Positions 1-64,000 of a DNA stretch of 64,000 nt are shown here, in pieces. The stretch is from assembly GCF_000024025.1 (NCBI RefSeq), contig NC_013131.1:9528229-9592228 (forward strand), in the 5' to 3' direction. A program made the translations under genes and the position numbers. This stretch comes from Catenulispora acidiphila DSM 44928. GTDB lineage: Bacteria > Actinomycetota > Actinomycetes > Streptomycetales > Catenulisporaceae. The notes beneath the pieces were generated by a model that ran no database searches, was not told the origin of the DNA, and saw nothing but the letters and a program-made list of their open reading frames with translations. Numbering within the stretch: position 1 is the stretch's first letter; each line of letters begins with the position of its first letter.

Positions 1-668
1 GCCGAGGCGGCCAACGGCGCGTCGATCTGCACCCGGGACAGGTCGATCAGGTCCTGGATCAGCGAGGTCAGCCGGTGCGACTCCTGCTGCATCCGGGCCG
101 CGAAGCGGCGGACCGCCTCGGGGTCGTCGGAGGCCGACTGCACGGCCTCGGCCAGCAGCGACAGCGCCCCGACCGGGGTCTTGAGCTCGTGCGAGACGTT
201 GGCCACGAAGTCCCGGCGGACCTCGTCCACCCGCCGGGCCTCGGTGCGGTCCTCGACCAGCACCAGCACCAGGGCGGCGCCCAGCGGGGCGATGCGGACC
301 GTGGAGTGCAGGACGGCGGCCGCGCCGTGCGGCAGCTCCAACTCCACCTGGCGTATCTCGCCGTCCCGGCGCACCTGCCGGGCCAGCTCGAGCAGCTCCG
401 GCGAGGTCAGGCTCCGGGACTTGACCAGTCCCATCGCGTAGGCCGCCGGGGAGGCCTTGACGACGGCGTCACTGGCATCCAGCACCACGGCTGAGCTGCG
501 CAGGACCTGCAGGACACCGGCGACGCCCGGCGGGACCGGATCCTCGCTCGGCGATTCGGGTGGACCCACGCGCTCCCTTTCGCTGAACCGGAAGGCCAAA
601 GCTCCGCTGACCCCGGTACCCAGGCCGATCAGCGCGGCCAGCCCGGCGGTCGCAGCATTGACGTTCAC
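1..668 (-). CDS. senX3: SenX3/PhoR-type sensor histidine kinase (3' end cut by window edge)
   Basis: Phosphate-sensing membrane histidine kinase that phosphorylates a RegX3/PhoP-type regulator. The GTG start at 668 gives an N-terminal hydrophobic helix (about residues 5-26), a short PAS-like linker region (about 50-140), then the H-box VSHELKTPV with the phospho-accepting His near residue 160; about 222 codons are visible and the ATPase domain lies outside the window. The assignment to SenX3 rests on the single N-terminal helix, the PAS-like linker and the divergent phoU next to it. A response regulator gene would be expected just left of the window. No clear ribosome-binding site precedes the GTG, so the start is less sure than the family. 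Confidence 0.85.
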   Translation of the reverse strand, partial: MNVNAATAGLAALIGLGTGVSGALAFRFSERERVGPPESPSEDPVPPGVAGVLQVLRSSAVVLDASDAVVKASPAAYAMGLVKSRSLTSPELLELARQVRRDGEIRQVELELPHGAAAVLHSTVRIAPLGAALVLVLVEDRTEARRVDEVRRDFVANVSHELKTPVGALSLLAEAVQSASDDPEAVRRFAARMQQESHRLTSLIQDLIDLSRVQIDAPLAAS

Positions 669-741
669 ACAGCCAACAGTAAGGGCGGTTCGCACCGCGA
701 ACACTCCCGCGGATCATTCCGCCGTACCGGCGTGGCCAAGA

Positions 742-774
742 GTTCACTTTCCAGCCCTCATCGGTTCACCTGCG
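742..774 (+). promoter_or_regulatory. PHO-box-like direct repeat between senX3 and phoU
   Basis: Three 11-base units in register: GTTCACTTTCC at 742-752, a degenerate unit at 753-763, and GTTCACCTGCG at 764-774. Streptomyces PhoP binds 11-base direct repeats starting with GTTCAC. The site lies in the divergent promoter region, about 90 bases before phoU and 74 bases before senX3, so autoregulation by the cognate regulator is a reasonable inference. Confidence 0.55.
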
Positions 775-863
775 GCATTGTCCCGGGACGCCTGGAACGG
801 GGAGAGTGGTCGGCGTCCGCACAGCAGACGAAGAGCACACGCGACGACAGGAGCGGTAACCCC

Positions 864-1517
864 ATGCGCGACGCCTTCCACGAGGAGCTCGACGCGATCA
901 GCGAGACCCTGGTCGAGATGACGCGGCTGGTCGGCTCGGCCATGGCCCGCGCCACCACCGCGCTCCTGGACGCCGACCTGACCCTGGCCGAGTCGGTCAT
1001 CGACGCCGACGACCAGGTCGACGACCTGCAGCACTCCCTGGACGACAGCAGCTTCGACCTGCTGGCCCGGCAGCAGCCGGTGGCCGGGGACCTGCGCACC
1101 ATCATCACCAGCCTGCGCATGAGCGCGGACCTGGAGCGCATGGGCGACCTGGCCCGGCACGTGGCCAAGGTGGCCCGCCGCCGCTACCCGCAGTCGGCCA
1201 TCCCGCCGGAGATCCGCGGCACCATCGTGGAGATGGGCGACATCGCCGCCGAGCTGGTCGCCAAGGTCGGCTCGATCATCGCCGCCCGCGACGTCGAGGC
1301 CGCCCTGGCCCTGGAGGCCGAGGACGACGAGATGGACCGCCTGCACCGCAGCCTGTTCAAGTCGCTGATGGACGACAAGTGGAAGCACGGTATCGAGACC
1401 GCCGTGGACGTCACCCTGTGCGGCCGCTACTACGAGCGCTACGCCGACCACGCGGTGTCCGTGGCCAAGCGCCTGGTGTTCCTGGTGACCGGCGAGCACC
1501 CGACGCCGGCGAGCTGA
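864..1517 (+). CDS. phoU: Phosphate transport system regulatory protein PhoU
   Basis: PhoU couples the Pst transporter to the SenX3/PhoR-type kinase and keeps the Pho regulon off when phosphate is plentiful. The 217-residue product has the family's two repeated three-helix halves: the first around residues 1-110 with the acidic metal-binding stretch near DADDQVDDLQ, the second around 115-217 with EAEDDEMD. The ATG at 864 is chosen because AGGAG at 849-853 lies ten bases upstream; the open frame continues further upstream but without PhoU character. The protein is acidic, cytoplasmic and close to the usual length. Divergent from the kinase gene. Confidence 0.93.
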   Translation: MRDAFHEELDAISETLVEMTRLVGSAMARATTALLDADLTLAESVIDADDQVDDLQHSLDDSSFDLLARQQPVAGDLRTIITSLRMSADLERMGDLARHVAKVARRRYPQSAIPPEIRGTIVEMGDIAAELVAKVGSIIAARDVEAALALEAEDDEMDRLHRSLFKSLMDDKWKHGIETAVDVTLCGRYYERYADHAVSVAKRLVFLVTGEHPTPAS

Positions 1518-1562
1518 GCTCGGCGGGAGTCAGTACCCGTGCTGCCGAGCACACAGAGCAAG

Positions 1563-1604
1563 CGGCTCCGGCCGGCTGTCCTTCCGGGCAGCCGGCCGGA
1601 GCCG
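1563..1604. terminator. Hairpin between convergent phoU and the 1617-2903 gene
   Basis: Perfect 16-bp stem (1563-1578 with 1589-1604) and a 10-base loop, between two converging genes. There is no long U-tract on either side, as is common for actinomycete terminators. Probably bidirectional. Confidence 0.75.
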
Positions 1605-1616
1605 TTCTCGGAGTGA

Positions 1617-2903
1617 TCAGGAAGGCTGCTGGAGGTCGGCCATGGACACCAGCCGCTGCACGTCCGTGATCACCTTCGATGCCCCCGGCGCCTGGATGAT
1701 CGCCCTGGCCTGCTGCGGTGTCAGTCCGGAGCCCTGCGGCGCGGTCTCGACGGGCTTGCCCAGCTGCGCCGGTTCGACCGACGTGCCCGTCTCCGGCTTG
1801 CCGAAGACGTTGAGCACGATGGAGGAGTCCTTGGACGTTCCGGTCCACCCCGCGTAGGCGCCGAGCCGCGCCTTGCCGTCCGGACCCACTTGCTTGAACT
1901 GAGCACCGGAGTGGGCGGTGTAGCACAGGGAGCCGGCCGGACAGGAGATCTGATCGTGCGCCCCGGCGATGGCGAACCACTCGAGCGTGTCGACCCCGTC
2001 CGGGCCGACGAGTTCCAGCGCACCGGGTGCCCCCGGGCTGAGCTTCAGCCGGAATCCCGCCGGCAGGATCGTCTTCGCCTCAGTGTTGATCTTCGCCTCG
2101 ATGCTGTACCGCAGCCGGACCGCCGCCGACGATGCCGGAACGGACGGGTCCAGGAGATGCTGGAGCTTGCCGAATCCCGGCGCCTCGATCATCTTCTGAA
2201 AGGCTGTCGCGTCGATCGGGGTGTTCTGGCCGTCGCCGTAGATGTAGAAGCGGAAGGGTGCCTTGACCGCGTCTGTGGGCTTGAACTCATACCAGGCGGT
2301 GAATCCGTTAGCGAAACTCGACTCGGTTCCCTGCGGCACCACCGCCACGCGGATCACGCCCCCGGCGACAGCGACGGGAGTCGCAGACACCCTCGCGAAG
2401 GCGTCGGCGTACCCGGTGGCGTCCGTGGGGTCGAAGCGCACGGCGAAATTCTTCCCGCCGGAACTCACCTCGACTCCCTGCCCGTAGTCGCCGGTCAGCA
2501 TCGACGTGTCGCCGCCGGCGCTCATCCGGTCCGGGACCACCTTCACCCCCTGCGGCAGCAGCGGGCCGATCGTCCCGGGAAGCTCCGCCGCGATCTCCCG
2601 CTGCCGGTCCGAGTAGGTGGGCGCGGAGTCCTCGTAAGCCTGCGGCGAGATGTTCCCCGTGCCGGTGGCGATCGACCAGTCGCCGCCGCCGGACGCCGTC
2701 CCGCCGCCGGCGAGCGCCGTCGCCCCGGCGACCACCGCGAGCACGCTCAGCGTCGCCCCGGCCACGGCGAACCCGCGCCGCCGGGTCACCGCCATCCCCT
2801 GCGCGATCGCGCCGTCGGCCAGGTCTGTGCGGTGCATCGGCTCCGGCTCCTCGAAGAGCCTGCCGATCATGTCGTGGACCAGAAGGTCCGAATTCTCTGT
2901 CAT
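1617..2903 (-). CDS. Single-pass membrane protein, partner of the upstream ECF sigma factor
   Basis: A 428-residue protein with a cytoplasmic N-terminus of about 45 residues, one membrane helix (about 46-68, AVAGATLSVLAVVAGATALA) and a long extracytoplasmic domain of about 350 residues containing one close Cys pair (SCPAGSLC). It starts 7 bases after the stop of the sigma factor gene, so the two are co-transcribed. The topology and position suggest an anti-sigma or signal-transducing role, but there is no zinc-finger HxxxCxxC motif and I recognise no named domain, so the function is inferred from context only. Confidence 0.7.
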   Translation of the reverse strand: MTENSDLLVHDMIGRLFEEPEPMHRTDLADGAIAQGMAVTRRRGFAVAGATLSVLAVVAGATALAGGGTASGGGDWSIATGTGNISPQAYEDSAPTYSDRQREIAAELPGTIGPLLPQGVKVVPDRMSAGGDTSMLTGDYGQGVEVSSGGKNFAVRFDPTDATGYADAFARVSATPVAVAGGVIRVAVVPQGTESSFANGFTAWYEFKPTDAVKAPFRFYIYGDGQNTPIDATAFQKMIEAPGFGKLQHLLDPSVPASSAAVRLRYSIEAKINTEAKTILPAGFRLKLSPGAPGALELVGPDGVDTLEWFAIAGAHDQISCPAGSLCYTAHSGAQFKQVGPDGKARLGAYAGWTGTSKDSSIVLNVFGKPETGTSVEPAQLGKPVETAPQGSGLTPQQARAIIQAPGASKVITDVQRLVSMADLQQPS

Positions 2904-2910
2904 TTCTGCC

Positions 2911-3447
2911 TCACCTGGTCGTGTCTACGGAGTCGGGAAGCAGGGCCGCGAAGTCGCCCAGCCGCTCGCGCAGCTGCGCCAGCCCGCGGGCCGACATGCT
3001 CTTGACCGTGCCGGTGCTGATGGACAGCGCCTCGGCGGTCTGCTCGACGCTCTGGTCCTCCCAGTAGCGCAGGGCCACGACCGCCCGCGTGCGCGGGGCG
3101 AGCTCGGCCAGCGCGGCCAGGATCGTCAGCCGCACCGCGGCGTCGTCCTGGACCGCCGGCCGGTCGACCAGCGCCTCCAGCGACGCCGCCTCCCGCCGCC
3201 ATTTGCGGCTGTCGAGGAAGCAGCGGTAGACCACCCGGCGCGCGTAGGCGTCGGGCAGGTCCATCAGCCGCACGCGGTGCCACAAACGGAAGATCCGCTG
3301 GTAGGCGTTCTGGACGAGGTCCTCGGCGAGGTGCCAGTCACCGCAGAGCACGTAGGCCGAGCGCCTCAGATGGCCCTGGCTTCCCGTGACGAAGGCCCGG
3401 AACTCCTCGTGGTGCTCCGGGCTGGTGCCGTTCCTGAGAGATCTCAC
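2911..3447 (-). CDS. SigE-family ECF RNA polymerase sigma factor
   Basis: A 178-residue sigma-70 family protein of the ECF class. Region 2 lies around residues 14-80 (YVLCGDWHLAEDLVQNAYQR) and the region 4 helix-turn-helix around 115-170 (SVEQTAEALSISTGTVKSMS). It matches the actinomycete 'SigE-fam_strep' type, which is usually followed by a gene for a membrane protein, as here. The start is a GTG at 3447; no good ribosome-binding site is visible. It should direct RNA polymerase to its own promoters, probably including its own operon; the signal is unknown. Confidence 0.88.
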   Translation of the reverse strand: MRSLRNGTSPEHHEEFRAFVTGSQGHLRRSAYVLCGDWHLAEDLVQNAYQRIFRLWHRVRLMDLPDAYARRVVYRCFLDSRKWRREAASLEALVDRPAVQDDAAVRLTILAALAELAPRTRAVVALRYWEDQSVEQTAEALSISTGTVKSMSARGLAQLRERLGDFAALLPDSVDTTR

Positions 3448-3514
3448 GTAGATACAACCGGCGCCGGCGCGCTCGGGGTTCTAGGGCTCCTCGCTGCTTT
3501 CTCCAGCGATCGCT

Positions 3515-5458
3515 TCACGCCTTCTCCAAAGCCAGATACCGCAGATACTGCTCCAGCTCGGCCGGGTTCCCGTCGGTCCGCTCCCGCGGCGCCGGGCGGC
3601 TGCGCACCGGCCGGTCCCCCGCCGCCTGCGACAGCCACACCGCCTCGCCGCGGGTGAGCGCGGGCAGCGTCTTCTCGACGTCCCGCACGGTCCGGGCCGG
3701 CAGATTCCCGCGCAGGGACCAGGCAGCCGTCCCGCCCTCCGACACCTCGATCTCCGCCTCCGCGGCGATCAACGCCGACAGCACCGCCGAGACGGTGTCC
3801 GCCGGGACGTCGAGCTCGAAGGCGTGGCAGGGCTCGAAGACCTCGGTCCCGGCAGCGGTCAGCGCGCGCATCAGCACGAACGGCGCCAGCTTGCGGAAGT
3901 CGCCCGCGACGCTGGTCACCGAGCAGAAGCCGCTGTGGACCATGGTGACGACCACGTCCGTCACCTCCCAGCCGTCGAGTCCCTGTTCCAGCGAGCGCAG
4001 CACGGTCTCCTCGGTCGCGCGGTGGTAGACCGGCGGCAGCGCGCCGAGCTCGGTCTCGTAGCGGAAGACCCGGCCGCTGGCCGCCGCACCGGGGGCGACG
4101 CGGAAGCCGAGGGTCGCGCGCAGCCGGGTGCTCGGGTCGTGGTTCATGTCCTCGCTGTACTCGCCGACGCCGCTCGGCCGTTCGGTGTAGACGGTCCGGC
4201 TCGGTGCGAAGAGTGCTTCGACGCCGTACTCCTCGGCGAGGGTCGCGGCGACGACCTCCTTCTGGACCTCGCCGTAGAGCAGGACCGAGCTCTCGCCGCC
4301 GGGCAGCGCGCGGGTGCGGATCAGCGGGTCCTGATCGGCCATCTCGACGAGGGCGGCGTGCAGCCGGGTGCGGTCGCCGTCCGCCGCGCGGACGACGGTT
4401 TCCAGACTCGGCGAGGCGAAGTCGGCGGCGGTCGCGGCGGTCGCGGCCGCTTCATCGTCCTCGGCGCCGGCGCCGGACCCGAACCGGTCGCCGACCCGGA
4501 TCCCAGCCAGTCCCCTGACCTTCGCGATGTCGCCGGGCCGGGCCTCCGCCGCGCCGGGAACTCCGACGACGTCGAGCGCGGTGACGGTGCCGAACGCGGT
4601 GCGGTCCCGAGTGCGCAGCACGCCGTCGCGGAGGCGGACGTACGCGGTCTTCTCGCCGGCGCGTCCGCGCTCGATGGCGAAGACGGTTCCCCGCGTCTCG
4701 CCGTCCGCATCGCCTCCGGCGCGCGGAAGCAGGTCGCGGACACCGCCGACCAGCTCCGCGACGCCCACGCCGGTGATCGCCGAACCGAAGTAGACCGGAT
4801 ACGCGTTGCCCAGCGCGGTTTGGCGCGCCAGTGCCGCACGGAGTTCGGCTTCGCCGGGGACGCGGTCGTCGACCAGGGCGGCCAGGATGGCGTCGTCGTG
4901 GTCGGCGAGGCGCTCGGCGTCCGCGCCTGCGAACCCTGCGGTATACACGCGCGCCGCCTTCGTCCCGACGCCCTCGACGGCGGTGACGGCGGTGACGGCG
5001 ACAGCGTCCGGAGTCAGCAAACGCCGCACGTCCGCAAGCAGTTCCTCATGCCGCGCACCAACGCGATCGACCTTGTTCACGAACAGGAGCGTCGGCACAC
5101 GCAGCCGTCGCAGCGTCTTCATCAACCGCCGAGTATGCGCCTGCACACCCTCGACAGCCGAGAGCACCAGCACGGCGCCGTCCAGCACCCCCAGCGCACG
5201 CTCGACCTCCGCGACGAAGTCAGAGTGCCCAGGAGTGTCGATCAGATTGACCCGCAGATCACCGACCGCAAAGGCCGCGACCGCGGACTTGATGGTGATC
5301 CCCCGCCGCCGCTCGATCTCCCCCCGATCAGTCTGCGTGGTCCCGGCATCCACACTCCCCAACCGGCCGATCACCCCGGTCTCAAAGAGCAGCCGCTCAG
5401 TCAGGCTCGTCTTACCCGCGTCGACATGCGCGAGAATCCCGATGTTCACAGTGGGCAC
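3515..5458 (-). CDS. Tet(M)/OtrA-type ribosomal protection GTPase
   Basis: A 647-residue EF-G-like translational GTPase. All G motifs are visible near the N-terminus: AHVDAGKTS (G1), RGIT (G2), DTPGHSDF (G3) and NKVD (G4). The rest keeps the EF-G domain order through domains III-V. The length is close to that of Tet(M) and OtrA (about 640-665), shorter than EF-G (about 700), which favours the ribosomal protection subfamily. Proteins of this group bind the ribosome and eject tetracycline; chromosomal copies in soil actinomycetes are common and some may have another native ligand. The GTG start at 5458 has GAGGA about 11 bases upstream. It is monocistronic, with no tetracycline biosynthesis genes nearby. 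Confidence 0.85.
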   Translation of the reverse strand: MPTVNIGILAHVDAGKTSLTERLLFETGVIGRLGSVDAGTTQTDRGEIERRRGITIKSAVAAFAVGDLRVNLIDTPGHSDFVAEVERALGVLDGAVLVLSAVEGVQAHTRRLMKTLRRLRVPTLLFVNKVDRVGARHEELLADVRRLLTPDAVAVTAVTAVEGVGTKAARVYTAGFAGADAERLADHDDAILAALVDDRVPGEAELRAALARQTALGNAYPVYFGSAITGVGVAELVGGVRDLLPRAGGDADGETRGTVFAIERGRAGEKTAYVRLRDGVLRTRDRTAFGTVTALDVVGVPGAAEARPGDIAKVRGLAGIRVGDRFGSGAGAEDDEAAATAATAADFASPSLETVVRAADGDRTRLHAALVEMADQDPLIRTRALPGGESSVLLYGEVQKEVVAATLAEEYGVEALFAPSRTVYTERPSGVGEYSEDMNHDPSTRLRATLGFRVAPGAAASGRVFRYETELGALPPVYHRATEETVLRSLEQGLDGWEVTDVVVTMVHSGFCSVTSVAGDFRKLAPFVLMRALTAAGTEVFEPCHAFELDVPADTVSAVLSALIAAEAEIEVSEGGTAAWSLRGNLPARTVRDVEKTLPALTRGEAVWLSQAAGDRPVRSRPAPRERTDGNPAELEQYLRYLALEKA

Positions 5459-5548
5459 GATGAATTGCGTCCTCGAAAGCTCGATCCAAAGGGGAAACGA
5501 AGAATTCGAAGCGACGGCGCATGCCCTGCCCTCTCGCTAGAACGACGA

Positions 5549-5576
5549 TGCCGCCGTGCAGACTCGCACGGCGGCA
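5549..5576 (-). terminator. Hairpin downstream of the 5593-5964 gene
   Basis: Perfect 11-bp stem (5549-5559 with 5566-5576) and a 6-base loop, 17 bases past the stop codon of the minus-strand gene and upstream of the ribosomal protection gene. Confidence 0.65.
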
Positions 5577-5592
5577 CCGGTGGGGCAAACGA

Positions 5593-5964
5593 TTATTCGA
5601 CGCTCGCGGTGAACTGCAGACGGCGGAAAGTACCGGTCGCACCCTCGACGCTTATGTCGGGCGTGGCGTAACGGCTGGAGGTCTGCCAATCAGGCGTGCC
5701 ATGGCCCGCGGCGTGGATGGCGGTCCGCACCGCCGCCAGCGCCCGCTCGATGCTCTCCGGCTCCGACGCACCGGATGCCTTGAGCTCGACCTCGACGATC
5801 ATCTGGTCGGCGTCCATGGCGACTCCCGCATCGCTCAGCTCGGAGTTGCACTCTTCAAGCGCCAGAAGAGCCTCCATCACCTTCCCGGCGCTCTGGGCGA
5901 GTTCCTCAGCCGACTCGGGCCCGTCGACGCGGAACGAAATACCCAATTGCACCTCGATGCTCAT
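5593..5964 (-). CDS. Conserved hypothetical protein, small cytoplasmic
   Basis: A 123-residue acidic protein without membrane segments or known motifs. It looks like an alternating beta/alpha fold: LGISFRVDG, then a long helix, then MIVEVELKASG, then a second helix ending in AIHAAGHGTP. The ATG at 5964 is selected over an upstream in-frame start because GGAGG sits at the right distance before it. Similar small proteins occur in Streptomyces as I recall them, but I know no function. It is monocistronic and ends at its own hairpin. Confidence 0.7.
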   Translation of the reverse strand: MSIEVQLGISFRVDGPESAEELAQSAGKVMEALLALEECNSELSDAGVAMDADQMIVEVELKASGASEPESIERALAAVRTAIHAAGHGTPDWQTSSRYATPDISVEGATGTFRRLQFTASVE

Positions 5965-6131
5965 GGCGTTCCTCCAACGGGGTTGACGTCTGCCCCTCCA
6001 ACTGTAGGCATCGCGAGCACACAGGGTAGCCAATCGCGCACACTACTCACGGGTTACATAACGTGCGATGTCAAGGACTCCCGCTCCCGCCGAGGGCGTC
6101 ATCCCCCGCCGGGAGCAGGCTTCCCTCGGAG

Positions 6132-6887
6132 CTACTTCTTCCCCTGGTTCTTGACCGCCTCGATCGAAGCCGCGGCGGCCTCCGGGTCCAGGTACTCCCC
6201 GCCGGTCTTGGTCGGGCGCAGGTCGGCGTCCAGGGTGTAGAGCAGGGGGATGCCGGTGGGGATGTTCAGGGCGGCGATGTCCGCGTCGGAGATGCCGTCG
6301 AGGTGCTTCACCAGGGCGCGGAGGGAGTTGCCGTGGGCGGCGACCAGGACGGTGTTGCCGGTGCGCAGGTCCGGGACGATCGCGTCGTACCAGTAGGGGA
6401 GCATGCGGTCGACGACGTCTTTCAGGCACTCGGTCTGCGGGCGCAGTTCCGTGGGCAGGCCGGCGTAGCGGGGGTCTTCGAACTGCGAGTACTGGTCGTC
6501 CTTGGCCAGGGGCGGCGGGGGGACGTCGTAGGACCGGCGCCAGAGCATGAACTGCTCCTCGCCGAACTCGGCCAGGGTCGCGGCCTTGTCCTTGCCCTGG
6601 AGGGCGCCGTAGTGCCGCTCGTTCAGGCGCCAGCTGCGGCGGACCGGGATCCAGTGGCGGTCGGCGGCTTCCAGCGACAGGTTCGCGGTGCGGATCGCGC
6701 GGCGGAGCACCGAGGTGTGGACCACGTCCGGGAGCAGGTCTTGCTCGCGCAGCAGTTCGCCGCCGCGCACGGCCTCGGCCTCGCCCTTGGCGTTGAGGTT
6801 GACGTCCACCCAGCCGGTGAACAGGTTCTTGGCGTTCCACTCGCTCTCGCCGTGGCGGAGCAGGATGAGGCGGTATTCGGCGGTCAT
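6132..6887 (-). CDS. gpmA: 2,3-bisphosphoglycerate-dependent phosphoglycerate mutase
   Basis: Interconverts 3- and 2-phosphoglycerate in glycolysis and gluconeogenesis. The 251-residue product starts with the phosphohistidine motif LRHGESEWN (catalytic His about residue 11) and has [14 protein letters not shown] (about 85-98) and the second His in AAHGNS (about 182), which are hallmarks of the dPGM family. It follows the YbjN-like gene by 9 bases, and the order mshA-ybjN-gpmA upstream of phoU/senX3 is conserved in actinobacteria, though here other genes intervene before phoU. Confidence 0.95.
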
Positions 6888-6896
6888 GGCGCCAGC

Positions 6897-7445
6897 CTAC
6901 TTCGGGGCTTCGGTACCGTTCTCGTCCCGGGTGCCGGGTGTCCGCTCGATGAGATGGCGGAACGCCGCGAGGTTCGCCAGCGACTCCCCGCGGGAGGTGC
7001 GCCACTCCCACTCGCGCCGGATCGCCGAGGCGAAGCCCAGCTCCAGCAGCTGGTCGAAGGAGGAGTCGGAGGCCGCGACCGCCTCGCCGAGGAGCTGGTC
7101 CACGGTCCCGGCGGTGATCAGGCCCAGCGGCAGGCGGCCCACCAGGTAGACGTCGCCCAGCTTGTCCAGGGCGAACGCCAGCGAGCCGAGCCGGGTGTTG
7201 CGCTCCAGCAGCCAGCGGTAGACGCCCTCGTGGTTCTCGTCGGGACGGCGCGCCACGAAGGCGTTGAGCGACAGCGTGTGGTCCCCGACCACGAGCGAGC
7301 ACGTGGTCCACAGCTTGTGCTCGCCGGGAAGTTTCACGACGAACGTGCCCTCCTCGGGCCGCTCGTACTCGACTCCGGCGTCGGCCACCGCTTCCAGCAC
7401 CGCCGTGCGCGCCGCGGCCTTGAGGCTTTCTCGATCACCACCCAT
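6897..7445 (-). CDS. YbjN-domain protein
   Basis: A 182-residue cytoplasmic protein of the YbjN / type III secretion chaperone-like fold. The core runs from about residue 28 to 150, with FVVKLPGEHKLWT and LNAFVARRPDENHEGVYRWLL typical of actinobacterial members. The ATG at 7445 is the start used; the open frame upstream overlaps mshA and is not coding. It lies between mshA and gpmA, a conserved actinobacterial arrangement, but its biochemical role is not established. Confidence 0.85.
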   Translation of the reverse strand: MGGDRESLKAAARTAVLEAVADAGVEYERPEEGTFVVKLPGEHKLWTTCSLVVGDHTLSLNAFVARRPDENHEGVYRWLLERNTRLGSLAFALDKLGDVYLVGRLPLGLITAGTVDQLLGEAVAASDSSFDQLLELGFASAIRREWEWRTSRGESLANLAAFRHLIERTPGTRDENGTEAPK

Positions 7446-7489
7446 GGGACCGACCCTATTGCCGCCGGGCCGGCCGGCGCATCGCCGCG

Positions 7490-8773
7490 CTACTGCCCGG
7501 CACACAACTCGCGGTAGCGAAGGGCGCGCAGATCCTCGATCGAGCGGCTGTAGACGTCGGCGGTCGCGGCGGCGGTCGCGGACCAGCCGAAGCGAGCCGC
7601 GTGCTCGACAGCGTTCTCGCCGAAGTCGGCCAGCCGGTGCGGCGCATCGAGCAGCCCAGCGACCGCGGTGGCGTAGTCGCCCGGGTCGTGACCGGCGACC
7701 AGCGTGCCGGAACGGCCGTCGGCCACCGCCGTGGCCAGTCCCCCGACCCGCGCGGCGACCACCGGCGTCCCACAAGCCTGCGCCTCTATGGCGACCAGCC
7801 CGAAGGACTCGCTGTAGGACGGCACGACCGCGATGTCCGCGGCCCGGTACCAATCCGCCAGCCGCGTCTGGTCCACCGGCTTCACGAACCGCACTACGTC
7901 CGCGATCCCGAGCCGCCGCGCCAGCCGGTGCAGGTGCGTGGGCTCGGCCAGCCCGGAACCGCTGGGCCCGCCGACCACGGCGACGACCAGCTTCTCGCGC
8001 CGCTCCGGCTCCCGCGCGATCAGCTCGGCGGCGGCGCGCAGCAGCACGTCCGGCGCCTTCAGCGGCTGGATCCGGCCGACGAACAGCAGGACCGCCGCGT
8101 CCGGCGGCAGCCCGACCGACTCGCGCGCCGCCCGCTTGTCCCCCGGACGGAAGCGGTCCAGGTCCACGCCGGGGTTCACGGTCGAGACCCGGCCCGGATC
8201 GGCGCCGTAGAGCCGCACCAGCTCCGAGGCCTCCTGGTCGGTGTTCGCGATCAGCCGGTCCGCGGCGTCGACCACCTGGTCCTCGCCGACCAGCCGGGCC
8301 GTCGGCTCGGGGTCGTCGCCGAGCGCCAGCGCGGCGTTCTTCACCTTGCCCAGGGTGTGCATGGAGTGGATCAGCGGGACGCCCCACCGCTCCTTGGCCA
8401 GCCAGCCCACCTGGCCGGAGAGCCAGTAGTGGGAGTGGATCAGGTCGTAGTAGCCGGGCTCGTGCATGGCCTCGGTGCGCAGCACGCCGGAGGTGAAGGC
8501 GCACAGCTGCCCCGGCAGGTCCTCCTTGGAAAGTCCTTCATAGGGACCGGCCGTGACGTGCCGCACCAGAACCCCCGGCGCCAGGTCCACGGCCGGGGGC
8601 AGCGCCCCGGTGGTGGCCCGCGTGAAGATCTCCACCTCGATACCCAGATCGGCCAGCCGCCGCGACAGCTCCACTATGTAGACGTTCATCCCCCCGGCGT
8701 CGCCGGTCCCCGGCTGGTGCAGCGGGGAGGTATGGACGGAAAGGAGCGCCACACGCCTGGGCAGCGATTCCAC
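7490..8773 (-). CDS. mshA: D-inositol-3-phosphate glycosyltransferase MshA
   Basis: First enzyme of mycothiol synthesis: transfers GlcNAc from UDP-GlcNAc to 1L-myo-inositol-1-phosphate. The 427-residue GT-B, family 4 enzyme has the N-terminal acceptor loop [19 protein letters not shown] (residues about 21-39), the domain-linking motif [12 protein letters not shown] (about 235-247) and the nucleotide-sugar C-terminal motif [21 protein letters not shown]. The GTG start at 8773 has GGAGG about nine bases upstream. Together with mshD at 34.6 kb, this window holds two of the four mycothiol genes. Confidence 0.95.
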
Positions 8774-9374
8774 GGCGCTCTACCTCCTACATCGGGACAA
8801 TCCGGGGGTGTCGTCGCAGGCCGCCCAACCGGTTCACACGCGCGTGATCCGGCTGTCGTGGCCGACAACGATGCAACGGCAGGACCTCGGCGGCGCATTC
8901 CCGTCCCGGGCCGCCGCCGCATATCGGTCCGATCATCCGATGACTCTACGTGCCTTCGGGCGGTGCCCCGCGCCGCCGACTGACCAGTGAGACGCCCTGT
9001 GAGGAGAAACACTGCGAGCGGAAGTCCCCCCAAAGAAGTCCCGACAAAAAGGACCCGGCCCCGCACACCGATCACGCGGGGACGCGAACGGAACGGGGCC
9101 GGGCAGGCGCGCGGGTCTGCACTCGCACACCGCCGAGGGTCGGGCTCCCTCGGAGGGCTCTCAGCGTGGCATGTCCGATGTCAAAACCACATAAGTAAAG
9201 TCACTATGCTGCGTAGTAGATAACCGGTGGGTAGTCCTCCACCCCAGGTCAGATGGCCTTCCATCCACGCACTGGACAGGGGTTACGGGTATCGGCGTCC
9301 TTATATGAGCCTCAGGACGCGTGGTGGTTTTTACCGTCGCGGGAGGGACGCGGTCTCAGACGGTCGCCGTACGG
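8774..9374. other. Gene-free intergenic region, partly AT-rich
   Basis: About 600 bases with no credible gene on either strand. It holds the mshA promoter and a strong hairpin with a U-run on the minus strand (9046-9103). A 7-bp hairpin (9133-9139 with 9147-9153) and a clearly AT-rich stretch (about 9180-9225) with no coding potential lie further right. Short open frames here lack codon bias. Confidence 0.6.
9046..9103 (-). terminator. Rho-independent-like terminator downstream of the TetR gene
   Basis: A perfect 10-bp stem (9054-9063 with 9094-9103) closed by a 30-base loop, followed on the minus strand by TTTTT at 9046-9050. It would stop transcripts running leftward from the TetR gene, about 270 bases past its stop codon, before mshA. 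Confidence 0.6.
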
Positions 9375-10073
9375 CTACAGCGCAAAGGACGCCGCGACGA
9401 GGTCCCGCACACTCCGCCGGCAGTCGGCGTCGCCGAGCATCGCCGAATCCGGATCACCGTGCCGGTGCATCGCGAACCACGCGATCGTCTCGACGATGAA
9501 GCGCGCCGCGACCGGCACGTCCGGCACCGGACGCAGCACCCCGGCGTCGATACGGGCCCTGAGATACCCGCCGAGCGCCTCCAGCAGCCCGCGCCGGGTC
9601 TGGACGTAGTACCAAGCCGCCAACTCGGGGAGGTCTTCGGCGCAGCGGGCGAAGAGCTTCAGCGGGACGCTGTTGTCCTCGATGAAGCCGTAGAGGCCGT
9701 CGACGACCTGGGCGAGTTCGTCGCGCGCCGGTCCCGCCGACTCCGCCGGCGCCTTGGCGAGCAACGCGTCGACGCCGCCGAGACCGCCGCGCGCGGCCGT
9801 CCACGTCTTCACCGCCTCGACGATGCGCTCCATCGGCGGCGCCACCACCGGAGTCGCCAACTCCGCGGCGGCCTCCGGATCCAGGACCCGCAGCAATGCC
9901 AGATAAAGCAGGGCCTGCTTGCTATCGGCATAGGTATAGACGGCGCCGTGGCTCAGGCCGAGTTCGCCCGCCACATCGGAGATGCCCGCCGAGCGGAAGC
10001 CCTTGGTGATGAAGACTCGCACGGCCGCGTCTGCCACTTCGGCCAGCGGCCGTGCCGGGAGCCTTCCTCGCAT
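9375..10073 (-). CDS. TetR family transcriptional regulator
   Basis: A 232-residue repressor-type protein. The N-terminal helix-turn-helix spans about residues 11-57 (VADAAVRVFITKGFRSAGISDVAGELGLSHGAVYTYADSK taken piecewise: ISDVAGELGLSHGAVYTY is the recognition part). The C-terminal ligand domain is all-helical. The downstream neighbour on the minus strand is intergenic sequence, and the upstream neighbour is a secreted protease in the same direction, so the regulated gene is not obvious. An inverted repeat just upstream (10092-10113) is a likely autoregulatory operator. Confidence 0.88.
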   Translation of the reverse strand: MRGRLPARPLAEVADAAVRVFITKGFRSAGISDVAGELGLSHGAVYTYADSKQALLYLALLRVLDPEAAAELATPVVAPPMERIVEAVKTWTAARGGLGGVDALLAKAPAESAGPARDELAQVVDGLYGFIEDNSVPLKLFARCAEDLPELAAWYYVQTRRGLLEALGGYLRARIDAGVLRPVPDVPVAARFIVETIAWFAMHRHGDPDSAMLGDADCRRSVRDLVAASFAL

Positions 10074-10091
10074 GGCTCGAACCTATGGTGA

Positions 10092-10113
10092 CTGACTTGA
10101 TCGGTCAATCAAG
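10092..10113. promoter_or_regulatory. Probable TetR operator
   Basis: Inverted repeat CTTGAT-N6-ATCAAG at 10096-10113, with an overlapping TGAC...GTCA symmetry, about 20 bases upstream of the TetR start codon. Position and symmetry fit autoregulation; binding is inferred. Confidence 0.5.
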
Positions 10114-10133
10114 GGCGGGAGCGACGGGAGCGA

Positions 10134-11978
10134 TCAGCGCCCCGAGCCCTTCCGCAATCCGTCGATGAAGGCGGAGCCGTTCGGCGTGCCCAGACCGGTG
10201 ATCGTGTCGTAGCCCTTCGCCAGGACCTGCTGCCCGGCGCCGGGCGTCGTCGTGCCGAAGACGTCCAGGCTGGGACCGGAGCCGTCGGCGGCCGGGGTGA
10301 AGGCGGCGCGGTCCTGCTGGGGTGCGGAGGCGCTGACCGGCAGGACGTCGTGCAGCGCCGGGGTGCCCGCCAGCCGGTACAGCAGGGGGTTGATGAAGCC
10401 GAACGCGGAGCCCTGACCCTGCTCGGCGTCCGCGACCAGGGCGGCGACCAGCGGGCACGCCAGGCTGGTGCCGGCGTTCGGGAGGGTCTGGTACGGCCCG
10501 GGCTCGGCGTCGGTCCCGGTCTGGATGAAGCCGATCAGCATGCCGGTGTCCGGGTCGCCGTCGGCGGCGATGTCGGGCACCGCGCGGTTGTCAACGGTCT
10601 TGCCGCCGACCTGCACCTGCGCCATGGACGACGGGACGACGCCCTTCTGATAGCGCGGCTGCCCGAAGTCCAGGCTGGTACCGCCGCCGCCCCCGCCAAC
10701 GCCTTCGGAATCCCACTTCCCGCCGTCCAGCGTGGCGCTGTCGTCGGACCAGCCGGTCTCGAAGACCCGCTCGCCCTTCGCGCCGACGCCCAGCGTCGTG
10801 CCGCCGACCACGGTCGCGTACCGGTCCGAGCCGGTCATGGTCAGCCCCGGCGTGTCGCCGGAGACGAAGTACATGCCGACGCCCTCGGCCGCAGCGCGCA
10901 GGTCGATGGCGTGCATGACCGGAGCGGGCTCCATGCCCAGCGAGATCTGCCAGGAGTTGGACACGATGGTCGCGCTGGGGCGAGCGCCCTCGCCGAGCAG
11001 CACCGAGAGCGTGGCGTCGATGAGCGACTGGTCCTCGTCGCCGCAGGCGCCGTCGGCGACGACCATCAGCTGGTTCGCGTCGGGCGCCAGGGCGTAGACG
11101 GCTTCGGAGTCCATCTCGGCTTCGTCGTCCACGGGAGGGCCGGAGGGCGCGACGTCGGCGGAGGTGTGCCGGGTGGAAGACGCGGGGGTGGCGCCACACT
11201 CGCTCCCGCTCTCGATCTTGCGGAACTGGTCGCTCCGCGGCGCCGGCAGGTGATTGGCCTTCGCGTAGTCGGTGAGGGTCGTGAACATCGCCGTCGGAGA
11301 CGCGTTCTCGGTGAGCGCGACGGTGACACCCTTACCGGTGTTCGCGGAGGTCGCACCGTACGCGGCACGCATCTGCGCGGCGGAGTAGCCGCAGATCGGC
11401 AACGAGCCCTTGGTCAGTCCCTTGTAGGCGGGCTGGAAGCTCTGGACGTGCTGACCCCAGAACTGCGCACAGGTCGGCGCGGCGATCGCGGGAGTCGCCG
11501 ACGCCGCCGCGTCACTGCCACTGCCACCGAGCCCGGTCACGCCGAGCACATCAGCCGCGAGGGAGGACGGCACCGTCAGCTTCGTCACCGCGCCGGTCGC
11601 CGACAGATAGTCGTGACCGCTGCTGAGGCGCACCTGCTTCAGACCCTGCTGCGTCAGCCAGTCCGTGACCGCCTTAATACGCGCCGCCGAGGGACCGAAC
11701 CGCGCGGTATAAGCATTCGGACTCAGATAGTGGCGATACCCCGCCCCACCCGGCGTCGACACCGCATCGGCGAACGCCGTGGCGCCCGCCAGATCAGGCG
11801 TCAGCCACACCTGCACAGTCACGCTCTGCGCCTGCGCAGGCGCCGGCGCACTGCCTGCCATCAGCGCGCCACCGCTGACCAGCGCGACAGCGACCCACCG
11901 TCGAGAAGCACCCTTGATCCCGTTTTCAGAACTCACAGTCCGTACGACGCGGCACCGACCGCCCAGGTTGATCGCCAT
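10134..11978 (-). CDS. Secreted S53 family peptidase (sedolisin / kumamolisin-like)
   Basis: An acid-type serine-carboxyl endopeptidase made as a preproprotein of about 614 residues. A basic stretch and hydrophobic signal (about 26-50, ending APAPAQAQ) is followed by the activation prodomain (about 55-165, with RHYLSPNAYTARFGPS) and the catalytic domain. The sedolisin catalytic set is visible: Glu and Asp in DEAEMDSEA, the oxyanion Asp in VSGDTPG and the Ser in AGTSLACP. The C-terminal calcium loop region YDTITGLGTPNG is present. GTG (11981) and ATG (11978) starts are adjacent; a later GTG near residue 14 would also leave an intact signal peptide. Monocistronic, divergent from the XRE regulator. 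Confidence 0.92.
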   Translation of the reverse strand: MAINLGGRCRVVRTVSSENGIKGASRRWVAVALVSGGALMAGSAPAPAQAQSVTVQVWLTPDLAGATAFADAVSTPGGAGYRHYLSPNAYTARFGPSAARIKAVTDWLTQQGLKQVRLSSGHDYLSATGAVTKLTVPSSLAADVLGVTGLGGSGSDAAASATPAIAAPTCAQFWGQHVQSFQPAYKGLTKGSLPICGYSAAQMRAAYGATSANTGKGVTVALTENASPTAMFTTLTDYAKANHLPAPRSDQFRKIESGSECGATPASSTRHTSADVAPSGPPVDDEAEMDSEAVYALAPDANQLMVVADGACGDEDQSLIDATLSVLLGEGARPSATIVSNSWQISLGMEPAPVMHAIDLRAAAEGVGMYFVSGDTPGLTMTGSDRYATVVGGTTLGVGAKGERVFETGWSDDSATLDGGKWDSEGVGGGGGGTSLDFGQPRYQKGVVPSSMAQVQVGGKTVDNRAVPDIAADGDPDTGMLIGFIQTGTDAEPGPYQTLPNAGTSLACPLVAALVADAEQGQGSAFGFINPLLYRLAGTPALHDVLPVSASAPQQDRAAFTPAADGSGPSLDVFGTTTPGAGQQVLAKGYDTITGLGTPNGSAFIDGLRKGSGR

Positions 11979-12052
11979 CACCCAGAAGGCTCAACCACGC
12001 CCCGAGTTCGCGCCCTGCCACGCAGTGCCGCGCATCACATCAGCTAGCATCC

Positions 12053-12068
12053 GCTTGCAATTGCAAGC
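12053..12068. promoter_or_regulatory. 16-base perfect palindrome upstream of the XRE regulator
   Basis: GCTTGCAATTGCAAGC, perfectly self-complementary, 22 bases before the ATG of the XRE-family gene and in the divergent region with the sedolisin gene. A likely operator for the adjacent helix-turn-helix regulator. Confidence 0.6.
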
Positions 12069-12090
12069 ACTCGCATGCCACGCTGAACGC

Positions 12091-12588
12091 ATGCCCCCCA
12101 ACCCTCTGGGAGCCCTTCCCATCGGACCGCTCGGCGAGTACATCCGCGAGCAGCGCCGCAATGCCGAGTACTCCGTGCGGCAGCTGGCGCAGGCGGCGGG
12201 GGTGTCGAATCCCTACCTCAGTCAGATCGAGCGGGGGTTGCGCAAGCCCAGTGCGGAGATTCTGCAGCAGCTGGCCAAGGCGCTGCGGATATCGGCCGAG
12301 ACGCTGTATGTGCGAGCCGGGTTGCTGGACGGCGGCGCCGACGTCGATGAGGACGCGGCGACCGACGGGCACGGCGTGCGTTCCGCTGTGGCGGACGATC
12401 CCTGGCTCAACGCGCGGCAGAAGCGCGCGCTGCTCGACATCTATGAGGCGTTCCGTATCGAGAGCGCCCGGGATGCGGCGGCGAGCGCACCGGACGACGA
12501 AGCCGCTAATCCTGACAAGTCTGGCAAGTCTGACAAGACCGACGAGACCATCCACGGCCCGGTGACGTCCGGGCCCACCGAGCAGTGA
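12091..12588 (+). CDS. XRE-family helix-turn-helix regulator (Rv0474-like)
   Basis: A 165-residue regulator with a Cro/CI-type helix-turn-helix at about residues 12-70: YIREQRRNAEYSVRQLAQ, then AAGVSNPYLSQIERG, then KALRISAETLYVRAG. The C-terminal third is acidic and low in complexity, with a KSGKSDK stretch. Gene order (this regulator, HbhA-like, DUF2516 protein) matches Mycobacterium Rv0474-Rv0475-Rv0476. The ATG at 12091 has no Shine-Dalgarno sequence; the message could be leaderless or the palindrome at 12053-12068 could overlap its promoter. Confidence 0.87.
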   Translation: MPPNPLGALPIGPLGEYIREQRRNAEYSVRQLAQAAGVSNPYLSQIERGLRKPSAEILQQLAKALRISAETLYVRAGLLDGGADVDEDAATDGHGVRSAVADDPWLNARQKRALLDIYEAFRIESARDAAASAPDDEAANPDKSGKSDKTDETIHGPVTSGPTEQ

Positions 12589-12604
12589 ATCGAGAGGCAC
12601 CCTC

Positions 12605-13315
12605 ATGAACCTCGTGGACAACGCCCGCAAGACCGTGACGACCACGGTCTCCAACCCCAAGCCGCTCTACTTCGCCGCGGGTGTCGGCGACGCGGCCGTC
12701 TCCGCGCTCAAGGACGCCCCGGCTCTGCTGACCGAGGCCGGCAGCAAGGCAGGCGTGGTCGCGACTTCCGTGGCCGGCAAGGTGGCCGGGGTCGCCGAGA
12801 CCGTCCAGTCGAAGATCGCGCTGGGCCAGCTGCAGGACGACGCCAAGGCGCTGCGCGAGCGCATCGCCGAGCCGGACCTGCGCGCCGCGCGCGAGAAGGC
12901 CCAGACCCTGCTGCTGATGCAGGTCGGCCGGGCGCTCGAAGTCGCGGGCAAGGCCGTGGAGACCTACGACGGCTACTCCGAGCGCGGCAAGGCGGTCGTG
13001 GACCGCGTGCGCGCCGGGCGGGTCACCGAGGTCGAGGTCGTCGCGGTGCAGGAGACCCGCGGCTCGGAGTCCGTGCGGGTCGAGTCGGTGATCGTGGTCG
13101 AGGACGACGAGCCGCAGACCGCCCCGAAGGCCGCTGCGAAGACCGAGGCGCCCAAGGCTGCGGCTCCGAAGACCGAGACGCCGAAGTCCGCCGACGCTCC
13201 GAAGGCTGAGGCGCCCAAGGCCAAGAACACGGCCGCCACCGCCACCGCCAAGAAGTCCGCGCCCCGCCGCTCCGGCACCGCCAACGGCACCGCCAAGAAG
13301 GCCACCGAGTCCTGA
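12605..13315 (+). CDS. HbhA-like coiled-coil protein with Lys/Ala/Pro-rich tail
   Basis: A 236-residue protein resembling the mycobacterial heparin-binding haemagglutinin. Residues 1-40 carry the short hydrophobic segment LYFAAGVGDAAVSAL; residues about 45-145 are helical and coiled-coil-like; an acidic break VEDDEPQ follows; and the tail (about 165-236) is made of PKA/PKTE and KKSA repeats, very basic and lacking Trp/Tyr. In mycobacteria HbhA is a surface adhesin whose methylated Lys-rich tail binds heparan sulfate; in saprophytic actinomycetes the family is linked to cell envelope or lipid bodies, so adhesion should not be assumed. GAGAGG precedes the ATG and the gene follows the XRE regulator by 16 bases. 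Confidence 0.8.
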   Translation: MNLVDNARKTVTTTVSNPKPLYFAAGVGDAAVSALKDAPALLTEAGSKAGVVATSVAGKVAGVAETVQSKIALGQLQDDAKALRERIAEPDLRAAREKAQTLLLMQVGRALEVAGKAVETYDGYSERGKAVVDRVRAGRVTEVEVVAVQETRGSESVRVESVIVVEDDEPQTAPKAAAKTEAPKAAAPKTETPKSADAPKAEAPKAKNTAATATAKKSAPRRSGTANGTAKKATES

Positions 13316-13417
13316 GCGCGTGACTGGGAACGAGCCCGCCGGTCGCGTACGTTGGACGTAACGACCGGTAACGACCGGCAGGCATCCCAGCCCCGTTATC
13401 AGAAGGAGGACGGCGAC

Positions 13418-13744
13418 ATGATCGGCTCCGCGCTGCGCGACGGACTCACCAGCTTTCTCGCCATCATCTCCCTGGCCGTCCTGGTCGGGCAGATCGTCGT
13501 CCTGGTCGACGCCGCGCTGCGGCGCGAGGACGCCTACCGCGCCGCCGGCAAGCTCACCAAGCCCGGCTGGCTGATCATCCTCACCGTGGCGATCGCCGCC
13601 AACATGCTGCTGGGCCTGCTGTTCACGATCATCGGCGTGGTCGTCGCGATGGTCTACTGGGTCGACGTCCGCCCGGCCCTGAAGGAAGTCTCCGGCAGCA
13701 AGCGCAAGACCGGCAGCAACCAGGGTCCCTACGGTCCCTGGTGA
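13418..13744 (+). CDS. DUF2516 family membrane protein
   Basis: A 108-residue inner membrane protein with three hydrophobic segments: about residues 10-32 (SFLAIISLAVLVGQIVVLVD in part), 48-68 and 70-85 (LLFTIIGVVVAMVYWVDVRP). WVDVRP after the last helix is typical of this family, whose mycobacterial member Rv0476 follows hbhA. The start is fixed by AAGGAGG nine bases before the ATG. A direct repeat TAACGACCGG occurs twice at 13359-13378, upstream of the gene. Function unknown. Confidence 0.85.
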   Translation: MIGSALRDGLTSFLAIISLAVLVGQIVVLVDAALRREDAYRAAGKLTKPGWLIILTVAIAANMLLGLLFTIIGVVVAMVYWVDVRPALKEVSGSKRKTGSNQGPYGPW

Positions 13745-14565
13745 GGACCCTGACGCTGCCCTACGCCGGTCCGTCCGGCGCCGGGACCGTCGAATACACG
13801 CTCGCCGGGGGTCTCCCGCCGCCCGCCACCCTGTTCCTGCACGGCCTGGCCGGGTCCATCGAGGACACCCGGCCGCTGGCCTCCGGCGTGCCTGGCCGCA
13901 AGGTCTTCGCACACCTGCCCGGCCACGGCCGCTCCACCGGTCCGGACCCGCTGGGCTATGACACCCTCGCCGCCGCCGCGCTGGCCGTCGCCGATCACGA
14001 GCACGCCGACGCGGCGCTCGGCGTCTCGCTCGGCGCGGCGACGCTGCTGCGCCTGCTGAGCCGCACGCCCGACCGGTTCGAGCGCGTGGTGCTGTATCTG
14101 CCGGCCGTCGCCGACGTTCCCCGCCGCCCCGAAGCCATCGCACCGCATCGCGACCTCGCCGACCGCATGGCCGCGGCGGACGCCCCAGGGGTCGCCGACG
14201 CCCTGCTGCGCACTCAGCCTCTCGCGGTCCGCGACGCGGCGATCGCCCGCGACTGGGCCGAGCGCCGTGGGAAGGAACTCGTCGCCGAGGGCGGCGATCC
14301 TGAACGCTGGTTGCCGCTGGCCTCGGCTGTGCCGCTCGATCCGCACGGCTTGGAGCGGTTGCAGGACGTGCGGATCCCGGTGCTCGTCATCGCTCAGGAG
14401 GGCGATCCGGCGCACCCGGTCGAGGCGGCGCGGCGTGTCGCCTCCGTGCTCCCGACGGCGCGCTTGACGGTGTTCGACAAGGCTGGTGCGTTGTGGGGAC
14501 ACCGGGCCGAACTCCGGGCTCTCATCGCCGAATTCCTCGGCCCGGACGGGAACCTTCTTCGCTGA
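13741..14565 (+). CDS. Alpha/beta hydrolase
   Basis: A 274-residue alpha/beta hydrolase. The oxyanion region FLHGLAGS is at about 31-38, the nucleophile elbow GVSLGA at about 96-101, an acid candidate follows IPVLVIAQEGD (about 220-230), and the position normally holding the catalytic His is near LWGHRAEL. Its GTG start overlaps the stop of the DUF2516 gene by four bases (GTGA), so translation is coupled. The substrate cannot be told from sequence. Confidence 0.85.
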   Translation: MRTLTLPYAGPSGAGTVEYTLAGGLPPPATLFLHGLAGSIEDTRPLASGVPGRKVFAHLPGHGRSTGPDPLGYDTLAAAALAVADHEHADAALGVSLGAATLLRLLSRTPDRFERVVLYLPAVADVPRRPEAIAPHRDLADRMAAADAPGVADALLRTQPLAVRDAAIARDWAERRGKELVAEGGDPERWLPLASAVPLDPHGLERLQDVRIPVLVIAQEGDPAHPVEAARRVASVLPTARLTVFDKAGALWGHRAELRALIAEFLGPDGNLLR

Positions 14566-14851
14566 TATACGTTCGGTAACACACCGGCCTCGACCTGCGA
14601 TTTTATTTCTCAGGGTTTTCTCACAGGGGTCTCAGCGAATCCCTGGGGCGGCCGGGCCATAGTGGTCTCACCCCCGAAAAACCCGGGAGAGCCCGACTCC
14701 CGGACGGTGTGGCTGCTGACGAGACGGCCATGCTGGGCCCCGGTCCTTTGGGACCGGGGCGTCGGGTCAACTCGCAGGACCCCCTGGGATGTGGACCGGT
14801 GGGGACGCCGCTCGCGGCGTCAGGTGTGTGGTGTGGGATGCACGAAGAGTT

Positions 14852-14894
14852 GGACGCACGACAAGTAGGACGCAAGACAAGTAGGACGCAAGAC
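14852..14894 (+). repeat. 16-base tandem repeat, 2.7 copies
   Basis: Unit GGACGCAAGACAAGTA at 14868-14883, with one mismatch at 14852-14867 and a partial third copy at 14884-14894. Confidence 0.8.
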
Positions 14895-14895
14895 C

Positions 14896-14965
14896 CGGAC
14901 CGCCCGTCCGGCGAGGCCGCTCAGCCCTCCTCCCTGAGCCGCGGCCACGTCGGGCGGGCGGTCCG
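14896..14965 (-). terminator. Large hairpin downstream of the MarR gene
   Basis: Outer perfect 11-bp stem (14896-14906 with 14955-14965) enclosing an inner stem built on GCTCAG / CTGAGC. It lies 33 bases past the MarR stop codon on the minus strand. Confidence 0.55.
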
Positions 14966-14997
14966 ACGTCGTGGGCGCGTTCTTTGAGAGCGCCTGC

Positions 14998-15501
14998 TTA
15001 AGCTTGCCGAGCCCGCCGAGCGCCCGCCGGACTTTCCTCCGGTGTGGCCAAGTGCCCCCGCGTCAGCAGTTCCAGCGCCTCCAGCAGCACCGGCCGCATC
15101 TCCTCGGGCAGCGCGCCGATCGCGTCGGCGTGCACGCGGTCGACGATCTGCTGCGTCCGCTTCGCCATCTCGGCGCCGGCGTCCGTGACCGCGATGATGC
15201 GCGCGCGGCGGTCGGTCGCGGAGGGCCTGCGCTCGGCCAGGCCCGCCTTCTCCAGGGCGTCGACCGTCACCACCATCGTGGTCTTGTCCATGTCGCCGAT
15301 CTCGGCGATCTGGATCTGCGTGCGCTCCTCCTCCAGGGCCTTGACCAGCACGCAGTGCATGCGGGCGGTCATGCCCACCTCGGCGAGCCCCGCGGCCATC
15401 TTGGTGCGCAGCACGTGGGAGGTGTGGTCCAGCAGGAACGACAGATCGGGCGCCGTGCTCGTCACGGCGTCGGTGCGCGCGGCGGGCGCCAGGGAGGTCA
15501 T
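14998..15501 (-). CDS. MarR family transcriptional regulator
   Basis: A 167-residue winged-helix regulator. The DNA-binding part spans about residues 45-115: TQIQIAEIGDMDKTTMVVTVDALEKAGL is the recognition helix region (quoted here only for its first half, TQIQIAEIGDMDKTTM), followed by the wing RRPSATDRRARIIAVT. It is divergent from an MFS drug exporter 148 bases away, the classical arrangement in which the regulator represses both genes until a toxic ligand binds. GGAGG-like sequence is weak; the ATG at 15501 fits family length. Confidence 0.9.
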   Translation of the reverse strand: MTSLAPAARTDAVTSTAPDLSFLLDHTSHVLRTKMAAGLAEVGMTARMHCVLVKALEEERTQIQIAEIGDMDKTTMVVTVDALEKAGLAERRPSATDRRARIIAVTDAGAEMAKRTQQIVDRVHADAIGALPEEMRPVLLEALELLTRGHLATPEESPAGARRARQA

Positions 15502-15518
15502 GCGGGCAGTCTACTCCG

Positions 15519-15558
15519 AGACAACTCCGGGAGAAGATCTTCCCGAAAAAGATTGTCT
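15519..15558. promoter_or_regulatory. Probable MarR operator in the divergent MarR/MFS region
   Basis: An outer inverted repeat AGACAA (15519-15524) / TTGTCT (15553-15558) flanks a central palindrome GAAGATCTTC (15533-15542). The nested symmetry lies 18 bases upstream of the MarR start and about 90 bases before the MFS start. Confidence 0.55.
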
Positions 15559-15649
15559 GCTTCAAAACCATCCGCTACGGTCAGTCCTATCGGCCCGGCG
15601 AGGTTCTGCCTCCGCGGCTCCCCGCGTCCTGTCCTCCAGGAGTGATCGC

Positions 15650-17191
15650 ATGTCCTTCGAATCCCGAACTCCCAGCGCTCCGGGCGCTCCTCGCGCTCCC
15701 CGAACTCCCCGAACTCCCCGCCCCGCCGGGTCGCCGCGGCTCGCCCTCGCGGTGATCGCCGCCAGTGCCCTGATGGCGGTCCTGGACGGCAGCATCGTCA
15801 CCGTCGCCATGCCCTCCATCCAGTCCCACCTCGGCTTCTCGCCCGCCGGCCTGAGCTGGGTGGTGAACGGCTACCAGCTCGCCTTCGGCGGCCTGCTCCT
15901 CCTCGCCGGCCGCCTCGGCGACCTGCTGGGCCGCAAGCGCGTGTTCCTGGCCGGCATCGCGCTGTTCCTCGCGGCCTCGGCCGTGGCCGGCGCCGCGACC
16001 TCGCCGGCGATGCTGGTCGCGGCCCGGTTCGCGCAGGGCGTCGGCGGCGCGGCGTCCTCGGCGGTGAGCCTGGGCATCCTGGTGACGCTGTTCACCGAGC
16101 CGCGCGAACGGGCCAAGGCGCTCGGCGTCTTCGCCTTCACCGGAGCCGCCGGCGCCTCGATCGGCCAAGTGCTCGGCGGGGTCCTGACCGACGCGCTGAG
16201 CTGGCACTGGATCTTCCTGATCAACATCCCGATCGGGCTGCTGACCCTCGCTGCCGCGGTCCGGGTGATCCCGACCGACCGAGGCCAGGGCTTGCGCGCC
16301 GGCGTGGACGTGAGCGGCGCGCTGCTGGTCACCGGCGGCCTGATGCTCGCCATCTACACCGTGGTCGGCACCGCGGACCACGGCTGGGGTTCGTCCCGCA
16401 CGCTCGGGCTCGGAGCCCTGTCCGTCCTCCTGATCGCGGGCTTCTTCGTCCGCCAGGCCACCGCCGCCAACCCCCTGATGCCGCTGCGCATCCTGCGCTC
16501 GCCCGGCGTCGCCGCCGCGAACGTGGTGCAGATGCTGATGATCGCGGCGATGTTCGCCTTCCAGATCATCGTCGCCCTCTACATGCAGCGAGTCCTCGGC
16601 TACGACGCCACCGAGACCGGCCTGGCGATGCTCCCGGCGGCGGTGGCGATCGGCGGCGTGGCGCTGGGAGTGTCAGCCCGCCTGATCGCGAAGTTCGGCG
16701 CCCGCAGTGTCCTGATCACCGGTCTGGCGATGCTCACCGGCGCCCTCGCGCTGCTGCTGCGCATGCCGACGCACGCCAACTACGTCCGTGACCTACTCCC
16801 CACGATGCTGCTGATCGCCGGCGGCGGCCTGGCGATGCCCGCGACCGCCGGGCTCGGCATGTCCGGCGCCCGCGAGCAGGACGCCGGCCTGGTCTCCGGG
16901 CTCTACAACACCACCCAGCAGGTCGGAGCCGCGATCGGGGCGGCGGTCCTGTCCACGCTCGCCGCCGGACGCACCGCGCACCTGCTGCGCGCCGGCCACA
17001 GCCCGGCGGAAGCGCTGAGCAGCGGGTACCACGCGGCGTTCATGATCGGCGTCGGACTGCTGGCGGTGGCGCTGATCGTGGCCGTGTTCGCGCTGCGCGA
17101 CGCGCCGGAGCAGGACGCCCCGACGCCGACCCCGACCCCGACGCCTCAGACCGCCTCAGCCCTCGACCTCGTCCTCGCGCCGACCGGCTGA
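15650..17191 (+). CDS. DHA2-family (14-TM) MFS drug exporter
   Basis: A 513-residue proton antiporter of the EmrB/QacA type. After a Pro/Arg-rich N-terminus (residues 1-30) the first helix ends in the DHA2 motif LMAVLDGSIVTVAMPSIQ; motif A is GRLGDLLGRKRVF (about 85-97) and motif C-like sequence is GAAGASIGQVLGGVL (about 165-180). About 14 hydrophobic segments follow and the C-terminus ends in a PTPTPTP stretch. AGGAG at 15638-15642 supports the ATG at 15650. The 3' end overlaps the converging gene by 46 bases. Confidence 0.92.
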   Translation: MSFESRTPSAPGAPRAPRTPRTPRPAGSPRLALAVIAASALMAVLDGSIVTVAMPSIQSHLGFSPAGLSWVVNGYQLAFGGLLLLAGRLGDLLGRKRVFLAGIALFLAASAVAGAATSPAMLVAARFAQGVGGAASSAVSLGILVTLFTEPRERAKALGVFAFTGAAGASIGQVLGGVLTDALSWHWIFLINIPIGLLTLAAAVRVIPTDRGQGLRAGVDVSGALLVTGGLMLAIYTVVGTADHGWGSSRTLGLGALSVLLIAGFFVRQATAANPLMPLRILRSPGVAAANVVQMLMIAAMFAFQIIVALYMQRVLGYDATETGLAMLPAAVAIGGVALGVSARLIAKFGARSVLITGLAMLTGALALLLRMPTHANYVRDLLPTMLLIAGGGLAMPATAGLGMSGAREQDAGLVSGLYNTTQQVGAAIGAAVLSTLAAGRTAHLLRAGHSPAEALSSGYHAAFMIGVGLLAVALIVAVFALRDAPEQDAPTPTPTPTPQTASALDLVLAPTG

Positions 17192-18150
17192 GCCGCCCGC
17201 AGACCGAGCAGCGCGCTGAACAGGCAGTAGCCGACGAACGCCGCCACCGCCTCGATCGCCGCGGCCGGCAGGTCCACATCGCCCTTCAGCAAGTCCGGCG
17301 CCTTCAGCGCGACCCCCGCCGCCACCGAGATCGTGACCGCCGACCGCCACGGATGCCGCCGCATCTCCAGCCAGCTCATCAGATGCGGCATCCGCGCGGC
17401 GGCGGTCGCCCACGTCCGCGTCACCAGCTCGAACAGCCGCGCACTCCACATCCACCGCGCCGCCAACACCTCGCTGCAGTCAGCGATCACATCCAGCGTC
17501 GAAGACCCCCCGGACACCGTGCCGACCCGCAGCAGAGCCCGCACACTCAAGACCATCGCGACCGGCACCGCAAGCGCCGCCAAAGCCGACACCGCCCCCA
17601 GCGTCCACGAGGAACGAGCGATGTTCCCGGCCGCGACCACCCCGATTGGCAGCAACGCCAGAACCGCGACCGCCTGCGCCCGCACCGCCGTCGCCAACGT
17701 CCCCGGAGCCCTGCCGAGCACCCGAGGCGCGATCACCGCGATCAGAAAAGCGGTCCCGGCACACATCGCCGCCACCTGCCCAAGCAGCACGGGACCGGCA
17801 TAGTAAACAGCCTGATTCGGCCACGGCACCACCGGCGCCCCACCCTGATTCGCCAGCCCCGCAGCCCCAACCGCCGCCACCACGCCCACCACCAGCGCCC
17901 ACGCCGCAACCCGCGCACTGTGCAGCGCACAATCCCGATTGAACTCCGCAGCCACCTCTTCCGGAGCCCCGAAGCGCGCCGTCGCCCGCCGCGCCGCAGC
18001 CTGCGGCGTGTGACCGGCAGCCTCCTCCTCGGCAATCGCATCAGCCAGATGCGCCGCGACCTCGCTGACAATCCGCCGCCGCCCTCGGATCCCGACGCGC
18101 AGCCGCCACGCGAGATCATCCAGGTAGCCCTCGACCGACCGATACGTCAT
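17146..18150 (-). CDS. HAAS-domain (DUF1700-like) multi-pass membrane protein
   Basis: A 334-residue protein with a cytoplasmic N-terminal HAAS-type domain (about 1-75: VEGYLDDLAWRLRVGIRG, then VAAHLADAIAEEE and ARFGAPEEVAAEF), followed by about six or seven membrane helices (80-215 and 275-315). Such proteins are typically encoded after a PadR gene and are thought to act with it in envelope stress or transport, but no mechanism is established. Here the start overlaps, by ATGA, a duplicated 27-codon micro-ORF, itself coupled to the PadR gene. The 3' end overlaps the converging MFS gene by 46 bases. Confidence 0.85.
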   Translation of the reverse strand: MTYRSVEGYLDDLAWRLRVGIRGRRRIVSEVAAHLADAIAEEEAAGHTPQAAARRATARFGAPEEVAAEFNRDCALHSARVAAWALVVGVVAAVGAAGLANQGGAPVVPWPNQAVYYAGPVLLGQVAAMCAGTAFLIAVIAPRVLGRAPGTLATAVRAQAVAVLALLPIGVVAAGNIARSSWTLGAVSALAALAVPVAMVLSVRALLRVGTVSGGSSTLDVIADCSEVLAARWMWSARLFELVTRTWATAAARMPHLMSWLEMRRHPWRSAVTISVAAGVALKAPDLLKGDVDLPAAAIEAVAAFVGYCLFSALLGLRAAQPVGARTRSRAEAV

Positions 18151-18230
18151 GACGCCACCGCCGAACCCGCGTCAGCCAGATGTGCCACCACTTCGTCGAG
18201 ATGGCCCTCGACCGACAGGTATGTCGTCAT
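18147..18230 (-). CDS. 27-residue micro-ORF, truncated HAAS copy (proximal to permease)
   Basis: Runs from ATG at 18230 to TGA at 18147 and overlaps the starts and stops of its neighbours by ATGA. The peptide begins like the membrane protein (MTTYLSVEGHLDE), continues with VVAHLADA (matching VAAHLADA of its HAAS domain, but with about 18 residues in between deleted), and ends with GSAVAS, the C-terminus of the PadR protein. It is therefore a relic of duplication that has kept an open frame and coupled start/stop signals. Whether the peptide is made is unknown. Confidence 0.5.
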   Translation of the reverse strand: MTTYLSVEGHLDEVVAHLADAGSAVAS

Positions 18231-18310
18231 GACGCCACCGCCGAACCCGCATCAGCCAGATGTGCCGCCACATCGTCGAGATAGCCCTCGACCGACAGGT
18301 ACATCGTCAT
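18151..18310 (-). repeat. 80-bp tandem duplication at the PadR/HAAS gene junction
   Basis: Two contiguous 80-base units, 18151-18230 and 18231-18310, identical at 74 of 80 positions. A partial third copy continues into the PadR 3' end (from 18311, about 20 bases). Each unit carries the PadR stop codon context, an ATGA overlap and the 5' end of the downstream gene. Confidence 0.95.
18227..18310 (-). CDS. 27-residue micro-ORF, truncated HAAS copy (proximal to PadR)
   Basis: ATG at 18310 to TGA at 18227, again with ATGA overlaps to the PadR stop (upstream) and to the next micro-ORF (downstream). The peptide reads MTMYLSVEGYLDD, then VAAHLADA, then GSAVAS: the same fusion of HAAS N-terminus and PadR C-terminus as its neighbour, differing at a few residues. 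Together the four genes form a chain in which each stop overlaps the next start. Confidence 0.5.
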   Translation of the reverse strand: MTMYLSVEGYLDDVAAHLADAGSAVAS

Positions 18311-18678
18311 GACGCCACCGCCGAACCCGCGTCGGTCCGGCCGCCGCCACCGGCTTTGGTCTCGGCGCCGAACACGCGCTCCACCGCGGCCGAGAACGAG
18401 CGCCACTCGGTGCGGCGATCCTCGGCGGCGCGGCTGCCTGAGGCGGTCAGGCTGTAGACCCGGCGGCGGCGGCCGGCGACCTCGGACCAGCCGCTGGCGA
18501 CCAGGCCGGCGCGCTCCAGGCGGTGCAGTGCCGGGTAGACCGAGCCCTCGGGGAGGTCGAAGACTCCGCCGCTGCGGTCCCGCAATGCCTCGATGAGTCC
18601 GTATCCGTGCGAGGGTCCGGTGGCGAGCACCGCCAGCACCAGACCGTCGAGGTGTCCGCGCATCATGTCCTGGCTCAT
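18307..18678 (-). CDS. PadR family transcriptional regulator
   Basis: A 123-residue winged-helix repressor: LDGLVLAVLATGPSHGYG (about residues 10-27), EGSVYPALHRLERAGLV (about 44-60) and the wing AGRRRRVYSLTASG (about 68-81) are classical PadR features. The last residues (DAGSAVAS) belong to the duplicated junction. It heads the operon with the micro-ORFs and HAAS membrane protein. An inverted repeat directly abuts its start codon and is the likely autoregulatory site; the lack of room for a leader suggests a leaderless message. Confidence 0.92.
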   Translation of the reverse strand: MSQDMMRGHLDGLVLAVLATGPSHGYGLIEALRDRSGGVFDLPEGSVYPALHRLERAGLVASGWSEVAGRRRRVYSLTASGSRAAEDRRTEWRSFSAAVERVFGAETKAGGGGRTDAGSAVAS

Positions 18679-18680
18679 AC

Positions 18681-18699
18681 CTAGGAAGCCTAAGCCTAG
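18681..18699. promoter_or_regulatory. Probable PadR operator
   Basis: Inverted repeat CTAGG-N9-CCTAG at 18681-18699, with an internal AGCCTAAGCCT direct repeat, starting 3 bases upstream of the PadR start codon. Confidence 0.5.
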
Positions 18700-18753
18700 A
18701 GCGTCTGGGTATCAAGGGCGGCGGACCGGGTCGGGAGAAATCCTTGCTCCGTT

Positions 18754-18780
18754 TGTCGATCCCGCCGCGCGCCGTCCGAC
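18754..18780 (+). promoter_or_regulatory. Putative ECF42-type promoter upstream of the DGPF gene
   Basis: TGTCGA at 18754-18759 followed after 17 bases by CGAC at 18777-18780. Published work on Streptomyces ECF42 sigma factors reports TGTCGA as the -35 and CGA/TC as the -10 element upstream of DGPF-protein genes; this is recalled, not looked up. The ECF42 gene itself lies directly downstream, so it probably controls its own operon. Confidence 0.6.
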
Positions 18781-18829
18781 GCAGTCATGGAGGCTGGATC
18801 GACCAGCCGTACTGCGAGGAGCGATCCCT

Positions 18830-19249
18830 ATGCCGAAGTTCATGGTCTTCATTCCGGGCAACGCCGACTCCGAGGCCGGGATCATGCCGCCGACCGATCT
18901 GTTCGAGGTGATGAGCGCCTACAACGAGCAGCTCGCGAAGGCCGGCGTCCTGCTGGCCGCTGAAGGGCTGACGCCGACGTCGGCGGGTGCGAAGGTGCGG
19001 TTCGACGACGCCGAGCGGCGCACCGTCGTCGACGGGCCGTTCACCGAGGCGAAGGAGATCGTCGCCGGATATTGGCTGCTTCAGGCGTCCTCGCTGGAGG
19101 AGGCGCTGGAGTGGGTGAAGCGCGCCCCGTTCGCCGGCGGCCTGACGCTGGAGGTGCGCCCGATCGCCTCGATGGACGACCTCGGGCCCGAGTTCACGCC
19201 GGAACTGCGGGAGGCTGAGCAGCAGCTGCGACAGCAGCTCGGCGAGTAG
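18830..19249 (+). CDS. YCII/DGPF-domain protein
   Basis: A 139-residue cytoplasmic protein of the YCII-related family, named for its conserved DGPF motif, seen here as VVDGPFTEAKEIVAGYWLL in two parts around residue 66. The start KFMVFIPGN and the ending EVRPIASMDD also fit. DGPF proteins are nearly always encoded next to ECF42 sigma factors, as here (53 bases upstream of one). Their role is unknown. GAGGAG at about 18816 fixes the ATG at 18830. Confidence 0.9.
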   Translation: MPKFMVFIPGNADSEAGIMPPTDLFEVMSAYNEQLAKAGVLLAAEGLTPTSAGAKVRFDDAERRTVVDGPFTEAKEIVAGYWLLQASSLEEALEWVKRAPFAGGLTLEVRPIASMDDLGPEFTPELREAEQQLRQQLGE

Positions 19250-19301
19250 CGGCCGCTCAACCGCCTCGGCTGGTCCGCGCCCCGGCTGCCAGACTGGCGC
19301 C

Positions 19302-20687
19302 ATGGCGCAGACGACCAAGACCGTCGCGACCGCCAAGACCGCCGAGACCCTCGAGACCGTCGAAGCGGTCTGGCGGATGGAGGCGGCCCGCGTGGTGGCC
19401 ACCCTGGCCCGTTACACCGGCGATCTGGGCTTGGCCGAGGAACTGGCCCAGGACGCGCTGGTCGCGGCGCTGGAGCAGTGGCCGGCCGAAGGGGTGCCGG
19501 CCCGGCCCGGCGCCTGGCTGACCGCGGTCGGCAAGCGGCGCGCCGTGGACCACTTCCGGCGCGCCGAGACGCTGCGCCGCAAGGTCGGCGAGCTGGGCCG
19601 CGAGCTGGAGGCCGGCGGCGCGCCGGCCGAGACCGACCCGGCCCTGGACGCCGTGGACGAGGCGCTGTCCGACACCGCCGTCGACGACGACCTGCTGCGC
19701 CTGGTCTTCACCGCCTGCCATCCGGTGCTGTCCGCCGAGGCCCGCGTCGCGCTCACGCTGCGCGTCCTCGGCGGGCTGACCACCGCCGAGATCGCCCGCG
19801 CGTTCCTGGTCCCGGAAGCCACGGCCGCGCAGCGGATCGTGCGGGCCAAGCGCGCGCTCGCCGACGCCGGAGTCCCGTTCGAGGTCGCCGACGGTCCCGA
19901 GCGGCGGCGGCGCCTGGCCTCAGTGCTGGAGGTCGTGTACCTGATCTTCAACGAGGGCTACTCGGCGACCGCCGGCGACGACTGGCTGCGCGCCGACCTC
20001 TGCGAGGAGGCGCTGCGGCTGGGCCGCGTACTGACCGCGCTGATGCCAGCCGAGTCGGAGGTGCACGCGCTGCTGGCGCTGATGGAGATCCAGGACTCGC
20101 GGCGGCACGCGCGGACCGGACCCGACGGGGAGCCGGTGCTGCTACTGGACCAGGACCGTGCGAAGTGGGACCGGTCGCAGATCGAGCGGGGTCTGGCAGC
20201 CCTGGTGCGTGCCGACCAGGCGTTCGCGGCAGAGCTCGAGGCAGCGGCAGCAGCAGCCGCAGCGGCGACGCAAAGCTCTGACACCCCCCAGCCGGGCACG
20301 TATCACCTCCAAGCCGCCCTCGCCGCATGCCATGCCCGCGCCCGCACCGCCGACGACACCGACTGGCGCCTCATCGCCGACCTCTACGACCGGCTCGTGC
20401 GGCAGACCCGCTCCCCGGTCGTCGAGCTCAACCGCGCCGTCGCGGTCGGCATGGCCGAGGGCCCGGCCGCCGGTCTGGCGATCACGGACGCGCTCACCGG
20501 CCTGCGCGCGATGCAGGGCTACCACCTGCTCCCCAGCGTGCGCGGCGACCTGCTGGTCCGGCTCGGCCGCCCTGCCGAAGCCCGCGCCGAGTTCGAGCGC
20601 GCCGCCGGACTCACCGCGAACACCCGGGAACGCGCGCTGCTGCTGGCGCGCGCCGCGGCGTGCGAAGCCGACGTCTCCGAGGCCTGA
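19302..20687 (+). CDS. ECF42-family RNA polymerase sigma factor with TPR-like C-terminal extension
   Basis: A 461-residue sigma factor, far longer than ordinary ECFs (about 180-200). Region 2 (about 20-90) has VEAVWRMEAARVVATLARY and LAEELAQDALVAALEQWP; region 4 (about 145-200) has TTAEIARAFLVPEATAAQRI. From about 215 to the end is the helical, TPR-like extension with FNEGYSATAGDDWLR, VELNRAVAVGMAEGP and AEARAEFERAAGLTANTRER. The extension is reported to be needed for ECF42 activity and stands in for a separate anti-sigma factor. The N-terminus carries about 20 extra Thr/Ala-rich residues; the in-frame ATG at 19377 is an alternative start. Confidence 0.9.
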   Translation: MAQTTKTVATAKTAETLETVEAVWRMEAARVVATLARYTGDLGLAEELAQDALVAALEQWPAEGVPARPGAWLTAVGKRRAVDHFRRAETLRRKVGELGRELEAGGAPAETDPALDAVDEALSDTAVDDDLLRLVFTACHPVLSAEARVALTLRVLGGLTTAEIARAFLVPEATAAQRIVRAKRALADAGVPFEVADGPERRRRLASVLEVVYLIFNEGYSATAGDDWLRADLCEEALRLGRVLTALMPAESEVHALLALMEIQDSRRHARTGPDGEPVLLLDQDRAKWDRSQIERGLAALVRADQAFAAELEAAAAAAAAATQSSDTPQPGTYHLQAALAACHARARTADDTDWRLIADLYDRLVRQTRSPVVELNRAVAVGMAEGPAAGLAITDALTGLRAMQGYHLLPSVRGDLLVRLGRPAEARAEFERAAGLTANTRERALLLARAAACEADVSEA

Positions 20688-20728
20688 TTCAGCTCACGTG
20701 CCGCCCCGCCGACATTGCTCAGAATCGC

Positions 20729-21724
20729 TCAGAACCGCTCGGGCCAAGGCCGTCCGAGCGGCTCTTCGCTGCGCAGCACCGGATCGGTGATGCCGTCCCA
20801 GCACGCCAGCTGCGCGTGGTCCCACCCGGCGAGGTCCGCGCCGGCTTCGTAGGCGGACTCGTAGAACGCCAGCGCGCAGCCCACGGGATCGTCCGACGCA
20901 CGGGCCTCGTCGTAGGAGTAGTACGCGGTGTGGCTCCGCCGCGCCATGACCCAGCGCGCGGGGTCGGGGTGCAGCGCCTTCTCCTCGATGCCCTTGGGCT
21001 CGGGATAGGTGTAGGAGTAGAACGTCGGCTCCGGGGTGTCGGGGTCGCCGTACCAGAACCCTGAGCTGATCTGCTCCCGGGAGTAGGACTCGCGGGTCGC
21101 CTCGTCCATACCCTCCGGCGCGGGGATCTGGCGCGGTGAGTAGCGCTGGGTCGCGATGTCGAAGGTGTGCCAGAAGACCTGGACCGGGCTGACCTTGCCG
21201 GAGAAGGACGCGCTGAACTCCTCCAGGATGCGGCCCACCTGGCTGTAGACCTTGAACGCGCGGTGTGCGTGTTCGGACACGTAGATCTTGTGCTCCGTGT
21301 CCTCCGCGAAGGGGCGTTCCTTGTCCGGGAGGTCATAGGGATGCGGGTGCGCGATGTGCGGGTCGATGTCCAGCGCGCGCAAGGCGTCCATGGTCTGCGT
21401 GTAGAAGGACGCCACCGTCTGATCCGCCAACGGGACCAGCGCCTGGCCGCCGTGGTCGGTATCGATCCGCAGGACATGATCGAAGAAGTCGAATGCGCAG
21501 GTGAACAACGGACCCTGCCGCGCCGTGCCGAGCTCGACGGTGGACCAGCCGCGCGGTTCGTTCCGCAGCGTCATGTGCCACCAGTGGTTGCGCCGGATCC
21601 CGCGCGCCAGGGCGATCTTGCCGACGATCTGCAGGTAGCGGTGCAGGGTTTCGCGCGTGAGGCGCCACTCGTCGTACGGGAGGACGGGGAGGACTTCCGT
21701 CGGGGACCACGTCGACTCGGTCAT
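20729..21724 (-). CDS. DUF5996 family protein
   Basis: A 331-residue soluble protein without membrane segments. Aromatic motifs such as LPYDEWRLTRETLHRYLQIVGK (quoted: LPYDEWRLTRETLHRY), RNHWWHMTL and YSYTYPEPKG identify the DUF5996 family, widespread in actinomycetes, of unknown function. The family is rich in Trp, His and Asp, compatible with metal or ligand binding, but there is no assay-based role. It is monocistronic or weakly linked to the downstream ECF42 region, which converges on it. Confidence 0.8.
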   Translation of the reverse strand: MTESTWSPTEVLPVLPYDEWRLTRETLHRYLQIVGKIALARGIRRNHWWHMTLRNEPRGWSTVELGTARQGPLFTCAFDFFDHVLRIDTDHGGQALVPLADQTVASFYTQTMDALRALDIDPHIAHPHPYDLPDKERPFAEDTEHKIYVSEHAHRAFKVYSQVGRILEEFSASFSGKVSPVQVFWHTFDIATQRYSPRQIPAPEGMDEATRESYSREQISSGFWYGDPDTPEPTFYSYTYPEPKGIEEKALHPDPARWVMARRSHTAYYSYDEARASDDPVGCALAFYESAYEAGADLAGWDHAQLACWDGITDPVLRSEEPLGRPWPERF

Positions 21725-21761
21725 GGTCGCGAGCCTAAGCGCGAAACCGCTGTGTCGCCCC

Positions 21762-22718
21762 TCAGATCACGGAGCGGACGGCGCCGACCGGGTGCCCGCC
21801 GCCGAGCAGCGGCGACTCGGCGTAGCGGCTGAGCACCGGAGCCTCGACGCCGAGCCGGCGCAGCGCCGCGACCAGCACCGGGCCCACGGCGCGGCGCTCG
21901 TGGTCGCCGTCGCCGACCTTCACCGCGATCGCGCGGCCGTCGGGCAGCGCCACCGCCTGGACGCCCTCGGCGCCGCCCTTGGCCAGCAGGCCGGGGACTC
22001 CGGCCATCAGGTCGGTGTCGATGCGGTCGGTGCCGGAGACGTACTCGGGGTGCGCGCGCATCGCGTCGGCGACGCGGCGCTCGGGGGTCGCCGGGGCGGC
22101 CAGGACGCAGGCGCGGAAGGCGCGGGCCAGGCCGACGAGCGAGATGCCGTACAGCGGGGCGCCGCAGCCGTCGACGGCGTCGTGCCGGACCGGCTCGCCG
22201 GACAGGCGCTCGACCGCGGCGCGGGAGGCACGCTGCATCGGGTGGTCCGGGGCGAGGTAGTCGGTGATCGGCCAGTGGTTGACCACGCAGGTGGCGAGCA
22301 TCGCGGCGTGCTTGCCGGAGCAGTTCATGGTCACGCGCTGCCGGTCGCCGCCGGCGCGGACCATCGCCAGCTTCGCCTGCTCGGCCAGCGGCCAGTCCGC
22401 GGGGCAGGCCAGAGCCTGCTCGTCCAGGCCGGCGCCGGCCAGGATCTTGCGCACGCCCTCCAGATGGAAGGGCTCGCCGGCGTGCGAGGCGGCGGCCAGC
22501 GCCAGCAGCTCGCCGGTCAGGTCCAGACCGTTCTCCAGCATGGCCACGGCCTGCATCGGCTTGTTGCTGGACCGCGGCATCATGACCGCTTCCACGTCCC
22601 CGTACGCGAACTCGACGCTGCCGTCGGCGGCCAGGGCCACCAGGCGGCCGTCGTGCCAGCCCTCGGTGAACCCGGAGCGGACTATCTCGGCGAGGGGGAC
22701 GACTCCCTGTGCGGTCAT
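21762..22718 (-). CDS. Asparaginase (PF06089 family)
   Basis: A 318-residue protein of the bacterial L-asparaginase II family of the Rhizobium etli type (PF06089), not the E. coli type. Visible family motifs: VRSGFTEGWHDGRLVA (about 13-28), MMPRSSNKPMQA (about 46-57), the nucleophile/metal motif MNCSGKHAAML (about 130-140) and DGCGAPLYGISL (about 180-191). It would hydrolyse asparagine to aspartate and ammonia in the cytoplasm. It begins 8 bases after the rsiG stop, so the two are co-transcribed, an odd pairing with an anti-sigma factor. Confidence 0.88.
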   Translation of the reverse strand: MTAQGVVPLAEIVRSGFTEGWHDGRLVALAADGSVEFAYGDVEAVMMPRSSNKPMQAVAMLENGLDLTGELLALAAASHAGEPFHLEGVRKILAGAGLDEQALACPADWPLAEQAKLAMVRAGGDRQRVTMNCSGKHAAMLATCVVNHWPITDYLAPDHPMQRASRAAVERLSGEPVRHDAVDGCGAPLYGISLVGLARAFRACVLAAPATPERRVADAMRAHPEYVSGTDRIDTDLMAGVPGLLAKGGAEGVQAVALPDGRAIAVKVGDGDHERRAVGPVLVAALRRLGVEAPVLSRYAESPLLGGGHPVGAVRSVI

Positions 22719-22726
22719 GTGCGGTG

Positions 22727-23287
22727 TTACTCCATCTTCTGCTCCTCATTGAGCAGATCGTCGACGGTTGCCTGCCCCTCACGGTAGCGGCGCGCCAGCT
22801 CGTCCGCGAACCGGTCGATCACCGCCTGCGCGATGCGCCGGTACTCGGAGACCTCCCGCTCATAGGCCTTGAGCGTCAGCCGCGCCTCGCCCAGCTGTCC
22901 GTCGGACAGGTCCAGCACGATCGCCGGGCCGACCGCGTCGATCCGCTCCTCCATCTGCGAGCGGTACTCGCCGGGATCGGGGTCCGGCAGGATGCCGATG
23001 TCCATGTGCCGCGGCGAACGCGCGTTGGCCGGCGGGTCGTCGGCCAGGATCGCCGCCAGCGACTGCACCAGCGGCTCGGCCGACCCCTCGGCGCGCCGCC
23101 GCAGCTCGGCGTCGATTATGTCGATCCGGCCGTGCAGGACCCGGCGGAGGTAGGAGAGTTCGGTCTCCTCTCGGAGCGCGTCGCCGCGCTCCCTGCGGAT
23201 GGCGGCGACTTCGAGGGCCTCGACCTCCGCGTCCGGGCGCCGGGCGGCGATCAGGACGCGGTCGAGTCTGGTGGCGTGGGTGCCCAT
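22727..23287 (-). CDS. rsiG: RsiG, c-di-GMP-binding anti-sigma factor for WhiG
   Basis: A 186-residue, mostly helical protein. RsiG proteins hold the sporulation sigma factor WhiG inactive when loaded with c-di-GMP, using two helical copies of the motif E(X3)S(X2)R(X3)Q(X3)D. The second copy is perfect: Glu143, Ser147, Arg150, Gln154, Asp158 (EREVSEYRRIAQAVID). The first is Glu41, Ser45, Arg48, His52, Asp56, with His in place of Gln. The spacing between copies fits an antiparallel hairpin. The presence of rsiG implies a sporulating, c-di-GMP-controlled life cycle. Start ATG at 23287. Confidence 0.87.
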   Translation of the reverse strand: MGTHATRLDRVLIAARRPDAEVEALEVAAIRRERGDALREETELSYLRRVLHGRIDIIDAELRRRAEGSAEPLVQSLAAILADDPPANARSPRHMDIGILPDPDPGEYRSQMEERIDAVGPAIVLDLSDGQLGEARLTLKAYEREVSEYRRIAQAVIDRFADELARRYREGQATVDDLLNEEQKME

Positions 23288-23588
23288 AACAGCATCGTTC
23301 CATGCAGGGGAATAGTGCGGATCGAGGTTGGGCCTATCGCCACCCGATCGCGATGGCGTGGCGCGGGTTCGGGCGGGCGTTCGAGACGGCGGTCCGGACC
23401 TGATCGCGAGGACCCCGCACGGGTTCGGGGCGCGGCTCCGGACCTGTTCACGGCGGCGCCGCACCCGGGAAGCCCGCGATCGCCGCGGCGCGTCGCGAGT
23501 CGGTCCGCGTCCGGTCTTCGGACTTATCAGACCCGCGACACACTGCGGTCGTCAGTACGCGATCAGTGCGCGATCAGTGCGCGATCCG
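23288..23588. other. Intergenic region between ygfZ and rsiG, with an 11-base triple repeat
   Basis: About 300 bases without a gene. At 23553-23585 there are three tandem copies of CAGTRCGCGAT, ending four bases from the ygfZ stop codon. The rest holds the rsiG promoter; I see no clear -10/-35 pair. Confidence 0.6.
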
Positions 23589-24596
23589 CTACCGCGCGGC
23601 GCGGAAGGCCGGCCGGCGATTCGCCCCGGCGTCCGGCGCGACCACGATCTCCTGCGCGGCCGGGATGCCGTCGGCGAGCAGCTGGTCGTCGACCGGCGTG
23701 GTGCGCTTCACCACGGCGAGGGCGACGTGTCCGAGTTCGTAGTGGCGCGCCGCCGAGGTCACCTGGCCGACGACGCGGCCGTCGGCGGTGGTCACGTCGG
23801 CGCCGTGCGCGGGCAGGCGCTCGGGGGTGCCGTCCAGGTGCAGGAACACCAGGCGGCGCGGGGGGTGGCCGAGGTTGTCCACGCGCGCGACCGTCTCCTG
23901 CCCGCGGTAGCAGCCCTTGTTCAGGTGCACGGCGCCCGGGTGGCCCTCGGAGGCGATCCAGTCGATCTCGTGCGGGATGGTGCGGTCGTCGGTCTCCCGG
24001 CCGACGCGCGGGCGGTGCGCGGCGATGCGGAGCGCCTCATAGGCCCACATGCCCGCGGGGTCTCCCGCGCCGCCGTCCTTGGCGAAGCTCGCCAGCCGCT
24101 CCCTGGGGAGGAACAGCTCGTGACCCAGGTCGACCTCGCGCGCCAGCACGCCGTCGGGGACCGGACCGGTCGTGAGGACCAGCGCGTAGCCGGCGGTCAC
24201 GTCCTCGGGCTCGACGCGCATCATGAAGCGCATCTTCTGCAGGAACGCCAGGATCTCCGGCGCGGCTCCCGGCTCCACGTGGAACCAGGTCGCCTCGCCG
24301 TCGTCGACGAGGTACAGCGCGTGCTCGACGCGGCCTTGCGGGGAGAGGATCAGCGCCTCGACGGCGACGCCGGGCTTCAGCGACTCCAGGTGCTGGCTGG
24401 TGAACGAGTGCAGCCAGGTCAGCCGGTCCGGACCGGAGACGCGCAGGACGCCGCGGTGCGAGAGGTCGACGAAGCCGCTGTGCCCCTCGGCCAGCCGGCG
24501 CTGTTCCCCGTGCGGGTCGCCGTAGTGCGCGGCGACGCCGGCGTCCGGCGGGTCGGCCGGGACGGCTGTGGGGAGGGTCAGCAAGGGGCTCGTCAT
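23589..24596 (-). CDS. ygfZ: YgfZ/GcvT-like folate-binding protein
   Basis: A 335-residue paralogue of the glycine cleavage T protein. YgfZ binds tetrahydrofolate and helps build or repair Fe-S clusters. The diagnostic motif KGCYRGQE is present at about residues 220-227, with the invariant Cys; the N-terminal region has FVDLSHRGVLRVSG and WLHSFTSQ. In Streptomyces the gene sits next to a Fur-family gene, and here the Nur-like gene is about 1.5 kb away with one gene between. ATG at 24596. Confidence 0.9.
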   Translation of the reverse strand: MTSPLLTLPTAVPADPPDAGVAAHYGDPHGEQRRLAEGHSGFVDLSHRGVLRVSGPDRLTWLHSFTSQHLESLKPGVAVEALILSPQGRVEHALYLVDDGEATWFHVEPGAAPEILAFLQKMRFMMRVEPEDVTAGYALVLTTGPVPDGVLAREVDLGHELFLPRERLASFAKDGGAGDPAGMWAYEALRIAAHRPRVGRETDDRTIPHEIDWIASEGHPGAVHLNKGCYRGQETVARVDNLGHPPRRLVFLHLDGTPERLPAHGADVTTADGRVVGQVTSAARHYELGHVALAVVKRTTPVDDQLLADGIPAAQEIVVAPDAGANRRPAFRAAR

Positions 24597-24703
24597 GGCT
24601 CCAGTCTCTCCTATCGCAAAGCGCCTGTTACGCTGCCGTTCTCCCCGTGCGGGTCATACGAGACGGGGTCGTTCTCGGTGCAACGCGCAGGGCGGGGAAA
24701 TCG

Positions 24704-26092
24704 ATGGCACGGTCGGGCTCGTCTCGCGCCGCGTGGGCAGTGGGCGGCGTGGCCGCGATGACGGTCTCGCTCGCGGTCGGAGGACTCGCGGCGGCGAAGG
24801 TACGTCCGGGGCATCCCGCGGCGAGCGGTAAGGCACTGGTCGCGCCGCATACTGCGAGCACTTCCGCCAGCCAAAGCCCGCCGCCGCCGAGCACCGCGAC
24901 CAGCACCGCCCCGGCCGTCTCCATCAGCTACGACGATCTGTCCGCGTTGGTGAGCAGCTACTCCGCGGCATTGGGCAGCAAGAACCGCGCGGGCTTCGTC
25001 TCCGTCGTCGATCCCGGGCAGCCGAAGCTGGCGACCAGCCAGGGGCAGCTGTTCGACAACCTGCGGAAGGTCCCGTTCACCAGCGCGAAGTACTCGCTGG
25101 TGATGGTCGACGCCAGCGACGGCGGCCCGCAGGACGCCACCGCGACGGCCACCGTGGCGTTCGACCACCAGATCACCGGGGTCGACAGCGTGCCGGTCAA
25201 GGAGAACTACAAGTGGACCGTACAGCGTCACGGGGCGACCGGTCCGCTGAAGATCACCGCGATAAGCGGTGCCGCGTCCGAACACAACTATCCGGCGCCG
25301 TGGGACGCGGTGGCGGGCCTGACGGTGGTGACCCGGCCGAAGGTGGTGATCATGGCGGACGACACGTCAGCGTCCTTCGCCAAGAGCCACGCCGACGCCA
25401 TGGAGCGCGACGCGGAGTATGACTTCGCGCACTGGACCGGCGGCACCGGTATCGCGCCGGGGTTCTCGATCTTCCTCACTGCCGACCGCTCACGGTACGA
25501 GGGCATATACAGCCAGAACCGCGCCGAATCAGTCGGCGTCACAGTGCCGATATCCGCGGTCGGGAAGAACGACGGGTTCTACCCGAGTTCTCGGATAGCC
25601 GTGGACACCACGCAGTACAAGAACGTCGACCCCGCCGACGCGGACATCGTGTTCAAGCACGAGATGGCGCACGCGATGATCGGGCCGTTCGAGGACCAGA
25701 GTGCGAGCAGTGAGCAGGACCACCTGTGGGCTATAGAGGGGTTCGCGGAGTGGGAATCGCAGAGGATGTACTCCACGTCGGAACTCCTCTATGACGGCGC
25801 CACTCTGCACTCCTACGTGAAGAAGCACGGAGTGCCCACTGCGCTTCCCACGGACAGTCAGGTGTACAGCTCCGACTCCGCCACCTCTGCGCTGGGCTAC
25901 TTCTACGCGCACATGACGATCCGGTACATGGCCGACGAATACGGACCCAAGAAGGTCGACCAGTTCATGCTCGCCGTGTACAAGCACGCGACGGCGTCGA
26001 CATGTGTCGACGACGCGATGAAGAGCGTCCTGGGGACCACGACGGATCAGTTCACGCAGGCCTATGCGAAGTGGGTGCGGAACTCGGTGTGA
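24704..26092 (+). CDS. Membrane-anchored gluzincin-type metallopeptidase, putative
   Basis: A 462-residue exported protein: N-terminal basic residues and a membrane helix (about 8-33, AWAVGGVAAMTVSLAVGGLA), a Ser/Pro/Thr-rich linker (about 45-75), a substrate-binding-like domain (to about 205) and a C-terminal peptidase domain. The zinc motif HEMAH (about residue 320) and the downstream third-ligand Glu in AIEGFAEWES give the HExxH...E pattern of MA-clan peptidases. The ATG at 24704 is chosen for the GGCGGGGA before it. Its target is unknown. It converges on the Nur-like gene with a 1-base gap. Confidence 0.82.
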   Translation: MARSGSSRAAWAVGGVAAMTVSLAVGGLAAAKVRPGHPAASGKALVAPHTASTSASQSPPPPSTATSTAPAVSISYDDLSALVSSYSAALGSKNRAGFVSVVDPGQPKLATSQGQLFDNLRKVPFTSAKYSLVMVDASDGGPQDATATATVAFDHQITGVDSVPVKENYKWTVQRHGATGPLKITAISGAASEHNYPAPWDAVAGLTVVTRPKVVIMADDTSASFAKSHADAMERDAEYDFAHWTGGTGIAPGFSIFLTADRSRYEGIYSQNRAESVGVTVPISAVGKNDGFYPSSRIAVDTTQYKNVDPADADIVFKHEMAHAMIGPFEDQSASSEQDHLWAIEGFAEWESQRMYSTSELLYDGATLHSYVKKHGVPTALPTDSQVYSSDSATSALGYFYAHMTIRYMADEYGPKKVDQFMLAVYKHATASTCVDDAMKSVLGTTTDQFTQAYAKWVRNSV

Positions 26093-26093
26093 G

Positions 26094-26528
26094 CTACTCC
26101 TGCTCGCGCGACCGGCACTCGGCACACATCCCGAACACCGCGAGGTGCCGCACATCCGTCTGGAACCCGTAGTCCTCCAGCAACCGCTGCACCAAAGGCT
26201 CGGCAGCGGAGTCGGCGGCCTCCAGAATGCGTCCGCAGCCGCGGCACACCAGGTGCACATGCGCCGGCTGGTCAGCAGTGTGATAGATCTGCGCGCCGTG
26301 GCCGAGGTGCGTATGCGTCACCAGGCCCAGCTCCTCAAGGAGCTCCAGGGTGCGGTACACCGTGGACAGGTTCACGCCGCGCGCGGTACGGCGGACCTCT
26401 TCGCAGATGGCGTCGGGAGTGGCATGGTCCAGGTTAGCCACGGCCTGCAGGACGAACTGACGCTGCGGTGTAAGGCGATAGCCCTTTGCGCGCAGCTCCT
26501 TCGTCAGGTCCGTGGGCGCGGTTTCCAT
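26094..26528 (-). CDS. nur: Fur family regulator, close to nickel-responsive Nur
   Basis: A 144-residue metalloregulator. It shares LTPQRQ, HATPD, STVYRTLELLEELGLV and HLGHGA with S. coelicolor Nur as I recall it. The nickel-site histidines (HTH in VTHTHLGHG, and the late His of VRHLAVFG) are present. Of the Nur M-site set (His33, 86, 88, 90), the counterparts of 33, 88 and 90 are present, but the position of His86 is Pro (QPAHVHLVC). Two CxxC pairs (CRGC, CAEC) could bind structural zinc. So it is probably Nur-like, repressing nickel uptake and Fe-SOD genes, although another Fur subtype is possible. Confidence 0.75.
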   Translation of the reverse strand: METAPTDLTKELRAKGYRLTPQRQFVLQAVANLDHATPDAICEEVRRTARGVNLSTVYRTLELLEELGLVTHTHLGHGAQIYHTADQPAHVHLVCRGCGRILEAADSAAEPLVQRLLEDYGFQTDVRHLAVFGMCAECRSREQE

Positions 26529-26532
26529 ACCA

Positions 26533-26560
26533 CCACTATCCCACCGGCTGGGGACAGTGG
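26533..26560. promoter_or_regulatory. Inverted repeat at the Nur-like gene promoter
   Basis: Imperfect inverted repeat, CCACTATCCCA (26533-26543) against TGGGGACAGTGG (26549-26560), starting 5 bases upstream of the start codon. A possible autoregulatory operator, but it lacks the TTGCA core reported for Nur boxes. Confidence 0.35.
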
Positions 26561-26596
26561 TCTCCACCGTTCATACAGGGGAATTGTGTCCGCAGG

Positions 26597-27130
26597 TCAC
26601 TTGACCGGCTTGAGCTGGGCCGACAGGTGCGACTGCATGGGCTGTCCCATGGCCGCCATGTCGAAGGCCCACAGCAGGTCGCCCTTCACCAGGCCGTAGA
26701 GGCGGTGGCCGGCGGTGTATTCCTTGGCGGTCTCGGTGCGCGCCACCACGTCGGTGCGGAGCTCCACCTTCGCGCCGTCGGCCTCGCCGACCCAGATCTC
26801 GGCGAAGCCGGTCGGGTGCGAGAGGACCACTTCGAGCTGGGTGCGCGTGGTGCCGGCGGTGCCGTTCTCCTCGGTACGCGCCTGCGGGCGCCAGAAGCCG
26901 GTCTCGGTCGCCAGCGGACGCACCTGGTTGCCGTCCTCGTCGAGGAGCCAGGAGCGCGACTCGTACTTCAGGAAGGGCTTCCCGGGGATGTAGGAGAACA
27001 CGGCCTCCTGCCCGAAGTTGAAGGACTCGATGGTCGGGTAGCCGCCGACCCCGGCGCCGGCCCAGGTGCCCAGCAGGAACGCCAGCGGGACGCAGTCCGG
27101 GTGCAGGTCGGACGGGATCTCCAACGCCAT
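26597..27130 (-). CDS. Nitrobindin-like (FABP/THAP4-type) haem-binding beta-barrel protein
   Basis: A 177-residue protein of the nitrobindin family, 10-stranded beta-barrels that bind ferric haem b and can handle nitric oxide or peroxynitrite. The family signature GxWxGxG is seen as GTWAGAGVGGYP (about residues 21-32) and the C-terminal proximal-His region as MQSHLSAQL. The M. tuberculosis relative is Rv2717c. The ATG shares its A with the stop codon of the upstream 34-residue ORF (TGATG), so translation is probably coupled. Confidence 0.85.
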   Translation of the reverse strand: MALEIPSDLHPDCVPLAFLLGTWAGAGVGGYPTIESFNFGQEAVFSYIPGKPFLKYESRSWLLDEDGNQVRPLATETGFWRPQARTEENGTAGTTRTQLEVVLSHPTGFAEIWVGEADGAKVELRTDVVARTETAKEYTAGHRLYGLVKGDLLWAFDMAAMGQPMQSHLSAQLKPVK

Positions 27131-27234
27131 CAGTTCTGGCCCTTGAACAGCCGCAGCACCGTGAAGGACGCGAACCACACGACGGCGAGGGCCACCAGGA
27201 CCAGAAGGATGTCGAACAGGGTCTGGACGCTCAT
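27130..27234 (-). CDS. 34-residue single-pass membrane microprotein
   Basis: From ATG at 27234 to TGA at 27130. The peptide has a short N-terminus (MSVQTLFD), a continuous hydrophobic stretch (ILLVLVALAVVWFASFTVL, residues about 9-27) and a basic end RLFKGQN. Its stop codon overlaps the start of the nitrobindin-like gene by one base. TAAACT at 27242-27247 sits seven bases before the ATG and could be the -10 of a leaderless message, as no Shine-Dalgarno sequence exists. The function is unknown; it may recruit or assist the haem protein at the membrane. Confidence 0.6.
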   Translation of the reverse strand: MSVQTLFDILLVLVALAVVWFASFTVLRLFKGQN

Positions 27235-27280
27235 GGTGGGGAGTTTATCGGAGCCGGTGGGGCGCTGTGCGGTGAGCTGG

Positions 27281-27320
27281 GTCTCTTCGGGTCTCGCCGG
27301 GTCTCTTCGGGTCTCGTCGG
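27281..27320. repeat. 20-base tandem repeat, two copies
   Basis: Units 27281-27300 and 27301-27320 differ at one base; each consists of two similar 10-base halves (GTCTCTTCGG, GTCTCGYCGG). Confidence 0.85.
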
Positions 27321-27346
27321 GTCACTGACGTCCCGCGGACAAGACG

Positions 27347-27380
27347 GCGCCCGCCGCCGATGTTCGTCGGCGGCGGGCGC
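27347..27380 (-). terminator. Strong hairpin downstream of the cysA2-sseC operon
   Basis: Perfect 14-bp stem (27347-27360 with 27367-27380) with a 6-base loop, about 60 bases past the sseC stop codon. Confidence 0.8.
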
Positions 27381-27410
27381 TCCCCTCATACGCTCGGATC
27401 CTTCGGCCCT

Positions 27411-27450
27411 CAGACCGGCTCAGACCAGCCCAGACCGGCTCAGACCGCCA
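27411..27450. repeat. 10-base tandem repeat, four copies
   Basis: Four contiguous copies of CAGACCGGCT-like decamers; copies 1 and 3 are identical. The last overlaps the 3' end of sseC. Confidence 0.85.
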
Positions 27451-27739
27451 GCGCGACCTCGGCGACCTCGCCCAGGGTCGCCTCGACCGAGGCGTCCACG
27501 GTGCCGCCCGGGACCAGCGCGCGGACCGTCCAGGTGCCCGGCGCCGCGAAGAAGCGGAAGCCGCCCTCGGGGCTGGTGGGGACCTCGGCGGTGAACTCGC
27601 CGGTGCTGTCCAGCAGGCGCACGTATCCGGTCACCGGCGCGCCGTCACGGCTGACCGCGCCCTGGATGACAGTTTCCTTCGCCACGTCCACTCCTTCGAT
27701 GCTGAATCCGCCGGCGGGAGCGCCGCACGAGGCCGTCAC
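27440..27739 (-). CDS. sseC: SseC-like DUF1416 protein
   Basis: A 99-residue small protein (DUF1416) with a Cna-B-like beta-sandwich pattern: GAVSRDGAPVTGYVRLLDSTG and FRFFAAPGTWTVRALVPGG in pieces. In mycobacteria SseC follows the CysA2/CysA3 sulfurtransferase. The GTG at 27739 overlaps the sulfurtransferase stop by four bases (GTGA), so the pair is translated together. A role in sulfur metabolism is inferred from this fixed association. A single Cys near the N-terminus (TASCGAP) may be relevant. Confidence 0.85.
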   Translation of the reverse strand: MTASCGAPAGGFSIEGVDVAKETVIQGAVSRDGAPVTGYVRLLDSTGEFTAEVPTSPEGGFRFFAAPGTWTVRALVPGGTVDASVEATLGEVAEVALAV

Positions 27740-28599
27740 TGCTGGCCGCCCTCGGGCGAGCCGGGGTTGGAGCCGAGCGAGACCGGGACGCCGACCAGCG
27801 AGCCGTACTCGGTCCACGAACCGTCGTAGTTCTTCACGTTGTCCTGGCCCAGCAGCTCGTGCAGGACGAACCAGGTGTGGGCCGAGCGCTCGCCGATGCG
27901 GCAGTAGGCGATGGTGTCCTTGGACAGGTCCACGCCCTCGCCCTCGTACAGCGCGGTGAGCTCGTCGTCGGACTTGAAGGTGCCGTCGTCGTTGGCCGCC
28001 TTGGACCACGGGATGTTCGCCGCGGTCGGCACGTGGCCGGGACGCTGCGACTGCTCCTGCGGCAGGTGGGCCGGCGCCAGGAGCTTGCCGGAGTACTCGT
28101 CGGGGCTGCGCACGTCGACCAGGTTGGTGCTGCCGATCGCGGCCACGACGTCGTCGCGGTAGGCGCGGATCGACTGGTCCTGCGGCTGCGCGGTGTAGGA
28201 GGTCGCGGCGCGGGTCGGCTGCTCGACGACCAGCTCGCGGGAGTCCAGCTCCCACTTCTTGCGGCCGCCGTCGAGGAGCTTCACGTCGCCGTGGCCGTAG
28301 AGCTTGAAGTACCAGTAGGCGTAGGAGGCGAACCAGTTGTTGTTGCCGCCGTAGAGCACCACGGTGTCGTCGTTGGCGATGCCGCGCTCGGACAGCAGCG
28401 CCTGGAACTGCTCCTGGTTCACGAAGTCCCGGCGGACCGGGTCCTGCAGGTCGCGCTTCCAGTCGATCCGGACGGCGTTGCGGATGTGGTTCTTGTCGTA
28501 GGCGGCCGTGTCCTCGTCGACCTCGACGAGGACGACCTTCGGGTCGTCCAGGTGCGCCTGGACCCAGTCGGCGTCGACCAGGACGTCGTTGCGACTCAT
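27736..28599 (-). CDS. cysA2: Thiosulfate sulfurtransferase (rhodanese), CysA2 type
   Basis: A 287-residue tandem rhodanese. The N-terminal domain (about 5-130) is inactive-type; the C-terminal one (about 150-280) has the active-site loop CRIGERSAHTWFVL, where the Cys carries the persulfide. It transfers sulfane sulfur from thiosulfate or similar donors, for example to cyanide or to thiols. GGAGG precedes the ATG at 28599. The approximately 280-base 5' region carries a cysteine-rich leader peptide and an intrinsic terminator, so expression is probably attenuated by cysteine supply. Confidence 0.93.
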   Translation of the reverse strand: MSRNDVLVDADWVQAHLDDPKVVLVEVDEDTAAYDKNHIRNAVRIDWKRDLQDPVRRDFVNQEQFQALLSERGIANDDTVVLYGGNNNWFASYAYWYFKLYGHGDVKLLDGGRKKWELDSRELVVEQPTRAATSYTAQPQDQSIRAYRDDVVAAIGSTNLVDVRSPDEYSGKLLAPAHLPQEQSQRPGHVPTAANIPWSKAANDDGTFKSDDELTALYEGEGVDLSKDTIAYCRIGERSAHTWFVLHELLGQDNVKNYDGSWTEYGSLVGVPVSLGSNPGSPEGGQQ

Positions 28600-28781
28600 G
28601 GGAGTCCTCCGGATGGTTCGGGGTTCGGATCGGAGCGGGGGTGCGCCCGCGGACACGGTTGTTCCGGCGTCGCGGGCATGCGGAAGCACGTACGTGTCTT
28701 GCTTGGGTCCGCGCTGAGGGCAGAGGGTGGCCCGTCTTACACAGATCGGGCGTCGCGTCCCGGGCAGAACCAGGTCACGAC
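28600..28781 (-). other. Long 5' untranslated region of cysA2
   Basis: About 180 bases between the attenuator-type terminator (28782-28805) and the cysA2 ribosome-binding site. No gene is visible in it. It could contain alternative pairing partners for the attenuator. Confidence 0.45.
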
Positions 28782-28805
28782 AAAAAGCCGACCCTCCAGG
28801 GTCAG
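28782..28805 (-). terminator. Intrinsic terminator (attenuator) between leader peptide and cysA2
   Basis: On the minus strand a 7-bp stem with one G-U pair (28799-28805 with 28788-28794, TGGA loop) is followed directly by C and then TTTTT (28782-28786). It overlaps the end of the leader peptide ORF (stop at 28802-28804), the geometry of transcription attenuation. Confidence 0.7.
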
Positions 28806-28882
28806 CGCATTCGACACAGGCAGGCGGCGACGCGGCACAGGTCGACTGCGCGTCGCTTGGTGAAGTCCGCCTGCTGCTTCAT
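28802..28882 (-). CDS. Cysteine-rich leader peptide, 26 residues
   Basis: ATG at 28882 to TGA at 28802. The C-terminal half reads DLCRVAACLCRMR with three cysteines, preceded by FTKRRAV. Actinomycete sulfur genes often carry such short leader ORFs with conserved RRAVDLCRVA-like ends, and cysteine-responsive attenuation has been described for mycobacterial uORFs. Slow translation at the Cys codons (TGC, TGC, TGT) would change folding of the overlapping terminator at 28782-28805. A promoter seven bases upstream indicates a leaderless start. Confidence 0.75.
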   Translation of the reverse strand: MKQQADFTKRRAVDLCRVAACLCRMR

Positions 28883-28889
28883 GTGTCCG

Positions 28890-28918
28890 ACTCTAGAGAC
28901 GGCTCGGGGCGGTGTCAC
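28890..28918 (-). promoter_or_regulatory. Sigma-70-type promoter of the leader peptide/cysA2 operon
   Basis: On the minus strand GTGACA (28913-28918) and TAGAGT (28890-28895) are separated by 17 bases. Transcription would begin at or next to the A of the leader ATG at 28882. Confidence 0.6.
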
Positions 28919-28982
28919 GCATGTACCGCACTGTGAGACGACGGTCTTACGGTTCGTACGCCCCGCTGGTCACGCGCGCCGC

Positions 28983-29690
28983 TCACGACGCCATCGGCAC
29001 GTTGATGTCGTACGCACCATAACCCACGACCCGGACCTCGAAGTGGTCGATCTGCTCCGAGGGCAGCGAGGTCGCCGCCGGGATGGCGATCGTCTTGCCG
29101 GCCACCGAGCGCCAGTTCGAGAGCTGGATCACGTCGTGGTTCCGGTCGTAGACGTACAGCGTGCAGGTCAGCCCGTCCGGCGTCCCGCTCATCTTCGCGG
29201 TGACGGCGGTCCCCCAGCCGTGGTCCTGGTAGGAGATCTGCGCGGTCACGCCGAGCTGGGTCACCGCCGGCAGCACCTCCGCCGCCGCGGTGTTGGTCGA
29301 GGGCGAGGACGTCCCGCTGCCGGCCCAGAACCCGCCGACGACCAGGACCAGCGCGGCGGCGCAGCCGGCGATGCCCGCCATGACGCGGCGGCGCCGAGGG
29401 GCGCGGAACGGAGCCGGGGTGCGCGTGCCGAACAGCGGGCTCCGCCGCCGGCCCGGCCGCTCCGGCGCGGGCATCTCCGGCATCGGCGCGCCGACCAGCC
29501 CGATGTCCATGACCCGCTTCACCCCGACGAAGGAGGCGTACTCCTCCTGGCACTCGGGGCAGTCGGCCAGATGCCGGCGCACCTCGCGGGCCTCGTCCGC
29601 GTCCAGCGCGCCCAGCGCGAGGGCACCGACGGCCATGCGCAGGTCCTCGTCGTCGCAGGCGCTCGGCCTTGCTTCCGGCTCCCGGTTCAC
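28983..29690 (-). CDS. zf-HC2 anti-sigma factor (membrane-bound)
   Basis: A 235-residue anti-sigma factor. The cytoplasmic N-terminus carries the zinc-binding His40-X3-Cys44-X2-Cys47 (HLADCPEC), a single membrane helix lies at about 97-120 after a run of Arg, and the outer domain of about 110 residues is RskA/RslA-like, ending VVGYGAYDINVPMAS. It should bind the co-encoded sigma factor and release it upon a redox or envelope signal through the zinc site. The GTG start overlaps the sigma gene's stop by four bases (GTGA). Confidence 0.9.
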   Translation of the reverse strand: MNREPEARPSACDDEDLRMAVGALALGALDADEAREVRRHLADCPECQEEYASFVGVKRVMDIGLVGAPMPEMPAPERPGRRRSPLFGTRTPAPFRAPRRRRVMAGIAGCAAALVLVVGGFWAGSGTSSPSTNTAAAEVLPAVTQLGVTAQISYQDHGWGTAVTAKMSGTPDGLTCTLYVYDRNHDVIQLSNWRSVAGKTIAIPAATSLPSEQIDHFEVRVVGYGAYDINVPMAS

Positions 29691-30310
29691 GGCTTGATCC
29701 CCCGTTCCTCGAAAGCGGTCCGCAGTGCGCGCAGCGCGTAATAGGTGCGCGACTTGACGGTACCCGGGGGGATGCCCAGGACGTCGGCGGCCTCGGCCAC
29801 CGAAAGTCCCTTGAAGTATGTCTCCCGGAGCACCGCCCGGTGGTCGGGGCTCAACGTCGCCATCGCCTCGGCCACCTCCCATCCCAGCAGTATCCGGTCA
29901 TGATCGTCCTCGACGACCGCCTCGCGGGCGATCCCCAGCGCCAACCCCTCGTCGCCGACCTCCTTGGGCCGGGAGCGGCGGGCCCGCGCCTGGTCCACCA
30001 CGATGTTCCGGGCGACCGTGCACAGCCACGCGCGCGGCGAGCCGCGCTCGGGCGCGAACGCCTCGGCGTGCTGCCAGGCCCGCAGGAACGTCTCCTGCAC
30101 CACGTCCTCGGCGCGGCCGCGGTCGCCGTCCGTCAGTTTGAGGACGTAGCCCAGCAGCGGACCAGCGTGGTCCGCGTAGAGGGATCTCAGACGCTCCGCG
30201 TCCGCGCTCGCGACGTCCACACCAGGGACACGCAGGGGAGGCGGTTCCGGTTCAATCCGTCGCCACCACGTCACACGCCGATGATGGCATTCCCGGTGAT
30301 CGTTCGACAC
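29687..30310 (-). CDS. ECF RNA polymerase sigma factor, SigL/SigK-like
   Basis: A 207-residue ECF sigma factor. Region 2: LYADHAGPLLGYVLKLT and RAEDVVQETFLRAWQ (about 45-85); region 4: SVAEAADVLGIPPGTVKSRTYYALRAL (in part LSVAEAADVLGIPPGTVK, about 165-195). The start could be GTG at 30310 or an internal GTG at 30274; the first 20 residues are His/Arg-rich and unlike the family, so the shorter form may be right. Controlled by the downstream anti-sigma factor. Confidence 0.9.
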   Translation of the reverse strand: MSNDHRECHHRRVTWWRRIEPEPPPLRVPGVDVASADAERLRSLYADHAGPLLGYVLKLTDGDRGRAEDVVQETFLRAWQHAEAFAPERGSPRAWLCTVARNIVVDQARARRSRPKEVGDEGLALGIAREAVVEDDHDRILLGWEVAEAMATLSPDHRAVLRETYFKGLSVAEAADVLGIPPGTVKSRTYYALRALRTAFEERGIKP

Positions 30311-30396
30311 CGGATCGGTCCGGCCGGTGAGACAGAGCGCGGTGACGTGCGGCGGAGCGGGAAAAACGGCGAAAAACCGTCAGCGGCGCGGAAGCC

Positions 30397-31158
30397 TCAG
30401 CTGGAGGTGACCCCGGAGCCGGTGACCAGAACGTGGTCCGCCGCGGCGTAGACGCGCAGGCCGTCGGCCGACGTCTGCATGTTGGCCGTCTGCAGGGTGA
30501 GCTGCATCGGCAGCGTGCCGACGTTGATCGGGAAGTCCAGCTCGCGCGGCACCTTGCCGTTCAGGCCCAGCGCGGAGGACTCGACCTTGTTCGCGGTCAG
30601 CTGCAGGCGGTTGCCCGAGCTCAGCGACAGCTTGCTCTGCAGCGTGGCCTTGCCCAGGCCCGGAACGTTGCCCGTGACGCGGACCGTGTTGTCCGGTCCC
30701 TGCGCGAGCGTCACGTCCAGGCCCTGCGCGGCGGCCGCGGACTCCATGTCGGTCCAGCTGAACAGCGCGGTGCCGGACAGGTGGTCGACGTCGGCCTGCT
30801 TGAAGCCGTCGGAGGGCGCGACGCCGTTGAGGTCGACGTGCAGATCGGTGACCCGCACGCCGTTGCGGACGATGCCGCGGGCGTCCACCGAGACCTTGTC
30901 CAGCTTCATCCCGATCAGCTGGGTCAGGAACGGGAAGCCGGCGATGCTCACCGAGGGTTTGCTCGCGAGGTTCTGCGATTGCTGGATGCGCTTGGCTATC
31001 TGGCTCTCCGCGATGCTCACCGTGATCCGGTCGGCGGCGACGAAAAGACCCACGAGCACGAGCAGCGTGATCGCCAGCCGGGTCGGCCACCGGCGGCGTC
31101 GCGCCGGCAGCACATACTCCTGCCGGCGCGGCTGATCGAGCCCCTCCTCGAAAGTCAT
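30397..31158 (-). CDS. DUF2993 (LmeA-like) membrane-anchored lipid-binding protein
   Basis: A 253-residue protein with a short cytoplasmic N-terminus, a membrane anchor (about 26-45, LAITLLVLVGLFVAADRI) and an extracytoplasmic DUF2993 domain (about 50-245) of beta-rich tubular-lipid-binding type, with VSIAGFPFLTQLIGMKLDKV (in part SIAGFPFLTQL) diagnostic. Mycobacterial LmeA binds phospholipid and supports lipomannan elongation. The ATG overlaps the stop of the next upstream gene by ATGA, coupling it to the Tyr/Gln-rich membrane protein. Confidence 0.87.
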   Translation of the reverse strand: MTFEEGLDQPRRQEYVLPARRRRWPTRLAITLLVLVGLFVAADRITVSIAESQIAKRIQQSQNLASKPSVSIAGFPFLTQLIGMKLDKVSVDARGIVRNGVRVTDLHVDLNGVAPSDGFKQADVDHLSGTALFSWTDMESAAAAQGLDVTLAQGPDNTVRVTGNVPGLGKATLQSKLSLSSGNRLQLTANKVESSALGLNGKVPRELDFPINVGTLPMQLTLQTANMQTSADGLRVYAAADHVLVTGSGVTSS

Positions 31159-32327
31159 GGGACGAGGATAGCCGCGGCGTAGGAGGCAAGGGCGGCGATC
31201 GTGACCGGTATCGCGACCACCGCCGCCCGGCTCGCGCCGAGTTCGCGGCTGCGCGCCGCCAGCAGCGAGACCAGCGCGCACACCGCCGCCCCGGCCGCCA
31301 CCGACTCGGTGTGCAGCACCGCCGCCGGCAGGAACAGCCCGGTCAGCCCGGAGAACAGCAGCGCGGACGCGGACGCCGCCAGCGAACGCACGGAGCCCGG
31401 CTCGACCCCGCGCCGCCGCGCGCGGAACACGGCATCGGCCGCCACCAGCACGAAGCCCGCGCCGAGCCCGGCCGCGATCGGCAACGCGGCGTCGTCGGGC
31501 TGGAACTTGAAGGTCCCCAGCACCCCGGCCAATCCCGGCAGCGCGACCAGGACGGCGGTACGGCGCGAGGCGAAGCCCGCCAGATCCAGGACCGCGTAGG
31601 CGACGACCAGCTGGAGCGGGAGGACGACGGCGGCTATCGCCTTGGTGGAGACGAAGGCGGCCACGGCGAGCGCCACGGTCGCCGCCGCGGTGTACGGCAG
31701 GTGCGCCATCGGGGCGAGCGCGGGGCGGCGGGGCTCGGGGGTTTCGTAGCCGTCGTAGGTGTCGTAGGCGGCGTTGGTGTCGTAGGCGGCGTAGACATCA
31801 GGCGAGTCTTGGGTGTCGGGGTAGTACGCGTTGGGGTCGTAGGCGTTGGGGTCGTAGGCGTTCGGGTCGTAGGCGTTCGGGTCGTAGCCATCGCGAGGGT
31901 CGTAGGCATCGGCGTACTCGGTGGAGTAGTCGGGCGCATAGGGCTCGGCATATGGCTCGGCATACGGCTCTTCGTAATAAGGCTGCTGCTGATACTGCTC
32001 TTGCTGATAGCCCTCTGGCGCGTAAACCTCTTGCTGATAGCCCTCAGGCTGATACTGCTCGGGGTAGCCATACTCCGCGTACCCCTGCTGCTCGTACCCA
32101 GGCTGCTGCTCATAGCTCGGGTACTGCTCATAGCTGGGAGCCTCCTGGTAGCCGTACCCAGGCTCCTGAACGTATTCGGGCGCGTACTCGTAACCCTGCG
32201 CCTGGTACTCCGGCACCGGCTGCGCATAGGGATCCCCATAGGGCTGCTCCCCATATGCGTACTCGGGCTGCTGCGCCGACGGCTCTGACGCCGCCCGCCC
32301 GCGCCGTCGGCCCGTGTACTCGCCCAC
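31155..32327 (-). CDS. Tyr/Gln/Pro-rich membrane protein with low-complexity cytoplasmic head
   Basis: A 390-residue protein in two halves. Residues 1-205 are disordered and dominated by Tyr, Gln, Glu and Pro, with imperfect repeats (YEQQPGYEQQ, PEGYQQE, YAEPYAEP) and four exact copies of YDPNA; there are no hydrophobic segments. Residues about 208-390 form about six membrane helices with short loops. The order resembles other actinomycete proteins with glycine/tyrosine-rich cytoplasmic tails, but I recognise no family. Its stop overlaps the DUF2993 start (ATGA). ATG at 32327. Confidence 0.75.
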   Translation of the reverse strand: MGEYTGRRRGRAASEPSAQQPEYAYGEQPYGDPYAQPVPEYQAQGYEYAPEYVQEPGYGYQEAPSYEQYPSYEQQPGYEQQGYAEYGYPEQYQPEGYQQEVYAPEGYQQEQYQQQPYYEEPYAEPYAEPYAPDYSTEYADAYDPRDGYDPNAYDPNAYDPNAYDPNAYYPDTQDSPDVYAAYDTNAAYDTYDGYETPEPRRPALAPMAHLPYTAAATVALAVAAFVSTKAIAAVVLPLQLVVAYAVLDLAGFASRRTAVLVALPGLAGVLGTFKFQPDDAALPIAAGLGAGFVLVAADAVFRARRRGVEPGSVRSLAASASALLFSGLTGLFLPAAVLHTESVAAGAAVCALVSLLAARSRELGASRAAVVAIPVTIAALASYAAAILVP

Positions 32328-32381
32328 CCTGAGTTCCTCCTGCCGACTTCTCCCGCCTGCAAGGTACCAGCCGGGGGTCGC

Positions 32382-32633
32382 TCAGCCCCCGGCGAACGGC
32401 GGAAGGACCTCGACCACCGCGCCCTCGGGCAGCCGCACGTCGGCGGGGTCGCGGCGGCCCACCTGGGTGCCGTCCACCAGGAACGACGCCCGGCGCACCA
32501 CCTCGCCGAGGCCGGCGCCGTGCCGGGCCACCGCGGCGGCGAGCACGTCGGCCAGCACCTCGCCCTCGAACGGCTCCTCGGCGATCCCCGCCGCAGCCTT
32601 CGCCGCCGCCCAATACCGGATCAGCCCGCTCAT
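32382..32633 (-). CDS. MoaD/ThiS-type sulfur-carrier-like protein
   Basis: An 83-residue beta-grasp protein ending in the GG needed for adenylation and thiocarboxylation. The layout (LIRYWAAAKAAAGI at the start, VRLPEGAVVEVLPPFAGG at the end) is that of MoaD. In Streptomyces a similar gene neighbours glnR, as here. It might carry sulfur for molybdopterin or another cofactor. Its ATG overlaps the stop of the upstream hydrolase gene by ATGA. Confidence 0.85.
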   Translation of the reverse strand: MSGLIRYWAAAKAAAGIAEEPFEGEVLADVLAAAVARHGAGLGEVVRRASFLVDGTQVGRRDPADVRLPEGAVVEVLPPFAGG

Positions 32634-33649
32634 CCCGCCTCGCCTTCCATGACCTCTCCCGCTTCGCCGAGCTCCCCGTTCCTTCCTTTATATTCACTCC
32701 CCTGGTCGCCCGCGCTGTCGCGGCGGCGAGCGATTCGCGAAGATCCGGCGGATTCCTCGGGCCGGACGCCGCTGCCGGCCTTCCTGCCGACGTCTCCGGC
32801 GGCCGGCTGCGCCCGCACCCACCGCCCGATCCGGCCGACCATCTCCAGCCCGGCCGCCTCGCGCGCCGCCGCGGCCTCCGCGTGCCCGAATCCGGGCTCG
32901 ATCCACAGCTCGCGCGGCTCCCCCGCCGCCCCGTAGAGCGCCTCGGCGTGGCCCAGCGGGAAGTACTTGTCGGCGTCGCCGTGGACCACCAGCAGCGGGA
33001 CCGGGGCGATCCGCCCGACCAACTCCACCGGCGACTCCGGCACCGGGTTCCAGCCGTCCGGCAGGATGCGCGTCTTCAGCGCCACGCCCGAAACCATCCG
33101 GCCCACCGGGTGCTGCACCAGGAAGTGCACCATCTTCATGGCGCGCGTGGAGCGCTCGAACCACCAGCCCGGGCCGCTCACCGACACCACGGCGTCGGTC
33201 GCCGAGCCCGGGCCGACGCCCGAGCCGCACAGCCCGCCGTGCCGCACCACGACCGAGGCACCCATGGAGAAACCGACCGTCGCCACATTCTCGTAACCCA
33301 GGACGCGGGCCCACTCGACCGCCGCGTGCAGGTCGAGCACCTCCAGGTCACCGAGCGTGGACCGGCCGTGCGATTGTCCGTGGCCGCGGAAGTCGAACGC
33401 GATCACTCCGCCATATGGACGCAACGCGGCACCGATGTGGGCCATGTCGCCGGTGCGCCAGGAGCCGCTGAAACCGTGGCACAGAACGAACGCCCAGCGG
33501 CGATCGACACCTGCCCTGTGCACGGCGTTAAGCCGTACGCCATCGGCCGTCAAAAGCGTCTGGCCGGGGTCCTGATGCCCCGAGCTGCGCCTTTGTCCAG
33601 GTAAAATACGTGTGAACTCCGGCACGGAAACCTCGGGGAAACGCTTCAT
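32630..33649 (-). CDS. Alpha/beta hydrolase with charged C-terminal extension
   Basis: A 339-residue alpha/beta hydrolase: FVLCHGFSGS (oxyanion region, about 54-63), FDFRGHGQS, nucleophile elbow VGFSMGAS (about 122-129), acid in VVHGDADKYFPL and the His in GFGHAEA. The core ends near residue 285; the last about 50 residues are charged, Gly/Ser/Glu-rich (RIARRRDSAGDQGSEYKG) and not part of the fold. The substrate is unknown. It is divergent from glnR and coupled to the MoaD-like gene. Confidence 0.85.
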   Translation of the reverse strand: MKRFPEVSVPEFTRILPGQRRSSGHQDPGQTLLTADGVRLNAVHRAGVDRRWAFVLCHGFSGSWRTGDMAHIGAALRPYGGVIAFDFRGHGQSHGRSTLGDLEVLDLHAAVEWARVLGYENVATVGFSMGASVVVRHGGLCGSGVGPGSATDAVVSVSGPGWWFERSTRAMKMVHFLVQHPVGRMVSGVALKTRILPDGWNPVPESPVELVGRIAPVPLLVVHGDADKYFPLGHAEALYGAAGEPRELWIEPGFGHAEAAAAREAAGLEMVGRIGRWVRAQPAAGDVGRKAGSGVRPEESAGSSRIARRRDSAGDQGSEYKGRNGELGEAGEVMEGEAG

Positions 33650-33656
33650 GACGGCT

Positions 33657-33675
33657 ATCCTCTCTGACAGAGGAT
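33657..33675. promoter_or_regulatory. Inverted repeat between hydrolase gene and glnR
   Basis: Perfect ATCCTCT-N5-AGAGGAT at 33657-33675, just upstream of the hydrolase start. TCCTCTCTG recurs at 33707-33715. A possible operator in the divergent hydrolase/glnR promoter. Confidence 0.4.
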
Positions 33676-33763
33676 CCGGGCGACGACGCCCCACGGGTCC
33701 TCTCTGCGTTTTCTGGCGGGTACGACAAGAGGTGCCCCCGGACAAAAGAGGAGCGATCCGCGG

Positions 33764-34558
33764 ATGTCCAGTTTGCTGTTGTTGACCAACTCACTGACCC
33801 CCTCCTCCGAGGTCCTGCCGGCTCTCGGGCTGCTGTTGCACAACGTTCGCGTGGCTCCAGCGGAGGCATCCGCCCTGCTCGACACCCCGCCGGCCGACGC
33901 GATCCTCGTGGACGCCCGCCGGGACCTGCCGCAGATGCGCTCGCTGTGCCGGCTGCTGCGCACCACCGGGGTGGACTGCCCGCTGCTGCTGATCACCACC
34001 GAGGGCGCGCTGGCGGCGGTGACCGCCGACTGGGGCATCGACGACGTGCTGCTGGACTCGGCGGGCCCGGCCGAGGTCGAGGCCCGGCTGCGGCTGGCGA
34101 TCGGGAAGCTGGCGGCCGGCGCGGTCGCCGAGGACGTCCCGCTGGAGATCAAGAGCGGCGACCTGTCCATCGACGAGGGCACGTACACCGCCCGCGTCCG
34201 GAACCGGATCCTCGACCTGACCTTCAAGGAGTTCGAGCTCATCAAGTACCTCGCGCAGCACCCCGGCCGGGTGTTCACGCGGGCGCAGCTGCTTCAGGAA
34301 GTGTGGGGATACGACTACTTCGGCGGTACCCGCACCGTGGACGTCCACGTCCGGCGGCTGCGGGCCAAGCTCGGGGTCGAGCACGAGGCGCTGATCGGGA
34401 CCGTGCGCAACGTAGGGTACCGGTTCGTCATGCCCGACAAGCGGAGCAGCTCCAGCACGCCGGCCGGCTCCAGCGCCGGTACCGAGGCGGAAGAGGAGGG
34501 CGCCGACGAGGTTCGAGCCTCCGACGCGCTGACCGCACCCCGTACCGTGGTGGGGTGA
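33764..34558 (+). CDS. glnR: GlnR, orphan OmpR-type global nitrogen regulator
   Basis: A 264-residue regulator with a receiver-like domain (1-120) and an OmpR winged helix (about 145-232). It starts MSSLLLLTN, as in Streptomyces GlnR, and keeps Asp50 ([10 protein letters not shown]), which in GlnR serves dimerisation rather than phosphorylation. The DNA-binding part contains [18 protein letters not shown] and [18 protein letters not shown]. GlnR controls glnA, amtB-glnK-glnD, nirB and ureA in response to nitrogen. A Ser/Thr/Glu-rich C-terminal tail of about 30 residues extends beyond the family core. The downstream mshD overlaps by GTGA. Confidence 0.95.
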
Positions 34559-35499
34559 CAGGAATCTCCATCGGCGTCGTCCGCCGACCCAACGAGGCGG
34601 ACGTCGCCACCATCCGGTCCCTCGCCGAGGCCGCCGAGCGGGCGGACGGCGTGGCACCGCTGCCCGAGCAGGTCCTGCTCCACCTCAAGCGCTCGGGCGA
34701 CGCCGATGCCGATGCCGACACGGACGCCTGGCACTTCGTGGCCCGGCGGCTCTCCCCTCAGGGCTCTGAGCTGACCGGCTACGCCTTCCTGGACAAGTCG
34801 AACGCCGAGGAGGGCCCGACCGCCGAGGTCGTGGTCCTCCCCGACGCCCGCCGCCAAGGCGTCGGCGGCGCCCTACTCGACGCCCTGCGCATGAAGGTGC
34901 GCCGGGGCGACAAGCCAATCCGCGTCTGGTCGCACGGCGCCCTGCCCGCGGCGGCCGCGCTCGCCGCGAAGCGCGGTCTGGAGCCGGTCCGCGAGCTGTG
35001 GGTGATGTCCCGGCCGCTGGCCGACGTACCGCCCGCCCCGACGCCGCCCGACGGCATCCGCATCGCCACCTTCCGTCCCGGCGTCGACGACGAGGCCTGG
35101 GTCGAGGTCAACGCCCGCGCCTTCGCGCACCACCCCGAACAGGGCTCGATGACCGTCCAGGACCTGCGCGACCGCATGGCCGAGCCCTGGTTCGACCCCG
35201 AGGGCTTCTTCCTGGCCTGGCGCGGCGCGAAGCTCGCCGGCTTCCACTGGACCAAGGTGCACGACCACAGCGCCTACGGCGACGGCCCGGTCGGCGAGGT
35301 CTACGTCGTCGGCCTGGACCCGGCCGAGCAGGGCCACGGCCTCGGCCGCACCCTGACCGAGGTCGGCCTGCGCCACCTGCACGACCGCGGTCTGGGCGAG
35401 GTCATCCTCTACGTCGAGGCGGACAACACCCCCGCGGTGGCGGTCTACACCAAGCTCGGCTTCACGCGGCGCAGCGCCGACGTCATGTATCAGCTCTGA
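34555..35499 (+). CDS. mshD: Mycothiol synthase MshD
   Basis: Acetylates Cys-GlcN-Ins to complete mycothiol. The 314-residue protein has two tandem GNAT domains: N-terminal about 5-150 ([17 protein letters not shown] is the acetyl-CoA site) and C-terminal about 165-314 ([21 protein letters not shown] in part [14 protein letters not shown], then [20 protein letters not shown] in part [11 protein letters not shown]). Both halves follow MshD. Its GTG start overlaps the glnR stop by four bases, so mycothiol synthesis is co-translated with the nitrogen regulator. Confidence 0.93.
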
Positions 35500-35520
35500 C
35501 ACCGAAGGCGGACACCGGCG

Positions 35521-35889
35521 ATGCCGACCCCCCGAGTGCTCGTGATCGGCCTGGATCCCTACCGGGTCCCCGGACCCTGGGACCCGAAGCCGGCGGCGGA
35601 CGGCATCCAGGTCGGGATGGACCGGTTCGCCGAGCGCGGCGTCGGAGTCCGGGCCTGCCTGTTTGGTCTCGACGGCAGCGACGACATCCTCGCGGTCGTC
35701 ACGGCCGCGCTGACCGCGCAGTCCTGGGAGTGCGTGGTCGTCGGCGGCGCGGTGCGCCGGGGCGAGGAGGAGCTGTTCGAGCAGGTGATCAACCTGATCC
35801 GGCGGCACGCCCCGGACGCGGCGATCGCGTTCAACACCCGGCCGGACACCACCTTCGAGGCGGCGGCGCGCTGGATCGACGTGCCTTGA
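35521..35889 (+). CDS. Conserved hypothetical protein, Rossmann-like
   Basis: A 122-residue cytoplasmic protein with an alternating strand/helix pattern: VLVIGLDPYRVPGPW at the start, VRACLFGLDGSDD, then WECVVVGGAVRR and AAIAFNTRP. No catalytic motif is recognised, although the GLDP and VGGAVR turns suggest a nucleotide- or phosphate-binding fold. It follows mshD by 21 bases in the same direction and may be in the same transcript. Function unknown. Confidence 0.7.
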   Translation: MPTPRVLVIGLDPYRVPGPWDPKPAADGIQVGMDRFAERGVGVRACLFGLDGSDDILAVVTAALTAQSWECVVVGGAVRRGEEELFEQVINLIRRHAPDAAIAFNTRPDTTFEAAARWIDVP

Positions 35890-35959
35890 GATCAGCGTCG
35901 CTCTGACCTACGCGCACTGAGGCCGATGTGCCCTGGGATCACCGTTCCCCAGCCCCGCC

Positions 35960-36703
35960 TCAGCCGGTCACCCCGACCAGCTGCGTGTACACCACCAGGT
36001 TGTCCGCGTAGTGCGAGCCGTCGAAGGCGCCGCCGCAGGTGATGATCCGCAGCTGCGGCGTGCCGTTGTCGTCGCTCCCGTACACCCGGTCCGCCGGGAA
36101 GCGGTTCTTGTCGACCACCTCGACCGACGTCACGCGGAACTGCGCGTGGGTCTTGTCCGCGCGGTCCACGATCACCAGCGCGCCGGGCTGCACGTTGCCC
36201 AGCGGGTAGAACACCGCGCGACCGTAGTCGGTGTCGACGTGCCCGACGATCACCGCCGCGCCGCGCTCGCCCGGCGTCGGGTCGCCGGTGAACCAGCCGG
36301 CTTCGGTGGGGACCGACATCGGCGGCACCGCCACCGCGCCGTCGCGGTCCAGGCCGAGGCGGATCAGCGGGGCGTCGATGCCCACCGAGGGGACGTGCAC
36401 GCGCAGCGGCACCGAGCGCCCGAGCGGCGTGGCCGCCGGACCGGACCAGTTGCCGAACAACGCGTTCCGGGTCGGCGAGGGCGGTCCGGTCAGGGCACTG
36501 ACACCGCTGCCCAGCAGCTTCACGCCGGCGAAGACGACGGCCGCCGCGATGACGACCTTCACGCCCTTGTGCCGCATGCCGGACCGGCCGGGCCGTTTCG
36601 GCCCGCCGCCGCCCGCCGCCCCGGAGCGCGGGCCCGGACCGGCGCCCACGCCGTCCGGGCCCGCCGTCGCAGATCGCTCAGCCGGCATGGGTGCCGTCGG
36701 CAC
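35960..36703 (-). CDS. Class F sortase-like protein
   Basis: A 247-residue membrane-anchored sortase: Gly/Pro-rich cytoplasmic N-terminus, membrane helix at about 48-66 (VKVVIAAAVVFAGVKLL), then the eight-stranded sortase barrel. Catalytic His155 (VGHVDT) and Cys223 (ITCGG) are present. In the family the catalytic Arg usually lies in a Y-R-[DS]-N context after the Cys; here that place reads HYADN with Ala233. It overlaps the preceding surface-protein gene by 26 bases, so the two are co-expressed. Whether it is active is uncertain. Confidence 0.85.
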   Translation of the reverse strand: MPTAPMPAERSATAGPDGVGAGPGPRSGAAGGGGPKRPGRSGMRHKGVKVVIAAAVVFAGVKLLGSGVSALTGPPSPTRNALFGNWSGPAATPLGRSVPLRVHVPSVGIDAPLIRLGLDRDGAVAVPPMSVPTEAGWFTGDPTPGERGAAVIVGHVDTDYGRAVFYPLGNVQPGALVIVDRADKTHAQFRVTSVEVVDKNRFPADRVYGSDDNGTPQLRIITCGGAFDGSHYADNLVVYTQLVGVTG

Positions 36704-37439
36704 CGCGGCGGCGCATGGTCCACAGACCGTAGCCGACGCCGCCGGCCACCAGCGCGATGCCGCCGGCGGTCATGCCCATGTCGCCCTTCATCACCGAACC
36801 GCCGCCGCCGGCCTTGGGCGGGTTGGTCGGCGTGGGGTTCGTGCCGCCGTAGATCGTGATGCTGGTGACGCCGTTCAGGCTGGCCGAGCCCGTGCCGCAG
36901 GTGACGTTCACCGACCACTGGCCGTTCTGCGCGGTCGAGGTGATCGTCGCGGTGCCGGCCAGACCCGCGCCCTTGGGGTTCCGGGTCAGCGAGACCGAGC
37001 CGTTGTTGGCGAACACCGAGGAGGTCGCGGTCCCGGTCTCCGGCTGGATGCAGGTCGGGACGGTGATCAGGACCTGCTGCCCGGGCTTGGCCGCGCTCGG
37101 GTTCAGCTCCACCGCCGGACCGCTCAGCCCGCTGCCGCTGGTGCTGCTGGTGCTGCTGGTGCTGGCGCCGCCCACGCTGGTGCTCACGCCGTTCACGCTG
37201 GTGCTCACCCCGCTCACACCGCTCACACCGGTGCTCACACCGTTCAGGCTCGTGCTCACGCCGTTCAGCGCACTCTGCACGTTCGAGACGCCGGTGGAAA
37301 CACTCTGGTAGCCGTTGGACACCGTGGACGCGCCGTTCTGCACGTTGTCCACGAGGTCCCCGGCGCTGGCGTGCGAGTTCATCATCCACAACAGCGCGAC
37401 CGCGCCACCGCCCACCACCAAGGTCTTCATCCCGAACAT
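36678..37439 (-). CDS. Secreted, membrane-anchored repeat protein paired with the sortase
   Basis: A 253-residue exported protein. A hydrophobic signal (about 5-26, ending SHASA) is followed by a low-complexity region (about 28-110) made of repeated NGVSTS/GVSTGV heptad-like units and TSSTSS, then a beta-sandwich-like domain with one Cys pair (about 115-215) and a C-terminal membrane helix (about 225-243) with RRR. There is no LPxTG motif. AGGAGG precedes the ATG. The pairing of such proteins with class F sortases is common in actinomycetes, but the anchoring mechanism here is unclear. Confidence 0.78.
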
Positions 37440-37672
37440 CGCGGGGGCCTCCTGTCGTCAGGGTTCGAAGCGGCACTGTGTTCAAAGCGGCGAATCCTGG
37501 GAACGTTGGACCCCAGCGGGGTACGCCTCCCAGATCCATCGATACCGTCGCCGAAGGGGTTTCAGCTCTTGAGCAGCGCATTTTCGCCCGGATGGCGCAG
37601 GCGTTCACCCGGACGCCGAGAATCCACCCTCCGGCTACCCGCCGTTCACGCCCGCGTGCCAGGCTGAGAATC

Positions 37673-39766
37673 ATGACCGGTCCGGCCCCCGAAACTCGCT
37701 TCCTGGACCGGGAGATCTCCTGGCTTCGGTTCAACGAACGAGTCCTGGAACTCGCCCAGGACGCCGATCAGATCCCGTTGCTCGAGCGGGCCCGGTATCT
37801 GGCGATCTTCGCCTCCAATCTCGACGAGTTCTACATGGTGCGGGTCGCCGGCCTGCGCCGACGGCTGGCCACCGGAGTGGCCACCACCTCGGCCTCCGGT
37901 CTGCCCCCGCGTGAAGTGCTGCGCCGCATCCTGGCCGAGACCAAGGAACTGATGGCCCGGCACGCCGGGGTCTTCCAGGACGAGCTGCGCCCCGAGTTGG
38001 CCGCCGTCGGGATCAACATCATCCGCTGGGCGGAGCTGGACTCCGAGGAGCGGGAGAAGCTGTTCCAGCTGTTCCGCTACCAGCTGTTCCCGGTGCTGAC
38101 GCCGCTGGCGGTGGACCCGGCGCATCCGTTCCCTTACATCTCCGGGCTGTCCCTGAACCTCGCGGTCTCGCTGCGCGACCCGGACACCGGGCAGGAGCAC
38201 TTCGCCCGGGTGAAGGTGCCGCCGCTGCTGCCCCGGTTCGTCGAGGCGAACGCGGGCCGCTACGTGCCGGTCGAGGACGTCATCGCCGCGCACCTGGAGC
38301 TCTTGTTCCCGGGCATGGAGATCCAGGACCACCACGCCTTCCGGGTCACCCGCAACGAGGACCTCGAGGTCGAGGCGGACACCGACGAGAACCTGCTGCA
38401 GGCGCTCGAGCGCGAGCTGATGCGGCGGCGCTTCGGGCCGCCGGTGCGCCTGGAGGTCGACGAGAACATCCGGCCGCAGGTGCTGGATCTGCTGATCCGT
38501 GAGCTGGACATCAACGAGGACGAGGTCTTCAAGATCTCCGCTCCGCTGGACCTGACCGGACTGAACCAGATCGCTGACATCGGCAAGTCCGGGGAGTACA
38601 GCGAGCTGCGCTTCAAGCCGTTCGTCACCAAGACCCACCCGGATCTGGCCGACGAGGGCCCGGGCAAGCCCGCCGACATCTTCGCCGCGATCCGGCGCCG
38701 CGACATCCTGCTGCACCATCCCTACGACTCGTTCGCCACGAGCGTGCAGGCGTTCCTGGAGCAGGCCGCCGAGGACCCGGACGTCCTGGCGATCAAGCAG
38801 ACCCTGTACCGCACCAGCGGCGACTCGCCGATCGTCGACGCGCTCGTCGACGCCGCCGAGGCCGGCAAGCAGGTGCTGGTCCTGGTGGAGATCAAGGCGC
38901 GGTTCGACGAGCACGCCAACATCTCCTGGGCGCGCAAGCTGGAGCAGGCCGGCTGCCATGTGGTCTACGGCCTGATCGGCCTGAAGACGCACTGCAAGCT
39001 GTCCCTGGTGGTGCGCCGAGAAGGCGGGTTCCTGCGCCGCTACGCGCACGTCGGCACGGGCAACTACAACCCCAAGACCGCCCGGCTCTACGAAGACCTG
39101 GGCCTGCTGACGTGCGACAACGAGATAGGCGCAGACCTGTCCGACCTGTTCAACCGGCTGTCGGGCTTCGCGCACCCCACGAAGTTCGGCCGGCTGCTCA
39201 CCGCGCCCAACGCGCTGCGGCCCGGGCTGCTGGAGCTGATCCACGCCCAGCGCGAGAAGGCCGAGGCCGGGCAGCCCGCCCGGATCCGGATCAAGGTGAA
39301 CTCGATCGTCGACGAGGCGCTGATCGACGCGCTCTACGAGGCCTCGCAGGCCGGCGTCCCGGTCGAGATCTGGGTCCGCGGTATCTGTGCCCTGCGTCCG
39401 GGCGTCGAGGGACTGAGCGAGAACATCAGGGTACGCAGTGTCCTGGGCCGCTTCCTGGAGCACTCCAGGGCGTTCGTCTTCGGGCGCGAGGACCAGGCCC
39501 AGGTCTGGATCGGCAGCTCGGACCTGATGCACCGGAACCTGGACCGCCGGGTCGAGGCCCTGGTCCGGCTGGTCGAACCGGTGCAGCGGCGGGCCATCTC
39601 GGCGCTGTTCGAGCTGGCGATGGATCCCAAGACCGCGGCCTGGGACCTGGCCGGCGACGGCACCTGGACCCGGACCGCGTACGCCGAGGACGGGTCCCCG
39701 CTGGCCGATCTGCAGAACACGCTCATCACCGAGCGTGCCGACTGGTGGAGCCGGCGGGCCGGATGA
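37673..39766 (+). CDS. ppk: Polyphosphate kinase 1
   Basis: Makes inorganic polyphosphate from ATP reversibly at the membrane. The 697-residue protein starts [19 protein letters not shown] (N domain), has the head domain to about 325, and two phospholipase D-like catalytic domains. The autophosphorylated His is in [14 protein letters not shown] and the second active-site His in [17 protein letters not shown]. It is followed by CHAD and MutT1-type genes, as in mycobacteria (ppk-mutT1). ATG at 37673; the upstream extension of the open frame is unlike PPK. Confidence 0.96.
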
Positions 39767-39902
39767 GCGCTGTGGGGGCAGGGGCGCCGGACATCCGGAT
39801 CTTCGAGCGAGCAGTACACACAAGTGCCGCCATCCGGGCATCGGCGGAACCGAACCGTCAGGCTCCAGGCCTGACGCACGTCGTGGGGGCAGTGGCGGAC
39901 AC

Positions 39903-40859
39903 ATGGATGCAGCGACTCAGCGTGCGATGGCCGGATTCGGGGCGGCGACGCCCGACGGACCGGCGGGACTGGCGGTCCGGGGGTACCTCGCCGAGCAGTC
40001 GCGCGCCTTCCTGACACACAGCGCGCTGCCGGTGCAGCAGCCGGCGGCGGTGCGGCTGCGCGCGGCGTGCCTGCGGGTGGGCACGGCGCTGGCGGCGTGC
40101 CGGGACCTGGTGGACGCGGTCTGGGCCGACGAGCTCGGCCGGGAGCTGCGGAGCACCGCGGTGGTGCTCGGCGCCGAGCGGGACGCCGACGCGGTACGGC
40201 CGCGGCTGCTGGCGCCGCTGGACCGCTGGATCGCCGAGGGCCGCTATCCCGACGGCGGTGCCGCGCGCACCCGCACTTTGCTGACCCGCATGCTGGACCG
40301 GGAGCGCTCGGCGGCGCACAGCCAGGCCACCGCGGCGCTGGTCGGCCCGGCCTTCCACGCGCTCGCGGACCGAATGGCCACGCTGGCCCGGGACGTGCCG
40401 CTGACCCCGGTCGCCGACCAGCCCTGCCGGCAGGTCCTCCCGGAGGTCGCCGAGGGCGCCTACGAGGAGTTCGCGCGCCGGGTCCGGGAGCTGCCCGAGC
40501 CGCTGGCCGCCGAGGACCCCGCCGGCGACGCCGCCTGGCTGGCCGCCGACGACGCCGGCCAGGCCGCGCTGCACACCGCTGAACTGTGCCGCCCCGCCGG
40601 TACGCTGATCGCGGGCGATGATCCGGCCGACCTGGTGGCCCGGCTGGCGCGGCTCGCCGAGGCGCTCGGCGAGCAGCGCGACGCGGTCCTGGCCGCGGCG
40701 TGCGTCCATCGGGCGGCCGACACACCGCGCATCGCGGCCACGACCGGATATGTACTGGGAAGACTGCACGAGGAACAACGCCTGGCCGTGATCCGGGCCC
40801 GGAGCACGGCACCGCTGGCCGGACAGCCGGCGGGGCGAGAGAGGTCCGCGCACTCATGA
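39903..40859 (+). CDS. CHAD domain protein
   Basis: A 318-residue, all-helical protein of the CHAD family, which binds polyphosphate through conserved His and basic residues. Residues about 30-170 (SRAFLTHSALPVQQ, AVRLRAACLRVGTALAACRDLV in part, ERDADAVRPRLLAPLDRW in part) and about 225-300 (LHEEQRLAVIRARS) hold the Arg/His positions. It lies between ppk and mutT1, consistent with polyP binding. The ATG at 39903 begins MDAATQRAM; a longer N-terminus is possible. Its stop overlaps the mutT1 start by ATGA. Confidence 0.87.
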   Translation: MDAATQRAMAGFGAATPDGPAGLAVRGYLAEQSRAFLTHSALPVQQPAAVRLRAACLRVGTALAACRDLVDAVWADELGRELRSTAVVLGAERDADAVRPRLLAPLDRWIAEGRYPDGGAARTRTLLTRMLDRERSAAHSQATAALVGPAFHALADRMATLARDVPLTPVADQPCRQVLPEVAEGAYEEFARRVRELPEPLAAEDPAGDAAWLAADDAGQAALHTAELCRPAGTLIAGDDPADLVARLARLAEALGEQRDAVLAAACVHRAADTPRIAATTGYVLGRLHEEQRLAVIRARSTAPLAGQPAGRERSAHS

Positions 40860-41767
40860 ACGCCGCCGACGACGCCGCCGACCAGCCCGCACCGATCCGG
40901 GTCCGGGCCGCCGGCTGCGTCGTGTGGCGCCCCGGTCCCGCCGGGCCGGAGGTGGCGCTGATCCACCGTCCCCGCTACGACGACTGGTCCTTCCCCAAGG
41001 GCAAGCTCGACGAGGGCGAGGGCTACGTCCAGGCGGCGATCCGCGAAGTGCGCGAGGAGACCGGGTATCCGGTGGTCCTCGGGAGGCGGCTGCCGACGCA
41101 GGTCTACGACGTGTCCTTCGGCGGACCGGCGCGGACGAAGCGCGTGAAGTACTGGGCCGCGCAAGCCGCCGTGGACGCCGACTTCCAGCCGAACTCCGAA
41201 GTCGACCGGCTGGAGTGGCTGCCCCTGGACGGCGCGACAGCGCGGCTGACCCGGCAGACCGACCGCGACCTGTTACAGGCCTTCGCCGCGGCGCCGGTCG
41301 ACACCGTGCCGGTGCTCCTGCTGCGGCACGCCGAGGCGATCCCGCGCAAGCGCTGGGACGGCCCGGAGCTGGAGCGTCCGCTGACCGGCCGCGGCCGGAA
41401 CGACGCCGAGGCGCTGGTCCCGGTGCTGGCCGCGTACGGCGAGGCGACACTGGTCGCCTCGCCCTTCGCCCGCTGTGTCGCGACGCTCACGCCGACCGCC
41501 CGCGCCGCCGGTGCCGAGCTGACTCTGGAGCCCGCCCTCGGCGAGGGCTCGGACCCCGACGCCGGGCGCGGCTGGCTGCGCGGCGTGCTGAAGGCCGGGC
41601 GCACGACCGTGGCGTGTACCCACCGGCCGGTTCTGCCCGAGCTCCTCGCCGAAAGCCCTCTCGCGCAGGCGATGCACTCCGGCCGCCGGGCTCTCGCGCC
41701 GGCCGAGGCGTGGGTGCTGCACGCCCGCGACGGCCACGTCGTGGCGGTCGACCGCTTGCAGCTGTGA
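40856..41767 (+). CDS. mutT1: MutT1-like Nudix hydrolase fused to a histidine phosphatase domain
   Basis: A 303-residue two-domain enzyme. The N-terminal Nudix domain (about 15-140) has the canonical box G-X5-E-X7-REVREETG (GKLDEGEGYVQAAIREV then REETGYP). The C-terminal domain (about 155-303) is a histidine phosphatase with LLLRHAEAI and the second His at ACTHRPVLPELL. Mycobacterial MutT1 hydrolyses 8-oxo-GTP and 8-oxo-dGTP and, through the phosphatase domain, the diphosphate product. Coupled to the CHAD gene by ATGA. Confidence 0.92.
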   Translation: MNAADDAADQPAPIRVRAAGCVVWRPGPAGPEVALIHRPRYDDWSFPKGKLDEGEGYVQAAIREVREETGYPVVLGRRLPTQVYDVSFGGPARTKRVKYWAAQAAVDADFQPNSEVDRLEWLPLDGATARLTRQTDRDLLQAFAAAPVDTVPVLLLRHAEAIPRKRWDGPELERPLTGRGRNDAEALVPVLAAYGEATLVASPFARCVATLTPTARAAGAELTLEPALGEGSDPDAGRGWLRGVLKAGRTTVACTHRPVLPELLAESPLAQAMHSGRRALAPAEAWVLHARDGHVVAVDRLQL

Positions 41768-41933
41768 TCAAGCCTGTCACCGCTTGTCAAGGTTCGTCTT
41801 AGCGCTCCCCCGAACCGCCATCCTCCGGATGCCCCAGGGACCACCGCCGTTCGGGCTATGGTCGCCGCAACCGGGTGTGACGGCCTCTTTACCGGCTCTG
41901 ATCAGGGACGGCGCCCCTCGGCCGCCCGGGACC

Positions 41934-41977
41934 GTTCACCCTCCGTTCACCTTCGCCCGTCCATCGATTCACCTGGC
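41934..41977 (+). promoter_or_regulatory. PHO box upstream of pstS
   Basis: Four 11-base units in register: GTTCACCCTCC (41934-41944), GTTCACCTTCG (41945-41955), a degenerate unit (41956-41966) and ATTCACCTGGC (41967-41977). This is the PhoP direct-repeat pattern of actinomycetes. It ends about 70 bases before the pstS start and should bind the SenX3/PhoR-partner regulator under phosphate limitation. Confidence 0.85.
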
Positions 41978-42048
41978 CTCCCTAGCTTCGACGAAGACAA
42001 CGCATGCAACGACTTCCGATGACTCGAATGACTCGAAGGGACTTCCCG

Positions 42049-43242
42049 GTGAAGATCCACGCTGGTGTTAATGGGCGCAGTGCCGCGGTCGGCGCCGGAG
42101 TTCTGGCTCTTGCCATGGCCGGCCTGACGGCTTGTGGTTCTGACAACAACTCCTCCTCCTCGTCGAGTTCGGGCGGCTCCTCGTCCAGCACCTCGGCGGC
42201 GGCCGGGGGCAGCACCTCGGCGTCCGGCACCTCCTCTTCCTCGGCGGCCAGCGGTACCATCACCTGCGCCAAGGGCACGCTGTCCGGCCAGGGGTCCACG
42301 GCCCAGAACACCGCGATCGTGAAGTTCATCAAGGACTTCCAGACGCAGTGCGGCAACGACACCAACGTCAGCTACAACGGCACGGGCTCGGGCCCGGGCG
42401 TGACGGCCTTCATCCAGAAGCAGGCCGACTTCGCCGGCTCGGACTACCCGCTGAGCTCCGCCCAGCAGCCGCAGGCCGACGCCCGCTGCACCAGCGGCAA
42501 GGCGCTGTCCGTGGCCACGGTCCCCGGCATCATCTCGGTGATGTACAACATCCCGGGCGTGACCAAGCTGAACCTGTCGGCGTCGAACCTCGGCAAGATC
42601 TTCAACGGCAAGATCACCAAGTGGAACGACCCGGCGATCGCCGCCGACAACGCCGGCGTGACCCTGCCGGCCCTGGCGATCCAGACCTTCCACCGGTCCG
42701 ACGCCTCGGGCACCTCGTTCAACTTCTCGAACTACCTGAACAAGACCGCCCCGACCGACTTCCCGGCGGCGGCGAACAAGCAGTGGCCGGGCACCGGCGG
42801 GCAGTCGGCGCAGGGCTCCAAGGGCGTCGCGCAGTCGGTGAAGACCACCTCCGGCGCGATCGGCTACGCCGAGGTCTCCTACGCGACCTCCAGCCAGCTG
42901 AACACCGCGGTCATCGGCAACGCCGCCGGCAAGTTCGTGCCGCTGACCCCGGCCAACGCCTCGAACTTCATCTCCAAGGCGAAGGTGGACACCACCGGCG
43001 GGAACTACCTGTTCAACTTCGACTACACCTACTCGGCCGACGACGCCTACCCGGCCGTCCTGGTGACCTACGAGATCGTGTGCTCGGCGGGCAACGACTC
43101 GGCGAAGCTGCCGCTGCTGAAGAACTTCCTGGCCTACACCGCCGGCAGCGGCGCGCAGTCCCAGCTCGAGGGTCTGGGCTACGTCGCCCTGGCCTCGGAC
43201 CAGCAGAGCGCGGTCGCCCAGATCTTCAACGGCCTGAGCTGA
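42049..43242 (+). CDS. pstS: Phosphate-binding lipoprotein PstS
   Basis: High-affinity phosphate receptor of the Pst transporter, lipid-anchored outside the membrane. The 397-residue form from GTG at 42049 has a signal peptide ending in the lipobox LTAC (Cys29), a Ser/Ala-rich linker (about 33-70) and a type II periplasmic-binding fold with GSGPGVTAFIQKQADFAGSDYPLS in part GTGSGPGVTAFI and SDYPLS, plus HRSDASGTSF, where the phosphate-contacting Ser/Arg lie. GAAGGGA about eight bases upstream favours this GTG; ATG at 42004 is an alternative. Under a PHO box; first gene of the pst operon. Confidence 0.92.
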   Translation: MKIHAGVNGRSAAVGAGVLALAMAGLTACGSDNNSSSSSSSGGSSSSTSAAAGGSTSASGTSSSSAASGTITCAKGTLSGQGSTAQNTAIVKFIKDFQTQCGNDTNVSYNGTGSGPGVTAFIQKQADFAGSDYPLSSAQQPQADARCTSGKALSVATVPGIISVMYNIPGVTKLNLSASNLGKIFNGKITKWNDPAIAADNAGVTLPALAIQTFHRSDASGTSFNFSNYLNKTAPTDFPAAANKQWPGTGGQSAQGSKGVAQSVKTTSGAIGYAEVSYATSSQLNTAVIGNAAGKFVPLTPANASNFISKAKVDTTGGNYLFNFDYTYSADDAYPAVLVTYEIVCSAGNDSAKLPLLKNFLAYTAGSGAQSQLEGLGYVALASDQQSAVAQIFNGLS

Positions 43243-43279
43243 CCGGCGGATCCGCCAGCAGGACTGAGCTGAACGATGC

Positions 43280-43324
43280 GACACCTCGGAGCCGTCGGTG
43301 AACCCCGGTCGGCTCCGAGGTGTC
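43280..43324 (+). terminator. Large hairpin between pstS and the permease gene
   Basis: Perfect 15-bp stem (43280-43294 with 43310-43324) with a 15-base loop and no U-tract, 37 bases past the pstS stop. More likely a partial terminator or an RNA-stabilising element that keeps pstS messages in excess of the permease messages than a full stop. Confidence 0.65.
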
Positions 43325-43457
43325 GGCGCCGGAACGCGGCGGCCACGCCGTCCCGGCTTGTCCGTTTTGGTCTAACGGAATCGAAACCCGCAGTGAACAG
43401 AATTCTTCCGGGCCCAGCAGCAGCCGTTGGGCGCCCGAGCGACGAGGCAGGACCCGA

Positions 43458-45542
43458 ATGAGCGGCATAGCGCCGACTGCCACCCGGCCCACGCCGCGCC
43501 GCGGCGGCTCCGACGCCGGCACCCTGAACTCCGGAACCCGCCGCGGCGACGCCGTCTTCTCCGGCACGGTCCGCGGCGCCGCGATCTTCCTGCTGGCCCT
43601 GATGGCGGCGATCGCGACCTTCTTGGTCTGGCGCGCGACGGACGCGCTGTCGGTGAACAAGGCGAATGTCCTGACCTACACCGGCCAGTGGGCGCCGGAC
43701 GACGCCCCGCCGAAGTTCGGCATCGGGGCGGCGGCCTGGGGCACGCTGGTCACCTCGACCATCGCGATCGTGATCGCGGCTCCGGTGGCCATCGGCGTGT
43801 CGCTGTTCATCACCCAGTACGCCCCGCGGCGGCTGGCCCAGGTGCTCGGCTACATCGTCGACCTGCTGGCCGCGGTGCCCTCGATCGTCTACGGCCTGTG
43901 GGGCATCCTGTTCCTGGTGCCGCACATGCAGGGCGCCTCGCAGTTCGTCTCGGACGTCCTGGGCTGGATCCCGATGTTCTCCTCGGGCATCTTCGGCCGC
44001 TCGGTGTTCACCGCCGGGGTGATCCTGGCCATCATGATCCTGCCGATCATCGCCGCGATCTCCCGCGAGGTCTTCCTGCAGACCCCGCGCGAACAGGTCG
44101 AGGCCGCCTACGCCCTCGGCGCCACGCGCTGGGAGATGATCAAGCTCGCGGTGCTGCCCTACGGCCGCAGCGGCGTGGGCTCGGCGATCGTGCTGGGCTT
44201 CGGCCGCGCGCTCGGCGAGACCGTCGCGGTGGCCATGGTCCTGTCGGTCAGCTACAACTTCGTGACCAAGTGGCTGCAGCCCGGCGGCAACACCATCGCG
44301 GCGAACATCGCGCTGCAGTTCAGCAACGCGTTCAAGACCGGGCAGGGCGCGCTGATCGCCTCCGGTCTGGTGCTGTTCGTGGTGACGTTCCTGGTGAACC
44401 TGCTGGCCCGGCGGATCACCGCGCGCGCCGACATCCCCAAGGACGAGCGCTGGAGCCTGTTCTCGGTCTTCCGCGGCCGCTCGGGCCGCGCGGGGGGCTC
44501 CGAGGCCACCTCGGTCGCGATCGCCTCCGGCACCGCGATCACCGGCGCCGCCGAGGTGCCGGACGGGCGCGGGGCGTTCGAGGCCAAGGACACCCCCGGC
44601 GAGGTGGCCGCGGACGACACGGCGGGCCGGTCCCGGACGCGGCGCGCCGCGCACGGCACGATCGGCGGCGGCGTCCTGATCCCGCCCTCGACGCCGCGCC
44701 GGATCCGCTCCGGCTTCGCCGGCGGCGCCACGGTCGCCACGTTCGTGCTCGCGGTGCTGCCGCTGCTGTCCATCCTGTGGCTGGTGGTCTCCAAGGGCAC
44801 GAAGGCGCTGAACGCCGAGTTCCTGACGCACTCGCTGCGCAACATCTCCGAGGACCAGACCGGGGGCGGGGTCTACCACGCCATCCTGGGCACCCTGGAG
44901 CAGGCGGGCCTGGCCACGCTGATGGCGGTGCCCATCGGCATCCTGGTCGCGGTCTACCTGGTGGAGTACGGCAAGGGGATGCTGGCCAAGTCGGTGACGT
45001 TCTTCGTGGACGTGATGATGGGCCTGCCCTCGATCGTGGCCGGCCTGTTCATCCTGTCGCTGTGGATCATCACGCTGCACCAGTACCAGAACGGCCTCGC
45101 CGGTGCGCTGGCGCTGATGATCCTGATGCTGCCAGTGGTGATCCGCTCCAGCGAGGAGATGCTGAAGCTGGTGCCGGACTCGCTGCGCGAGGCGTCCTAC
45201 GCGCTCGGGGTGCCCAAGTGGCGCACCATCACCCGCGTGGTGATCCCCACCGCGCTGCCGGGCATCATCACCGGCGTCATGCTGGGCGTGGCCCGCGTCA
45301 TGGGCGAGACGGCGCCGATCCTGCTCGTGGTCAGCTACGTCGCGTACATCAACCCGAACCCGTTCAGCGGAGTCCAGGGGCAGGCCACGCTGCCGACGGT
45401 CATCTACAACACGTACACCTCCTCGGAGCACGCCTCCAACGACCGTACGTGGGCCGCCGCCCTGCTGTTGATCATCATCATCATGCTGCTGAACATCCTC
45501 GCCAGGGTCATCGCCTGGTGGAAGACGCCCGGCCGGGCCTAG
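43458..45542 (+). CDS. pstCA: Phosphate ABC permease, PstC and PstA fused in one protein
   Basis: A single 694-codon gene. Residues about 1-330 are PstC (six membrane segments; EAA loop EAAYALGATRWEMIKLAVLP at about 215), residues about 331-410 a hydrophilic linker rich in Arg/Gly/Asp, and about 411-694 PstA (another six; EAA loop EASYALGVPKWRTITRVVIP at about 578). Normally these are two genes, often overlapping by a few bases. No stop codon or plausible internal start lies in the linker. ATG at 43458 has AGGCAGGA upstream. The fused chain would form the whole membrane channel for phosphate, with PstB below. Confidence 0.9.
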   Translation: MSGIAPTATRPTPRRGGSDAGTLNSGTRRGDAVFSGTVRGAAIFLLALMAAIATFLVWRATDALSVNKANVLTYTGQWAPDDAPPKFGIGAAAWGTLVTSTIAIVIAAPVAIGVSLFITQYAPRRLAQVLGYIVDLLAAVPSIVYGLWGILFLVPHMQGASQFVSDVLGWIPMFSSGIFGRSVFTAGVILAIMILPIIAAISREVFLQTPREQVEAAYALGATRWEMIKLAVLPYGRSGVGSAIVLGFGRALGETVAVAMVLSVSYNFVTKWLQPGGNTIAANIALQFSNAFKTGQGALIASGLVLFVVTFLVNLLARRITARADIPKDERWSLFSVFRGRSGRAGGSEATSVAIASGTAITGAAEVPDGRGAFEAKDTPGEVAADDTAGRSRTRRAAHGTIGGGVLIPPSTPRRIRSGFAGGATVATFVLAVLPLLSILWLVVSKGTKALNAEFLTHSLRNISEDQTGGGVYHAILGTLEQAGLATLMAVPIGILVAVYLVEYGKGMLAKSVTFFVDVMMGLPSIVAGLFILSLWIITLHQYQNGLAGALALMILMLPVVIRSSEEMLKLVPDSLREASYALGVPKWRTITRVVIPTALPGIITGVMLGVARVMGETAPILLVVSYVAYINPNPFSGVQGQATLPTVIYNTYTSSEHASNDRTWAAALLLIIIIMLLNILARVIAWWKTPGRA

Positions 45543-45554
45543 GAGAGATCGAAA

Positions 45555-46331
45555 ATGGCGAAGCGCATTGACGTCGCGGGCCTGTCGGCGTACTACGGAC
45601 CGACCCGCGCCATCGAGGACATCTCGATGACGATCGAGCCGCGCACCGTGACGGCCTTCATCGGGCCCTCCGGCTGCGGCAAGTCCACCTTCCTGCGCAC
45701 CCTGAACCGCATGCACGAGGTCATCCCCGGCGCGCGGGTCGAGGGCAAGGTCACCCTGGACGACGTGGACCTGTACGGGGCCCAGGTCGACCCGGTCGCC
45801 GTGCGCCGGCACGTCGGCATGGTGTTCCAGCGCCCGAACCCGTTCCCGACGATGAGCATCTACGACAACGTCGCGGCGGGCCTGCGCCTGGCGGGCGTGA
45901 AGAAGCGCGGCGAACTCGACGACATCGTCGAGCAGTCGCTGAAGGGCGCGAACCTCTGGAAGGAGGTCGAGAACCGCCTGAAGAAGCCGGGAGCCGGCCT
46001 GTCCGGCGGCCAGCAGCAGCGCCTGTGCATCGCCCGCGCCATCGCGGTCAGCCCGGACGTGCTCCTGATGGACGAGCCCTGCTCGGCCCTGGACCCGATC
46101 TCCACCACGGCGATCGAGGACCTGATCTCGCAGCTGAAGTCGGAGTACACGATCGTGATCGTGACCCACAACATGCAGCAGGCCGCCCGCGTCTCGGACC
46201 GCACCGCCTTCTTCAACATCAGCGGCACCGGCACCCCCGGCCGCCTGATCGAGATCGACGAGACCTCCCGCATCTTCGCCAACCCGACGGAGAAGGCCAC
46301 GGAGGACTACATCACCGGCCGGTTCGGCTGA
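45555..46331 (+). CDS. pstB: Phosphate transport ATP-binding protein PstB
   Basis: ABC ATPase that drives phosphate import. The 258-residue product has Walker [10 protein letters not shown] (37-45), Q-loop VFQRPNPFP, signature LSGGQQQR, Walker B VLLMDEP and the H-loop His in VTHN. The C-terminal [11 protein letters not shown] is typical of PstB. It begins 12 bases after the fused permease gene and closes the operon before a strong hairpin. Confidence 0.96.
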
Positions 46332-46365
46332 CGGCCGGCTAGACCGGCGGCCGCGGCCGCCTGAG

Positions 46366-46406
46366 CGAAGGCTCCCAGCACGCGAGGGATGTGCTGGGGG
46401 CCTTCG
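46366..46406 (+). terminator. Terminator of the pst operon
   Basis: A 16-bp stem with one G-T wobble (46366-46381 with 46391-46406) and a 9-base loop, 35 bases past the pstB stop. Confidence 0.8.
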
Positions 46407-46844
46407 GCATTGTCGGGGCGGTTAGGGGCGGTGCGGGGACTGTGAGGGCTTCAGCGGCCCTGTGCGGGGCGCTGGGAGGGCTCTGTGAGGGCTCGTGGAC
46501 TGAAGGGCTACAGCAAGGCGTCCGGACGCGAGTCCGAATGACGGGCGGCAGCCGATACGGACCTCGCGGCTCGCATCCCCGCAGCCACTGCGAGGCGTCC
46601 GTGTGCCGACAGCCATATGGCGCTTGGGTTTCGGGTCTGTCGGTTGTCCGCAGTGACAGCGAACCAGCCATCGAGCGCTTGAGCCGATGCGCGTTTTCCC
46701 GCCATTTTTCAGCGAATCAGAGCCCTTGCCCCGATTCGAATCCCTCCCCGAATCTCTCCCCCGATCCGCCCCCGAAAACGACACCGCACCCCCGCCTCGA
46801 GTCCCACCTCGAAGCAGGGGTGCGTCACGCACTACCCCTCAGCG
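46407..46844. other. Gene-free region between pstB and the cupin gene
   Basis: About 440 bases with no credible gene. It has a G-rich, imperfectly repetitive stretch (about 46420-46510), then a lower-GC part with CT-rich sequence (about 46730-46800). A 7-bp long-range pair (46786-46792 with 46817-46823) may help terminate the minus-strand gene. Confidence 0.5.
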
Positions 46845-46875
46845 CTGCCGGGCGCCATCACTGATCGCCCGGCAG
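46845..46875 (-). terminator. Hairpin overlapping the 3' end of the cupin gene
   Basis: Perfect 10-bp stem (46845-46854 with 46866-46875) and an 11-base loop containing the stop codon (46858-46860). Confidence 0.55.
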
Positions 46876-47658
46876 ATGAAGCGGCGGTCTGCTGCCCCGC
46901 CGCGACGGTCCCCGGGCCGGCGCGTGCGGCGCGGAATGCGTCGCGGCGTGCGGGTGGCTCGCCGACGGTCCGGACGGCGGTCCGGAGGCCGAGCCCGGGC
47001 CGGTGGAACCGCCCAGGACGCCGGTGCCGGCCGCCGCCTTCTTCTTGTGGAGCTCCTGCTCCGCGTCGGCCGCGCGGGCGGCGGCCAGGTCGCGGTTCGC
47101 GGCGGCGAAGATGTCCTTCGTCACCGCGAAGGTGGCCGGTGTCTCGGCGGCTTCGTCGGGATACCAGATGGAGCGGGAGGAGTGCAGATAGTCGCCCATG
47201 TATATGTGGAACGCGCCGGTGAAGGTGCGCCTGTTGGGATTGGCTATCCGGTGGATGGCGTCGTGCGCCATCAGCACTGCCTGGCCCTCGTTGATGTCGA
47301 CCGTCGCCGTCCGTTGTAAGCGTCCGCCCTTGCGGGTCCGGGTCTGGTGGTAGAAGTCGTTGACCTCCAGCCCGGCGTAGACGCCCGTCATGACCGGCGT
47401 GTTGTGGTTGTGCGCGGGGTAGGACATCCCCGGCGCCCAGACCATGTTCTCGATGACCAGCTCAGGGCCCGGATACAGCACTTGCAAGTGGGCCTCGCGC
47501 GGGTCCCCGAAGCACTCGCGCACCGGCGCGCATCCGCGCCCGAGTGTCCGGTCCAGCACGTCCTTCACCGCTCCTGCCCCGTCGGCCTCCCAGGCCTGCA
47601 GGCACTCGCGGACGAACTCGTCGATGTCGAACTTTCGGCGTGATCGCGGCATCGCCAT
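46858..47658 (-). CDS. Cysteine dioxygenase-like cupin with disordered C-terminus
   Basis: A 266-residue protein. Residues about 20-175 form a CDO-type cupin: PAHNHNTPVMTGVYAGLE holds two metal-binding His (PAHNHN), and HDAIHRIANPNRR the third (its first motif Glu is missing as in CDO). CDO oxidises cysteine to cysteine sulfinate. Residues about 185-266 are Ala/Pro/Ser/His-rich with SHPHAATHSAPHAPARG, unlike typical CDO and probably disordered, perhaps metal-binding. Monocistronic, with its own hairpin. ATG at 47658 or 47652. Confidence 0.82.
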   Translation of the reverse strand: MAMPRSRRKFDIDEFVRECLQAWEADGAGAVKDVLDRTLGRGCAPVRECFGDPREAHLQVLYPGPELVIENMVWAPGMSYPAHNHNTPVMTGVYAGLEVNDFYHQTRTRKGGRLQRTATVDINEGQAVLMAHDAIHRIANPNRRTFTGAFHIYMGDYLHSSRSIWYPDEAAETPATFAVTKDIFAAANRDLAAARAADAEQELHKKKAAAGTGVLGGSTGPGSASGPPSGPSASHPHAATHSAPHAPARGPSRRGSRPPLHLPGDQ

Positions 47659-47798
47659 GACTCCGTTCAGCTAAAGGCTGACAGCGCTCCGTTCTCTCCC
47701 CGCCAAATACTGAAGCACCTGACGCCACCGGCGCGCCAGGGGCGCGTCAAACCTTTCTGCGAATTACCCCGATCTCGGGCCCTTTGTTGGACGCGGTG

Positions 47799-48791
47799 TC
47801 AAACCGCTGCCGCCAACAACGAGTCCGCCACGGAGGTGCGCGCGTAGAGCACCGAACGTCCCGCACGATGTGCGGAAACCATGCCCGCTCCCCGCAACGC
47901 GGTCAGGTGTTCCGATACCCCGCCGGCCGACATTCCAGTCCGCGTGGCGAGGTCGCTGGTGGATGCCGGAGCCTCAAGTTCAGCCAGCAGAAGGGCCCGC
48001 GACCGTCCGATGACGGCGGCCACGGCGTCCGACGGACCGGCCGCCCGGCGCTCGAAAAGCGTCCCGACCCCCCGCGCCCCGAAGCAGAGCTGCGGCACGT
48101 CGCCGGTCGCGGCCCGGGTGTAGATCTTGTTCCAGGCGAAGGCCGAGGGCACCAGGATCAGACCCGGAGCGTTGTCGTCGCGGCAGAGCACGCGCTGCCG
48201 GTGCAGCATCCGCAGCGTCCCGCTGTTCCAGCTGACGTCCGGGTGCAGGTCGTTGAACAACCGCGCCGCGCCGTACTCGGCGACCTGCCGCGCGCGGTAG
48301 TAGATGTCCGACTCGAGCAGGGTTTTGATACGCGACCAGTAGGGCGCGAGCGCTATCTGGAAGTAGTGCTCGATGTCCTTGGACAGCTCGCCGAGTGCTT
48401 GCTCGCGATGGTTCCGCAGCCTCTCGGCGAACGGCGGTATCACGCCGTTCGGCACCTTCTCGTCGTAGATGTCGAGATCAGCCGAAAGGTGGTCCTCGGA
48501 CGTCGCCTGAATGGCAGCGAGCTCCTCCTCCAGCGTCGGCGTCGAGTTCGCCGGAGCCGGAGTGAGGAAGTCAGGAACGTAAGATGGGGCATGGAATAGC
48601 GCGGAAAGATGTCCGGTCAGCAGCCCGGCGGCGGCCAGCCGCGGACGGACCTGATCGAACCACGGCCCGTGGACCGGATACAGTCCAGGCCTGGTCAGGA
48701 CTCGGAAACTGGTGAGCACTTCCCACATCGGGGAGACGGAGAAGCGGACCTGAGCCAGCTCCTCCGCGGTGAATGACAACGACGCCGCCAC
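47799..48791 (-). CDS. ArsR-like winged-helix regulator with long N-terminal domain
   Basis: A 330-residue regulator. The N-terminal 235 residues (SFTAEELAQVRFSVSPMWEVL in part FTAEELAQVRFSVSP at the start; HVDALFHAPSYVPDF-like LSALFHAPSYVPDF) form the DUF5937-like domain common in actinomycetes, and the C-terminal 90 residues the ArsR-type helix-turn-helix: TSDLATRTGMSAGGVSEHL, LRGAGMVSAHRAGRSVLY. The GTG start at 48791 has GGAGGGG seven bases upstream; the open frame continues further but is not coding. It is divergent from an MFS transporter by 97 bases and probably represses it. Confidence 0.85.
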   Translation of the reverse strand: MAASLSFTAEELAQVRFSVSPMWEVLTSFRVLTRPGLYPVHGPWFDQVRPRLAAAGLLTGHLSALFHAPSYVPDFLTPAPANSTPTLEEELAAIQATSEDHLSADLDIYDEKVPNGVIPPFAERLRNHREQALGELSKDIEHYFQIALAPYWSRIKTLLESDIYYRARQVAEYGAARLFNDLHPDVSWNSGTLRMLHRQRVLCRDDNAPGLILVPSAFAWNKIYTRAATGDVPQLCFGARGVGTLFERRAAGPSDAVAAVIGRSRALLLAELEAPASTSDLATRTGMSAGGVSEHLTALRGAGMVSAHRAGRSVLYARTSVADSLLAAAV

Positions 48792-48888
48792 AGCGTTTCC
48801 CCTCCCGGTCCCGCCACCCCCCGCCCTTGGATTCGGGCCGAGCCGAATCATTGTCGCACGATCGCCGCCCGGCGCCACTCTGAGCGCC

Positions 48889-50304
48889 ATGACCACCACG
48901 ACCATCCGCTCCGAGGCAGCCACACCGGCCTCAGACGCCCTGGGAATCGCAGCGCTCCCGGACCAGCCGCGCCCGGCGCAGCCGTCGGCCTCACGCCCGA
49001 GCCGCCAGAGCCGCCCGAGCCGCTCGCGCGCCCCGCTGTCGGTGTTCGCCGGCTTCCCCCGCGCGATCTGGGTGGTCTTCGCCGGCACCGTCGTGAACCG
49101 CGTCGGCTTCCTGGTCGGACCGTTCCTCGTGTTCTTCCTCGGCTCCCGCGGCATCCCCTCGTCACAGACCCCTTACGTCCTCGGCGCACTCGGCGCCGGC
49201 AACCTCGTCGGCCCGGCCGTCGGCGGCTGGCTCGCCGACCGCCACAGCCGCAAGCTGACCATGCTCGCCGGCCTGCTCGGCACCGCCGCCGCCCAAGGCG
49301 CGCTCTTCGCCGCCCCGAACGTCGCGACCATGGCCCTGGCCGCGATAGCACTGAGCGCCACGGCGACCATGGTGTCGCCGGCGGCATCGGCGATCCTCAC
49401 CGACGACGTCGGACCCGCCCGCCGCCGCGAAGCCTTCGCCCTGATCGGCTGGGCGGTGAACATCGGCACGGCCGTCGCCGGAGTCCTCGGCGGCTACCTC
49501 GCGGCCCACGGCTACTGGATGCTGTTCGCGATCGACGCCGGAACCTCGCTGGGATACGCGGTGATCGTCGCGATGCTGCTCCCGGCGGACCGCACGCGCC
49601 ACGACGCTTCCCAGACCCCTGAGTCCCTGACGTCTGCTTCCCAGACTCTCGCCGCTCAGAGCTCAGATTCCCCGACCTCTGCCGCCACCCCCACCAGCTC
49701 CGGCTACGGCATCGTCTTCCGCGACCGCCTGACCCGCAGACTCCTCATCCTGTTCGCCGTCCAACTCTTCATCTACTCCCTGACCGAGAGCGCCCTCCCC
49801 CTCGCCATCCGCACCGACGGCCTGTCCCCCACCGTCATGGGCCTGGCCGCCGCCGTCAACGCAGGACTGGTCGTCGCCCTCCAACCCCTGGCCACAACCC
49901 TCGTGTCCCGCTTCCCCCGCACCCAGGTCTTCCTCACCGGCGGCATCCTGACCACCACCGGCATAGCCCTCACCGGCCTCGCCCACACCCCCACCGCCTA
50001 CGCCGCAACCGTCACCATCTGGTCCCTCGGCGAAGTCATCATCGGCGGCATCCCCGCCAGCCTCATAGCCAACCTCGCCCCCGCCACCGCCCGCGGCCGC
50101 TACCAAGGCGCCTTCAGCTGGGCCTGGGGCGTCTCCCGCTTCCTAGCCCTAGCCGCCGGCACAACCGCCTTCACCCTCATCAGCCCAGCATTCCTCTGGT
50201 GGACCGCCCTCCTCGCCGGCACCGCCGCCAACATCGGCATCATGCTGCTCAGCCCGGCGATCGACCGGCGGACGTCAGCGATCGACGAGCCGGCCACACG
50301 GTGA
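48889..50304 (+). CDS. MFS transporter (12-TM, drug-efflux type)
   Basis: A 471-residue transporter. After a Ser/Arg/Pro-rich cytoplasmic N-terminus (about 1-52, SRPSRQSRPSRSR) the first helix contains VVNRVGFLVGPFLVFFL; motif A is GGWLADRHSRKL (about 105-116). A Ser/Thr-rich loop of about 40 residues divides the two halves (240-275). The C-terminal half has six more helices. Substrate unknown; divergent from the ArsR-like regulator, which suggests ligand-induced expression. Confidence 0.9.
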   Translation: MTTTTIRSEAATPASDALGIAALPDQPRPAQPSASRPSRQSRPSRSRAPLSVFAGFPRAIWVVFAGTVVNRVGFLVGPFLVFFLGSRGIPSSQTPYVLGALGAGNLVGPAVGGWLADRHSRKLTMLAGLLGTAAAQGALFAAPNVATMALAAIALSATATMVSPAASAILTDDVGPARRREAFALIGWAVNIGTAVAGVLGGYLAAHGYWMLFAIDAGTSLGYAVIVAMLLPADRTRHDASQTPESLTSASQTLAAQSSDSPTSAATPTSSGYGIVFRDRLTRRLLILFAVQLFIYSLTESALPLAIRTDGLSPTVMGLAAAVNAGLVVALQPLATTLVSRFPRTQVFLTGGILTTTGIALTGLAHTPTAYAATVTIWSLGEVIIGGIPASLIANLAPATARGRYQGAFSWAWGVSRFLALAAGTTAFTLISPAFLWWTALLAGTAANIGIMLLSPAIDRRTSAIDEPATR

Positions 50305-50340
50305 ACCGGAACACACGGCGCTCGGCCCTTGCTTGAGTCG

Positions 50341-50356
50341 AGGTACCTAGGTACCT
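50341..50356. promoter_or_regulatory. 16-base perfect palindrome upstream of the RHH-like gene
   Basis: AGGTACCTAGGTACCT, perfectly self-complementary and itself made of two AGGTACCT palindromes, 19 bases before the start codon and just before GGAGG (50364-50368). Typical of an operator bound by two ribbon-helix-helix dimers. Confidence 0.6.
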
Positions 50357-50375
50357 TTGTAGTGGAGGTATCAAG

Positions 50376-50660
50376 ATGACAGCCATAACCGGGGCCAAGC
50401 GTCAGTCGCCACTGAAGATCGACCCCGCGACGGACGAGCTCATCACCCAAGGCGCGCATTTCCTGGGAATGACGAAGAAGGACTTCGTCACCGAAGCCAC
50501 CCGGGTCTACCTGGATCAGCAGCGCGAGAAGATCCGCGCCGGGATGATCGAGTCGATGAAGGTCCTCGACGGATCGCTGACGTCCAGCGTCTCCCTGCTC
50601 ACCGGCCTGTCCCCGGACAAGATCGAGGAGCTCGGCGGCGTCGGGGACTGGGAAGCCTGA
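50376..50660 (+). CDS. Small RHH/antitoxin-like protein
   Basis: A 94-residue protein. Residues 8-55 resemble a ribbon-helix-helix: a short strand (SPLKIDPATDELI), helix (TQGAHFLGMTKK) and helix (DFVTEATRVYLDQQREKI). The remainder is helical (MIESMKVLDGSLTSSVSLLTG). GGAGG eight bases upstream supports ATG at 50376, and a perfect palindrome precedes it. A 4-base gap separates it from the next gene. Size, fold, palindrome and tight spacing are those of an antitoxin or autorepressor, but no family match is claimed. Confidence 0.65.
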   Translation: MTAITGAKRQSPLKIDPATDELITQGAHFLGMTKKDFVTEATRVYLDQQREKIRAGMIESMKVLDGSLTSSVSLLTGLSPDKIEELGGVGDWEA

Positions 50661-50664
50661 CCTC

Positions 50665-51438
50665 GTGGCTTCGGTCCGTCCGACACTGCGCTGCCTGCGC
50701 GACGATCTCAACATGCCGATCCCGTCGGCCCGCTTGCCCCTGGAAGCAGTAGATCATCCGCTGTTGTCCAAAGCCGGAGCACAGTTCGCAGACCCGGACA
50801 CCCCGCACGAGCGCATCCGAGCCATCGACGACATCGTCCTGCTCAAAGTCAAGGTCGGCCGGTGGCGCGGCGCGGTCCACCTCGACGGCGCAGCCGAGGC
50901 CGAGGTCCCGGCCTGGCTGGTCGCCGCGGGGAATCGGGAGGACGGATCGCCGGACGACTTCTACGCCGCGCTTCACGCCCAGGCCAAGGCGGCACGGCAA
51001 CGCCACAACGCCGAGCACGATCGGCCTGTGGCATCCGACACTTACAGCGCGTACTTGCTGCCTGGCGAGGACGACCACGCCCGCTACCTGGTGGAGTCAG
51101 CCACCCGCTTCGCGGTGCGCCTGGACGCCGCCGTGCGCGCGCTGGTACGCGGGTCTCTGCGCGACGGCCACGAGCACGCAGTCGACATGGCCGGGTTCCG
51201 GCTGGGCATCATCGTCCGTGCCGACGACGGCCACGAAACCTATGCCGCGATTCGGATCACGGGCAGCGTTCCGCTCAACGTCACCGCGATGATCCTCGGA
51301 CGGGTGCCGGGTTGCGACCCGGCCGCCTGGTTTCCCGAACACGCTCTTCCCGAGCGCGACATCCTGCCCGCCGAGCAGGTCTGGTCCAACCTCATGAATC
51401 CGAAAACCGCCGCCGGCCTGCTGGACGAGGACACCTGA
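50665..51438 (+). CDS. Unknown 257-residue protein, partner of the RHH-like gene
   Basis: Starts at GTG 50665 (ATG at 50713 is an alternative). It is soluble and mixed alpha/beta. The region KVKVGRWRGAVHLDG, then EVPAWLVAAGNREDGSPDDFYAALHAQAKAARQRHN (in part WLVAAGNREDGSPDDFY), looks like a fold with conserved Arg/Trp that I have seen in actinomycete proteins of unknown function. The last 100 residues are a second domain. No membrane segment, no catalytic triad. As the second gene behind an RHH-like protein it could be a toxin, but 257 residues is long for the usual RelE/MazF classes. Confidence 0.65.
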   Translation: MASVRPTLRCLRDDLNMPIPSARLPLEAVDHPLLSKAGAQFADPDTPHERIRAIDDIVLLKVKVGRWRGAVHLDGAAEAEVPAWLVAAGNREDGSPDDFYAALHAQAKAARQRHNAEHDRPVASDTYSAYLLPGEDDHARYLVESATRFAVRLDAAVRALVRGSLRDGHEHAVDMAGFRLGIIVRADDGHETYAAIRITGSVPLNVTAMILGRVPGCDPAAWFPEHALPERDILPAEQVWSNLMNPKTAAGLLDEDT

Positions 51439-51650
51439 TGCCGTGAACGAGCCATCATCTGCCGGCCGGCACCGACTTGGGGCAAGCTCGACATGGATGC
51501 GCTCGGGCCGCGGCTCGCAGCATGAAGCCAGCACGGAGCCGGCACGGTAACCGGATTGGGCCCGTCAGGATCTCTTTCGGCTTCTGGGGCAGGCCGGGTG
51601 ACAAGACGCCGACCTGCACGCCTGTGACGCGAGACCGTATCAGGGTTCAG

Positions 51651-52724
51651 CTACACGTTGAACCGGAAGTCCACAACATCCCCATCAGCCATGACGTAGT
51701 CCTTGCCCTCGATCCGCGCCTTGCCCTTCGACCGCGCCTCGGCGACCGAGCCGCAGTCGATCAGGTCGTCGAAGGAGACGATCTCCGCCTTGATGAAGCC
51801 GCGCTGGAAGTCGGTGTGGATCACGCCGGCGGCTTCGGGGGCGGTGGCGCCCTTGCGGATGGTCCAGGCTCGGGATTCCTTGGGGCCGGCGGTGAGGTAG
51901 GTCTGGAGGCCGAGGGTTTCGAAGCCGACGCGGGCGAGTTGGTTCAGGCCTGATTCGTCCTGGCCGAGGCCTTGGAGGAGTTCGAGGGCTTCCTCGTCGG
52001 GGAGTTCCATGAGTTCGTGCTCGATTTTGGCGTCGAGGAAGATCGCTTCGGCGGGGGCGACGAGGGCGCGCATTTCGTCCTTCAGCGCGTCGTTGGTGAG
52101 TTCGTCCTCGTCGACGTTGAAGACGTACAGGAAGGGCTTGGCGGTCAGCAGGTGGAGTTCGCGGAGGGGTTCGCGGTCCAGGCGGGCGGCGAAGACGGTC
52201 TTGCCGGAGTCGAGGATCTTCTTGGCCTCCTCGACCGCGGCGACGGTGGCCTGGATCTCCTTCTTCATCCGCGCTTCCTTCTGCAGGCGCGGGAGGGCCT
52301 TCTCGATGGTCTGCAGGTCGGCGAGGATCAGCTCGGTGTTGATGGTCTCGATGTCGTCGGCAGGGGAGACCTTGCCGTCGACGTGGATCACGTTGGGGTC
52401 GGTGAAGACCCGGATCACCTGGCAGATCGCGTCGGCCTCGCGGATGTTGGCCAGGAACTTGTTGCCCAGGCCCTGTCCCTCGCTGGCGCCGCGGACGATG
52501 CCGGCGATGTCGACGAAGGTCACGGTGGCCGGGACCACCTTCTGCGAGGTGTACAGCTCGGCGAGCGCGGCCAGCCGCGGGTCCGGGACGCCGACCACGC
52601 CCTCGTTCGGATCGATGGTGGCGAAGGGGTAGTTCGCGGCGAGCACGTCGTTCTTGGTGAGCGCGTTGAACAAGGTCGACTTGCCCACGTTCGGGAGTCC
52701 GACGATTCCGATGGTGAGCGCCAT
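51651..52724 (-). CDS. ychF: YchF/Ola1-type P-loop ATPase
   Basis: A 357-residue translation-associated P-loop protein. G1 is GLPNVGKST (9-17), G3 is DIAG; the G4 position reads NVDE rather than NKxD, which explains ATP preference in this family. A coiled-coil insertion (about 130-165) and the TGS-like C-terminal domain (about 275-357, ending YVMADGDVVDFRFNV) are present. It binds ribosomes and is linked to stress. Monocistronic, divergent from rmuC by 176 bases. Confidence 0.95.
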   Translation of the reverse strand: MALTIGIVGLPNVGKSTLFNALTKNDVLAANYPFATIDPNEGVVGVPDPRLAALAELYTSQKVVPATVTFVDIAGIVRGASEGQGLGNKFLANIREADAICQVIRVFTDPNVIHVDGKVSPADDIETINTELILADLQTIEKALPRLQKEARMKKEIQATVAAVEEAKKILDSGKTVFAARLDREPLRELHLLTAKPFLYVFNVDEDELTNDALKDEMRALVAPAEAIFLDAKIEHELMELPDEEALELLQGLGQDESGLNQLARVGFETLGLQTYLTAGPKESRAWTIRKGATAPEAAGVIHTDFQRGFIKAEIVSFDDLIDCGSVAEARSKGKARIEGKDYVMADGDVVDFRFNV

Positions 52725-52900
52725 TGTCCAACTGTCCTATCGACGTCGCGTACGGGATACCAAGCGATACAGGGCGGGCCGGACGCGGCCCGCCCTCCAG
52801 TATCGCAGCCCGCTCCGGTCCCCCGGTCCGCTGTGCCGATCGAGGCGGCTCACACCCCGGTCCCGCCGCATCCGCGTGTCCCAGGGGACAATATGGACCC

Positions 52901-54004
52901 ATGATGCCTGTGCTGCTGCTGGTGATCGGGATCGCGTTCGGCGCGCTCCTCGGCGTGCTGTGGGAGCGGTCCCGCCGCCTGGCGGTGAGCTCCGAGGCGC
53001 TGGACCAGTCCGCCGACCGGCTGCTGGCGCTGGCCGGCTCGCAGTTCGACGCCGCGGGCCGCCCGATCAACGAATCGCTGTCCCGGCTCGACGACCGGCT
53101 CCGCGACATCGAGAAGGGCCGCGCCGCCTCCCAGGCCGCGCTGGCCCAGCAGATCGACGACGTCCGCAGCGCCGCCGGCGCGCTCGGCACGCAGACCGCC
53201 GCCCTGGTCACCGCCCTGCGCCGGCCCGAAGTCCGCGGCCAGTGGGGCGAGATGCACCTGCGCCGCGCCGTGGAGCTGGCCGGCATGGTCGACCGCTGCG
53301 ACTTCACCACGCAGACCGTGATCCCCGGCTCCTACGGCGCGACCGGCTCCGAGGGCATGCTGCGCCCCGACCTCGTGGTGCACCTGGCCGGCGACAAGTA
53401 CGTGGTCGTGGACGCCAAGACCCCTCTCGCGGCCTACCTGGACGCCGCCGAGGCGACCGACGACGCCGAACGCCGGCAGTACCTGACCGCGCACGCCAAG
53501 CACCTGCGCGCGCACGTCGACCAGCTGGCCTCGAAGGCCTACTGGCGTGCCCTCGGCGCCAGCGGACGGCCGACCCCCGAGTTCGTGGTCCTGTTCGTCC
53601 CCGGCGAAGCCTTTCTTTCACAGGCTGTGGATATCGATCCCGACCTCATGGAGCACGCCGCCGCGCGCCGCGTGGTCCTGGCCACCCCGACCACGCTGAT
53701 CGCCCTGCTCCGCACCGTCGCCTACGCCTGGACCCAGGACTCGCTGGCGGCGAACGCCCGGCAGGTGTTCGACCTCGGCCGCGAGCTGTACGCGCGGCTG
53801 AACACGATGAACGGACACCTCGACCGGGTCGGCAAGGGCCTGAACTCCGCCGTCGCCGCCTACAACCAGTCCGTGGGCTCGCTGGAGACCCGGGTGATGG
53901 TCACCGCGCGGCGGCTCAACGAACTCGGGCTGGTCGACGAGGAGTTGGTGGTGCCGAACCAGGTCGAGATCCAGACCCGGGCGCTGTCGGACCAAGAATT
54001 CTGA
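52901..54004 (+). CDS. rmuC: RmuC family DNA recombination protein
   Basis: A 367-residue protein with an N-terminal membrane helix (MPVLLLVIGIAFGALLGVLW in part VLLLVIGIAFGALLG), a coiled coil (about 30-90) and a nuclease-like domain of the restriction-endonuclease fold: RGQWGEMHLRRAVELAGM, DAKTPLAAYLDA and VVLATPTTLIALLRTVAYAW in parts. RmuC limits DNA rearrangement at inverted repeats; the mechanism is not known. ATG at 52901 (52904 also possible) starts with MMPVLL. Confidence 0.9.
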   Translation: MMPVLLLVIGIAFGALLGVLWERSRRLAVSSEALDQSADRLLALAGSQFDAAGRPINESLSRLDDRLRDIEKGRAASQAALAQQIDDVRSAAGALGTQTAALVTALRRPEVRGQWGEMHLRRAVELAGMVDRCDFTTQTVIPGSYGATGSEGMLRPDLVVHLAGDKYVVVDAKTPLAAYLDAAEATDDAERRQYLTAHAKHLRAHVDQLASKAYWRALGASGRPTPEFVVLFVPGEAFLSQAVDIDPDLMEHAAARRVVLATPTTLIALLRTVAYAWTQDSLAANARQVFDLGRELYARLNTMNGHLDRVGKGLNSAVAAYNQSVGSLETRVMVTARRLNELGLVDEELVVPNQVEIQTRALSDQEF

Positions 54005-54113
54005 TTAACGACCTCCCTCACCCTCTCCCACCCTCCCCCTCCGACGTGCGCGCCGGCCGGTAGCGGCGTTTCGTTACCCGGTTTGCGGGCAATCGCGACG
54101 TAAGTTCGGATCT

Positions 54114-54767
54114 GTGAACGAAGGAGCCAGCCGCCTCGCGCCCCGCCCCGCCGCCCGGGTCCCGCAGACCCGGCGCGACCGCGACGCGCTGCGCCGGGAG
54201 CGCATGGCCGCGCCGCTGGACTTCCGCTCGTCGGGTCCGACCGGTCCGAAGAATCCGGCGAGGTCCGGGTCCGGAGCACGTCAGCGTCCTGGTCTCAGCT
54301 CCAGTCCCGGTACCGGTCCCCATCCCGGTCTTCGTCCCGGACCCCGCTCGGCGGGCCGAGCCGGAAGCGCGAAGCCCAAGCCCCGCCAAGCCCTCACCGC
54401 CTGGGGCGTGCTCCTCATGGTCGCCGGTCCGACGATGACCGCCGCCGCCCTCGACGCGCTGGTCACCGGGGACGCGCACTGGTTCTTCGACCTGGTCTTC
54501 ATCGCCGCCTCCTTCCACGCCGCGACCCTGGTCCGGCGCCGGGACCTGCTGGCCGGCGTGATCGTGCCGCCGCTGGCGTACTGCGCCGGGCTGCTCACCG
54601 CGGTGCAGTTCGGCGTCATGCGGGCCGGCCACGGGCCGGTCGGCCAGCTCGCCTCGCTCGGCGCGCTGCTCGCGGTCAAACCGCGGCCGCTGTTCCTCGG
54701 CACGGCGCTGGCCGCGGCGCTGATCGCGGCCCGCTGGGCCGGGACCCGGAGCGCCGCCAAACGGTAG
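54114..54767 (+). CDS. DUF6542-type membrane protein
   Basis: A 217-residue protein. Residues 1-90 are basic, Pro/Arg/Gly-rich and disordered (with RSGSGARQRPGLSSSPGTG-like low complexity), followed by four membrane helices between about 95 and 207: LTAWGVLLMVAGPTMTAAALDAL (in part GVLLMVAGPTMTAA), FFDLVFIAASFHAATL, GVIVPPLAYCAGLLTAV and LFLGTALAAALIAARWA. The topology fits DUF6542, seen in actinomycetes next to ispH/xseA, as here. The GTG at 54114 is the start. Confidence 0.75.
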   Translation: MNEGASRLAPRPAARVPQTRRDRDALRRERMAAPLDFRSSGPTGPKNPARSGSGARQRPGLSSSPGTGPHPGLRPGPRSAGRAGSAKPKPRQALTAWGVLLMVAGPTMTAAALDALVTGDAHWFFDLVFIAASFHAATLVRRRDLLAGVIVPPLAYCAGLLTAVQFGVMRAGHGPVGQLASLGALLAVKPRPLFLGTALAAALIAARWAGTRSAAKR

Positions 54768-54810
54768 CCGGGCCCACGACGGACGGCGAACGAGGCGAGG
54801 ACGGCGGGAC

Positions 54811-55380
54811 ATGGACGGCAGGATCTGGTTCGAGATCGACCCCGGCGGCCGCTTCGCCCTCGACGACTACGGCTGCCGCTTCCTCGCCGAACTGAGGCGC
54901 GCCGCGCTGGGCTGGGATCCGCTCGGCGTGATCGCCTTCGACTCCTGGGCGCTCGCCCTGGCCGGACCCTCGGTGCTCGCGGTGCTCACCGTTCCCGAAG
55001 CCGACCCCTTCGGGCTGCAACTACGGCTCGCCAACAAGGAGTTCGGCGGCTATTGGGGGGACGACTGCGCGATCTGGGAGGACTACACCCCTAGTGCGCC
55101 GGGCTATATCAACGTGCAGGACGCGGCAGCCGCACCGGAGCAGATGGCGCAGCGTGCGGCGGACTGGATCACCATGCAGCTCTCTAGGCCGCTGCTCTTA
55201 GAGGAACACCGCAGCTCCGCTTTAGGGCTGCGGCGCCGTACGTGGGTATTCGCCGATACCGGAGAACGCCTGCCGTGCTGCCGAAGCTGCCGCAAGCCGC
55301 GCTTCCCCGGCGACGGTCCGCGCCGGGGACAGACGTTGGTCGCGCAGGTACGGGACGTCGCACCGAGTTCTGCTTGGTGA
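54811..55380 (+). CDS. Hypothetical soluble protein with CxxC-like tail
   Basis: A 189-residue cytoplasmic protein. It starts MDGRIWFEIDPGG, contains GVIAFDSWALALAG and ANKEFGGYWGDDCAIWEDY and ends with a Cys-rich stretch (LPCCRSCRKPRFPGDGP) that could bind zinc. No family recognised. It sits 43 bases after the DUF6542 gene in the same direction and converges on ispH. The codon use is a little less GC-biased than that of its neighbours. Confidence 0.6.
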   Translation: MDGRIWFEIDPGGRFALDDYGCRFLAELRRAALGWDPLGVIAFDSWALALAGPSVLAVLTVPEADPFGLQLRLANKEFGGYWGDDCAIWEDYTPSAPGYINVQDAAAAPEQMAQRAADWITMQLSRPLLLEEHRSSALGLRRRTWVFADTGERLPCCRSCRKPRFPGDGPRRGQTLVAQVRDVAPSSAW

Positions 55381-55443
55381 TCCCACTGCGCGCAACGCCA
55401 TAGCGTCCAGAACGCTATAGCGCTCCCGGTCCCGCTCCCGGAA

Positions 55444-56418
55444 CTACGCCTCGCTGCCCTCGCGCATGTCCTTCCGTAGCTCCGGCGGCAGCGCGAACAG
55501 CAGCTTCTCCTCCGCCGACCGTACGACCTCGACCGTCCCGTACCCGCGCTCGGCGAGCCACGACAGCACGCCGTCCACCAGGTCCTCCGGGACCGAGGCG
55601 CCAGAGGTCAGCCCGACCGTGCGGACGCCCTCCAGCCAGTCCTCGCTGATCTCCGAGGCGAAGTCGACGAGGTACGCGGCGCCCGCGCCGGCCTCCAGCG
55701 CGACCTCGACCAGGCGCACCGAGTTCGAGGAGTTCTTCGAGCCGACCACGATCACCAGGTCCGAGTCGGCCGCGATGCGCTTGACCGCGATCTGCCGGTT
55801 CTGGGTGGCGTAGCAGATGTCGTCGGACGGCGGGTCCAGGAGCAGCGGGAACTTCTCGCGCAGCCGGTCCACGGTCGCGGTCGTCTCGTCCACCGACAGG
55901 GTGGTCTGCGACAGCCACGCCACCTTCGCGGGGTCGCGCACCTGCACGTCGGCGACCGAGTCCGGGCCGTCGACCAGCACGATGTGCTCCGGCGCCTCGC
56001 CGGTGGTGCCGACGACCTCCTCGTGGCCGTCGTGGCCGATGAGCAGGATGTCGTAGTCCTGCTCGGCGAAGCGCACGGCCTCCTTGTGCACCTTCGTGAC
56101 CAGCGGGCAGGTGGCGTCGATGGTCTTCAGGCGGCGCCGGGACGCCTCCTCGTGCACGATCGGCGCCACGCCGTGCGCGGAGAACACCACGGTCGCGCCC
56201 TCGGGCACCTCGTCGGTCTCCTCCACGAAGACCGCGCCGCGGTTCTGCAGCGTCTGCACGACGTGCTTGTTGTGCACGATCTCCTTGCGGACGTACACGG
56301 GCGCCCCATAGAGCTCCAACGCCTTCTCCACGGTCACGACCGCGCGGTCCACGCCGGCGCAGTAACCGCGGGGTGCGGCGAGGAGGACGCGGCGGTCTTC
56401 AGGTGCAGAGGCGTTCAT
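55444..56418 (-). CDS. ispH: 4-hydroxy-3-methylbut-2-enyl diphosphate reductase IspH
   Basis: Last step of the MEP isoprenoid pathway: HMBPP to IPP/DMAPP with a [4Fe-4S] cluster. The 324-residue protein has the three cluster Cys in [10 protein letters not shown] (about residue 21), [11 protein letters not shown] (about 105) and [15 protein letters not shown] contexts with the third Cys in [13 protein letters not shown] and HKEA carry substrate-binding His. ATG at 56418 or 56427 (adjacent start MGTMNA); no strong ribosome-binding site for either. Divergent from xseA. Confidence 0.95.
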
Positions 56419-56524
56419 GGTTCCCATGGTAGGCGGCTCGCCACGTTCCGCCGCCCATGATCGGCTCTCTCCACAACTTCGCCACGTCCGCGCCGCGTCG
56501 CCCCCGATGGCTACGCTCCTCCTT

Positions 56525-57793
56525 ATGGCGATGCAATCCTCGGCAGAAGAGCCCATCCCGGTCCGCGCGGTCTCCGAGGCGGTGGCCGGGTGGATCTCCC
56601 GGCTGGGGGCGATCTGGGTCGAGGGGCAGCTGGCCCAGATCAACAAGCGGCCCGGGTCACAGATGGTGTACCTGGTGCTGCGGGACCCCTCCGCGGACGT
56701 GTCCGTACAGATCACCACGTTCCGCCGGGTCTTCGAAGCAGTAGTGCCGCCCCTCACAGAGGGTGCGCGGGTGATCGTCTATGGGAAGCCGGACTTCTAC
56801 GTTCCGCGCTCCTCCTTCTCCATCCGCGGCGAGGAGATCCGCCAGGTCGGACTCGGGGAACTTCTCGCGCGCCTGGAGATGCTGAAGGCGAAGCTTAAGG
56901 CGGAGGGACTGTTCGACCCGCGGAGGAAGAAGCCACTGCCGTTCCTCCCGCACTGCGTCGGCCTTATTACGGGACGCGCGTCGGCCGCGGAGCGGGACGT
57001 CCTGGAGAACGCTAAGCGCCGGTGGCCCGGAGTGCAGTTCCGGGTGGTGAACACCGACGTGCAGGGACCGAAGGCGGTCCCGCAGATCCTTCCGGCGCTG
57101 GCGCAGCTGGACGCCGACCCCGAGGTGGACGTCATCATCATCGCCCGCGGCGGCGGCTCCGTCGAAGACCTCCTGCCGTTCTCCGACGAGGCACTGATCA
57201 GGGCCGTCGGAGAATGCGAGACCCCGGTGGTCTCGGCGATCGGCCACGAGCCGGACTCCCCGATCCTCGACCTCGTCGCCGACTTCCGAGCCTCGACGCC
57301 CACCGACGCCGCGAAGCGGGTCGTCCCGGACGTCGCCGAGGAGATGGACCGGGTCGCGGAGTTGCGGCGCAATGCGTGGCGGTCCGTGGCGCGGATACTG
57401 GAACGCGAGGCGATGGGGCTGGCGTCGTTCCGTCAGCGTCCGGTGCTCGCTTCTCCGTACTCGATGATCGACGGTCGGCGGAACGATCTCGAGGAGCTGA
57501 CCCGACGCGCGCGCTCCAGCGTCGGACACCGTCTCGACCGCGCCTCCGACGATCTCGGGCACACCTTGGCGCGAGTCCGTGCACTGTCTCCGATGGCGAC
57601 GCTGGAGCGCGGGTACTCGATCGTCTTGGCGCCGTCCGGACACGCCGTGCGGTCCGCGGAGGAAGTCAGCGAGGGAGACGTGCTCGACATCCGCTTCGCC
57701 TCCGGACGCGTGGACGCCGCGGTCTCTGAGGTGTTCCGCGCGGACGACGCCTCTCCAGACATCGCCTCTACGGAAGAGTCGCCCAGCGAGTAA
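56525..57793 (+). CDS. xseA: Exodeoxyribonuclease VII large subunit
   Basis: A 422-residue ExoVII large subunit. N-terminal OB fold (about 20-110: [20 protein letters not shown] in part [28 protein letters not shown]), catalytic domain (about 130-330) with [59 protein letters not shown] in part [14 protein letters not shown], and a coiled-coil/C-terminal part ending [14 protein letters not shown]. ExoVII is a processive single-strand nuclease that makes acid-soluble oligonucleotides. ATG at 56525 is chosen for family length. Confidence 0.95.
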
Positions 57794-58271
57794 GCGCAAC
57801 GCCCTTGGGTTCCTCGAAGCCGAGTTCTCTATAGAGCCCTTCGCCGAACTCACTGGCGTGGAGCTCTACCCGCGGGATGCCTTGGTCCGCATACCAGTCC
57901 AAGAGCGCCTGAACGACCAGCCGCGAGTAGCCGCGCCGCCTATAGCGTTCCTCGGTACAGACTCCATATATATAGCCGCACCGCCCTGAGGGGTTCCGCT
58001 CGCTCGGCAGCCGCTCGTCGACAGCGCCGACGGCGGTGGCGGCAAGGCCGTTCCCGTCGAGCGCGTCGATGACGAAACACGCTGTCACGGTCTGGTCGCC
58101 GTCCTCCAGCCAGCTGCGGAGTTTCTTCACAGCCGCTACGTGATTCGGTTCGTCCAGGGCCGGCATCGGGAACCCGAACACGGCGGTCGCCATCACATGC
58201 CGCAGCCGCAGGATCTCTTCTTCATCGCCGGGCACAGCCCGGCGCACGCGCACTTCGTCGGTACCAGTCAC
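57768..58271 (-). CDS. GNAT family N-acetyltransferase inserted between xseA and xseB
   Basis: A 167-residue GNAT protein with acetyl-CoA motif [23 protein letters not shown] (in part [15 protein letters not shown], about 108-123), preceded by GYIYGVC, and C-terminal [12 protein letters not shown]. It runs against xseA and overlaps its 3' end by 26 bases, then ends up only 22 bases from the divergent xseB start. A/T-ending codons (ATA, TAT, CTA) are more frequent than in neighbouring genes. Substrate unknown. Confidence 0.87.
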
Positions 58272-58293
58272 AGCCGGAAACTATCCTGAACCC

Positions 58294-58539
58294 ATGGCGA
58301 ACGAGACGATCCCCACCGCCGGTGAGACCCCGGACCTGTCCCACCTGGGCTACGAGCAGGCCCGCGACGAGCTGATGGACGTCGTCCGGCGCTTGGAGAC
58401 CGGCGGTCTGACACTCGAGGAGTCGCTGGCCGCCTGGGAGCGCGGCGAGGCGCTGGCCAAGCACTGCCAGGCGAAGCTGGACGGCGCCCGGGCCCGGCTG
58501 GACGCCGCGGTCGGCGCCGGGAACGGCGAGGAGGACTGA
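58294..58539 (+). CDS. xseB: Exodeoxyribonuclease VII small subunit
   Basis: An 81-residue ExoVII small subunit: [37 protein letters not shown] is the family core (in part [17 protein letters not shown] and [16 protein letters not shown]), with the C-terminal helix [13 protein letters not shown]. It binds XseA as a coiled coil. It is usually directly behind xseA; here 500 bases with an opposing gene lie between, so it must have its own promoter or be read through from xseA. Confidence 0.93.
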
Positions 58540-58571
58540 GTCCTCGCTTCGCCGATCGCCGGCGTTCCTAC

Positions 58572-58597
58572 ACGTCGGCGCTGCGACGCGCCGACGT
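58572..58597. terminator. Hairpin between xseB and glpX
   Basis: Perfect 10-bp stem (58572-58581 with 58588-58597), 6-base loop, between converging genes. Probably bidirectional. Confidence 0.7.
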
Positions 58598-58615
58598 ATA
58601 CCGACGTGCCGTCGC

Positions 58616-59647
58616 TCAGTGGAAAGCCACCGCGCTGTACGACCGCAGCTTGTCCAGGCGGTGCTCGGAGTCGATGAGCCGCACCGTGCCGGACTTCGAG
58701 CGCATCACCAGCGACTGCGTGGTCGCGCCGCCGCCGGTGTAGTGCACGCCGCGGACCAGTTCGCCGTCGGTGATGCCGGTGATCGCCACGAAGCAGTTCT
58801 CGCCGGAGACCAGGTCGTCGGTGAGCAGGACGCGGTCCAGGTCGTGGCCGGCATCCACGGCGCGCCGGCGCTCGGCGTCGTCCTTGGGCCACAGCTTGCC
58901 CTGGATCACGCCGCCCAGGCACTTCACGGCGCAGGCCGCGATGATGCCCTCCGGCGTGCCGCCGACACCGAGCAGCAGGTCCACACCGGTACCGGGGCGC
59001 ACGGCCATCACCGCGCCGGCCACGTCGCCGTCGGAGATGAACTTGATGCGCGCGCCGGCCTCGCGGATCTCGGCGACCAGGCCCTCGTGGCGCGGGCGGT
59101 CCAGGACCACCACGGTGATGTCGCCGGGCTCGCGGCGCTTGGCTCGGGCCACGGCCCGGATGTTCTCGGCGACCGGCGCGGTGATGTCGACCACGTCCGC
59201 GGCCTCGGGACCGGCGACCAGCTTGTCCATGTAGAACACGGCCGAGGGGTCGTACATGCTGTGCCGGTCGGCGACCGCGATCACGGCCAGCGCGTTGGGC
59301 ATGCCCTTGCCGGCCAGCGTGGTGCCGTCGATCGGGTCCACGGCCACGTCGCACTCCGGACCGGAGCCGTCGCCGACCTCCTCGCCGTTGAACAGCATCG
59401 GCGCGTGGTCCTTCTCACCCTCGCCGATGACGACCACGCCGCGCATCGACACGGTGTTGATGAGCCGGCGCATCGCGTTCACGGCGGCGCCGTCGGCGGC
59501 GTTCTTGTCGCCCTTGCCGACCCACCGGCCGGCCGCCATCGCCGCCGCCTCGGTGACCCGGGCCAGTTCCAGCGCCAGGTTGCGGTCGGGAGCCTCAGGG
59601 CCGTCGGAGGTCTGGTTGTCGTTCGCCTGCGGGACTGCGGCGTTCAT
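58616..59647 (-). CDS. glpX: Class II fructose-1,6-bisphosphatase GlpX
   Basis: Gluconeogenic fructose bisphosphatase, lithium-sensitive, Mn2+-dependent. The 343-residue protein has [16 protein letters not shown] (about 44-59), [25 protein letters not shown] (metal site, about 102-115) and [10 protein letters not shown]. The C-terminal part ends [17 protein letters not shown] in part [10 protein letters not shown]. In actinobacteria it is the only FBPase and lies next to a DUF4245 gene, as here. ATG at 59647. Confidence 0.95.
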
Positions 59648-59819
59648 GAATTAAGAGCTCCTCGAGGAGGGGATCCGCTCCGTCGCGGTTCACGAGGGAT
59701 GTCGAGAGAGATCGTATCGAGGCTCGCAGGAAGCCGGTACCGCGAAGTGGCGGGGGTCATGCCCGGCGCAGCGTAGGACCCGGCGCAAACCTCAAGGGGA
59801 CGGATGGGACCATATCCCT

Positions 59820-60407
59820 ATGGCCCGCGTCTCTCCTTTGAAGAAGTCCCTGAGGGACATGCTGCTGTCGATGGCGGTGATCTCCCTGCCGCTCGTGGCG
59901 ATCGTCGAGTGGTTCCCGCACGACTCCAAGAAGCCGGAGGACGCGGTCCAGACGGTCGACTACACGATCCCGCTGGCCCAGGCCCGCCGCGACCCGGACC
60001 TGCCGTTCCAGGCCATGGCGCCGACCAGCCTGCCGCCGGGCTGGCGCGCGACCTCGGTCCACGCCGACCTCGACCCCAGCGCGCAGCTCCGCTGGGAACT
60101 GGGCTTCCTGACCTCCGACGACCAGTACGTCGCGCTGGACCAGACCGCGGGCGGCAAGGGCGTCGACGGCATCCTGTCCCTGCAGGCTCCGGACGCCACT
60201 CAGGTGAGCGGCGCCGGCGGCACGGTCACCGCCGGCGGCTACCAGTGGCAGGTCTATGTGACCCCCGACGGCAGCCGCCACGCGCTGGTGCGGACCACGG
60301 CGCCGGAGGGCAGCGCGGCGGCCACGACGCGCGGCAAGGTCGGGGTCGTGGTGTCGGGCAGCGGAGCGCTGACGGAGTTGGAAACGCTCGCGGGATCCTT
60401 GCAGTAG
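59820..60407 (+). CDS. DUF4245 membrane-anchored protein
   Basis: A 195-residue protein with an N-terminal membrane helix (about 11-30, DMLLSMAVISLPLVAIVEWF in part LLSMAVISLPLVAIV) and an extracytoplasmic domain (about 45-195) with WRATSVHADLD, FLTSDDQYVALDQT and GGYQWQVYVTPDGSRHALVR in part WQVYVTPDGSRHALV. Homologue of Rv1100, which also neighbours glpX. Function unknown. ATG at 59820, no clear ribosome-binding site. Confidence 0.88.
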   Translation: MARVSPLKKSLRDMLLSMAVISLPLVAIVEWFPHDSKKPEDAVQTVDYTIPLAQARRDPDLPFQAMAPTSLPPGWRATSVHADLDPSAQLRWELGFLTSDDQYVALDQTAGGKGVDGILSLQAPDATQVSGAGGTVTAGGYQWQVYVTPDGSRHALVRTTAPEGSAAATTRGKVGVVVSGSGALTELETLAGSLQ

Positions 60408-60539
60408 CCTCACTTTCCGCGCACGCGGCGCCCCGGGATCTCCGCCCACCCGGCGTCCCGGCGCTTTTCAGCGCTCGAACAAAAAGGCGCCTCACCCATT
60501 CGCCGCCGCACCCTGGCATCCGCCCTTGTTCCGTGGTGA

Positions 60540-63063
<2,524 letters not shown>

Positions 63064-63140
63064 GCGAGTCACGGTGGTGACTGGTCTCGGGCCGCTGTTA
63101 CTTCGCTTGACCCTGCGATCTTGCCTTCCCGGCAGCGTGC

Positions 63141-63986
63141 CTAGCCGATCTCCCGCAGGCGAGGCAGCTCGGTCGCCAGGCGCTCCGCGCGCGCCACGGG
63201 GTTGTCGGTCTGCACGATCAGCAGGGGGTCGGTGATGCCGATCGCGGCGAATTCCTCGAGGGTGCGCTTCAGGGCGTCGAAGTCGTCGCCGACGCGGATC
63301 TGGACTGAGCGGCGGATGGTTGCGGGGTCGCGGCCGACGTCGGCGCAGTGCTGGTCCAGGACGGCTGATGCTTCCGCTACTTCGGGCGGGGTGCCGCCGG
63401 CGGCGTTCCATACCGCGGCGTATTCGGCGGCCATGCGGAGGGTGCGCTTGCGGCCGCTGCCGCCGATCCAGATCGGGGGGTGCGGGGTCTGGAGCGGTTT
63501 GGGTTCGGCGATGGCGTCCTTGAGCTGGTAGTGCTTGCCGTCGTGGGTGGTGCGGGATTCCGTCCAGAGGGAGGTGATGATCTTCAGGGCTTCCTCGAGG
63601 CGGTCCGCGCGGTCGCCGGCGGTGCCGAAGGGCAGGCCGAGCATCGTGTGCTCGTTCTCGGCCCAGGCGGCGCCGATGCCGAACTCCAGGCGGCCGCCGG
63701 AGAGGTGGTCGACCGTGACCGCCATCTTCGCCAGTTCGGCGGGGTGGCGGTAGGTGTTGCCGGTGACGGAGCAGCCGATGCGGACGTGCGACGTCAGCGC
63801 CGCCATGCCCGCCAGGGCCGTCCAGGCCTCGAAGATGTCCTTGGTGTCGTCGCCGCCGAGGCTGGCGAAGTGGTCCATGTTCCAGCAGTGGTCGAAGCGG
63901 GCTTCGTCGGCGATGCGCCAGACGGCCTTGTACTCGTCGATCGTCGCGTCCTGGCTGAGTTTGATCCCGAAACGGAGGTTCGCCAT
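63141..63986 (-). CDS. LLM-class (luciferase-like) F420-dependent oxidoreductase
   Basis: A 281-residue TIM-barrel oxidoreductase of the bacterial luciferase family. The N-terminus (LRFGIKLSQ, then DEARFDHCWNMDHF), RIGCSVTGNTYRHPAELAKMAVTVDHLSGGRLEFGIGAAW (in part GNTYRHPAELAKMAVTVDHL and GGRLEFGIGAAW) and PPIWIGGSGRKRTLR are typical of F420-using members in actinobacteria. The substrate is unknown. The gene begins at the right edge of the window (ATG at 63986) and runs towards the minisatellite. Confidence 0.9.
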   Translation of the reverse strand: MANLRFGIKLSQDATIDEYKAVWRIADEARFDHCWNMDHFASLGGDDTKDIFEAWTALAGMAALTSHVRIGCSVTGNTYRHPAELAKMAVTVDHLSGGRLEFGIGAAWAENEHTMLGLPFGTAGDRADRLEEALKIITSLWTESRTTHDGKHYQLKDAIAEPKPLQTPHPPIWIGGSGRKRTLRMAAEYAAVWNAAGGTPPEVAEASAVLDQHCADVGRDPATIRRSVQIRVGDDFDALKRTLEEFAAIGITDPLLIVQTDNPVARAERLATELPRLREIG

Positions 63987-64000
63987 AAGGCAGTCCTACC

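Follow-up and report, generated by a model that had tools for sequence, protein, structure and literature searches.

The two short open reading frames (micro-ORFs) that separate a PadR-family regulator gene from the gene of its HAAS-domain membrane partner in Catenulispora acidiphila are probably the relic of a recent, species-specific tandem duplication of the PadR/HAAS junction, and the peptides that they encode probably have no function of their own. They lie in a window of 64,000 nucleotides, the whole stretch of DNA analysed, from a Catenulispora chromosome of 10,467,782 bp (10.47 Mb) assembled as a single contig. The locus would provide a clean natural example of how a tandem duplication across an ATGA overlap automatically yields chained short ORFs while leaving the predicted coupling unbroken, and it calls for caution, as ORFs in a perfect overlap chain are not necessarily functional genes. 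No described case of micro-ORFs duplicated within an overlap chain came up in a literature search.

Organization of the PadR/HAAS locus

The genes of the locus all run in one direction on the minus strand. A PadR-family transcriptional regulator (18307–18678, 123 aa; Pfam PF03551, E = 2.1e-23), with orthologues 82–93% identical in nine Catenulispora congeners, is followed by micro-ORF 1 (18227–18310, MTMYLSVEGYLDDVAAHLADAGSAVAS) and micro-ORF 2 (18147–18230, MTTYLSVEGHLDEVVAHLADAGSAVAS), each 27 aa long, and then by a membrane protein of 334 aa with a HAAS domain of the permease-prefix type (17146–18150), the partner of PadR. This last protein matches the HAAS profile PF22564 (E = 3.9e-7; 30.8 bits, cut-off 27) as well as NF038403 (perm_prefix_1, E = 5.1e-10), and the GxP motif of HAAS helix 3 can be read in its sequence as ARFGAPEEVA (FGAP). 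HAAS-PadR pairs have been proposed to work as signalling dyads, with the GxP helix of HAAS relaying the signal to PadR (PMC11237479). The two flanking genes have the make-up of such a dyad, namely a standalone PadR-like wHTH protein beside a membrane protein with a HAAS match over the cut-off and a GxP motif, but differ from it in having ORFs in between, which encode no HAAS domains; at seven of the eight readable congener junctions no ORF separates the two genes.

Three stop/start overlaps of four nucleotides, each reading ATGA, chain PadR to micro-ORF 1 (18307–18310), micro-ORF 1 to micro-ORF 2 (18227–18230) and micro-ORF 2 to the HAAS gene (18147–18150), all on the minus strand. The 20 nt located 5' of the starts of both micro-ORFs and of the HAAS gene are identical to each other, and the Shine-Dalgarno pairing in this shared context is weak (−4.5 kcal/mol). 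Our re-derivation agrees with the preliminary description in its coordinates, its 80-bp unit, the identity between the copies, the length of the ORFs (27 residues) and the ATGA overlaps. That description also suggested that ribosomes could run from PadR to the permease without a gap; the unbroken chain is seen at all three overlaps, whereas the passage of ribosomes along it is a prediction.

Composition and proposed origin of the repeat units

The micro-ORFs correspond to two tandem 80-bp units (18145–18304, minus strand), identical at 74 of 80 positions and bordered on both sides by partial homology that spans 18125–18333. Tandem Repeats Finder (TRF) delimits the array at these outer limits with a period of 80, 2.6 copies and a score of 337, the second-highest among the tandem repeats of the window, and it is therefore not a product of chance. 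Each micro-ORF is composed of three segments. The first consists of 13 codons from the start of the HAAS gene, with one extra codon at position 3 of the micro-ORFs (ATG or ACA) that is missing from the permease; the second, past a gap of 18 codons (54 bp), is VAAHLADA of the same gene; and the third is the PadR tail GSAVAS with its stop, the last codons of PadR itself being DAGSAVAS. The start of the HAAS gene provides in this way 21 of the 27 residues. This codon-by-codon match bears out the earlier proposal of a HAAS N-terminus joined to a HAAS fragment lacking 18 residues and to a PadR C-terminus. The joint between the HAAS and PadR parts falls on a six-base microhomology, GAYGCG, found as GATGCG in the HAAS gene and as GACGCG in PadR, with micro-ORF 1 carrying the GAT form of the HAAS gene and micro-ORF 2 the GAC form of PadR.

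These features suggest a scheme in which, in an order that we infer, an illegitimate duplication between GACGCG of the PadR tail and GATGCG of the HAAS gene would have copied some 134 bp, a 54-bp deletion inside the copy, in frame, would have left an 80-bp unit, and this unit would then have duplicated again. Since the unit begins in the PadR tail and includes the overlap, every copy automatically acquires an ATGA of its own; besides the PadR tail, each contains the start codon and the identical 20 nt that precede it. Ribosomes would terminate and restart at each ATGA, from PadR through micro-ORF 1 and micro-ORF 2 to the HAAS gene, which would retain its original start context, with the peptides as by-products. 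The insertion may have been tolerated because ribosomes leaving PadR could still reach the HAAS gene by these successive restarts. In support of this scheme, as few as 15 nt at the end of a preceding gene are enough for termination-reinitiation in E. coli (Huber et al. 2023, PMC10666635).

The junction in related Catenulispora genomes

Among the nine congeners compared, the PadR/HAAS junction could be read in eight, none of which contains the 80-bp repeat. In seven of these, PadR joins the HAAS gene directly by ATGA, GTGA or TGATG, with no micro-ORF. The exception, G005, has a 128-bp insertion at the junction that shows no similarity to the 80-bp unit and for which we found no source within the genus. 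It holds a single ORF of 43–44 codons, whose start lies at the PadR stop and whose end overlaps the HAAS gene by an ATGA; an unrelated event at the same junction has thus independently left one ORF in a chain of 4-nt overlaps, which supports the duplication-relic interpretation. In G008 (locus L007), the HAAS ORF is lengthened at its N-terminus by a long stretch of repeats, RQADAAQQADDVRQADTARQ, which follows the GTGA overlap and precedes the conserved start. The length of the PadR/HAAS junction is labile within the genus and the overlap chain is intact in every congener seen.

The search extended to 12 further loci downstream of PadR genes (L011, L012, L014, L016–L022, L037 and L081; ten from the same order, the other two more remote), all with a direct 4-nt overlap and no micro-ORF, the downstream proteins there not necessarily being HAAS proteins. 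The two other PadR-HAAS pairs of this genome (L090 and L091), viewed as open frames, show no evident chained micro-ORF, and their HAAS frame stays open across the PadR stop. The micro-ORF units are confined to one species, represented by one genome, among the genomes compared, and their absence from the eight congeners with readable junctions speaks against conserved small proteins. The preliminary description had considered that single-copy relatives in which the frames were broken would reduce the micro-ORFs to silent debris; what the relatives offer is another form of that outcome, as the repeat is absent from all readable congeners.

The direction and age of the copying can be deduced from the parent genes. 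In G006 and G007, PadR ends in DAGPAVA(S) and overlaps the HAAS gene directly, without micro-ORFs, which makes PadR the source and the micro-ORFs the copies. The sequence GGTTCG is common to the PadR tail and both micro-ORFs of this genome, with GGTCCG in G007 and G009; likewise, at the HAAS start, GTC (Val) in place of ATC (Ile) and a Leu codon in place of Val occur in the permease and both micro-ORFs of this genome and in no congener. Because these genome-specific states are common to parent genes and micro-ORFs, the duplication postdates the split from G007 and G009 and took place on this species' own branch. Both are sisters of this species (support 91/94) in a tree that rests mostly on the HAAS protein, PadR being missing for G007 and G003.

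Sequence change and signs of selection

Between the two micro-ORFs, four of the five changed codons (five of the six bases) are non-synonymous. Over codons 1–43 of the HAAS gene, this genome and G009 differ by ten synonymous and six non-synonymous changes. The excess of non-synonymous change between copies points toward relaxed constraint, but with such tiny counts it is not significant (Fisher p = 0.15), which also leaves room for weak purifying selection on the peptides, contrary to a passive relic. It had been stressed before that frame, start and stop were kept despite six changes. The observation is correct; as evidence of selection it loses its weight, since in simulations with six random substitutions the start and single stop of such an ORF survived in 55–64% of the trials.

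The lengths of the events deserve separate attention. The chain is preserved by the duplication (134 bp, 2 mod 3, like the 80-bp unit), by the deletion (54 bp, 0 mod 3) and by the insertion in G005 (2 mod 3), and the prior chance of a chain-preserving length is one in three per event, counted post hoc over three events. This hints that chain-breaking events may have been removed and that there has been some selection, at least for coupling. That both the duplication and the deletion preserved the chain, at one in three each a priori, counts against a wholly passive relic.

Alternative explanations

The units might act in cis as a translational attenuator, the two extra termination-reinitiation steps lowering the amount of HAAS protein relative to PadR whatever the peptides, a reading that we consider rather unlikely. 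Its basis is well established: of the gene pairs with short overlaps that have been tested, most show translational coupling via termination-reinitiation (Huber et al. 2019, PMC6728339), for which in E. coli the final 15 nt of the first gene are enough (PMC10666635). The same 4-nt stop/start overlap is present here at every junction, and short ORF tails would suffice as in E. coli, but here two duplicated ORFs separate the real genes and coupling is predicted from the overlaps. With an identical 20-nt context and weak Shine-Dalgarno pairing, restart may outweigh new initiation and losses would multiply at each imperfect restart, and it is physically plausible that two added restarts change the HAAS/PadR ratio. 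Against a regulatory role, the units are not conserved, the dosage change would come with no sign of selection, reinitiation efficiency cannot be read from sequence and the RNA fold is unremarkable (z = −1.51, with 15 of 200 shuffles folding as well); an attenuator structure in the RNA was dropped for this non-significant fold. A comparable case is the axe-txe operon, where reporter fusions showed that a two-codon mini-ORF affects the downstream gene in cis (PMC8708949); both systems have a very short ORF just 5' of the second operon gene, whereas the 27-codon ORFs described here, known from sequence alone, were born by duplication of the flanking genes. A more elaborate version, in which serial units set the ratio of HAAS protein to PadR, the 80-bp copy number works as a tunable translational dial and the G005 insertion is a convergent case, appears improbable. 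If the dosage effect were true, the locus would lend itself to the measurement of serial reinitiation, as a copy-number series provided by nature.

The preliminary description had also raised the possibility of decoys acting in trans, with HAAS-fragment peptides competing with the membrane protein for PadR. The 21 residues derived from the start of the HAAS gene fit such a role, but neither peptide matches HAAS or any other Pfam family at E ≤ 10, and a reading of the sequence shows that most HAAS helices are missing, among them the one with GxP, which has been proposed as the groove that faces PadR (PMC11237479). The absent domain match and the missing GxP helix rule out a HAAS decoy as the main reading; the mostly non-synonymous changes between copies and the restriction to one species further disfavour it, making it very improbable. 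An assembly or sequencing artefact is harder still to credit: tandem repeats are prone to mis-assembly and the species is represented by one genome, but the copies differ at six positions, the unit has a deletion missing from the parent gene and the genome is a single contig. A neutral relic, one of the three options initially put forward together with the decoy and the attenuator, is favoured by the absence of the units in relatives, the mostly non-synonymous changes and the intactness expected by chance.

Surrounding sequence

A conserved near-palindrome, CTAAGCCTAGGCTT-CTAGG, is found upstream of PadR (18679–18703, minus strand), with the variant CTAGGCTTAGGCTTCCTAGG in this genome; in most of the congeners shown it stops two bases short of the PadR ATG. 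It is a candidate PadR autoregulatory operator, and no Shine-Dalgarno site is evident between it and the PadR start. Divergent from PadR, at 18832–20687, are a gene for a YCII-domain protein and then one for a sigma factor with DUF6596, an arrangement that we take to resemble ECF42/DGPF pairs; a YCII-like protein also adjoins PadR in G007 and G008. At the other end of the locus, the gene of the HAAS protein and a convergent ORF on the plus strand (15044–17191), a probable MFS transporter, overlap tail to tail (17146–17191). The window contains another duplicated gene end, a tandem array of five 106-bp copies about 80% alike (62535–63062), which starts within the final codons of the gene for an MFS transporter (60549–62591) and extends beyond its stop.
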